Source of the DNA: Microcaldota archaeon
Lineage (GTDB): Archaea; Iainarchaeota; Iainarchaeia; Iainarchaeales; 1-14-0-10-31-34
NCBI GenBank assembly: GCA_018829335.1
Contig: JAHJUD010000054.1
Location: forward strand, 1-39,916
DNA: 39,916 nt
Direction: 5' to 3'
In this document: in pieces, positions 1 through 39,916 of the stretch
Numbering within the stretch: the first letter of the stretch is position 1
How the letters are laid out: each line of letters begins with the position of its first letter
Program-made: the position numbers and the translations under genes
Notes under the pieces: generated by a model
Seen by the model: only the letters and a program-made list of their open reading frames with translations
What the model was told of the DNA's origin: nothing
Database searches by the model: none

Positions 1-1
1 A

Positions 2-103
2 AAAGGATTTGAAAGAGCAGGAATAAAAAAAGCTTTTTCTGTGGGCGGGGCTTTAGGGTACAGGGCATCAGAAATTAACAGGCTGATAAACAAAATGATT
101 TAG
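2..103 (+). CDS. rpl30: Ribosomal protein uL30 (L30), C-terminal part, truncated by window start
   Basis: Frame 2 reads [33 protein letters not shown] and lies immediately upstream of L15, matching the archaeal L30 C-terminus and gene order. Confidence 0.8.
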
Positions 104-112
104 GGTGTTTGA

Positions 113-526
113 ATGGTTGTAAGAAGAAGAAAAAAAACAAACAAATTAAGAGGAAAAAGACATCATGGAAAAGGAAACACAAAAAACAGAAGAGGATCAG
201 GAATAAGAGGAGGAGTAGGAAAAGCCGGAAGCCACAAACACAAGTACAGTAAATATTACACTGAATTCGGAATAAAAATCAGGTTAAAACCCAAAGACAA
301 AGGAGACAACATTAACATCTCTGAACTGGAAAACTACCTGGAAAAAAAACTGAAAAAAGAGCTTGTTGCAAAAAACAACGAAGTTTTTGTTGTAGACGGA
401 AAAAAATGCGGATTGCATAAAATACTTGGAAGAGGAAACACTAAAATTAAAGTTGAAACAAAAAATGTCAAGGTCACACCAGACGCAAAAACAAAAATAG
501 AGACAGCAGGAGGAAAAACAGAATGA
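113..526 (+). CDS. rpl15: Ribosomal protein uL15
   Basis: Basic N-terminus RGKRHHGKGNTKNRRGSGIRGGVGKAGSHKHKY; upstream of secY with ATGA overlap. Confidence 0.93.
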   Translation: MVVRRRKKTNKLRGKRHHGKGNTKNRRGSGIRGGVGKAGSHKHKYSKYYTEFGIKIRLKPKDKGDNINISELENYLEKKLKKELVAKNNEVFVVDGKKCGLHKILGRGNTKIKVETKNVKVTPDAKTKIETAGGKTE

Positions 527-1872
527 GCATTTTGGATATAATGGAACCATTTTATAAAATGCTTCCAGAAGTAAAGGTTCCAGAAATTGCGCCTCCACTG
601 AAAAAAAGATTAATGTGGAGCGGTCTTGCATTAATTTTATTTTACATATTAGGCCAGATCACTGTAATTGGATTAAGCGCTTCATCTGCTGGAGCATTGG
701 CAAACTTGCAGGTAATTCTTGCATCAAAAATTGGCTCATTGATTACAGTAGGAATCGGCCCAATTGTACTGGCTTCAATCATACTTCAGCTTCTTGTAGG
801 CGGAAAAATACTTGACATTGATTTAAGCAACCCAAAAGACAAAGCAAGGTTTTCAGGACTACAAAAACTTTTTGCAGTAATTTTGTGTTTTTTTGAAGCA
901 GCAGTTTATACTATTTCAGGAATGCTTCAGCCTGCAGCAGGAATGTTTATTCCAATAATACTTCAAGTATCATTTGGTTCAATTATATTATTGTATTTAG
1001 ATGAAGTGGTATCAAAATACGGAATAGGTTCAGGAATAGGGTTATTTATTGCAGGGGGAGTTTCAGAAACAATTTTTTGGAGAATTTTTGCTCCAGGAAC
1101 CCCAGAAACAGGAGGAATTGCTCCAGGAATAATATGGCAGTTTATTGCATCTTTTTCAACAGGAATTGATTTCCTGTTACTGCTTCCAATTCTTTCAACT
1201 TTAATTGTGTTTTTTGTTGTAGTTTATGCAGAAGGAATGCATGTAAATATTCCAATTACAATGGGAAGAAAAGGAACCGGAGGAAGATTTCCTGTAAAGC
1301 TTTTATATGTTTCAAACATTCCTGTAATTTTAGCTGTAGCCTTGTTTGCAAACATTCAGTTATGGTCAATGATTGCACCAGGAATTCCATTAATAGGCCA
1401 GTTTATTTCTCCAATACTTAATATAGTTGCATTTTATGTGAGTTCACCTTATGGGTTAATTGAAACCCTTGCAAGAGGCGGCCTTCAGTTAGACTTGATT
1501 TTCCACGGAATAGTTTACCTGATAATTTTAGTTTTGGTTTGTGTTGTTTTTGGAAGGTTTTGGGTTGAAATGGGAGGACAAGGGCCAGAAGCAGTAAGCA
1601 ATCAGTTAAGCAATTCAGGAATGTATATTCCAGGATTCAGAAGAGACCCAAGAATTATCAGAGGAATATTAGACAGATATATCCCGCCAATAACCATTTT
1701 AGGGTCAGCTTTTGTGGGATTGCTTGCAGGATTAGCAGATTTTACTTCAGCTTTAGGTTCAGGAACAGGAATCTTACTGACAGTAGGAATAGTTTATCGT
1801 TTATATGAAGAATTAGCAAAACAACAGTTAATGGAAACAAATCCGTTAATGAAAAAATTATTTGGAGGATAA
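523..1872 (+). CDS. secY: Preprotein translocase subunit SecY
   Basis: 449 aa, multiple TM segments, SecY-like motifs (GIGSGIGLFIAGG; GRFWVEMGGQGPEAVSNQL); spc-operon position. Confidence 0.97.
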   Translation: MSILDIMEPFYKMLPEVKVPEIAPPLKKRLMWSGLALILFYILGQITVIGLSASSAGALANLQVILASKIGSLITVGIGPIVLASIILQLLVGGKILDIDLSNPKDKARFSGLQKLFAVILCFFEAAVYTISGMLQPAAGMFIPIILQVSFGSIILLYLDEVVSKYGIGSGIGLFIAGGVSETIFWRIFAPGTPETGGIAPGIIWQFIASFSTGIDFLLLLPILSTLIVFFVVVYAEGMHVNIPITMGRKGTGGRFPVKLLYVSNIPVILAVALFANIQLWSMIAPGIPLIGQFISPILNIVAFYVSSPYGLIETLARGGLQLDLIFHGIVYLIILVLVCVVFGRFWVEMGGQGPEAVSNQLSNSGMYIPGFRRDPRIIRGILDRYIPPITILGSAFVGLLAGLADFTSALGSGTGILLTVGIVYRLYEELAKQQLMETNPLMKKLFGG

Positions 1873-1948
1873 ACAAGGTTTAAAACAATGATGTTAAAGA
1901 AAATAATAAGTGCATTAAACCTTATTTTATGCTTTTATAGGTGAATTG

Positions 1949-2404
1949 ATGGTTGTATTTAGTCCAGTAATTGATGTTGCATTGCTTGCAGTTGTAGTGG
2001 GAATAATCTCACAAATACTGCAGAGAAAATTAATGGACAAAAAAGGGCAAAAACAAAAACAAGATGCAATGAAAGAAAAGCAGAAAAAATTAAAGGAATT
2101 AATGAAACAAAACGATGAAAAAAGCAGAAAAGAAGCAGAAAAAATTAACATGGAATTAATGTCAGACATGAAGGAAATGTTCAAAGGAATGCAAAAATTC
2201 ATGCTTGCATCATTTGTGTTTATTCTTCCAATATTTTATCTTGGAGTAAGCACATACAAAGAAGAAGTTTTTGTAGTTTTTGGATGGACTGTTCCAGAGT
2301 TTATTTTCCCGCCATATATTGTATGGTATTTTATTTGCAGCATTGTTTTCAGCTTGATTTTTAATGCAGGAATGAAAGTAATAGAAAAAAGTGAAATGAA
2401 ATAA
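1949..2404 (+). CDS. DUF106 / EMC3-YidC-like membrane protein
   Basis: N-terminal TM, charged coiled coil, two C-terminal TMs; position after secY typical of archaeal DUF106. ORF track starts at TTG 1946; ATG at 1949 preferred. Confidence 0.8.
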   Translation: MVVFSPVIDVALLAVVVGIISQILQRKLMDKKGQKQKQDAMKEKQKKLKELMKQNDEKSRKEAEKINMELMSDMKEMFKGMQKFMLASFVFILPIFYLGVSTYKEEVFVVFGWTVPEFIFPPYIVWYFICSIVFSLIFNAGMKVIEKSEMK

Positions 2405-2414
2405 AAGTGATTGA

Positions 2415-2756
2415 ATGACACAACCAAAAGACAAAAACAGGAAAAAAAAATTCAGAAGAAGCGTTAAAGGAAAAAGTAAAGTATACTATGATGACGCAAA
2501 AAAAGGAAAACACAAGTGCGCTTTATGCAAGAAAGTATTGCATGGAACACCTCATTCAAAAAGCAGAGGAAAAATAACAAAATTAAGCAAAACACAAAAA
2601 AGGCCTTCAGTTCCTTTTGGCGGAATTTTATGCAGTGCATGCAGGACAAAAATAATAGATGAAGCAGTAAAAGTTTCATTAAAAGAAAAAAAAGAAGAAG
2701 ACGTTCAATTAAAAGAAAAAAATTATGTAAAGCAGATGATTGAGAGGATAAAATGA
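2415..2756 (+). CDS. rpl34e: Ribosomal protein eL34
   Basis: CALCKKVLHG...RPSVPFGGILCSACRTKII zinc-finger pattern. Confidence 0.9.
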   Translation: MTQPKDKNRKKKFRRSVKGKSKVYYDDAKKGKHKCALCKKVLHGTPHSKSRGKITKLSKTQKRPSVPFGGILCSACRTKIIDEAVKVSLKEKKEEDVQLKEKNYVKQMIERIK

Positions 2757-3265
2757 TTATAACAATAACAAGCTATCCGGGAACAGAAACAAAAGAATTA
2801 AGCAAGCTGCTTGCATTACAAGTAGGATTAAGGTATTTTTCTGCACAAGAAATAAAGAAAAGGCTTGCAGTGGAAACAAACTTCCCAATAGAAAAAATAA
2901 AAGAAGAAGAATTCACAGAAAAAATAAAGCAGATAATAGAAGGAGAAGCAAAAAAAAACGACATAATAATAGACCACACTTTAGGGGCATGGACAATAAA
3001 TAACGCTGACTTAAAAGTGTTTTTGAAGTCATACAAAAAAGTAAGGGCAAAAACAATGTCAGAAAAACAAAAAATTCCGGTAGGAGACGCTTTAGAAGAA
3101 ATTGAATTAAAAGAAAAAGAACAAGAAAAAAGCTTTCTGAACAACTATGGAATAAACATTTATGATTTACAAGTGTATGATTTGGTAATTAACATGGACA
3201 AACTAAACCAGGACAGCACAATAGGAATAATAAAAAAATATCTTGAAAAAATGCACAAAGAGTGA
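2753..3265 (+). CDS. Cytidylate kinase-like protein (degenerate P-loop)
   Basis: Cmk-like layout (AWTINNADLKVFL, YGINIYDLQVYDLVIN) and conserved operon position; P-loop reads SYPGTETKE. Confidence 0.75.
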   Translation: MIITITSYPGTETKELSKLLALQVGLRYFSAQEIKKRLAVETNFPIEKIKEEEFTEKIKQIIEGEAKKNDIIIDHTLGAWTINNADLKVFLKSYKKVRAKTMSEKQKIPVGDALEEIELKEKEQEKSFLNNYGINIYDLQVYDLVINMDKLNQDSTIGIIKKYLEKMHKE

Positions 3266-3269
3266 AAAA

Positions 3270-3446
3270 ATGGCTTTAATTGAACCAGGAAGAATATGCA
3301 TTAAAAGAAAAGGCAGAGAAACAGGAAAAAAAGTAGTTGTAACATCAGTTAAAGGAGACTATGCTTTCATTGAAGGAAAAGGAATAAAAAAAAGAAGATG
3401 CAATATAAGGCACTTGTATCCTACCCCAGAAAAAAAAAAGGTGTAA
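3270..3446 (+). CDS. rpl14e: Ribosomal protein eL14
   Basis: MALIEPGRICIKRKGRETGKKVVV...; internal ATG at 3270 preceded by GTGA preferred over 3243. Confidence 0.88.
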   Translation: MALIEPGRICIKRKGRETGKKVVVTSVKGDYAFIEGKGIKKRRCNIRHLYPTPEKKKV

Positions 3447-3450
3447 TTAA

Positions 3451-3918
3451 ATGGCAGAATTAAGATTAATTGTAAGAATAGCAAACAAAGACTTAAACGG
3501 GAAATCTACAATACAAAAAGGATTAATGGAATTAAAAGGAATAGACCACAGAATGGGAAAAATGATTGCAAAAGCATTTGAAAAAGAAACCGGAATCAAA
3601 TGGAATTCAAAAATAGGGGAAATAACAGAAGACAAAGACAAAAAACTAGAAGAAATAGTATTTCATCCGGAAAAATTCAGCATCCCTTTATGGGCATTAA
3701 ACAAACAAAAAGAATATAATACGGGAGAAAACAAACATTTGATAATGTCTGAACTAGATTTTGATCAAAGAAACACACAGCAAAGATTAAGCAAAATAAA
3801 AAGTTACAGAGGCTTAAGAAGAAGCTGGGGATTAACCGTAAGAGGACAAAAAACAAAATCAACACACAGAGGAAAAGGACCAGTAGTAGGAGTACTCAAA
3901 AAAGACGCAAAAAAATAA
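3451..3918 (+). CDS. rps13: Ribosomal protein uS13
   Basis: LRLIVRIANKDLNGKSTIQKGLMELKGI...YRGLRRSWGLTVRGQKTKSTHRGKG. Confidence 0.96.
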   Translation: MAELRLIVRIANKDLNGKSTIQKGLMELKGIDHRMGKMIAKAFEKETGIKWNSKIGEITEDKDKKLEEIVFHPEKFSIPLWALNKQKEYNTGENKHLIMSELDFDQRNTQQRLSKIKSYRGLRRSWGLTVRGQKTKSTHRGKGPVVGVLKKDAKK

Positions 3919-3935
3919 ACTTAAGGTGAATTAAA

Positions 3936-4961
3936 TTGGGAGATCCAAAAAAAACAAAAAAGAAATATGTTAAACCCAGAAGGCCATGGAATAAAACAAG
4001 ATTAGACGAAGAAAGAACAGTAAAAGAAACATACGGCCTGAAAAACAAGAAAGAGTTATGGATGCTTGAACAAAAACTGAAAAACAAAAGGCAGAATGCA
4101 AGAAAACTGCTTGCATTAGAATTAGAGCAAAGAATACAAAGAGAAAAAGAATTAGTTGACAGCCTGAAAAGAATAGGCATACTAAAAGAAAACGCTTCAT
4201 TAGATGATGTACTAGGATTAAAAATAGAGGAATTCCTTGAAAGAAGACTACAGACAATAATATGGAGAAAAGGGTTAGCTAATACGCCAAAACAGGCAAG
4301 GCAATTTATTGTTCACGGACACATAGCAATAAAAGGAAAAAAAATAACAGTCCCATCATATACTGTTAAAGCAGAAGAAGAAAACAATATTTCATATTAC
4401 GGAAAAGAAATGAAAATAAAAACAGAAAAACCAAAAACAAAAAAAGACCTGAAAAAAGAATTCGAAAAAACAAAAGAAAAAACAGAAAGCCAAGAAAAAA
4501 AAGAAGAAAAAGCAAAAGAAAAACCGGTTTCCAAAGAAGAAAAAGTGATTAAGAAAAAAGAAGAACCAAAAGAAAAAAAAGAAGAAAAGAAAACAGAAAC
4601 AAAAAAAGAAGAAACTGAAGAAAAACCCAAAAAAGAAGATTCAAAAAAAAAGCCGGAAGAAAAAAAGAAAGAAGAAATTGCTAAAGAAAATTCCGAAGAA
4701 AAAAAAGAGATTAAAAAAGAAGAATTAAAAGAAGAAAAAGAATCAAAGGAAACAAAAAAAGAAAAAACAGAGGAAAAAATCTCTGAAGAAAAGAAAGAAG
4801 ACAAAAAAATTCAAAAAGAAAAAGAAACCAAAGAAGAAAAGAAAATAGAAAATACAAAAGAAAAAAAAGAAACCTCAAAAAAAGAAGAATTAAAAGAAGA
4901 AAAAAAAGAAGAAGACACAAAAGGGAAAGCTGAAGAAGAAAAAGAAGGTGCAGAAAAATGA
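3936..4961 (+). CDS. rps4: Ribosomal protein uS4 with ~200-aa Lys/Glu-rich C-terminal extension
   Basis: S4 domain (RRLQTIIWRKGLANTPKQARQFIVHGHIAIKGKKITVPSY); TTG start; continuous K/E-rich tail ending in ATGA overlap with uS11. Confidence 0.95.
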   Translation: MGDPKKTKKKYVKPRRPWNKTRLDEERTVKETYGLKNKKELWMLEQKLKNKRQNARKLLALELEQRIQREKELVDSLKRIGILKENASLDDVLGLKIEEFLERRLQTIIWRKGLANTPKQARQFIVHGHIAIKGKKITVPSYTVKAEEENNISYYGKEMKIKTEKPKTKKDLKKEFEKTKEKTESQEKKEEKAKEKPVSKEEKVIKKKEEPKEKKEEKKTETKKEETEEKPKKEDSKKKPEEKKKEEIAKENSEEKKEIKKEELKEEKESKETKKEKTEEKISEEKKEDKKIQKEKETKEEKKIENTKEKKETSKKEELKEEKKEEDTKGKAEEEKEGAEK

Positions 4962-5341
4962 GTAAAAAAGGAATAATACACATTTATGCATCACATAACA
5001 ATACAATAATATTGCTTACAGATATTACAGGACAAGAAACAATAGCAAAATGTTCTGGAGGAGTAGTAGTAAAAGCACAACACAAAGAAGGCTCTCCTTA
5101 TGCAGCAATGAAAGTAGCAGAAATAGTTGCAGAAAAAGCAAGAGAAAAAGGAATCACAGAAATAATAGTTAAAGTAAGAGGTCAAGGCGGAATAAGATCA
5201 AAAAATCCAGGCCAAGGAGCAGAAGCCGCAATAAGAAGCATTACAAGAGCAGGATTAAGGATTAAAACAATAGAAAACGTTACTCCAATGCCACACAACG
5301 GCTGCAGGAAAAAAAAGAGATTTAGAGGAAAGAAAAAATAA
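4958..5341 (+). CDS. rps11: Ribosomal protein uS11
   Basis: HIYASHNNTIILLTDITG...VRGQGG...TPMPHNGCRKKKRFR. Confidence 0.97.
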   Translation: MSKKGIIHIYASHNNTIILLTDITGQETIAKCSGGVVVKAQHKEGSPYAAMKVAEIVAEKAREKGITEIIVKVRGQGGIRSKNPGQGAEAAIRSITRAGLRIKTIENVTPMPHNGCRKKKRFRGKKK

Positions 5342-5353
5342 AAAGGTGATTGA

Positions 5354-5926
5354 ATGGAAATAAAGCAGGTAAAAAAAGGAGACAAAACAATAAAATTCAC
5401 AATAAAAGGAACAAACCCTGCATTTGTAAACGGAATAAGAAGAGCCATTCAGACAAGCGTAAAAAACCTTGCAGTGGAAAATGTCAATGTTTATGAAAAC
5501 ACTTCAGTAATGTTCAATGAAATGTTAGCACACAGATTAGGAATGCTTCCAATACAAGTTGACGCAAAAACCTACAAAAAAAAAGACAAAGTAACATTAA
5601 TGGTTGAAAAAGACGGGCCAGGAACAGTTTACTCAAAAGACATTAAAAGCACTGACCCAAAAATAGAAGTAGTAGACAAAAAAATTCCAATAGTAAAACT
5701 TGGAAAAAATCAGAGAATAAAAATAGAAATGGATGCAGTAGTTGACTCAGGGAAAACCAACAGCAAATGGATTCCAGGAATAATGAGTTACAATTACGAT
5801 AAAGATGTTTTTACAGTAAACATTGAATCATTCGGAGGAATGGAACCAAAAGAGTTACTGGAAGAAGCAGTAACAGAAATAAAAATTAAAACAGAGGAGT
5901 TAAAAAAAGCATTAAGCAAAAAATAA
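5354..5926 (+). CDS. rpoD: DNA-directed RNA polymerase subunit D
   Basis: NPAFVNGIRRAIQTSVKNLAVENVNVYENTSVMFNEMLAHRLGMLPI. Confidence 0.95.
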   Translation: MEIKQVKKGDKTIKFTIKGTNPAFVNGIRRAIQTSVKNLAVENVNVYENTSVMFNEMLAHRLGMLPIQVDAKTYKKKDKVTLMVEKDGPGTVYSKDIKSTDPKIEVVDKKIPIVKLGKNQRIKIEMDAVVDSGKTNSKWIPGIMSYNYDKDVFTVNIESFGGMEPKELLEEAVTEIKIKTEELKKALSKK

Positions 5927-5960
5927 CCGCTTTAATGGGAATAAACCGGCAGAAGCGGTT
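5925..5960 (+). other. 8-bp perfect inverted repeat/hairpin between rpoD stop and tRNA-Leu
   Basis: aaccgctt (5925-5932) ... aagcggtt (5953-5960), 20-nt loop, ends 2 nt before tRNA. Confidence 0.6.
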
Positions 5961-5962
5961 TT

Positions 5963-6109
5963 GCAGGGGTACCCAAGCGGTCAACGGGGCAGGACTTAAG
6001 AAAACTTTTGAAAAAAGTTTTATCAAAAGAACAAAAAAAACTTTTTAAAAAAAGTTCGAAGAAATCCTGTGGCTTAGTGCCTTCGAGAGTTCGAATCTCT
6101 CCTCCTGCA
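5963..6109 (+). tRNA. tRNA-Leu (anticodon TAA) with intron at 37/38 (about 6001-6063)
   Basis: Acceptor gcagggg/ctcctgc + discriminator A, D-arm tacccaagcggtcaacggg, anticodon stem cagga/tcctg with CT-TAA-G, long variable arm, T-arm gagagttcgaatctctc; 63-nt AT-rich insert after position 37. Confidence 0.92.
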
Positions 6110-6114
6110 TAAAT

Positions 6115-6203
6115 GTTTCGCCGTTTAAGCACAAAGTCCAGCATAAAGCTGGACTAGCACGGTTTTATGCCGTGCACCGTGACTCGCGAGCGGAATCGCG
6201 AAA
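6115..6203 (+). ncRNA. Structured repeat element, copy 1 (nested helix with two hairpins)
   Basis: tttcgc...gcgaaa closing helix; hairpins gtccagc-ataaa-gctggac (6136-6154) and gcacggt-tttat-gccgtgc (6157-6175); 81/89 identity by hand alignment to reverse complement of 32707-32795. Confidence 0.6.
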
Positions 6204-6216
6204 AAAGTGAAAAAAA

Positions 6217-6573
6217 ATGAAAAGAACAGGACCAACAAAAGAAAAAACAAGAAAAACAATTTTCCTCTTGAAAAAAGAAGGAAAAAATAAAGATTTATGG
6301 AAAGAAGTAGCCAAAAGAATAAACGCCCCAAGAAGAAAAAGGATTAACATTAATTTATGGAAACTAGAAAAGCTTTCAGCAAAATTCCAGAATAAAACTT
6401 TTCTTGTAACCGGAAAAGTTTTAGCTAAAGGAGAAATAACAAAAGCAATAAATGTTGCTGCATTAGAGTTCTCAGAAAAAGCAAAAGAAAAAATAAACAA
6501 CGCAAAAGGAAAAACATTCAGTTTAGAAGAAGCAACGAAAATAAAAGCATCAGAATTAATGCTTGTAAAATAA
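6217..6573 (+). CDS. rpl18e: Ribosomal protein eL18
   Basis: RTGPTKEKTRKTIFLLKKEG...FLVTGKVLAKGEITKAINVAALEFSEKAKEKI; before L13. Confidence 0.92.
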   Translation: MKRTGPTKEKTRKTIFLLKKEGKNKDLWKEVAKRINAPRRKRININLWKLEKLSAKFQNKTFLVTGKVLAKGEITKAINVAALEFSEKAKEKINNAKGKTFSLEEATKIKASELMLVK

Positions 6574-6585
6574 AACGGTGAAAAA

Positions 6586-7005
6586 ATGATAATAAACGCA
6601 AAAGGACTTATCATGGGAAAGCTTGCATCAAAAGTAAGCGAAAAACTGCTTAAAGGAGAAAGAATAGAAATAGTTAATGCAGAACAGGTTTTGATTACAG
6701 GAACAAAAGAGTTTATTATTAAAAGATACAATAAAAAAAGAAACGCTTCAGTTAAAAGCAATCCAAGATTCGGGCCAAAATATCCTAGAAAGCCTGATGC
6801 ATTATTAAAAAAAGCAATTACAGGAATGCTTCCAAAAAAAACAAAAAGAGGAACAGAAGCTAAAAAAAGGCTTAAAATTTATATTAGAGAACCAAAAGAA
6901 CTAAACAAAGAAAAATTTGTTTCAATAAAAGAAGCCCAAAGCAAAACAAACGAAAAAACATGGAAATTAGGCGAAATAAGCAGGCTTTTAGGGGCAAAAT
7001 GGTGA
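6586..7005 (+). CDS. rpl13: Ribosomal protein uL13
   Basis: MIINAKGLIMGKLASKVSEKLLKGERIEIVNAEQVLITG. Confidence 0.95.
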   Translation: MIINAKGLIMGKLASKVSEKLLKGERIEIVNAEQVLITGTKEFIIKRYNKKRNASVKSNPRFGPKYPRKPDALLKKAITGMLPKKTKRGTEAKKRLKIYIREPKELNKEKFVSIKEAQSKTNEKTWKLGEISRLLGAKW

Positions 7006-7009
7006 TTAA

Positions 7010-7708
7010 ATGACAGAAACTGAAAAAAAAGAAGAAAAAATTCCTGTAAAAGACGAATCCAAAGAAAAAACAGAAGAAAAGAAAACAGAAATTGAAGAAA
7101 AAAAGAAAGAAGAAACCCCAAAAGAAAAAGCTGAAGAAAAAAAAGACCCCAAAAAAGAAATTAAAAAAGTACACGAAGAAAAAAATAAGGAAACAGTCAA
7201 AGAAAAGAAAACAGAAAAAGAACCAAAAGAAAACAAAACAGAAGAAATTGAAGAAGAAACTGAAACAGTTTCAAAAAAAAGCAAGAAAAAGAAAGTCAAA
7301 AGAAGCAAAAAGTATGGAATGCTTGTAAAATCAAAAAAGAAAGAAGCTATTGCAAGAGCAGTAATAAAAACAGGCAAAGGAAGAATAACAGTAAACAAAA
7401 AAAACATTGAATTCCTTGAGCCAGAATACGCAAAAGAACTTATTTTTGAGCCGGTAAAGCTTGCAGGAGACACAATAAAAGAAACAGACATAAAAATAAT
7501 CGTAAAAGGCGGAGGATTTATGGGGCAAGCAGTGGCTGCAAGAAGCGTAATAGCTAAAGCAATAGTGGAATACACTAACGACAAAAAATTAAAAGAAAAA
7601 TTCATTAAATACGACAGGCTGTTAATGGTTGATGACCACAGAAGAGTTGAACCAAAAAAGCCTTTAGGAACAAAGGCAAGAAAAAAGAAGCAGAGCTCAA
7701 AGAGGTGA
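7010..7708 (+). CDS. rps9: Ribosomal protein uS9 with ~100-aa Lys/Glu-rich N-terminal extension
   Basis: Core [20 protein letters not shown]...[22 protein letters not shown]...[27 protein letters not shown] ribosome binding site at the extended start. Confidence 0.95.
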
Positions 7709-7716
7709 ATGAAAAA

Positions 7717-7911
7717 ATGATAATTCCTATAAGATGTTTTTCCTGCGGAAAAGTAGTAGGAGAATACTATGAAGAATTTGAGAAAAGGACCTCAAAAGGA
7801 GAAACAGCAGAAAAAGTATTAGATGATTTAGGCATTACAAGATACTGTTGCAGAAGAATGATTTTAAGCAACGTTGACTTAATGGATAACATAATAAAAT
7901 ACACCAGATGA
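7717..7911 (+). CDS. rpoN: DNA-directed RNA polymerase subunit N (RPB10)
   Basis: [15 protein letters not shown]...[16 protein letters not shown] at 7717 preferred over 7705. Confidence 0.95.
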
Positions 7912-7921
7912 GGAGAAAAAA

Positions 7922-8662
7922 ATGAATGAAGAAACAACAGCAACTGACGCGGAAAAATACCTTAAAACAGGTGCCCACATAGGAACAAAATACAAGACTT
8001 GGGGAATGAAAAAATACATTTACAAAAGAAGAGAAGATGGATTAAAGGTAATGGATATTCAGATATTACACCAAAGAATAGAACTTGCCGCAAAAATGAT
8101 TTCAAAACACGAAAAAGAAAAAGTTGCTGTTGTCTCAAGAAAATTATATGGCAAAACCCCAATAAAAAAATTCACAGAACTAGCCGGCGGAAAATCACTG
8201 GCTTCAAGGTTCATTCCTGGAACATTCACCAACCCTGAAGCAAAAGAATTTGTTGAACCTTCACTGCTTATAGTAACAGAACCAGACGCAGACTTTCAGG
8301 CAGTAAAAGAAGCCAAATCATTAAGGATTCCAATAATTGCCTTGGCTTCAACAAACAATTCAACAAAAGACATTGATTTAATTATTCCTGTAAACAACAA
8401 AGGAAGGAAAAGTTTGGCTTTAGTTTACTGGATGCTTGCAAAAAAAGTTCTTCTAGAAAGAGGAGAAATAAAAAACGAAAAAGAATTCAAAAACGAAGTA
8501 GAAGACTTTGAATACAAAATAAAAGAAGGAAGAGAAGAATTAATGAAAGAAAAAAGAGAAGAAGAAAGAAGAAGAAGAGGGACAAGAGGCTCAAGAATGA
8601 GTAGAGGAAGAGACACAGGACGAGATTTCGGAAGAGATACAGGAAGGCGAAACAGGGAATGA
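7922..8662 (+). CDS. rps2: Ribosomal protein uS2 with Arg/Gly-rich C-terminal tail
   Basis: YLKTGAHIGTKYKTWGMKKYIYKRREDGLKVMDI...SRFIPGTFTNP; tail RRRRGTRGSRMSRGRDTGRDFGRDTGRRNRE. Confidence 0.95.
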   Translation: MNEETTATDAEKYLKTGAHIGTKYKTWGMKKYIYKRREDGLKVMDIQILHQRIELAAKMISKHEKEKVAVVSRKLYGKTPIKKFTELAGGKSLASRFIPGTFTNPEAKEFVEPSLLIVTEPDADFQAVKEAKSLRIPIIALASTNNSTKDIDLIIPVNNKGRKSLALVYWMLAKKVLLERGEIKNEKEFKNEVEDFEYKIKEGREELMKEKREEERRRRGTRGSRMSRGRDTGRDFGRDTGRRNRE

Positions 8663-9465
8663 AAAGAGAAAGCATCCTGAAAGGACGCTTTTATCCAAAA
8701 ACAAAAGAAGAAATTTTATTGCAGTTAAAAAAATTCGTCTCAAACGTAAAGAAAGAAAAAAAAACTGATTTTATAGTTTCACCACATGCAGGAACAATTT
8801 ATTCAGGCCAGACAGCAGCAAAAGCCATTTCTTTATTGAACAAACCAGAAACACTAGTTATTCTTTCACCAAACCACACTGGTTATGGAGAAGAAATTTC
8901 AGTTTATCCTGAAGGGGAATGGGAAACGCCTTTAGGGGAAATTGAAGTTGATGCTGAAGCTGTTGATGCAATAACAAAAAATTTTTCTGATGCAAGAAAA
9001 GATGAAACAGGTCATTTACAAGAGCATTCAATTGAAGTCCAACTGATTTTTTTGCAGTATTTGTTTAAGGAATTCAAAATTGTTCCAATTACTTTAATGA
9101 CTGAAGATTCACAAAAACTTGAAAAATTAGCTAAAACATTAATTCAAGCAGAAAAAGAAAGTAAAAAAAAGTTTAGTGTAATTGCTTCAAGCGATTTCTC
9201 TCATTTTATTTCAGCAGAAAAAGCAAAGGAAAAAGACTTAAAGGCAATAGAACTGATTAAAAAAATGCAAGTACAGAAATTCCACGATTTAGTTCAAAAT
9301 GACAGGTTAAGCATTTGCGGGCATTCTCCAATAGAAGTTTTAATGCATTACTGCAAAAAGAAAGGAATAAAAAAAGCAGAATTAATAGATTATACTAATT
9401 CAGGAAACACAACAAAAGATTTCAGTTCAGTTGTGGCATACGCTGCAATAGGATTCTATAAGTGA
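8659..9465 (+). CDS. MEMO1-family protein (AmmeMemoRadiSam system protein B)
   Basis: SPHAGTIYSGQTAAKA, VILSPNHTGYG, HLQEHSIEVQLIFLQYL, SSDFSHF; ATGA overlap with rps2. Confidence 0.92.
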   Translation: MKRESILKGRFYPKTKEEILLQLKKFVSNVKKEKKTDFIVSPHAGTIYSGQTAAKAISLLNKPETLVILSPNHTGYGEEISVYPEGEWETPLGEIEVDAEAVDAITKNFSDARKDETGHLQEHSIEVQLIFLQYLFKEFKIVPITLMTEDSQKLEKLAKTLIQAEKESKKKFSVIASSDFSHFISAEKAKEKDLKAIELIKKMQVQKFHDLVQNDRLSICGHSPIEVLMHYCKKKGIKKAELIDYTNSGNTTKDFSSVVAYAAIGFYK

Positions 9466-10499
9466 AAAAAATGAAAACAGGAAAAAGAAAAGACAAACAC
9501 ATTAAACTGGCAACCCAGAAAAAAAACCAGTTCAAAAAAACAAATCTGCTGGAAGAAGTTGAACTTATACATAATCCTTTGGCTGGTTTTGAATTAAGTG
9601 AAATTGATACAGCCACTTCCTTTTTAGGGGAAAAATTCTCTTTTCCTTTAAGTGTAAGGCCTATTACCGGCGGAACAAAAAAAAGTTTCAAGTTCAATAA
9701 AAATATTGCTTTAGCGTGCGAAAAAAAAGGAATAGGGTTTTCCCTTGGTTCAATGAGAACAGCATTAGAAAACAAAAATAAAATAAAATATTTTAAAATG
9801 AGAAAATTCTGTCCTGAAATTTTTCTGGAAGCAAATATTGGAGCATTAGAATTGAACAAATATTCTGTTCAAAAAATCGATTCTTTTTTAAATGAAATTC
9901 AGGCTGACGCAATTTCAGTTCATTTAAATCCTGCACAAGAATTAATGCAAAATCCTAAAGCAAAAGGTTTTTCAAAACAGTTTTCTAATATTAAGAAGTT
10001 TGCTGAAGAAAGCAGTTTTCCTGTAATAGTAAAAGAAGTCGGAAACGGAATCTCTTTTGAAACAGCAAAAAAATTGAATTCAACGAAAATTAAAGCAATT
10101 GATGTTGCTGGCTCTGGAGGAACTTCTTTTGTTAAAATTGATTCAGCTCTTTATTCAAGAAAAAGACTAAGTGAAGTTTTCGGAGAATTTGGAATTCCAA
10201 CTGCTGCATCAGTTTTAATGACAAAAAAAGCAAGTAAAAAAAAGATTATTGCTTCAGGCGGAATAAGAAATGGATTAGAAATAGCCAAAAGCTTGATTTT
10301 AGGCGCTGATTTGGCTGGAATTGCGACTCCTGCACTGATTAAAGCAAAAAAAGGAGAAAAAGCAGTTGAAAAACTAATTGAAATACTTGAAGAAGAATTA
10401 AGGATTTCGATGTTTTTGTGCGGGGCAAAAAATATTCAGGAATTAAAAAAGAAAAAAGCTGTCTTGCAGAATAATCTGCTTGAATGGAATAAGCCCTAA
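9462..10499 (+). CDS. fni: Type 2 isopentenyl-diphosphate delta-isomerase (FMN-dependent)
   Basis: N-terminal RKDKHI, VHLNPAQELMQ, VIVKEVGNGIS, DVAGSGGTSF, IIASGGIRNGLEIAKSLILGADLAGI. Confidence 0.9.
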   Translation: MKKMKTGKRKDKHIKLATQKKNQFKKTNLLEEVELIHNPLAGFELSEIDTATSFLGEKFSFPLSVRPITGGTKKSFKFNKNIALACEKKGIGFSLGSMRTALENKNKIKYFKMRKFCPEIFLEANIGALELNKYSVQKIDSFLNEIQADAISVHLNPAQELMQNPKAKGFSKQFSNIKKFAEESSFPVIVKEVGNGISFETAKKLNSTKIKAIDVAGSGGTSFVKIDSALYSRKRLSEVFGEFGIPTAASVLMTKKASKKKIIASGGIRNGLEIAKSLILGADLAGIATPALIKAKKGEKAVEKLIEILEEELRISMFLCGAKNIQELKKKKAVLQNNLLEWNKP

Positions 10500-10559
10500 T
10501 TCTTTCACTCTAAGGAGTAAATTTATATAGTGGTTTGTATATCTAATTAAATGATTTAA

Positions 10560-11288
10560 ATGGACTCAGAAACTGTTTCTTTTTTTGGCTCTCTTGGCTT
10601 GACTGAATATGAATCAAAAGCAGTTCTTGCATTAATCCATAAAAGCTCTTTGGAAGCCCCTGAAATAAGCAGGAATGGGGAAATACCTAAAACAAGAGTT
10701 TATGACATTTTAGAAAAACTTGAAGGAAAAGGATTAGTGATTGCATTAGAAGGAAGGCCAAAAAAATATCAGGCAATAGAAACAGAAAAAATAATTGAAA
10801 AACTAATGGAATCAAAGAAAAAAGAATTCACTGAAACACAAAAAAACGCTGAAAAATTAAGAGAAAAACTTAACTTTCAGGGAAAAAACGAAGCAAAAGA
10901 AAGCATTTTAAGAGTAAAACATTTAAGCGATTTTGACAGGATTTTAGGACAGGAAATACTTAAAGCAAAAAAAACTGTTATAGGCTTTACTGAAATAAAA
11001 GAAAAAAGACATTACTTGGACGAAGCATTAGGAAAAGCAATGGAAAAAAAAGTTCAGGTTCAGTTAATTTCAAGTGACAGAGAAGCAGAAAAATTTTTTT
11101 CAAATACAAAACTGCTTACAAAAAATTCCTCACATTCATTAAATGCTTTTGTGATTGACGGAAAAAAAATTGTTTTAGGGTTGGACAGCTTTAAAGAAGA
11201 AAAACCACATTACCATTTAGCAATACTGCAGAATAAAAGCCTTGCAGAAGCAATTACAGGGCATTTTAAAAGCAAATGGAAAGATTAA
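10560..11288 (+). CDS. TrmB-family transcriptional regulator
   Basis: LGLTEYESKAVLALI...GEIPKTRVYDILEKLEGKGLVIALEGRPKKYQAI. Confidence 0.88.
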   Translation: MDSETVSFFGSLGLTEYESKAVLALIHKSSLEAPEISRNGEIPKTRVYDILEKLEGKGLVIALEGRPKKYQAIETEKIIEKLMESKKKEFTETQKNAEKLREKLNFQGKNEAKESILRVKHLSDFDRILGQEILKAKKTVIGFTEIKEKRHYLDEALGKAMEKKVQVQLISSDREAEKFFSNTKLLTKNSSHSLNAFVIDGKKIVLGLDSFKEEKPHYHLAILQNKSLAEAITGHFKSKWKD

Positions 11289-11605
11289 AGGAAAAATTTA
11301 AAAAGAAAGAAAACAAAGATGATATTATGGAACCAGATTACCTGCAAAAACTAAAAAAACAAGTAGAAAAAGGAATGGATGTAAAAGGATACGGCACATT
11401 TATTTTGATTATTTTAATGATTGGATTTTTTTTTAATTTAGGGTTAGGGAATCCAGTAGGCAATGCATTAGAAGGAAAAACAGGAACACAAGAAAAAACC
11501 TGTGAACAAATAAACGGCATATGCTCTGAAAATTCCTGCATTGAAGGCTATGCTGAAAAAGAAAATTACTGCCCTAAAAGCCTTTATTGCTGCAAAAAAG
11601 CCTGA
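11276..11605 (+). CDS. Small membrane-anchored protein with six-Cys C-terminal domain
   Basis: One TM (GYGTFILIILMIGFFFNLGLG) then CEQINGICSENSCIEGYAEKENYCPKSLYCC. Confidence 0.65.
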   Translation: MERLKEKFKKKENKDDIMEPDYLQKLKKQVEKGMDVKGYGTFILIILMIGFFFNLGLGNPVGNALEGKTGTQEKTCEQINGICSENSCIEGYAEKENYCPKSLYCCKKA

Positions 11606-11657
11606 CAATAAAAATTAAACTCTTTTTATTTAAGCATATTTCTGGGCAGGGTTAATT

Positions 11658-13352
11658 ATGGACGAAAAACTAAAAGAAATGACATTCAAGTATGCAGTAA
11701 AAAATGCAGCAGAACATTTAGGTAAAGCAGACTTAAAAGCAGTAATAGGAAAATTAGTGGCAATAGATAAAGAATTAGGCAAAAATTTAGGCAAACACAT
11801 AAAAGAAATAACAGAAATAGTCGAAAAAGTAAATGCAATGGACAAAAAAACATTAGAAGAAAAATTCAGTTCATTTGAAAGTTTTAATGAGCTTCCTGAA
11901 AGAGAAAAAAAAGAAGAAATGTTTTTGGATTGGGCAGACAAACAAAGAGTAGTTACAAGATATGCTCCTAATCCAAATGGGCCGTTTCATTTAGGCAATG
12001 CAAGAGCTTTATTGATGTCTTATGATTATGCAAGAAAATACAAAGGAAAATTTATTTTAAGGTTTGATGATACCGATCCTAAAGTAAAAAAATCAATTAA
12101 AGAACCAGAAAAAGTATTTAAAAAAGACTTGGATTGGCTTGGAGTAAAAGTAGACGAAACATTTTTTGCCTCTGACAGAATGGAAATATACTATAATTAC
12201 ATGAAAAAAATTATTTCAATGGATAAAGCTTATGTATGCAAATGCGAAAAAGAAAAATGGAAAGAAAAAATTGATGAAAACAAATCCTGTAAATGCAGGG
12301 AAAAAAATTCTAAAGAGCAGTTAAAAGAATTCGAAAAAATGCTTTCACATGAATTAAAGGAAGGCACAGCTGTTTTAAGGATTAAAACAGATTTGGACGC
12401 AAAAGACCCTTCTTTAAGGGACTGGTGGGCGGCAAAAATAGTTGACAACCCAGAGCACCCAAGAGTTGGAGACAAATATAAAGTATGGCCTTCATATAAT
12501 TTTGCTTCAGCAACAGACGACCATGAAATGGGAATAACCCTGATAATTAGAGGGCAAGAGCATGCACAAAATGCAGAAAAACAAAAATTTTTGTATAAAT
12601 ATTTTAATTGGGTTTATCCTGAAACATTTCATACAGGAAGAATTAAACTAAAAGAAATGGTTTTAAGCACATCCAAAATAAAAGAAGGCATTGAAAAAGG
12701 AATTTATTTTGGCTGGGATGATCCTCGCTTGGGAACAATACAGGCTTTGAGAAGAAGAGGGTTTAATCCTAACACAATAAAAGAAATCATTAAAGAAATA
12801 GGAGTGAAAAGCTCTGATGTCACAGTTGATTTCTCCAGAATCGTTGATGTAAATAAAGGATTTATTGACGCAAAATCTGACAGGTATTATTTTATTGAAG
12901 ACCCAATAAAATTAGAAGTGAATTTTGTGCCTGAAATGCAAATAGAAAAACCATTGCACCCAGATTACCCTGATCAAACCAAAACATATGAGGTAAGCAA
13001 AGGAACACAGACTTTTTTGATTTCAAGAAAACAAACAGAAAAACTTGAATTAGGAAAAATTGCAAGATTAAAACATGCATTAAATTTTCGTGTAATAAGA
13101 AAAGACGAAATGCAGATTTTTGGAGAATTTGTTGGAATACAAAAACTAGAGAATAAAACTTTGATTCCATGGATTTTAAAAGAAACTTCAGCCGAAATAA
13201 TGATGGATAATGCAGTAAAAAAACATGGAATAATTGAAAAAGAAATTCTCGAAGAAAAAGAAGGAAATACTATTCAATTAGAAAACTTTGGATACGCAAG
13301 AATAGACGAAATAGAAAAAGAAAAAATTGTTTTATGGTTTGCGCACAAATAA
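11658..13352 (+). CDS. gltX: Glutamyl-tRNA synthetase (archaeal type)
   Basis: YAPNPNGPFHLGNARALLMSYDYARKYKGKFILRFDDTDPK; VLSTSKI; RRRGFNPNTIKEII. Confidence 0.94.
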   Translation: MDEKLKEMTFKYAVKNAAEHLGKADLKAVIGKLVAIDKELGKNLGKHIKEITEIVEKVNAMDKKTLEEKFSSFESFNELPEREKKEEMFLDWADKQRVVTRYAPNPNGPFHLGNARALLMSYDYARKYKGKFILRFDDTDPKVKKSIKEPEKVFKKDLDWLGVKVDETFFASDRMEIYYNYMKKIISMDKAYVCKCEKEKWKEKIDENKSCKCREKNSKEQLKEFEKMLSHELKEGTAVLRIKTDLDAKDPSLRDWWAAKIVDNPEHPRVGDKYKVWPSYNFASATDDHEMGITLIIRGQEHAQNAEKQKFLYKYFNWVYPETFHTGRIKLKEMVLSTSKIKEGIEKGIYFGWDDPRLGTIQALRRRGFNPNTIKEIIKEIGVKSSDVTVDFSRIVDVNKGFIDAKSDRYYFIEDPIKLEVNFVPEMQIEKPLHPDYPDQTKTYEVSKGTQTFLISRKQTEKLELGKIARLKHALNFRVIRKDEMQIFGEFVGIQKLENKTLIPWILKETSAEIMMDNAVKKHGIIEKEILEEKEGNTIQLENFGYARIDEIEKEKIVLWFAHK

Positions 13353-13390
13353 GCAAAAAAAAACACCTTTTCCAAAAGGTGTAACAAAAT

Positions 13391-13409
13391 GTACGGCGTA
13401 AAGCCGTAC
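13391..13409 (+). repeat. GTAAA-loop hairpin (7-bp stem)
   Basis: gtacggc-gtaaa-gccgtac; same 7+5+7 layout as gcacgcc-gtaaa-ggcgtgc in the 32707-32795 element. Confidence 0.5.
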
Positions 13410-13477
13410 TGAAAAAATAAAGAAAAGCAAAGGATTAAAAGAAACAAAAAACAAATTAATGAAGGAAAATGATTAAA

Positions 13478-14281
13478 ATGAAAAAAATAATTTTAATTGG
13501 AATTGTATTGCTTATTTTTTTGGCTGCCTGCATTCAGCAGAATTCAGTTACAGAAGTGAACAATTCCAACACAAACACAAATGGCAATCAGACAAATGAA
13601 ATACAAAAAAAAGACTGTGTTTCAATAACTGATTCAATGATTTTTGATGAAAGCTTTAATGGAAAAACAATAAAGTTATGTGAAGGAATTCAAAACATAT
13701 CCCAAGGAATCCTTGTAATAGGCAATGACATGACAATTGAATGTGATGGAACTGTAATTCAGGGAGAAGAGGAATTAGAAGGAATAAAAATCACAGGAAA
13801 CAACAATACAATAAAAAACTGCATAATACAAAATTTCAGGTATGGCTTGCTTTTAAGGGGAGAAAACAACAAAATAACAAACAACACTCTGAAAAACAAC
13901 TTTTACGGCATTGCATTAGAATACTCTTATAACACTGAAATCACAGGGAATACAGTTTCAGGCAACTCACAGCAGGGAATTTTGCTTAAAGCTTCAGGAA
14001 ACAATTCAATTCGAAACAATACAATAACAGGAAACGCCTGGGGAATCTGGTTAGACAGAGCTGAAAGCAATATAATCGAAAACAATACAATAACAGGAAA
14101 CGCATTAGACGGAATAAGATTATACAATAATTCAGTTAACAACAATTTAAGCCAGAATACAATAACAGGCAACACAACAGGAATAAGAATGGAAAACCCT
14201 GAAAACAACACAATAGGAAACAATACACTTCAGGACAATAACACTTCAACAATAACAGGAAACAACGATATACAGGAATGA
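13478..14281 (+). CDS. Lipoprotein with right-handed parallel beta-helix (NosD/PbH1-like) repeats
   Basis: Signal and lipobox MKKIILIGIVLLIFLAACIQQ; repeats NNTITGNAWGIWLDRAESNIIENNTITGNALDGIRLYNNS; ORF track start 13469. Confidence 0.82.
   Translation: MKKIILIGIVLLIFLAACIQQNSVTEVNNSNTNTNGNQTNEIQKKDCVSITDSMIFDESFNGKTIKLCEGIQNISQGILVIGNDMTIECDGTVIQGEEELEGIKITGNNNTIKNCIIQNFRYGLLLRGENNKITNNTLKNNFYGIALEYSYNTEITGNTVSGNSQQGILLKASGNNSIRNNTITGNAWGIWLDRAESNIIENNTITGNALDGIRLYNNSVNNNLSQNTITGNTTGIRMENPENNTIGNNTLQDNNTSTITGNNDIQE
14015..14103 (+). repeat. 23-bp exact direct repeat within beta-helix coding region
   Basis: aacaatacaataacaggaaacgc at 14015-14037 and 14081-14103. Confidence 0.8.
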
Positions 14282-14323
14282 AAAAAGCGTCTTGATTACC
14301 TTTAAAAAGCTTTTTTTACACGG

Positions 14324-14331
14324 TTTTTATA
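14324..14331 (+). promoter_or_regulatory. Candidate TATA box for L7Ae operon
   Basis: TTTTTATA, about 58 nt upstream of the L7Ae ATG. Confidence 0.4.
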
Positions 14332-14354
14332 CTTGTTTTGCCGATGACAATGAA

Positions 14355-14370
14355 CAGCCGTAAATGGCTG
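14355..14370 (+). promoter_or_regulatory. Hairpin in presumed L7Ae 5'UTR
   Basis: cagcc-gtaaat-ggctg just upstream of AAGGAGG and the ATG. Confidence 0.45.
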
Positions 14371-14388
14371 CAAGGAGGTTGATTTTTA

Positions 14389-14757
14389 ATGGCAGAATAC
14401 ATAAAGTTCAGCGTAGGCAAAGAACTAAAAGAAAAACAATTAGAACTAATTGAAACAGCAAAAAAAACAGGAAAAATACGCATTGGAGTAAATGAAACAA
14501 CCAAAGCAGTGGAAAGAGGAAAAGCAAAAATAATTTTCATTGCAGAAGACATTACACCACAAGAATTAGTAATGCATTTGCCTTTGTTATGCGAAGAAAA
14601 AAAAATTCCTTACAGTTATATAACCACAAAAAAAGAATTAGGCGAAAAAGCAGGAATAGAAGTCGGAACAGCTTCAATTGCAGTAATGGAAGAAGGAAGC
14701 GCAAAAAAGCAGTTAGAAGATGTAGTCAAAAAAGTAAGCGCTTTAAAGAAAGGGTGA
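14389..14757 (+). CDS. rpl7ae: Ribosomal protein eL8 / L7Ae
   Basis: TGKIRIGVNETTKAVERGKAKIIFIAEDITPQELVMHLPLLCEEKKIPYSYITTKKELG. Confidence 0.97.
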   Translation: MAEYIKFSVGKELKEKQLELIETAKKTGKIRIGVNETTKAVERGKAKIIFIAEDITPQELVMHLPLLCEEKKIPYSYITTKKELGEKAGIEVGTASIAVMEEGSAKKQLEDVVKKVSALKKG

Positions 14758-14761
14758 CTGA

Positions 14762-14971
14762 ATGGCAGACGAAAGAGGAACACCAGCTGAAGTAGTTGAA
14801 GTAATCCAAAGGACAGGAGTTCATGGAGAAATCATTCAGGTTTTATGCAAAATTCTGGAAGGACCAGAACAAGGAAGAGTAAAAAGAAGAAACGTCAAAG
14901 GCAACCTGAAAAAAGGAGACATAATAATTTTGCTTTCAACTGAAAGAGAAGCAAAAGAAATAAAGGCATGA
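14762..14971 (+). CDS. rps28e: Ribosomal protein eS28
   Basis: PAEVVEVIQRTGVHGEIIQVLCKILEGPEQGRVKRRNVKG. Confidence 0.95.
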   Translation: MADERGTPAEVVEVIQRTGVHGEIIQVLCKILEGPEQGRVKRRNVKGNLKKGDIIILLSTEREAKEIKA

Positions 14972-14986
14972 ATTGGAGGTTAGAAA

Positions 14987-15175
14987 ATGAATTGCAGTTT
15001 TTGCGGTAAAGAAATAAAAAAAGGAACCGGAATAATGTTTGTCAAAAAAGACGGCACAACCTTCAATTTCTGCTCAAGAAAATGCGAAAAAAATTTGCTG
15101 AAACTGAAAAGAAATCCAAGGAACACTAAATGGACAAACGAATACCATAAAATAAAAAAAGGAACAAAAAAGTAA
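14987..15175 (+). CDS. rpl24e: Ribosomal protein eL24
   Basis: [34 protein letters not shown]. Confidence 0.95.
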
Positions 15176-15186
15176 AAGGTGATTAA

Positions 15187-15750
15187 ATGGAAAAAACCTT
15201 GATTTTAATAAAACATGATGCAGTGCAAAGGGGATTAATAGGAGAAATCCTGAAAAGATTTGAACAAAAAGGTCTGAAAATTGCAGGAATGAAAATGGTC
15301 CAGCCAACAGAAGAGATGGTAAAAAAGCATTACATTGTAACAGATGAATGGGCAAAAAAAGTAGGAGAAAATACTAGAAAGTCCGCAGAAAAAAAAGGAA
15401 TTAAAGTAACTGAAACAGACAAACAAATCGCAAAGAGAATACAGCAATACAATGCAGACTATTTAATGGAAGGGCCAATAATTGCAATAGTCTTTGAAGG
15501 ATACCATGCAATAGAAATAGGAAGAAAAATAATTGGAAACACTGAAGCAAGAAAAGCAGATATAGGCACAATAAGAGGAGATTATTCAGTTGACTCATAT
15601 GATTTGGCGGAACAGAAAAAAAGAAGCGTAAGGAATTTGATTCATGGCTCGGAAAATTCAGAGCAGGCAGAAAATGAAATGAATTTATGGTTTACAAAAA
15701 AAGAACTGCATGAATACAAGAAAAAAGAATGGGAAGTAATGCACAAATAA
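15187..15750 (+). CDS. ndk: Nucleoside diphosphate kinase (with insert, 187 aa)
   Basis: KTLILIKHDAVQRGLIGEILKRFEQKGL...GTIRGDY...RNLIHGSENSEQAENEMNLWF. Confidence 0.93.
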   Translation: MEKTLILIKHDAVQRGLIGEILKRFEQKGLKIAGMKMVQPTEEMVKKHYIVTDEWAKKVGENTRKSAEKKGIKVTETDKQIAKRIQQYNADYLMEGPIIAIVFEGYHAIEIGRKIIGNTEARKADIGTIRGDYSVDSYDLAEQKKRSVRNLIHGSENSEQAENEMNLWFTKKELHEYKKKEWEVMHK

Positions 15751-15851
15751 AAAACACAAAAAAAAGAATAAGCGGGAAAAAAACAAAATAAAAATTAAGT
15801 GGATTAAAAAAATAAGAAAACAGAAAATTAAATGAAAATTGAGTGAATTAA

Positions 15852-16277
15852 ATGAAAGTACAGGTAAAAAAGTTAAGTGAAGAAACAAAAATGGAATTTG
15901 CGCATAAAGGAGACGCAGGAATAGATTTGTATGCCGCAGAAACAGTTGAAATTCTTCCAGGAGAAATCAAATTAGTCAAAACAGGAATAAAAATTGCAAT
16001 TCCAGAAGGATTTGAAGGACAGGTAAGGCCAAAATCTGGTTTAGCATTAAACAATGGAATAACAGTCCTTAATACTCCTGGAACAATTGATTCAGGTTAT
16101 AGAGGAGAAGTCTGTGTAATAACAATAAACCACAGCAAAAAAAAATTCACTGCAGAAAAAGGAAAAAAAATTGCTCAGTTAGTATTCAACAAAATTGAAA
16201 TTCCTGAAATAGAATTGGTTGAAGAATTAGACGATACTGCCAGAGGAGAAAATGGTTTTGGTTCAACTGGATTGTGA
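15852..16277 (+). CDS. dut: dUTP diphosphatase (trimeric-type)
   Basis: KGDAGIDLYA, GQVRPKSGLALNNGITVLNTPGTIDSGYRGEV, RGENGFGSTGL. Confidence 0.93.
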   Translation: MKVQVKKLSEETKMEFAHKGDAGIDLYAAETVEILPGEIKLVKTGIKIAIPEGFEGQVRPKSGLALNNGITVLNTPGTIDSGYRGEVCVITINHSKKKFTAEKGKKIAQLVFNKIEIPEIELVEELDDTARGENGFGSTGL

Positions 16278-16283
16278 GAATAA

Positions 16284-18029
16284 ATGATTAGAAAGCCGAT
16301 AATCACTGTATTAGGTCATGTTGATTCAGGAAAAACAAGTTTTCTTGACAGGATTAGAGGCACAAAAATTGTTGCAAAAGAAGCAGGAGCAATCACACAA
16401 CATATTGGAGCAACAGAAGTGCCGATAGAAATAGTAAAAGAAATGGCTGGCACTTTAACAAAAAAATATGGTTTTGAATTAAAAATTCCTGGATTGCTTT
16501 TTATTGACACTCCAGGACACCAAGCGTTTTCAAATTTAAGGAAAAGAGGAGGAAGCATTGCAGACTTGGCTGTATTAACAGTTGACGCAATAAAAGGATG
16601 TGAAAATCAGACATTAGAAGCAATAGATATACTCAAAGCATTTAAGGTTCCATTTATTATTGCAATGACAAAAATAGACAGACTGCAGGGCTGGGAATCG
16701 AAAAATTTAAGCTTTACAGAAAACAAAGAAAACCAAAGCAAAAATGTTTTAGAAGAATTAGACAGAAAATTGTATTGTATTGTAGGAGAAACACACAAAA
16801 AAGGATTTCAGACAGAAAGATTTGACAGAATAACAGATTTCACAAAAGAGGTTCCAATAATACCATTATGCAATAAAACAGGAGAAGGGTTTCCAGAAAT
16901 ATTAATGTTTCTTGCAGGATTAAGCCAAAGGTATTTAGAAAAAAAATTAACCATTGAAGTAAAAGGAAAAGGCAAAGGAACAATATTAGAAGTCAAAGAA
17001 GAAAAAGGCCTTGGAAAGACTATTGATGTAATTTTATACGACGGAACAATTCGAACAGGAGACAAAATATCTTTAGGAGGAAAAGAAGGAATCATTACAA
17101 CAAAAGTAAGAGCCTTGCTTTTGCCTAAACCATTAGATGAAATAAGGGCACCGCAAGAAAAATTTGATTCAGTTAAAGAAGTTCATGCAGCTTCAGGATT
17201 AAAGATTTCAGCGCCAAATCTAGAGCATGCATTGGCAGGCTCTCCTTTAAGAGTTGAAGCAGACGAAAAAGAAATTGAAGCAATAAAAAAAGAAATTCAG
17301 GAAGTAAAAATCGATTCAGAAGAAATCGGCCCAATAATTAAAACAGACACTTTAGGGTCATTAGAAGCAACAGTAAAACTGCTTGAAGAAAAAGGAATTA
17401 AAGTAAGAAAAGCAAATGTAGGAGAAGTTACAAGAAGAGATGTAATTGAAGCCGAAGGAGTAAAAGAAAAAGAAATAATAAAAGGAGTAATCCTTGCATT
17501 TAACACCAAAGTAAACGCTGATGCAAAAGAAGAAGCAAAAAAACACGAAATAAAAATTTTCAGTGAAAAAATAATTTATGCTTTAATTGAAAACTATGAG
17601 AAATGGATTCAAGAAGAAAAAGAAAAAGAGAAAAGAGAATTCCTTTCAGGGATTATACTGCCTGCAAAAATAAAATTAATGCCTGAAAATGTTTTCAGGA
17701 ACGCAAAACCAGTAATAATAGGAGTTAAAATACTTGAAGGAAAACTAAAAATTGGAACCCAGTTAATGAAAAAAGGAAAAATAATAGGAAAAGTTCAGGC
17801 AATACAAAATAAAGGAGAAGCAAAAGAAAAAGCAGAAAAAGGAGAAGAAGTTGCAATATCAATAAGTGATGCAGTATTAGGGAGAAGCATTGAAAAAGAC
17901 GATGAACTAATAAGTTTTATTCCAGAAAAACAAATAGAAAAACTGGAACAGTCCCAAGAAGTTTTAACCATCGGCGAAAAAGAACTACTCAAAAAAATAA
18001 AGGAATTGCAAAAAACAGGAGGCAATTAA
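16284..18029 (+). CDS. infB: Translation initiation factor aIF5B
   Basis: PIITVLGHVDSGKTSFLDRIRGTKIVAKEAGAITQHIGATEVP; FIDTPGHQAFSNLRKRGG. Confidence 0.95.
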   Translation: MIRKPIITVLGHVDSGKTSFLDRIRGTKIVAKEAGAITQHIGATEVPIEIVKEMAGTLTKKYGFELKIPGLLFIDTPGHQAFSNLRKRGGSIADLAVLTVDAIKGCENQTLEAIDILKAFKVPFIIAMTKIDRLQGWESKNLSFTENKENQSKNVLEELDRKLYCIVGETHKKGFQTERFDRITDFTKEVPIIPLCNKTGEGFPEILMFLAGLSQRYLEKKLTIEVKGKGKGTILEVKEEKGLGKTIDVILYDGTIRTGDKISLGGKEGIITTKVRALLLPKPLDEIRAPQEKFDSVKEVHAASGLKISAPNLEHALAGSPLRVEADEKEIEAIKKEIQEVKIDSEEIGPIIKTDTLGSLEATVKLLEEKGIKVRKANVGEVTRRDVIEAEGVKEKEIIKGVILAFNTKVNADAKEEAKKHEIKIFSEKIIYALIENYEKWIQEEKEKEKREFLSGIILPAKIKLMPENVFRNAKPVIIGVKILEGKLKIGTQLMKKGKIIGKVQAIQNKGEAKEKAEKGEEVAISISDAVLGRSIEKDDELISFIPEKQIEKLEQSQEVLTIGEKELLKKIKELQKTGGN

Positions 18030-18518
18030 ATGAATATAGTGTTAAGCGACCCAAAAACAGGAAAAGCATTTGGAAAAAAAGTAGAGGTTACGGCATTGTT
18101 TTTAAACAAAAGAATAGGAGAACAAGTCAAGCTTGATTCTCTTGGATTAGAAGGATTTGAAGCAAAAATTGCAGGCGGCAGCGACAAGCAAGGCTTTCCA
18201 ATGAGAAAAGATATTCCAGGAATGGCAAGAAAAAAGATTTTCATAAAAAAAGGAACCGGCTTTCACCCCCAAAGAAAAGGAGAAAGAAAAAAAGTAAGTG
18301 TTAGAGGCAACACAATAAGCGAAGAAATAGAACAAGTTAATTTAATCATCACAAAACAAGGAAACAAAAAATTAGAAGAACTTTTCGGAACAGAAAAAAA
18401 AGAACCAGAACAAGAAATAAGCGCAAAAGAAAAATTAGTGAAAGATTCACTTGAAAACGTCGGTAATGTTGAAATTGCAGGGGACGCAAAAGAAGCAAAA
18501 GGAAAAATAAGAAGGTAA
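18030..18518 (+). CDS. rps6e: Ribosomal protein eS6
   Basis: LSDPKTGKAF...GGSDKQGFPMRKDIPG...RRKVSVRGNTI-like motif. Confidence 0.94.
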   Translation: MNIVLSDPKTGKAFGKKVEVTALFLNKRIGEQVKLDSLGLEGFEAKIAGGSDKQGFPMRKDIPGMARKKIFIKKGTGFHPQRKGERKKVSVRGNTISEEIEQVNLIITKQGNKKLEELFGTEKKEPEQEISAKEKLVKDSLENVGNVEIAGDAKEAKGKIRR

Positions 18519-18523
18519 AAAAA

Positions 18524-19720
18524 TTGAAGAAAGAACCAGAACAAGCAGAAGTAAACATTGGATTAATAGGCCATGTAGACCACGGAAAAACCTCAATAAC
18601 CCATGCATTAAGCGGCAAATGGACTGACACGCATTCAGAAGAACTAAAAAGAGGGATTTCCATTAGGTTAGGCTATGCAGATGCAGTATTCTATAAATGT
18701 CCTACCTGCAAAGGAGCAGAAGCATATACAACAAAAGAAACCTGCCCAAGCTGCGGAAAAAAAGCAAAAAAATTAAGGAAAGTAAGTTTTGTTGATGCTC
18801 CAGGACACGAAACATTAATGACTACAATGCTTTCAGGCGCAGCATTAATGCATGGCGCAATTTTAGTTATTGCAGCAAACGAATTCTGCCCGCAGCCAAG
18901 AACAAAAGAACATCTTATGGCATTAAAACTAAGCGGAATAAAAAACATTATAGTGGCACAAAACAAAATCGATTTAGTAGACAAAAAAAAAGCAATGGAA
19001 AACTATAACCAAATAGAAAACTTCCTTAAAGAATTTGATTACACAACAGAAATAATTCCTACTGCAGCACATTTTGGGACAAACATGGATTTACTGATTG
19101 AAGCAATAGAAAAACACATTCCTTCACCTAAAGTTGACTCAAAAGACGCAGTAAAAATGTATGTTGCAAGAAGCTTTGACATAAACAAGCCGGGCTCAAA
19201 ACCAAAAGAACTGGTTGGAGGAGTTTTAGGGGGAACAATAATTCAGGGAAAAATAAAAGAAGGAGACACACTTGAATTAAGCCCTGGAATAAATAACCAG
19301 AAAACAAAAATCAAAGCAACAGAATTAAATATTGCAGAAGGAAAAATAAAAGAAGCAACCCCTGGAGGATTAATTTCGATTAGAACATTACTTGACCCTA
19401 ATTTAACAAAAAACGACCAGATGAAAGGGAATATTATTGGAAAAATCGGAACCTTAGCTGAAGCCACAGCAGAAATAAAAATGAAAATAAATTACTTTAA
19501 AAGAGAAATAACAGACATTAACCCAGAAGTAAGGCAAGACGAAACAATTGTTTTAAGTGTAGGAACAGCAACAACAATAGGAAACATTATTTCAATAAAA
19601 AAAGACGAACTAGAAGTTGCATTAAAGGTTCCAATTACAGTGGAAAAAAACCAGAACGTTGCAGTAAGCAAAAAAGATGGAACCAGATGGAGATTAATTG
19701 CTTATGGGACAATCCAGTAA
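18524..19720 (+). CDS. eif2g: Translation initiation factor aIF2 gamma
   Basis: NIGLIGHVDHGKTSITHALSGKWTDTHSEELKRGISIRLGYADA; zinc knuckle CPTCKG..CPSCGKK; TTG start. Confidence 0.96.
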   Translation: MKKEPEQAEVNIGLIGHVDHGKTSITHALSGKWTDTHSEELKRGISIRLGYADAVFYKCPTCKGAEAYTTKETCPSCGKKAKKLRKVSFVDAPGHETLMTTMLSGAALMHGAILVIAANEFCPQPRTKEHLMALKLSGIKNIIVAQNKIDLVDKKKAMENYNQIENFLKEFDYTTEIIPTAAHFGTNMDLLIEAIEKHIPSPKVDSKDAVKMYVARSFDINKPGSKPKELVGGVLGGTIIQGKIKEGDTLELSPGINNQKTKIKATELNIAEGKIKEATPGGLISIRTLLDPNLTKNDQMKGNIIGKIGTLAEATAEIKMKINYFKREITDINPEVRQDETIVLSVGTATTIGNIISIKKDELEVALKVPITVEKNQNVAVSKKDGTRWRLIAYGTIQ

Positions 19721-20084
19721 AGTTGTATTAGACACAAACATGCTTTTGGCAGTAGGAGAACTAAAAATAGATGTTTTTTCAGGAATAGAAAAAGAAATCG
19801 GAAAAACAGAATTTTTTGTGCCGGAAGAAGTCATTCAGGAATTAAAAAAATTAAAAGAAGAAAACAAGACAAAAAAAAAACACGCAGTAATAGCAGAAAA
19901 ATTAATTGAAAAAAAATGTGTTGTGCTGGAAGGAAAAGGCAAAAACGCAGATAAAAAAATGATTGAACTTGCTAAAAAAGGATTTATAATTGCAACAAAC
20001 GACAAGGAATTACGGAAAAAAATAAAAAGCCAAGGGTTTAAGACAGCGTTCGTAAGGCAAAAAAAGGTTATTGTTGTTGAATAA
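19698..20084 (+). CDS. PIN-domain protein
   Basis: KVVLDTNMLLAV...FFVPEEVIQELKKL...GFIIATNDKELRKKIKSQG; conserved position between aIF2gamma and rpoE. Confidence 0.85.
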   Translation: MLMGQSSKVVLDTNMLLAVGELKIDVFSGIEKEIGKTEFFVPEEVIQELKKLKEENKTKKKHAVIAEKLIEKKCVVLEGKGKNADKKMIELAKKGFIIATNDKELRKKIKSQGFKTAFVRQKKVIVVE

Positions 20085-20099
20085 TAAAGGAGGAAGAAA

Positions 20100-20717
20100 A
20101 TGTACGCAATAATTTCAATGAAAGACACTGTAAGAGTGCCGCCAAAAGAATTTGGCGGAAAATTAGATGAAGCAATCAAAAAAATACTCAAAGAAGAATA
20201 CGAAGGAATAGTAGATGAAAGCGTAGGCGTAATAGTCGCAGTATTAGAAGTGGAAAAAGTAGGCCAAGGAAAAGTTGTGCCAGGAGACGGTTCAGCATAT
20301 TATGAATCACAATACAAAGCCCTTGTTTATAAGCCAGAAATAAAAGAAATAGTTGAAGGCGCAATAACAGAAATAACAGAATTCGGCGCATTTGTAAGAA
20401 CAGGCCCAATAGAAGGATTAATTCACGTAAGCCAAATAATGAATGATTACATTAATTATGACGCAAAAGGGCCAGGATTTATAGGAAAAGAATCAGGCAA
20501 AAAATTAGGATTAGAAGACCAAGTAACTGCAAGAATTGTAACCTGCTCTCTGAAAGGAAACATTCCAAACTCAAAATTAGGTTTAACCATGAGGCAGCCA
20601 GGATTAGGAAAAGAAGAATGGCTTGCAGTAGACTTAAAGAAAAAAGAAAAACAAAAAAAAGCAAAAGAAGAAACAAAAAAACCAGAAAAAAAAGAGGAAA
20701 AAAGAAAAAAGAAATAA
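20100..20717 (+). CDS. rpoE: DNA-directed RNA polymerase subunit E' (RpoE1/Rpb7)
   Basis: MYAIISMKDTVRVPPKEFGG...GSAYYESQYKALVYKPEIKEIVEGAITEITEFGAFVRTGPIEGLIHVSQI. Confidence 0.95.
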   Translation: MYAIISMKDTVRVPPKEFGGKLDEAIKKILKEEYEGIVDESVGVIVAVLEVEKVGQGKVVPGDGSAYYESQYKALVYKPEIKEIVEGAITEITEFGAFVRTGPIEGLIHVSQIMNDYINYDAKGPGFIGKESGKKLGLEDQVTARIVTCSLKGNIPNSKLGLTMRQPGLGKEEWLAVDLKKKEKQKKAKEETKKPEKKEEKRKKK

Positions 20718-20737
20718 TTAAGAGAGGAGTTGGTTGA

Positions 20738-20932
20738 ATGGGAAAAGGAAAAGCATGCAGGGACTGCAGGAAAGTAATAGAAGAAGGAGACAAATGCCCT
20801 AACTGCGGAAGCACAAGCTTTACTACTTTCTGGAGAGGATATGTTGTAATAACAAACCCGGAAAAATCAGAGATAGCAAAAAAAATGGGAATTACAACAA
20901 CAGGAAAACATGCATTAAGGTTAAGCAGATAA
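20738..20932 (+). CDS. spt4: Transcription elongation factor Spt4 (RpoE'')
   Basis: KACRDCRKVIEEGDKCPNCGSTSFTTFWRGYVVITNPEKSEIAKKMGI. Confidence 0.95.
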   Translation: MGKGKACRDCRKVIEEGDKCPNCGSTSFTTFWRGYVVITNPEKSEIAKKMGITTTGKHALRLSR

Positions 20933-20957
20933 AAAAACAACAAAAAGAGGAGATACA

Positions 20958-21320
20958 ATGAAAGTCGAAATAACAAACAAAAAAAGCAATCCATTGCTTT
21001 CAAGAGAAGAAATAGAATTTAAAGTAACTGAAATAAATGTCACCCCAAAAATAGCTGATTTAAAGGCAAAAATTTCTTCAATGATTGAATCAGAAACTGA
21101 ATCAACAGTAATAACTGAAATAAAACAAAATTTTGGTTCAAAAGACTGCATTGGAAAAGCAAGAGCATACAAAACCAAAGAAAAAATGAAAGAAATTGAA
21201 TTAGAATATGTTATTGGAAGAAACTTCAGCGAAGACAAAGAAAGAATAAAAAAAATAAAACAAGAAAAAAAGGCATTAAAAGAAAAAAAGAAACTTGAAA
21301 GCAAGAAAAAGAAAAAATAA
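20958..21320 (+). CDS. rps24e: Ribosomal protein eS24
   Basis: NKKSNPLLSREEIEFKVTEINVTP...QNFGSKDCIGKARAYKTKEKMK. Confidence 0.93.
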   Translation: MKVEITNKKSNPLLSREEIEFKVTEINVTPKIADLKAKISSMIESETESTVITEIKQNFGSKDCIGKARAYKTKEKMKEIELEYVIGRNFSEDKERIKKIKQEKKALKEKKKLESKKKKK

Positions 21321-21476
21321 GAAAAAAAATCAACCAGCAAAAATTAGAAAAAATCAGGTCTAAAAAAACAAAAAGAAATTAAATAAAAAAGAAAAAAGAA
21401 ATTAAAAGAAAAACTGGAAAAAAAACAAAAGAAATTCAGGAAAAAAATTACAAAAAAACTTTAAAGTGGTGAAATA

Positions 21477-21671
21477 ATGGCAAAAAAAAAGAAAAAAAAG
21501 AGCCCAAGAATGAAAAAATCAGCAAAATATGAAGTAAAAGACGGACTGAAAAGAAAAAGCAAGTTTTGCCCTAAATGCGGGCCTGGAATTTTTCTGGCAG
21601 AACACAAAGGAAGAGAATACTGCGGAAAATGCTCTTACACTGAATGGAACAAAAAAGGGGAACAAAAATAA
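21477..21671 (+). CDS. rps27ae: Ribosomal protein eS31 (S27ae)
   Basis: [29 protein letters not shown]. Confidence 0.93.
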
Positions 21672-22207
21672 TTGAAAAAATTATTCAAATAGTCTTTCTG
21701 GATTTGCTTCTTGTTTTTCTTCCATTAATTTACTTTTACAGAAAAAACCATTCAATAAAAGACTCATTCAAGGAACTTGGAATAAAAAAAATTCAAATAA
21801 AAGAATTAATAAAAAAATCAGTTAATTTAATTGGAATATTGCTTGCAATCGCTTTTTTGATTTCAATTGCAAGCACTTTAATTGGAGTCAATGACTTAAA
21901 TAAAGTTAATGAAGCAGTTCAGGCAATAAGCACAACAAGCCCTGCATTATTATTTTATTATCTGACTATAAGGGTTTTTTCAGAAGAAATTTTCTTTAGG
22001 GGATTTTTAGTAAAAAAAACAGGCGTGCTTTTTTCTTCACTGATTTTTGGCTTGGCACATTTATTATATGGTTCAATAATTGAAATAATAGGGGCTTTTA
22101 TTGCAGGACTCTTTTTAGCTTATTTCTATCAAAAAAACAATAACCTGCTTCCAAATATTATAGGGCACATGATGTATAATGCAATAACTTTAGCTTTGGT
22201 GTTTTAA
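21644..22207 (+). CDS. CPBP-family intramembrane metalloprotease
   Basis: [14 protein letters not shown] (EExxxR), [21 protein letters not shown]. Confidence 0.88.
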
Positions 22208-22785
22208 TGGAAAAAATCCAGGTAAAAACTGCAGTTTTTGTGCTGAAAAAAAACGGAATAATAATTTATCCAACAGAAACAAGCTATGGAATAGGCTGCA
22301 TGGTTTCAGATATTGACTCGATTAAAAGAATTAGAAGAATCAAAAAAGACAGAAAAAAGCCTTTTTTAATTCTTGTTTCATCAAAAAAAATGGCAAAAGA
22401 ATACGCTGAAATTAATTCTGAAGCAGAAAAATTAATTGATGGGTTCAAAGGACATTTAACTCTTATTGTTCCTGCAAAAGAAAAAATTCCTTCAGAGGTA
22501 AGCAAAAAAACAATTGCCTTAAGGATTTCATCTAACGAGACTGCAAATGCAATAGTTGAAGGAATAAATGAACCAATTATTTCAACCAGCGCAAACTTAA
22601 CAGGAAAAAAGCCTATTTATTCTTTTAATGAAGCGGTCAAAGTTTTTGGAAAAAAAGTTGATTTTATTTTAGATGCAGGAAAATTAGAAGAAAAAAAGCC
22701 AAGTACGATTTATGATGTGGAAGAAAAAAAAATTGTAAGGCAGGGAGAAATTTCAGAAAAAGAAATACGAAAAGCTTTGGGTTAA
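22207..22785 (+). CDS. tsaC: Threonylcarbamoyl-AMP synthase (Sua5/YrdC/TsaC)
   Basis: IIYPTETSYGIGCMV, RIRRIKKDRKKPFLILVSS, ALRISSNETANAIV, PIISTSANLTGKKP. Confidence 0.92.
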   Translation: MEKIQVKTAVFVLKKNGIIIYPTETSYGIGCMVSDIDSIKRIRRIKKDRKKPFLILVSSKKMAKEYAEINSEAEKLIDGFKGHLTLIVPAKEKIPSEVSKKTIALRISSNETANAIVEGINEPIISTSANLTGKKPIYSFNEAVKVFGKKVDFILDAGKLEEKKPSTIYDVEEKKIVRQGEISEKEIRKALG

Positions 22786-23492
22786 ACCTGAAATTCTATT
22801 TTGCGGTTAGCTTCATCCAGAATAAAGTAAGTTATGTTTCCGCCGCAAAATTTTTCCACTAAGTCCTTCAGCTCTTTTATGGCAGATTCAACTTCTTCTC
22901 TTGTAACAGGATCCAATCCTTCAATGACCAGAATGCAGTTTTTTGTTTCTTCAGTTAATTTTGTCCTGTCTGCTTCCCTCCAGTTCCATCTCCTGCAGAC
23001 AGCAGAAATTGCATCTTTGTAAATAACTTCGCCTTCCTTCGGAAGCCTTTCTTCTTTTTCTCCTAAAAGCAAAACAAGCGCTTCAGTTGTTCCTGCAAAA
23101 GTTAAAGTAATATAATCTTTAACCTTGTCCAAGTCTTCTCCTCCTACAGGAAGCAAGTGCTTTAAAGAAATGAAATTATAAATATCAACAAGTTTGTTTA
23201 TGTGCCTTAAATCATTGCCGTTCAAAACTAACCTATACAAACTTTCAACAGAAGATTTATTCTTTTTTGGTTTTCCTCCAAAAACAGAATAAGCTTTCCT
23301 CCATACTTCAATTTTAGGGTTCTGAGACAAAGTTTCAGTGTTAAAGTTTGACCTTATTTCTTTTTCTTTTTCACTGACCATACTCTGAATTTCTTCAGGG
23401 TTGCCTTTATTGTCAGCATTTTTTACTAATAATACCCCAACAGCCAAGCCGCCGAATTTTTCAAAAATTTGTTCATCTATTTCAAACTTCAT
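22782..23492 (-). CDS. Standalone B3/B4 tRNA-synthetase-domain protein
   Basis: FEKFGGLAVGVLLVKNADNKG, WRKAYSVFGGKPKKNKSSVESLYRLVL, INKLVDIYNFISLKHLLPVGGEDLD, CRRWNWREADRTKLTEETKNCILVIEGL; start refined to ATG at 23492. Confidence 0.88.
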   Translation of the reverse strand: MKFEIDEQIFEKFGGLAVGVLLVKNADNKGNPEEIQSMVSEKEKEIRSNFNTETLSQNPKIEVWRKAYSVFGGKPKKNKSSVESLYRLVLNGNDLRHINKLVDIYNFISLKHLLPVGGEDLDKVKDYITLTFAGTTEALVLLLGEKEERLPKEGEVIYKDAISAVCRRWNWREADRTKLTEETKNCILVIEGLDPVTREEVESAIKELKDLVEKFCGGNITYFILDEANRKIEFQV

Positions 23493-23521
23493 ATAAAAAC
23501 GTATTTGCATAAAATATAAAT

Positions 23522-24511
23522 ATGATTTGCCTTGCCTTTGAAAGCACCGCGCATACCTTTGGCTGCGGAATCGTCTCTGATGAAAAAAACAAATGCAGAA
23601 TTCTTGCAAACACAAAAAAAAGTTACATAAAAGAAGATTCAGTTGGAATTCATCCAAGGGAAGCCGCAGACTTTCATTATGCAAATGCAATAAATGTATT
23701 GGATAATGCATTAGAAAAAGCTAATTTAAAAATTGAAGAAATTGACCTGATTAGTTATTCAATCGGGCCGGGACTTGGAAACTGTTTGAAAGTAGGCGCA
23801 GTAATGGCAAGAACTCTTTCTCTTCTGCATAATAAGCCTTTGGTTGGGGTAAACCACTGCATTGCACATATTGAAATCGGAAAAAAATTAACTAAAGCAA
23901 GAGATCCAATAACCTGTTATGCTTCTGGAGCAAACACTCAAATAATTGGATTAGAAAAAAAAAGATACAGGATTTTCGGGGAAACTCTTGATATAGGAAT
24001 AGGGAATTTTCTTGATGTGTTTGGAAGGGAAATTAATTTAGGTTTTCCTGCAGGGCCAAAAATGGATGAAATGTACTTTACAGGAAAAGAATTAATTACA
24101 CTGCCTTATACTGTCAAAGGAATGGATTTAGCTTTTTCCGGCCTGCTGACTGCAGGAAAAAAAATGATTGGAAAAGAAAAACAAAGTGATTTAGTTTTTA
24201 GTTTAATGCATAATGCTTTTGCAATGCTTACTGAAGTAACTGAAAGGGCTTTAGCCCATACAGGAAAAAAAGAGGTTTTGCTTACAGGAGGCGTAGCTTC
24301 AAGCAATGCTTTAAGGGAAATGATGAAAGAAATGTGCAAACAAAGAAAAGCAAAATTTTTTGTTCCAGAAAGAAGTGTCTGTGTAGACAATGCAGCAATG
24401 ATAAGCTGGCTTGGAATTTTGATGTATAAAAGCGGGATTGCAACAAAAATAAGTGAAAGCAGAATTCTGCCTAAACAGAGAACTGACCAGATTGAAGTTA
24501 TTTGGAAATAA
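23522..24511 (+). CDS. kae1: KEOPS subunit Kae1 (TsaD family)
   Basis: CLAFESTAHTFGCGI, NHCIAHIEIG, GETLDIGIGNFLDVFGREI, LTGGVASSNALREMM. Confidence 0.96.
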   Translation: MICLAFESTAHTFGCGIVSDEKNKCRILANTKKSYIKEDSVGIHPREAADFHYANAINVLDNALEKANLKIEEIDLISYSIGPGLGNCLKVGAVMARTLSLLHNKPLVGVNHCIAHIEIGKKLTKARDPITCYASGANTQIIGLEKKRYRIFGETLDIGIGNFLDVFGREINLGFPAGPKMDEMYFTGKELITLPYTVKGMDLAFSGLLTAGKKMIGKEKQSDLVFSLMHNAFAMLTEVTERALAHTGKKEVLLTGGVASSNALREMMKEMCKQRKAKFFVPERSVCVDNAAMISWLGILMYKSGIATKISESRILPKQRTDQIEVIWK

Positions 24512-24524
24512 AAAAGAAGGGAAT

Positions 24525-25085
24525 TTAATTCCCTAATAAAGTTTCAATTACTGCCTTAAATTCTTTTTCTTCTGAAACAAGGTCTTTTGAACTTTCAAAA
24601 CCGTTTCCTACTCTAGAGTATTTACAGCCAAACACAAAAGTTGGAATTGTGGCTTTTGGATTAAATTCCCTGTAAATTGCAGTTTCTGAATCAGGAACAA
24701 CTGTTTCAACTTCTTCAGTTAAAGTATTGTCGCCTGTGTCTAGTTCCCAATGATATGCAATAATTTTTCCTGAATCAACATATTCTTTTACAACTGAATC
24801 AAAAGTGTCTTTAATCCAAACACAGTGAGGACACCAAGTAGTGGAAAACAACCTTATCACAGGTTTTCCGTCTTCAAGGCAAGCTGAACCATCTTTTGCA
24901 GAAAAAGTTTTTATTTCAGCGGTTTCTTTTGTTCCCAAATCATCTGTTGTTGTGGAATCATTTCCAGTCAAATCATCTTGTTTTATCTGAACGTTGCCAG
25001 TGTTTTTGTTTTCCTGCTGAACTGTATTAGCCAAACAACCTGAAATCAATACAAACAAAACTAACCCAATAATTAAATGCTTCAA
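24525..25085 (-). CDS. Thioredoxin-like lipoprotein
   Basis: Signal and lipobox MKHLIIGLVLFVLISGCLA (TTG start at 25085 after GGTGAT); CxxC in RLFSTTWCPHCVWIKDTF; cis-Pro region ATIPTFVFG. Confidence 0.82.
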   Translation of the reverse strand: MKHLIIGLVLFVLISGCLANTVQQENKNTGNVQIKQDDLTGNDSTTTDDLGTKETAEIKTFSAKDGSACLEDGKPVIRLFSTTWCPHCVWIKDTFDSVVKEYVDSGKIIAYHWELDTGDNTLTEEVETVVPDSETAIYREFNPKATIPTFVFGCKYSRVGNGFESSKDLVSEEKEFKAVIETLLGN

Positions 25086-25248
25086 TATATCACCCAAAAA
25101 AATTAGTTGTGAAGTCATTAAAAAACATCCTGAAAAAAACAAGAAAACCTTAACACAAACGCGTTTTTACCTCTAAAAAAAGCAAGGGTTTAAATATAGA
25201 TTTTACTTTAATTAATTGTTAATTTTAATTTTTTAGGAGGAAAAAATT

Positions 25249-25404
25249 ATGGCAGTAAAAAAACCTTTTGGCGGATACACAATATGTTTTAAGGGATGTA
25301 CAGATTCAATGGAGAAAGTTTTTGGTTCAGGAAAAATCACTCCAAGCGAAATGACCAAAGCAATCTGGAAGTACATTAAAGGCAAAAAATTGTCTTCAAA
25401 ATAA
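25249..25404 (+). CDS. 51-aa SWIB-like mini-protein (not in ORF track)
   Basis: AGGAGG upstream; MAVKKPFGGYTICFKGCTDSMEKVFGSGKITPSEMTKAIWKYIKGKKLSSK*. Confidence 0.7.
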   Translation: MAVKKPFGGYTICFKGCTDSMEKVFGSGKITPSEMTKAIWKYIKGKKLSSK

Positions 25405-25548
25405 AATAACTGTTTTTTAGGGATTTTTTCCCTTTCTTTTTCTTTTTTTCTTTTTTATACACCTTGTTTTTCGCTGTTTTTAAAGAACACAAATATTTAA
25501 AAAAATTAAGGTTTAGGAGTATTTTAGTTTATTTGCGAGGAAAACAAA

Positions 25549-25725
25549 ATGAAAGTCAAATGCGCTAAATGCGAAGAACCTTTTGAAATAGATCCTGAAA
25601 TATACGAAGAAGGGGATTCAGTTGAATGCCCTGCGTGCGGGGTAGAATTATTTGTTGCAAGAAAAGGCAAAAAAATAAATGTAGTTGAAACATTTGAAGA
25701 AGAAGATTCAGAAGGCTGGGATTAA
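25549..25725 (+). CDS. 58-aa zinc-ribbon protein, LysW-like (not in ORF track)
   Basis: MKVKCAKCEEPFEIDPEIYEEGDSVECPACGVELFVARKGKKINVVETFEEEDSEGWD*; GCGAGG upstream. Confidence 0.75.
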   Translation: MKVKCAKCEEPFEIDPEIYEEGDSVECPACGVELFVARKGKKINVVETFEEEDSEGWD

Positions 25726-26009
25726 ATTTTTTTTCTTTCAATCCTGAATTCTTTGGTTTTATGGAAAACTACTGCCAGCAAAAACATTAAAACCCCAAAA
25801 ACAAATACACTTAAAGGAAAAGGAACCACATTAGTTTCAGGGTCAAGATAAAAATAAATGCTTAAGGCGATTGCAACAGAAATAGCAAATTCAACAAAAA
25901 GCAATGCAAAAATTCTCTTGTCTTGTTTTCCTTCACTTAAAGTTTCTTTAATGCGATTTTTGTCATTAACAAGTTCTTGTTTTTCTTTTACAAGCCTTTC
26001 TTTAATCAT
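25722..26009 (-). CDS. Small two-TM membrane protein
   Basis: Two hydrophobic segments (FALLFVEFAISVAIALSIYFYL; PLSVFVFGVLMFLLAVVFH). Confidence 0.55.
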   Translation of the reverse strand: MIKERLVKEKQELVNDKNRIKETLSEGKQDKRIFALLFVEFAISVAIALSIYFYLDPETNVVPFPLSVFVFGVLMFLLAVVFHKTKEFRIERKKI

Positions 26010-26026
26010 GCACTAAAATTAAAGGT

Positions 26027-26620
26027 TTAGCTGAATAAAAAGCTTACTATTGAGTCAAAGAAAAAAGCAATTGAACTGATGAATTCATATAACAAAACCT
26101 GATTAAATGCAGCCAAAAAAACACACAAAATCCACAACAGCCTTAACTTATAAGAATAATTAAACAAAAGCAATAAACCCAAAAGAATAAATAAAGGAAA
26201 AAAAACAAAAGGAATTGAAATCAGCAAAATTAATTTTACCAGAATATTTCCTTTAACCAGATTAAAAGAATAAAAGTCCTTGAATGCATTAAAAGTGTTG
26301 CCTGCATCCTGGTCAGAAGGAAAACAATAATGAACTAAACTGAATGCAAGCCACAAAAAAACAAAACCAAAAAAATTCCCTGCAAACAACAAAGAAAAAG
26401 AAAAAGAAAACAAAAAAAAAGCAATCCAGTTTCCTAAAATAAAAGGTGCAAGAGTAATCATAATTGACTTGAAGACATTAGGCTGTTCATGAACAACATA
26501 AGCTTCATTCAAGCCAAAAAACTTTACTTTCTTCACCTTAACGCCAAAAAGAATGCATGCAATTAAATGACTGAATTCATGGAAAATCATGCCAGGAAAA
26601 AAAACAATATTATATTTCAT
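26027..26620 (-). CDS. Membrane HExxH metalloprotease-like protein (M50-like)
   Basis: FFPGMIFHEFSHLIACILFGVKVKKVKFFG plus multiple TM segments. Confidence 0.7.
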   Translation of the reverse strand: MKYNIVFFPGMIFHEFSHLIACILFGVKVKKVKFFGLNEAYVVHEQPNVFKSIMITLAPFILGNWIAFFLFSFSFSLLFAGNFFGFVFLWLAFSLVHYCFPSDQDAGNTFNAFKDFYSFNLVKGNILVKLILLISIPFVFFPLFILLGLLLLFNYSYKLRLLWILCVFLAAFNQVLLYEFISSIAFFFDSIVSFLFS

Positions 26621-26692
26621 TGAATAAGAAAAAGAGAAAACATAAATAAAATAGTAACTGCTTGCAGATTAAAGAAAAAAAATGGAAAAAAA

Positions 26693-26881
26693 TCATTTGA
26701 ATAAATGAAAGACAGCAAAAGAAAAAAGAATAACCATTAATCCTGTCTGCACAAAAGCAACATCATTAAGCCTATACCATTCAATTACGCCGGTAACTGA
26801 ATAAAAAGCTGTTACGCCTAAAACAAGTAAAATACTGCCAAAAGCCCTTGAAGTCATTTTATCACTTTCCAGTAAAAACAA
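26693..26881 (-). CDS. Small two-TM membrane protein
   Basis: MTSRAFGSILLVLGVTAFYSVTGVIEWYRLNDVAFVQTGLMVILFSFAVFHLF. Confidence 0.5.
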   Translation of the reverse strand: MFLLESDKMTSRAFGSILLVLGVTAFYSVTGVIEWYRLNDVAFVQTGLMVILFSFAVFHLFK

Positions 26882-26926
26882 ACAATATTCTGTTTAGACC
26901 TCTTTTTAATTTTTTCTCTTTTTTAA

Positions 26927-28324
26927 ATGATTAGAAAAGGGGGGAAAACTACGAAAAACAATCAAACACCTAATTTTAAGATTAAAAGCATTGAAGCAAT
27001 AAAACTTATTTCAAAAGAAGAAAGAATTAAAGCAATAGAAAAAGCAGGATTAAATATTTTTCTGCTGAAATCAAATGAAATATTCATTGATTTATTGACT
27101 GATTCAGGAACAAATGCAATGAGCCAAGAACAATGGAGTGCAATAATGAAAGCAGATGAAAGCTATGCTGGAGCAAAAAGCTTTGACAATTTTAAGAATT
27201 CAGTTTCAGAAGTAACAGGGTTTGAGTTTGTTCTGCCAGTACATCAGGGAAGGGCAGCAGAACATATTCTTGATTCAGTTTTAATAAAAGAAGGAAATGT
27301 AATTCTTGGAAACATTCATTTTGACACAACTTTAGCGCATATTGAATACAGAAAAGGAATTGGGATAAATTGTGTAATAAAAACAGCATTTGACTGCGAA
27401 AAAAAATGCGATTTCAAAGGAAACATAGATTTAGAAAAGCTTGAGGAAGTGCTTGAAAAAAATAAAGGAAATGTTGCTTATGTTTTGACTACAGTTACAT
27501 GCAATTCAGGCGGAGGCCAGCCTGTTTCAATGGAAAATATCAGAAAAACAAGCGAGTTATGCAAAAAATATTCTGTTCTTTTTTTTCTTGATGCAGCAAG
27601 ATTTGCAGAAAACTGTTTTTTTATTAAGAAAAGAGAAAAAGGATTTGAAAACAAAAGCATTAGAGAAATTGCATTAGAAATGTTTTCTTTTGCTGATGGA
27701 TGTACAATGAGTGCAAAAAAAGACGCAATAGTAAATATGGGAGGATTTATTGGTTTCAGAGAAAAAGAATTATTTGATAAATGCATTCCTTTCTGCATTT
27801 TATTTGAAGGGTTTCCCACTTACGGAGGATTAAGCGGAAGGGATTTAGAAGCAATAGCTGTAGGGTTAAAGGAAGGAATACAAGAAGACTACTTAAGGTA
27901 TAGAATTGGACAGGTTAAGTATTTAGGAGAAGAACTTGAAAAAATTGGAGTGCCAGTAATGAAGCCAATTGGAGGCCATGCAGTTTTTGTTAATGGAAAA
28001 AAATTTCTTTCGCATATTCCACAAGAACAATATCCTTCACACACTCTTGCAGTAGAATTATATATTGAATCAGGAATTAGAGCAGTAGAAATCGGAACAC
28101 TTTTAGCCGGCAGAGATCCAAAAACAGAAAAAGAAATAATGCCTGAATTAGATTTAATGCGTTTGACTATTCCAAGAAGAGTTTACTTAAAAGAACACAT
28201 GGATTATATTGTTGAAGCATTCAAAAAATTAAAGGAAAGAAAAACAGAAATCAAAGGATTAAAATTCAAATTTGAAAGCCCGATCTTAAGGCATTTCCAG
28301 TCAACTTTTACAAGAGCTGAATAG
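26927..28324 (+). CDS. tnaA: Tryptophanase / beta-eliminating lyase (PLP-dependent)
   Basis: DSGTNAMSQEQW, PVHQGRAAEHIL, NIHFDTTLAHIE, MSAKKDAIVNMGGFIG, GGLSGRDLEAIAVGL, MRLTIPRRVY. Confidence 0.85.
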   Translation: MIRKGGKTTKNNQTPNFKIKSIEAIKLISKEERIKAIEKAGLNIFLLKSNEIFIDLLTDSGTNAMSQEQWSAIMKADESYAGAKSFDNFKNSVSEVTGFEFVLPVHQGRAAEHILDSVLIKEGNVILGNIHFDTTLAHIEYRKGIGINCVIKTAFDCEKKCDFKGNIDLEKLEEVLEKNKGNVAYVLTTVTCNSGGGQPVSMENIRKTSELCKKYSVLFFLDAARFAENCFFIKKREKGFENKSIREIALEMFSFADGCTMSAKKDAIVNMGGFIGFREKELFDKCIPFCILFEGFPTYGGLSGRDLEAIAVGLKEGIQEDYLRYRIGQVKYLGEELEKIGVPVMKPIGGHAVFVNGKKFLSHIPQEQYPSHTLAVELYIESGIRAVEIGTLLAGRDPKTEKEIMPELDLMRLTIPRRVYLKEHMDYIVEAFKKLKERKTEIKGLKFKFESPILRHFQSTFTRAE

Positions 28325-28358
28325 AAACTAATTTAAGTTTTCAAAACAATAAGTTATT

Positions 28359-29318
28359 ATGGCTTGGACTATTGTTGAAACACCTAATGCAAAATATATT
28401 TTGGTTTTTGGAGCGCATGACAGGAGAAATATCCCTCCGCCTGCAAAATTTGATGCATTAATATTAGAAACGCCTATAGAACATGCATTCTATTCAGATT
28501 ACCTTGGATATACGCCAAATTTAGACAGAATAGATATGATAAATAAAGCTGTTGCAGAAAACAAGCAAATATGGCTGACTGATGTAAATTTAACTAAGAA
28601 ATCTCATCAGGATTATGAACAGAAGAAACTTAAAATGCCAGAGATTAGAGAAAAAACCGTAAAAAAAATAATAGCTGGAAGTGGTCTTTTATCTTTAATT
28701 TCTTCATTATTATATGTTAAAAAAAAGGTAAATAATAAAATGAACAGAAGAAAGTTCATAAAAAAAGCAGCAATAAGTGTGGCAATTCTTGCAGTCCCTC
28801 CTATTGTGGCAACACCAATAGCAAACAAAATAATTTACAACCTAAATATAAACGATGGCGAAATAAGAGTTCCTATTTTATGGGATTTAACTACACAATT
28901 AGACAAAATATTATATGGAGAAGAAGCGTTAAAAGGGATAGTAACAATAAGAAATGCAATTACAGCACAAAAAGCAGAAGCATTTCTTGCACCAAAACTA
29001 AAACAAGAACTAAACAGAAAGCCGGTAATAGCAATGGTCTGGGGCGCAGGGCATTATGAAATAAAAAGACTTTTAAAGCATCCTAATGAAAGATACAGGA
29101 TTCTAAAGAAAAATAAACTAGAAGATTATGTGCAAAAAGATTACCCAAAAAGCTACAGAGTACAATTTAATGAAAAAGGACAAATAACAAGAACTAAAGA
29201 ATTCAAAGAAACACTCAAAATTCCTGAAACCCCAAAAAAAAGAATCACAAGAGGAAGTGGAAACACTAAAATAAGCAGAAGGGAATTTTTTAGGACAATG
29301 ATAAGAAGAAGAGTTTAA
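28359..29318 (+). CDS. TraB/Tiki-like protein with internal twin-arginine-like TM segment
   Basis: LVFGAHDRRNIPP, DALILETP, RNAITAQK, IAMVWGAGHYEIKRLL; internal MNRRKFIKKAAISVAILAVPPIVA; C-terminal SRREFFR. Confidence 0.55.
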   Translation: MAWTIVETPNAKYILVFGAHDRRNIPPPAKFDALILETPIEHAFYSDYLGYTPNLDRIDMINKAVAENKQIWLTDVNLTKKSHQDYEQKKLKMPEIREKTVKKIIAGSGLLSLISSLLYVKKKVNNKMNRRKFIKKAAISVAILAVPPIVATPIANKIIYNLNINDGEIRVPILWDLTTQLDKILYGEEALKGIVTIRNAITAQKAEAFLAPKLKQELNRKPVIAMVWGAGHYEIKRLLKHPNERYRILKKNKLEDYVQKDYPKSYRVQFNEKGQITRTKEFKETLKIPETPKKRITRGSGNTKISRREFFRTMIRRRV

Positions 29319-29319
29319 T

Positions 29320-29814
29320 TCATTCTCTTGAAAATAACCCCATTTCTTCATCTAATTGTTTTGCAGTTTCTTCCATTCTTTTAAAAACCAAGTCAATTTC
29401 GTCTTGAAGCTCTTTAATTGTTCTAAACATTGACTTGCTTCTTGCCCTGAACTTGCTTCCCTGCCTTAATATAAGCCCAGACCTTAAAAGATTATTTAAA
29501 TGATTAATTACTGCTCCTCTGCTCATTCCAACTCTTTCAGAGATTTCAGTTGAAGTCAAGAGTTTACCTTCAGCAGCATCAGCCCCCTTAACAAGTTCCT
29601 TAAAGACTAAAGCAGCTGTTTTACCTTTATCTATAGGCTCAAAAAAGCCAAGGCATTGCAATAACCAGTTAAATTCTTCATCCATTTGGCTTGAAAAAGG
29701 CTGTTCCACCCTTCTGATAACAATCTGAAACCTGTGATTGCCTCTGGAATCAGGTTTCCTGTGAGTTAAAAAAAACCTTTGATTAAAAGAAAGCAGTTTA
29801 GGGTCTTGTTCCAT
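29320..29814 (-). CDS. HTH transcriptional regulator (winged-helix)
   Basis: LLTSTEISERVGMSRGAVINHLNNLLRSGLILRQGSKFRAR; divergent from grpE; ATG at 29814 chosen (track start 29832). Confidence 0.75.
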   Translation of the reverse strand: MEQDPKLLSFNQRFFLTHRKPDSRGNHRFQIVIRRVEQPFSSQMDEEFNWLLQCLGFFEPIDKGKTAALVFKELVKGADAAEGKLLTSTEISERVGMSRGAVINHLNNLLRSGLILRQGSKFRARSKSMFRTIKELQDEIDLVFKRMEETAKQLDEEMGLFSRE

Positions 29815-29888
29815 GAGAAAATAATAAGACAAAAGATTTAAAATGATTTTGTTTAAAGAGTTTAGTCATTGTTGAATCTTTTTGGACA

Positions 29889-30479
29889 GTGGTTGATTTG
29901 ATTGAGCAGAAAAAAGATGATGAAAAAAACAAAAAACAGCATGAACAGCCTGAAGAAATAGGAAAACAGGAAACTGACCTAAAACAAGCTAAAATAGAGG
30001 AATTAACTGAATTAGTCAAAAGAATTCAGGCAGAATTCGAGAATTTCAAGAAAAGAGAAGAAAAAGACAGAATGAAATTTGTTGAATACAGTAATGCAGG
30101 ATTAATGCTTGACCTGCTTCCTGTCCTTGATTCAATTGAATCAGGAGAAAAAAACTGGGATGAAAAAACAATCAACGCATTTGAACCAATAAAAAAACAA
30201 TTAACTGAAGTGCTCAAAAAAAACGGATTAAAAGAAATTAACTCAAAAGGAAAAAAATTTGATCCAGAAATCCATGACTGCTTAATGCAAGAACACAACG
30301 AAAAAAAAGAAGATTATGAAGTATTAGAAGAACTGCAGAAAGGCTATTTTTTGAAAGATAAAGTGTTAAGGCACTCAAAAGTTAAAATCAACAGAAAACC
30401 CGAAAAAGAGACAGAAAACAAACAAGAAAAAACTGAAGAAGAAACAGGAAACCAGAAAACCATGCCTGAAAAGGAGTGA
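29889..30479 (+). CDS. grpE: Co-chaperone GrpE
   Basis: RIQAEFENFKKREEKDRMKFVEYSNAGLMLDLLPVLDSIE...FDPEIHDCLMQE...GYFLKDKVLRHSKVKI; GTG start. Confidence 0.93.
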   Translation: MVDLIEQKKDDEKNKKQHEQPEEIGKQETDLKQAKIEELTELVKRIQAEFENFKKREEKDRMKFVEYSNAGLMLDLLPVLDSIESGEKNWDEKTINAFEPIKKQLTEVLKKNGLKEINSKGKKFDPEIHDCLMQEHNEKKEDYEVLEELQKGYFLKDKVLRHSKVKINRKPEKETENKQEKTEEETGNQKTMPEKE

Positions 30480-30484
30480 TTGAA

Positions 30485-30616
30485 ATGAAAGAAAAAAAAT
30501 TGCAGGAAGAATTAAATGATTTTGACGACGAGATTCCATTAGAAATCCCTGAAGAAATAAAGCCTGAAATAAGCGAAGAAGAAAAAAAATTAAGGTTTAA
30601 AGTTTATGCTAACTGA
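30485..30616 (+). CDS. 43-aa acidic microprotein between grpE and dnaK (not in ORF track)
   Basis: MKEKKLQEELNDFDDEIPLEIPEEIKPEISEEEKKLRFKVYAN*; preceded by AGTGATTGAA. Confidence 0.55.
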   Translation: MKEKKLQEELNDFDDEIPLEIPEEIKPEISEEEKKLRFKVYAN

Positions 30617-30655
30617 AATTCAAAATTTAGGAGCAATAATTAAAAAGGTGATAAA

Positions 30656-32533
30656 ATGAGTAAAGTGATTGGTATTGATCTCGGCACAAGTAATTCTGCA
30701 GCAGCAGTATTAGAAGGAGGAAAACCAAAAATAATTCCTTCAGCTGAAGGCGCAAGTTTGTATGGAAAAGCTTTTCCTTCTGTTGTGGCTTTTACAAAAG
30801 ACGGGCAAATGCTTGTAGGAGAACCGGCAAAAAGACAGGCAGTAAGCAATCCAGAAGGAACAATTACTGGCGCAAAAAGAAAAATGGGAACTTCATTCAA
30901 ATACAAAGCCCAAGGAAAAGAATATACCCCTCAACAGATTTCTGCTTTTATTTTACAAAAAATAAAAAAAGACGCTGAAAGCTTTTTAGGAGAAAAAATA
31001 GAAAAAGCAGTTATAACAGTTCCAGCATATTTTGACGACAACCAAAGACAAGCAACAAAAGACGCAGGAAAAATTGCAGGATTAGAAGTTATTAGAATTG
31101 TAAATGAACCAACTGCAGCATCACTTGCTTATGGATTAGACAAAAAAGGAAAAGACAGGAAAATTTTAGTGTTTGATTTTGGCGGAGGAACATTAGATGT
31201 AACAGTAATGGAATTCGGCGACGGAGTATTTGAAGTAAAATCAACTTCAGGAGACACTCAATTAGGCGGAAGAGACATGGACGAGGTTGTACAAAAATAC
31301 ATTATAGAAAAATTCAAAACAGAAGAAGCAGCAGACTTAACAAAAGACAAAATGGCAATGCAAAGATTAAATGAAGCAGCAGAAAAAGCAAAAATTGAAT
31401 TAAGCAATGTAATTGAAACAGAAATTAATCTGCCTTATATTACTGTAACACAAGAAGGCCCAAAACATTTAGTAATGAAATTAAACAAAGCAAAATTAGA
31501 AGAATTAGTTAAACCAATTGTTTCAAAATGCGAAAAACCAGTAAACCATGCTCTTGCAGACGCAAAACTTACTCCGGCAGAAATAGACAAAGTAATAATG
31601 GTCGGAGGCCCTACAAGAATGCCTATAGTACAAGAATTCGTGGAAAAAATCGTAGGCAAAAAAGTTGAAAGAGGAATTGACCCAATGGAATGCGTTGCAA
31701 TGGGTGCAGCAGTACAGGCAGGAGTATTATCAGGAGAAGTAAAAGATATTTTATTGCTTGATGTAACTCCATTAAGTTTGGGAATAGAAACTCTTGGAGG
31801 AGTTTTTACAAAACAAATTGAAAGAAACACTACTATTCCAACAAAAAAAAGCCAGATTTTTTCAACTGCAGCAGACAATCAGACTGCAGTAGACATTCAT
31901 GTATTACAAGGAGAAAGAACAATGGCTTCAGACAACAAAACTTTAGGAAGATTCCAGTTAATTGGAATTCCTCCTGCGCCTCGTGGGATACCTCAAATTG
32001 AAGTGACTTTTGACATTGATGCAAACGGAATAGTGCATGTAACAGCAAAAGACATGGGAACAGGAAAAAGCCAGAAAATTTCAATTGTTGCATCAGAGAA
32101 ATTAAATGAAACAGAAATAGAAAAAATGAAAAAAGAAGCAGAACAGTTTGCTGAAACAGACAAAAAGAAAAAAGAAGAAATAGACACAATTAATCAGGCA
32201 GATGCAATAGTATACCAGACAGAAAAAACTTTGAAAGACATGGAAGGAAAAGTTGACTCAAAAAAAATTCAGGGAATAAAAGATGAAGTAGCAGAACTCA
32301 AAAAACTGCTTGAACCAAAAGAAAAAGATGTTACAGCAATCAAAACAAAATTAGATGAAGTGAATAAATTATTTCAGGAAGCTTCAACTGAATTATACCA
32401 GAAAGCCTCTCAACAAGCACAAGGGCAAACAGGAGAAAAAGAAGAAAAAAACAAAGACGAAAAAGTAGTTGACGCAGACTATAAAATGGAAGACGAAAAC
32501 AAAGACGAAAAAAAAGAAAAAAAGAAAAAATAA
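30656..32533 (+). CDS. dnaK: Molecular chaperone DnaK (Hsp70)
   Basis: [63 protein letters not shown]. Confidence 0.98.
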
Positions 32534-32637
32534 GGAAAAAAAGAACCGAAAAAATAAATTCAAATAAAAAAAGCAAAATCAGAAAAAGAAGAAAATAGTT
32601 GAAAAAAATTAAAAAGAAAAAAATAATTTAAAAACCC

Positions 32638-32713
32638 TCGCGAAAAAAAAAGGAAAGGAAAAAAAATAATTCAGGTTAAATTACTTTCCTTCCTTTTTTT
32701 TATTCTTTTCGCG
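32638..32713 (+). repeat. Imperfect inverted repeat with CGCGAAAA / TTTTCGCG ends flanking a purine/pyrimidine stem
   Basis: cgcgaaaaaaaaaggaaaggaaa ... tttccttccttttttttattcttttcgcg between dnaK and dnaJ. Confidence 0.5.
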
Positions 32714-32795
32714 ATTCCGCTCGCGAGCCACGGTGCACGCCGTAAAGGCGTGCTAGTCCAGCTTTATGCTGGACCTCGTGCTCAAACGGCGAAAC
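32707..32795 (-). ncRNA. Structured repeat element, copy 2 (minus orientation)
   Basis: Reverse complement aligns gap-free to 6115-6203 (8 mismatches in 89, counted by hand); hairpins 32735-32753 and 32756-32774. Confidence 0.6.
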
Positions 32796-32811
32796 GTTTG
32801 CGTGACAGTTT

Positions 32812-33936
32812 ATGAGTGAGAAAAGAGAGTATTACGAAATTTTAGGATTAAAAAAAGGCGCTTCAATTCAAGAAGTAAAAGAAGCCTACAAAAAACTGGC
32901 AAAAAAATACCATCCGGATATATCCAAAGAAGAAAACGCAGAAGAAAAATTCAAAGAAGTATTAGAAGCTTATTCTGTTTTAAGCAATCCGCAAAAAAAA
33001 GAAAATTACGATAAATTCGGCCATGCGGCAGAAGGCTTTCAAGGATATGGCGGATTTGGAGGCCAAGGATTTGATTTTTCTGCAATGGACTTTGATTTCG
33101 ATGACTTATTCAAGAATTTTGGCTTTGGAGACATTTTTGGTTCAAGGCAGAGAAGAGGGCCAAGAAAAGGAGTTGACTTAAGGTTTGACTTAAGCATTGA
33201 ATTTGAGGAATCAGCTTTTGGAGTAAAAAAAGAAATTGAAATAGAAAGAATTGAAGCATGCGATAAATGCAGTGGTTCTGGATCAGAAAAAGAAGAAGAC
33301 CTGGTTTCTTGTTCTCAATGCAATGGAACAGGAATGCAGACTCACTCGCAAAGAACTCCTTTTGGAACATTTAATACAAGAACTACCTGCAGGAAATGCA
33401 GAGGAGAAGGAAGAACAGTAAAAAATCCCTGCACTAAATGCAATGGAACAGGAAGAATAAGAAAAAAAAGAAAAATAACTGTTGCAATTCCAGAAGGAAT
33501 ACAAAACGGTGCATATTTAAGATTAAGAAATGAAGGAAATGCAGGAGAAAGAGGCGCAGGAAACGGAGACTTATATGTTGTAATATTCATTGAACCCCAT
33601 GAATTCTTTAAAAGAGATGAAGCAGACATTTACGGAGAAGTGCCAATAACTTTTTCTTTGGCTGCATTAGGCGGAGAAATTGATGTTCCTACATTAAAAG
33701 GAAAAGCAAAATTAAAAGTCCCTTCAGGAACACAGACAGGAACAATTTTCAGATTAAAAGAAAAAGGAATAAAAGACATTGAAGAAGGCGGTTTTGGAGA
33801 CGAATACATTAAAGTTATTTTAAGGACTCCGGAAAAGCTTTCAAAAAAACAAAAAGAATTATTTGAGGAATTAAAAGAAGGGGAAAAAACAACAGAAAAC
33901 GGTTTTTTTAAGAAATTCAAGAAAGTATTTAAGTGA
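32812..33936 (+). CDS. dnaJ: Molecular chaperone DnaJ (Hsp40)
   Basis: J-domain with HPD; G/F region; CxxCxGxG-like zinc repeats. Confidence 0.96.
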
Positions 33937-33970
33937 AAGAATTAATATAAGAAAAACTATTCTATTAAAG

Positions 33971-34546
33971 ATGATTCCAGAAAAAATAAAGAAAGAGTTT
34001 AGAATCGGCTTTGTGATTTTTGCCTTGATTATTTTAATAAGCTATTATCTGATTTTAGGAGAAAGTCCTTTTTTTGATTCATTAGAAGCAAGAATTTATT
34101 TTGTTTTGATGGTTACTTCAATGGTTGTTTTTGCTTCACTTCTGGAAAACTATATTGGATGGAACAATAAAAGACCTGAAAAATTAAAGGAAAGATTCAA
34201 GCAGATTACTTTCCTGCTTTCAGTTCCATTTCTTTTTCTTGTGTTAACCAACTGGGGTTATACGTTTTTTTTAATTCTTTTAATGGGAATTCCTTTAGGG
34301 CTTTCAATAGCTGAAGGGATTCCAATATTCCATTACATTAAACCAACAGCAAAAAAAGTGTTATTGGCTTTTGCTGTATTTGCATTGCTTTATTTTACTG
34401 CAAAAACATTTTATTCAATTAAATTACTGGATAAAGAAACAGTTTATGTTTTTCTGATAAGTTATATGGTTTCAAGCATTCTGGCTAATTTCTTTTATGT
34501 AATCAAAAGAGCGAGAAAAAGTTTTAATAAGAAGAAAAGACAATAA
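33971..34546 (+). CDS. Hypothetical multi-pass membrane protein
   Basis: About six hydrophobic segments; RBS GTGATT of the next gene follows. Confidence 0.6.
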   Translation: MIPEKIKKEFRIGFVIFALIILISYYLILGESPFFDSLEARIYFVLMVTSMVVFASLLENYIGWNNKRPEKLKERFKQITFLLSVPFLFLVLTNWGYTFFLILLMGIPLGLSIAEGIPIFHYIKPTAKKVLLAFAVFALLYFTAKTFYSIKLLDKETVYVFLISYMVSSILANFFYVIKRARKSFNKKKRQ

Positions 34547-34560
34547 TATGAAGTGATTAA

Positions 34561-35091
34561 ATGAAAACAAGAGGAAAATTATTGCTAGTGCTTCTTGCAG
34601 CATTAATACTTTTATATTTTGTTTACGTTGAAGGAATATTCAATGTAGTTTCATTTGAAAATGGATTAGAAAAACTAAGTGCAATAGACCAGGAATTTGA
34701 ATTAGAAGGAAAACTTGTTCCAGCACAAAAAGAAAAAATAAGCCAATACAACACAAAACTGGTTGACCTGGAAACAGAATTAAGCAAAAAAACATCAAAT
34801 GAAGACATTAAGGCATTAAATTACTTGATTGATGCAAGAAAAGAACTTGTTTTAATGCAGCTGAATTTAATTGAATTCCAGGAAACAAGAGAATGCTCAA
34901 GACAACTTGAATTAATTGACTCAATAATGAGTTCAGCAGTTTCAGCAAGAGATTCAGTGCAAAACTACCTTACAAATTATTCTTCTTTTTCAGACAAAAC
35001 AACAGAATGGAATCAAAACGTTTTAGATACAACAAATTCTGTTGAGCTTTCATTCAGGGAATTGCAGGAAAGCATTTCACAAACTTGTTAA
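34561..35091 (+). CDS. Hypothetical protein, N-terminal TM and extracytoplasmic coiled-coil
   Basis: LLLVLLAALILLYFVYVEGIF followed by helical region with few Cys. Confidence 0.6.
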   Translation: MKTRGKLLLVLLAALILLYFVYVEGIFNVVSFENGLEKLSAIDQEFELEGKLVPAQKEKISQYNTKLVDLETELSKKTSNEDIKALNYLIDARKELVLMQLNLIEFQETRECSRQLELIDSIMSSAVSARDSVQNYLTNYSSFSDKTTEWNQNVLDTTNSVELSFRELQESISQTC

Positions 35092-35114
35092 GCTTTTTCA
35101 CTTAAACTGTTTTT

Positions 35115-35717
35115 ATGAAAAAGCTTGTATTTGAAGGCGCAGAAGCAAGAACATATTTAACTGAATTCGATGGAAGACAGGCAATAGAAAAAAAAAGAAT
35201 CCCAAAAAAATACAGGCACAAAAAACTTGATGACAAAATAAGAAATACACGGACAAGAGATGAAGTTAATTTGCTTCACAAAGCAAAGCTTGCAGGAATA
35301 AGGACTCCAGTAATTTATTCAGTAGACAAAAAAAATTCAGTTATTGTAATGGAATACTTAAAAGCAAAAAAACTCAAAGAACAAATTAATTCAATGAAAA
35401 TAAAAAATTTCAGCCAAACAGGAAAAGAAATTGCATTGCTTCACAAGGCAGGAATCGTCCACGGAGATTTAACCACAAACAATATTCTTTTAGAAAAGGA
35501 AAAACTCTTTTTCCTTGATTTTGGGCTTGGATTTAACTCAAATAAAATAGAAGATTTTGCTGTTGACTTGCTTGGATTCAAAAAAACTTTTCTTTCAGGC
35601 AATCCTGAAAAAAGAAAAGAATGGAAGGAAATAGAAAAAGGCTATTGTTTCTGGGAAAAAAGAAAAGAAGTTATTGGCAGGATAAAAGACATTGAGAAAA
35701 GGGCAAGATACCTTTAA
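35115..35717 (+). CDS. bud32: KEOPS kinase Bud32
   Basis: LVFEGAEARTYL, VIVMEYLKAKKL, IALLHKAGIVHGDLTTNNILL, FFLDFGLGF. Confidence 0.93.
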   Translation: MKKLVFEGAEARTYLTEFDGRQAIEKKRIPKKYRHKKLDDKIRNTRTRDEVNLLHKAKLAGIRTPVIYSVDKKNSVIVMEYLKAKKLKEQINSMKIKNFSQTGKEIALLHKAGIVHGDLTTNNILLEKEKLFFLDFGLGFNSNKIEDFAVDLLGFKKTFLSGNPEKRKEWKEIEKGYCFWEKRKEVIGRIKDIEKRARYL

Positions 35718-35780
35718 ATCAGACTAATGTATAAAGACGGAAGAAAAAAATAAATAATAAAAAAATCAAGAATGTTTAAC

Positions 35781-35806
35781 ACAAGCTTGGCATGCGTTAA
35801 GCTTGT
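35781..35806 (+). repeat. 8-bp perfect inverted repeat upstream of DUF488 gene
   Basis: acaagctt-ggcatgcgtt-aagcttgt. Confidence 0.5.
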
Positions 35807-35914
35807 CATCCCCTAATTTGTATGTTGCAACGATTGATTAACCTATGATTATTGTTTCAGCGGCAATGCGGTCTCCCAAATAGTTTATTAATGAGTTTTC
35901 CGATTCTGTTGTAT

Positions 35915-36745
35915 ATGATGTATAACAGGCAGAAGCTTTTGCTGCAGGTTGTTAATAGTATGGCAGAAAAAGGAATTTCTTCCAAAACATTTTTAGTGAA
36001 AGCTGTGTTCTTGTTGAGGCAAAGGCTTGGATTTGAAAGCATTGGGTATGACTTCTTTCCATACAAGTATGGCCCTTTTTCTAATGTAATTTATGAGGAT
36101 TTTACTGCCTTAGAAAAAGAAGGCTTGTTTGATGAAGCTAATCTGTGCTTGACCAAAAACGGGAAAACTTTTGTTGATTCATTAAAAAAAAGCAATGAAG
36201 TTTCTTCTGAAATACAAGGCATTCTTTCCAATTTTTCCGGCACCTTAAAAATAAAGAGTTTTGTTTATGAAAATTACCCGGAGTTTACTGTCCGCAGCAC
36301 TTCCCAAAAAAAAGAGGCAGTAAAAGAAAATGGTTTTTGTTCCATTGGTTATGAAGGCAAGACCATTGATTCTTTTTTGAATGAATTAATCCAGCATAAT
36401 GTTTCCTTGCTTGCTGATGTAAGGCAAAATGCCTTTAGCATGAAAAAGGGATTTTCCAAGAGCCTGTTGAAGAATTACCTTGAAAAGGCAGGCATTGCTT
36501 ACCTGCATTTTCCTGAACTTGGCATTGAATCTGAAAAAAGAAAAGGCCTGAATTCTGCTGCAGATTACAAGGAATTATTTGAGGATTACAGGAAAAACCT
36601 GCCTGCAAAAAAAGAGAAAGTTGCAGAGGTTAAGGAATTAAGTAAAAGTGAAAAAGTTGCTTTGATGTGTTTTGAGGCTGACAAGAATTTTTGCCATCGC
36701 GGGGTTTTAGCAGATTTCTTAAATGCAGAGGTTGTTCACATTTGA
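35915..36745 (+). CDS. YwgA/Panacea-like N-terminal domain fused to DUF488
   Basis: N-term LVKAVFLLRQRLGFESIGYDFFPYKYGPFSNVIYEDFTALEKEGLF; C-term CSIGYEGKTIDSFLNELIQHNVSLLADVRQNAFSMKKGFSK...LMCFEADKNFCHRGVLADFL; start uncertain (35852, 35891 or 35915). Confidence 0.75.
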   Translation: MMYNRQKLLLQVVNSMAEKGISSKTFLVKAVFLLRQRLGFESIGYDFFPYKYGPFSNVIYEDFTALEKEGLFDEANLCLTKNGKTFVDSLKKSNEVSSEIQGILSNFSGTLKIKSFVYENYPEFTVRSTSQKKEAVKENGFCSIGYEGKTIDSFLNELIQHNVSLLADVRQNAFSMKKGFSKSLLKNYLEKAGIAYLHFPELGIESEKRKGLNSAADYKELFEDYRKNLPAKKEKVAEVKELSKSEKVALMCFEADKNFCHRGVLADFLNAEVVHI

Positions 36746-37509
36746 AGGAAAAAATCCTGGTTCTCGCAAAAACATATCCAAATCTTAGCAGGAAGTATGT
36801 TGAAACAGTGTGTGTTGCAGGAATCACTAATAAAGGGGAATGGAGGCGCCTTTACCCGATTCCTTTCAGGAAGCTTCCTTTTATTCAGCGTTTTAAAAAG
36901 TTTGAATGGATTGAAGTTGAAACAATAAAAAACACTAAAGAGAAGCTACAGCGAAAAGAATCCTGCAAGGCTGATGCTGGCTCAATAAAGGTTTTAGGCA
37001 ATGTTGGAACGGGTTTTAATCGTAAATGGAATGAAAGAAACCGGCTTTTGCTTTCTCATGTGAATAAATCCCTTGAAGACTTGGAAGAGCAAAAGAAAAG
37101 CAGGAAAGTTTCCTTGGGGTTAATCAAGCCTGCTGAATTAATGGATTTTACTTTGACTCCTTTGGAGGAATGCCGCGACTGGGAAAAAGATTTAATTAAG
37201 GGAACACAAAAAACATTATTTGGGAATTATAATTCTCCATTAGACCGGATTCCATGGAAGTTTTCCTATGTTTTTAAGTGCAATGATTCAGAATGCAAAG
37301 GGCATTGTTTGATGTGCGAAGACTGGGAACTTCTTGAATCATGGCGTTCTTGGAAAAACAAGTACCAAAACGAAACTCTTTTGTGGGAAAAAATAAAGCA
37401 AAAGTATTTTGAATGGATGAAAAACAGAAACCTGCATTTTATTGTTGGCACTGAATCAAGATTCAACAAATTTCTCATAATCGGGCTTTATTATCCGCCA
37501 AAATTGTAA
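36742..37509 (+). CDS. Uncharacterised Cys-rich partner protein, translationally coupled to DUF488 gene
   Basis: TTG start in TTGA overlap with preceding stop: MKEKILVLAKTYPNLSRKYVETVCVAGITNKGEWRRLYPIPFRKL...; FKCNDSECKGHCLMCEDWEL. Confidence 0.7.
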   Translation: MKEKILVLAKTYPNLSRKYVETVCVAGITNKGEWRRLYPIPFRKLPFIQRFKKFEWIEVETIKNTKEKLQRKESCKADAGSIKVLGNVGTGFNRKWNERNRLLLSHVNKSLEDLEEQKKSRKVSLGLIKPAELMDFTLTPLEECRDWEKDLIKGTQKTLFGNYNSPLDRIPWKFSYVFKCNDSECKGHCLMCEDWELLESWRSWKNKYQNETLLWEKIKQKYFEWMKNRNLHFIVGTESRFNKFLIIGLYYPPKL

Positions 37510-37658
37510 CCCATTTTTTATGCAGATGTGGTGAAGGCCCGAAAAAAGCTATAAAAACCTAATGTTTCAGAAATAATAGTATACAAGCATTTGATTAGTG
37601 CTGTTTTTTAATGCATTTTTTTGTTGTTAAAAATTATTGTGTAAAGGAGTAGATTTAA

Positions 37659-38114
37659 TTGGCTAGAATTCATGGAAGAAGCAAAGGAAAAAGCGGTTCA
37701 AAAAAACCGGTAAAAAAAATTCACCCTGAATGGGTTGAATTAAAACCAAAAGAAATAGAAGAAAAAGTGGCTGAATTAGCACATAAAGGCAATACTGCAG
37801 CAGAAATAGGAAAAATTTTAAGGGATGTTTATGCTGTTCCGTCAGTGAAAACTGCAACAAAAAAGAAAATTCAGAAAATAATTGAAGACGCAGGAATAAA
37901 ACAGGATTTTCCAAGAGACTTGCTTAATTTGATTAGAAAATCAGTGAATGAAAAAAAGCATTTTGAATCAAACAAGCATGACAAAACAGCCCAAAGAGGT
38001 TATAGGTTAACTGTTTCTAAAATCAGAAGATTAGCGAAATATTATTCAAAAAAAAGAAAAATCCCTGAAGGCTGGAGATATTCAGAAGAAGAAGCAGAAC
38101 TAATGGTGAAATAA
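37659..38114 (+). CDS. rps15: Ribosomal protein uS15
   Basis: MARIHGRSKGKSGSKKP...YRLTVSKIRRLAKYYSKKRKIPEGWRY; TTG start. Confidence 0.96.
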   Translation: MARIHGRSKGKSGSKKPVKKIHPEWVELKPKEIEEKVAELAHKGNTAAEIGKILRDVYAVPSVKTATKKKIQKIIEDAGIKQDFPRDLLNLIRKSVNEKKHFESNKHDKTAQRGYRLTVSKIRRLAKYYSKKRKIPEGWRYSEEEAELMVK

Positions 38115-38221
38115 TGCAGTATTCAATGAAAATTAAAACAAAAAATTTTGAAAAAAAAGCTGCAGGAAATTCACTTAAAGAAATGCTTGAACAAGGCGAA
38201 AAAATAATTCAGGAAATGTGA
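38114..38221 (+). CDS. 35-aa ORF between uS15 and eS3/S3Ae; possible reduced Pcc1-like protein
   Basis: MQYSMKIKTKNFEKKAAGNSLKEMLEQGEKIIQEM*; start codon overlaps rps15 stop (TAATG). Confidence 0.5.
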   Translation: MQYSMKIKTKNFEKKAAGNSLKEMLEQGEKIIQEM

Positions 38222-38225
38222 TTTA

Positions 38226-38846
38226 ATGGCAAAAAAAGAAGTAAAAGAAGCAAAAGAAAAACCAAAAAAAGTTGATTCAAGAAGGACAACAGATAAATGG
38301 AAGAAAAAAAAATGGTTTACTATTTTTGCACCAAAAATGTTTGACCAAAAAGAAATAGGAGAAACAGTTGCAGAAAAACCTGAAACATTAATTAACAGGA
38401 CAATAAATTTAAGTGCAAGAGACTTAACAGGAAACCCGAAAAAACAGCACATAAGCCTGCACTTTAAAATCTATGACGTGCAAGGGCTTAAAGCATACAC
38501 AAAGTTAACAGGCCATGAAATCAACCCTAATTTTTTGAAGAGAATTATCAGGAGAAGGATAAGCAAAATGGAAACAGTACAAGTTGTTAATTTAAGAGAC
38601 GGAGAAAAAGCAAGAGTCAAAACAATTGTTGTTTCAGGAAAAAAATTAACAAAAATAAAAGAGACTGCAGTAAGGAAAATAATGATGGAAAAAATAGCTT
38701 ATGCTTCAAAAAAAAGAGACTTTGATGATTTTGTAAACGAAATGGTTTTTGGGAATATTGCATTCAAAATACAAAATGAAGCAAAAAAAGTTGGTTTGAT
38801 TAAAAGAATTGAAATAGTTAAAACAAAATTAATTGAAGGTAAGTAA
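38226..38846 (+). CDS. rps3ae: Ribosomal protein S3Ae (eS1)
   Basis: DKWKKKKWFTIFAPKMFDQKEIGET...LHFKIYDVQGLKAYTKLTGHEI...RIRRRISKMETV-like region. Confidence 0.94.
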   Translation: MAKKEVKEAKEKPKKVDSRRTTDKWKKKKWFTIFAPKMFDQKEIGETVAEKPETLINRTINLSARDLTGNPKKQHISLHFKIYDVQGLKAYTKLTGHEINPNFLKRIIRRRISKMETVQVVNLRDGEKARVKTIVVSGKKLTKIKETAVRKIMMEKIAYASKKRDFDDFVNEMVFGNIAFKIQNEAKKVGLIKRIEIVKTKLIEGK

Positions 38847-38848
38847 AA

Positions 38849-39535
38849 GTGCTTACTGCCCCTGAAATACTGATAATAATTATGGTTTTGGGTTTTTTTT
38901 CTTTTATTTCTTTAAGGAAAAAAAGCTTTGACAAAAAAGGAATTTTAATTGGAATATTAATCGGATTAATAACTGTTTTTTTGGGTTCTTTGACTTCAGT
39001 TGGAGGATTAACTGCTTTTCTTTTCATAACATATTTTTTTATTATAGGAGAATTAAGCACCAGATATTGTTCAAAGAAAAGAAAAAAAGAACATGAAACA
39101 AGAAGCACAGGAAACATTTTAGGGAATTCTCTTGCTTCAGTTATTGCTTTAGGATTAAATTTTCCTTTAGGGTTTTTTGCAGGAATTTCAGCTGCATTAG
39201 CCGATACAATGAGCTCTGAAATTGGAATGCTTTCAAAAAAAAAGCCTTTATTGATTACAACTTTTGAAGAAGTTGAAACAGGAACAGACGGAGGAATAAC
39301 AGTTTTAGGCTGGGTTTCAGCTTTTATCGGCGCAGGGCTTGTCGCATTAATGCATTATGCTTTATTCAAAAGCATTTTTTTTGCAGGAATAATTTTATTG
39401 GCTGGATTAATCGGAACATTAATTGACAGCATTTTAGGCGCATTATTTGAAAGAAAAGGAAAAATGAGCAACACTTGGGTTAATTTTCTTTCAACTTCAG
39501 TAGCCGTAATATTTGCAATCGGAATTGCAGGCTGA
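38849..39535 (+). CDS. DUF92 family membrane protein
   Basis: ISAALADTMSSEIGMLSKKKPLLITTFEEVETGTDGGITVLGW...LIGTLIDSILGALFERKGKMSNTWVNFLST; GTG start. Confidence 0.88.
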   Translation: MLTAPEILIIIMVLGFFSFISLRKKSFDKKGILIGILIGLITVFLGSLTSVGGLTAFLFITYFFIIGELSTRYCSKKRKKEHETRSTGNILGNSLASVIALGLNFPLGFFAGISAALADTMSSEIGMLSKKKPLLITTFEEVETGTDGGITVLGWVSAFIGAGLVALMHYALFKSIFFAGIILLAGLIGTLIDSILGALFERKGKMSNTWVNFLSTSVAVIFAIGIAG

Positions 39536-39565
39536 ATTATTTTACTGCAACTATTTGATAAAAAC

Positions 39566-39916
39566 CTACTCTACCTCTAATAACATTCCATAATCCTGGG
39601 CTATATTTTGGCGCACCCCACCTTGTGTCCAATTAGTTCTCCCAAGCTCTTTTTTAGTGAGTTTTTTTACTTGAATTTTTTTTTCATCAAATCCTGCTTC
39701 TTTAACAGAAGTTGTTACCACATCAAGAACATCTCTTGAACAAGCAACCATTAGTTTGCCTCCTTTTTTTAGTTTTTCTCTAGCAAGTTTTACTGTTGCT
39801 TTGGTATACTCTTTATAATTTCCCATTTTATGTCGTCTAATGCCAAATCTAGAAAACAAACTTTTTGAACCATAATAACCTAAAGCCATTTCAGAACTAA
39901 TAATATCAGCATGATT
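39566..39916 (-). CDS. SAM-dependent methyltransferase-like protein, C-terminal part, continues past window end
   Basis: Frame stays open to the window end (NHADIISSEMALGYYGSKSLF...); YTKATVKLAREKLKKGGKLMVACSRDVLDVV. Confidence 0.55.
   Translation of the reverse strand, partial: NHADIISSEMALGYYGSKSLFSRFGIRRHKMGNYKEYTKATVKLAREKLKKGGKLMVACSRDVLDVVTTSVKEAGFDEKKIQVKKLTKKELGRTNWTQGGVRQNIAQDYGMLLEVE

Follow-up and report, generated by a model that had tools for sequence, protein, structure and literature searches.

A dispersed family of modular double-hairpin DNA repeats in Diapherotrites archaea, entered from the spacer behind a tRNA-Leu gene

The spacer between tRNA-Leu and the gene for eL18 on the archaeal contig JAHJUD010000054.1 carries a short, strongly structured element that recurs in inverted orientation between dnaK and dnaJ. 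The question is whether such an element is an RNA or a repeat of the DNA itself. We analyzed the whole stretch of 39,916 nucleotides, referred to as the window, following an earlier note that had been made from the sequence alone and had called the element a candidate novel ncRNA or structured mobile repeat.

The two copies and the unit from which they are built

The note had aligned 6115-6203 with the reverse complement of 32707-32795 gap-free, with 81 of 89 positions identical, and this count is exact on recount, as is the genomic context given for both copies. The true element is slightly larger, however, extending over 6110-6201 (+) and 32709-32800 (-), 92 nt each with 82 of 92 positions identical, and BLAST retrieves the second copy at E = 2.9e-32, a match well beyond chance. 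The first copy starts at the first base past the discriminator base of tRNA-Leu (6109), with eL18 beyond it; the second lies in the spacer between the end of dnaK at 32533 and the start of dnaJ at 32812. The features of the window are as follows, with scores from a covariance model of the unit (CM R1).

5943-5961, minus strand: hairpin-A-like hairpin AAACCGGCAGAAGCGGTTT, one base before the 5' end of tRNA-Leu, detected as an abutting 5' hairpin
5963-6109, plus strand: tRNA-Leu (TAA) gene, read from the sequence and missed by ARAGORN, its long intron with the AT-rich hairpin sequence AAAACTTTTGAAAAAAGTTTTATCAAAAG
6110-6201, plus strand: composite 1, two 47-nt units head to head around TA; CM R1 matches 6110-6156 (+), 53.1 bits, and 6155-6201 (-), 60.3 bits
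6110-6127, plus strand: hairpin A, TAAATG-TTTCGC-CGTTTA, 6 bp with a 6-nt loop and one G-U pair
6128-6135, plus strand: 8-nt linker AGCACAAA
6136-6154, plus strand: hairpin B, GTCCAGC-ATAAA-GCTGGAC
6155-6156, no strand: central TA junction of composite 1
6157-6175, minus strand: hairpin B of the inverted unit, GCACGGT-TTTAT-GCCGTGC
6176-6183, minus strand: 8-nt linker of the inverted unit, ACCGTGAC (GTCACGGT on its own strand)
6184-6201, minus strand: hairpin A of the inverted unit, TCGCGA-GCGGAA-TCGCGA
13363-13411, plus strand: single unit of the AT-rich subfamily, ACACCTTTTCCAAAAGGTGT + AACAAAAT + GTACGGC-GTAAA-GCCGTAC + TG, in the spacer downstream of a glutamyl/glutaminyl-tRNA synthetase gene; CM R1, 33.2 bits
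32709-32800, minus strand: composite 2, in the dnaK-dnaJ spacer, inverted relative to composite 1; CM R1 matches 32709-32755 (+), 61.3 bits, and 32754-32800 (-), 61.4 bits
32709-32726, plus strand: hairpin A, TCGCGA-TTCCGC-TCGCGA
32735-32753, plus strand: hairpin B, GCACGCC-GTAAA-GGCGTGC
32756-32774, minus strand: hairpin B of the inverted unit, GTCCAGC-ATAAA-GCTGGAC on its strand
32783-32800, minus strand: hairpin A of the inverted unit, CAAACG-TTTCGC-CGTTTG on its strand

The window also encodes, at 28359-29318, a 319-aa protein that is without a Pfam match at E<=1e-5.

A basic unit measures 47 nt and is made up of hairpin A (6 bp with the 6-nt loop TTYCGY), a linker of 8 nt with the consensus nnMACGRK, hairpin B (7 bp, with the 5-nt loop NTAAA, ACAAG or TTTCA) and a terminal TA or TG. 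An earlier unit scan that permitted G-U pairs was dominated by chance (361 hits against 283 in shuffles) and was replaced by a strict structural scan with the fixed 18+8+19 geometry, which found 51 units in 817 kb, compared with 0, 0, 0, 1 and 0 in shuffled sequences. Hairpin B is followed by TA in 34 of these 51 units and by TG in 13. Units stand alone, in tandem or as head-to-head pairs, and both window copies are pairs of the last kind that share the TA. The 51 units draw on 20 hairpin-A arms and 23 hairpin-B arms in 46 different combinations, which is a shuffling of modules, and many arms are common to several species. Most units are extragenic, with 10 of the 51 inside ORFs of at least 100 aa as against 78% of the bases.

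Further subfamilies are distinguished by an AT-rich hairpin A (AAACCCTTTCCAAAGGGTTT + AACCAAAT) or by the loop CTGCTC, and in some of them the units form tandem arrays with a repeat of ~40 nt. At L042:2367-2463 and L049:6467-6565, beside tRNA 3' ends, such arrays are exact and hold three to four copies of a GTACGGG/GTACGGC hairpin with an AT-rich spacer. A hairpin-B subtype in which a long loop (TTCGCTTTGCTC or ATTCATTGCATTCA) replaces the 5-nt loop was also seen, at G000:C39:464-519 and elsewhere.

The covariance-model search of the genome and its relatives that the note had proposed as a check brought many further copies to light: a single Diapherotrites genus yields 70, 77 and 74 CM R1 matches across three genomes, and a second genus from the same family yields 3. 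BLAST located the sequence at 20 places in its own genome and at 16 and 12 in two congeners, with no match among 50 genomes outside the genus. GC-rich hairpins are likewise in excess over shuffled sequences, at 53 against 4 in the G000 sample and 46 against 5 and 35 against 6 in the congeners. Across the phylum, 24 of 87 genomes match CM R1 at E<=1e-3. Outside the genus, matches occur in scattered families at up to 20 per genome; family f7 has none, nor do f21-f23, the families of the rest of the class. The matches inspected in other families resemble the same unit; that at L218 lies in a tRNA-like intron, and that at L221 directly abuts the 5' end of a tRNA-Glu. Relatives of the repeat elsewhere in the order are weaker and patchy. 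An exact 22-base core pattern occurs in GTDB r220, where records very near the own genome may be absent, only in the Candidatus Diapherotrites genomes PFAI01 and JAFCDN01; it has no match in IMG/VR and none in GenBank phages, and carriage by viruses or phages was accordingly rejected.

Pairing of the unit as DNA or as RNA

Both 7-bp hairpins described in the note are present, as is the double change in the second of them (gcacggt-tttat-gccgtgc vs gcacgcc-tttac-ggcgtgc), and the argument that was built on this compensatory change is correct and now extends to all 13 base pairs of the unit. In a gap-free alignment of 50 distinct units (A2), every one of these pairs shows double changes and 98.2% of the cells are paired, a value that is partly due to construction because the units were chosen for pairing. 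The covariation score of A2 is 0.870; shuffles score 0.216 +/- 0.017 and slid versions no more than 0.112. In candidate sets picked by one hairpin plus motifs the other hairpin is still paired in most members. In hairpin B, an A-A or A-G mismatch of the GCACGAC..GTCGAGCTG type recurs at the third pair (A2 columns 29 and 43) and may mark a subtype in which the mismatch is fixed. The possible kissing of loops in the composites (TTYCGY with RCGRAA, ATAAA with TTTAT) was discarded as evidence, because this complementarity merely follows from head-to-head symmetry.

The overall fold is a different matter. The single nested structure drawn in the note is the predicted minimum-free-energy fold of both window copies on the strand it had read, whereas the fold that is conserved consists of four local hairpins. 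Among 20 composites, the local hairpins have standard pairs in 88% (outer) and 98% (inner) of the cells, while standard pairs account for 37-43% (stems) and 69% (loop-loop) of the cells of the long-range closing pairs, and the outer helix tttcgc/gcgaaa that had been put forward as the closing element is not conserved.

The kinds of imperfect pairs indicate the level at which the stems are kept. In unit stems found without requiring perfection, G-U, A-C and other imperfect pairs stand at 11:10:20, compared with 82:1:2 in the acceptor and T stems of tRNAs from the same genomes (p = 1e-16), and stems of tRNA-flanking units oriented on the transcribed strand of the neighboring tRNA give 6:1:34. 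Since selection at the RNA level should favor G-U, the pairing is most simply explained as that of Watson-Crick DNA palindromes, which either selection acting on hairpins in the DNA or templated correction would maintain. It is therefore very improbable that the element is an independent novel ncRNA folded into a single nested structure, which the note had offered as one of its two candidates. The low folding energy of both copies (z-scores of -4.8 and -5.6) would suit such an RNA, but in addition to the unconserved closing helix and the missing G-U bias, units also exist as halves and in both orientations, and they occupy sites as varied as tRNA 5' ends, 3' ends, tRNA introns and spacers between protein genes. 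The Rfam covariance-model search gave no match at the gathering score and none over the element itself at E<=1; a weak tmRNA match at 15.6 bits, against a gathering score of 47, lies over tRNA-Leu and was rejected. The other candidate, a structured mobile repeat, is supported by the many dispersed copies, the modular architecture and the differences in presence between related species.

Placement at tRNA genes and turnover between species

Within the genus, an abutting hairpin is found at 45 of 93 tRNA 3' ends and 34 of 92 5' ends, where about 2 would be expected for each. In 38 of 52 hairpin-bearing 3' flanks, the first hairpin has an offset of 0-3 nt to the tRNA, and hairpin A is proximal to the tRNA on both sides, so that the units at 5' ends are inverted, as mirror images of those at 3' ends. 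Of the good model matches, 45 of 114 lie within 120 bp of a tRNA, compared with less than 1% of the genome, and two are located inside tRNA introns, one as part of a complete composite. Introns enlarged by hairpin units were noted in the genus at 5963-6109 of the window, G002:C6:23646-23816, G002:C5:16284-16451 and G001:C16:27970-28177; the enlarged tRNA genes reach a whole-gene length of 208 nt, and one intron holds a complete composite. A second, CAGAACCTNGCGGTTCCGATACCTCC-like hairpin family was seen in the tRNA flanks of the sister genus (L182-L211, G003) and also in tRNA introns of this genus (G000:C120:1875-1993 and G001:C31:24604-24722).

Comparison between species reveals conserved occupancy together with replacement of the hairpins. 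The dnaK-dnaJ copy is absent from that spacer in both congeners and in the second genus, while the spacer after tRNA-Leu has a different hairpin unit in each species of the genus and none in the second genus; the intron of the tRNA-Leu orthologue contains hairpins in G002 and none in G003. Among orthologous tRNA 3' ends, 16 are occupied in both species, 13 in neither and 9 are discordant (p = 9e-4), and occupancy of 5' ends is also correlated (p = 0.014), the pairs in both comparisons not being fully independent. Where both orthologous ends are occupied, hairpin A is identical in sequence in 1 of 27 cases and different in 26. Clean empty sites with a target duplication were not found in the comparison with the congeners because these are too diverged, with ~80% identity in DnaJ.

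The conserved occupancy of tRNA ends is also compatible with selection for some role, or with insertions that are old and were exchanged later. One such role would be that of cis-acting hairpins in pre-tRNAs, transcribed in leaders, introns and trailers and aiding tRNA processing, folding or the formation of transcript ends. The flush position at mature tRNA ends and the presence inside tRNA introns, both in G002 and in another family, speak in its favor along with the occupancy itself, and the positions of TATA-like boxes, at about -100 where a 5' hairpin is present and more often at about -40 where there is none (from small numbers), suggest that the unit is probably included in the transcript. 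We nevertheless consider this role unlikely to account for the family, given that the transcribed strand has no G-U preference, that more than half of the tRNA ends have no hairpin and that ~60% of the good model matches, such as the one between dnaK and dnaJ, are away from any detected tRNA; moreover, tRNA ends of other genera mostly have no abutting hairpin (3/60 in G003, 1/60 in G026 and 5/56 in G030 are occupied). A similarly low probability is assigned to a purely mutational origin, in which hairpin-templated correction or template switching would keep the palindromes perfect and gene conversion would spread them with no transposition involved. This process accounts well for the perfect Watson-Crick stems, for double changes that lack intermediates and for the replacement of one hairpin by another at a fixed site, but by itself it leaves the ~70 dispersed copies and the expansion in one genus, the conserved loops and linker, and the precise flush position on both sides of tRNAs without an explanation.

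Possible mode of spread and relation to known repeats

We favor the reading, with a probability of roughly 0.6, that the window element belongs to a family of non-coding, dispersed DNA repeats built as modular double hairpins. Its palindromes would be kept as DNA, and its units would be non-autonomous DNA that spreads or is swapped from site to site, most likely in the form of folded single-stranded DNA. Hairpin A sits flush with the base of tRNA cloverleaf stems on either side, and a mechanism that uses single-stranded DNA and acts where a folded stem has its foot would account for the direct placements at 3' ends as well as the inverted ones at 5' ends. The symmetry of these placements, the lack of G-U bias and the module shuffling together point to an element that would act as folded single-stranded DNA at the feet of stems. 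It is possible, and we propose it more tentatively, that the units represent a new class of archaeal miniature mobile DNA which would insert, itself folded and single-stranded, where other folded stems have their base; the main targets would be tRNA introns and the cloverleafs of tRNAs on either strand. An enzyme or the replication machinery would drive the process, and sites would stay occupied while the unit in them is repeatedly replaced.

Mobility is an inference here, because a Y1 transposase is absent or unlinked and a reverse transcriptase was not found; an enzyme acting in trans might be responsible. Y1 transposases (PF01797) occur in G000 only and are absent from the two other carrier genomes (81% and 91% complete), and the G000 copies inspected have no units at their ends, which led us to reject an IS200-type origin. 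Copying by reverse transcriptase was rejected because a search of the three genomes gave no PF00078. Three of the Y1 genes in G000, L102, L103 and L104 (G000:C29, C100 and C30), are related IS200-like copies with similar flanks of their own, two of them cut at contig ends, and a fourth, different one is at G000:C123:3380.

A search of open-licence papers turned up no dispersed palindromic repeat family of this kind from Diapherotrites or other DPANN archaea, and the family is apparently undescribed so far. It would carry the problem posed by REPINs and mitochondrial hairpin elements over to archaea, as a clean test case in which structure is kept at the DNA and not the RNA level, hairpins are shuffled as modules and placement at tRNA ends is near-base-precise without an obvious transposase, and the mechanism could be tested by strain comparison. 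The archaeal repeat works like several known systems and is a member of none. REP and REPIN sequences of bacteria are short extragenic palindromes that occur as singlets and inverted doublets, show compensatory changes, adopt two alternative folds (a long hairpin or a clover) and are non-autonomous (PMC3116915). The archaeal units share the extragenic palindromes, the inverted doublets, here head to head around TA, the compensatory changes, the alternative folds and the non-autonomy; they differ in having two hairpins per half unit where a REPIN has one, in stems that are far more variable than loops and linker, in the strong preference for tRNA ends and in the archaeal host. REPINs are linked to a RAYT, a Y1 transposase with REPs beside its gene, and those of the GTAG families also to a GTAG tag at the palindrome foot. 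Both were tested and are absent from the archaeal family, in which no RAYT is flanked by units, the linker reads nnMACGRK and the 3' end is TA/TG. In IS200/IS605-derived miniature elements, the common point would be single-stranded DNA hairpins at the element ends, in contrast to the distribution of Y1 described above.

CGTC-tagged REPs of bacteria have stems of 8-9 bp and loops of 4-5 nt, with head-to-head dimers predominating and no dedicated transposase known (PMC3733652). Short stems (7 bp in our case), head-to-head dimers and the lack of a dedicated transposase recur in the archaeal family, whereas A2 shows no conserved unpaired CGTC, TGTC or CCTC tag next to hairpin B, hairpin A adds a second hairpin to the unit and many stem sequences coexist within one genome. 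Nearest in behavior are the repetitive hairpin-forming and double-hairpin elements of mitochondria and the GC clusters of yeast, which are often GC-rich in AT-rich genomes, sporadic in relatives and subject to merging and shuffling, with no known mobilizing enzyme (PMC2800124, PMC4478555). Those elements are organellar and eukaryotic, and no shared sequence is shown with the archaeal units, which lie on archaeal contigs and are placed precisely at tRNA ends and introns; like the mitochondrial double-hairpin elements, however, the archaeal units have two hairpins at a fixed spacing and are dispersed, and both their occupancy and their sequence vary between species.
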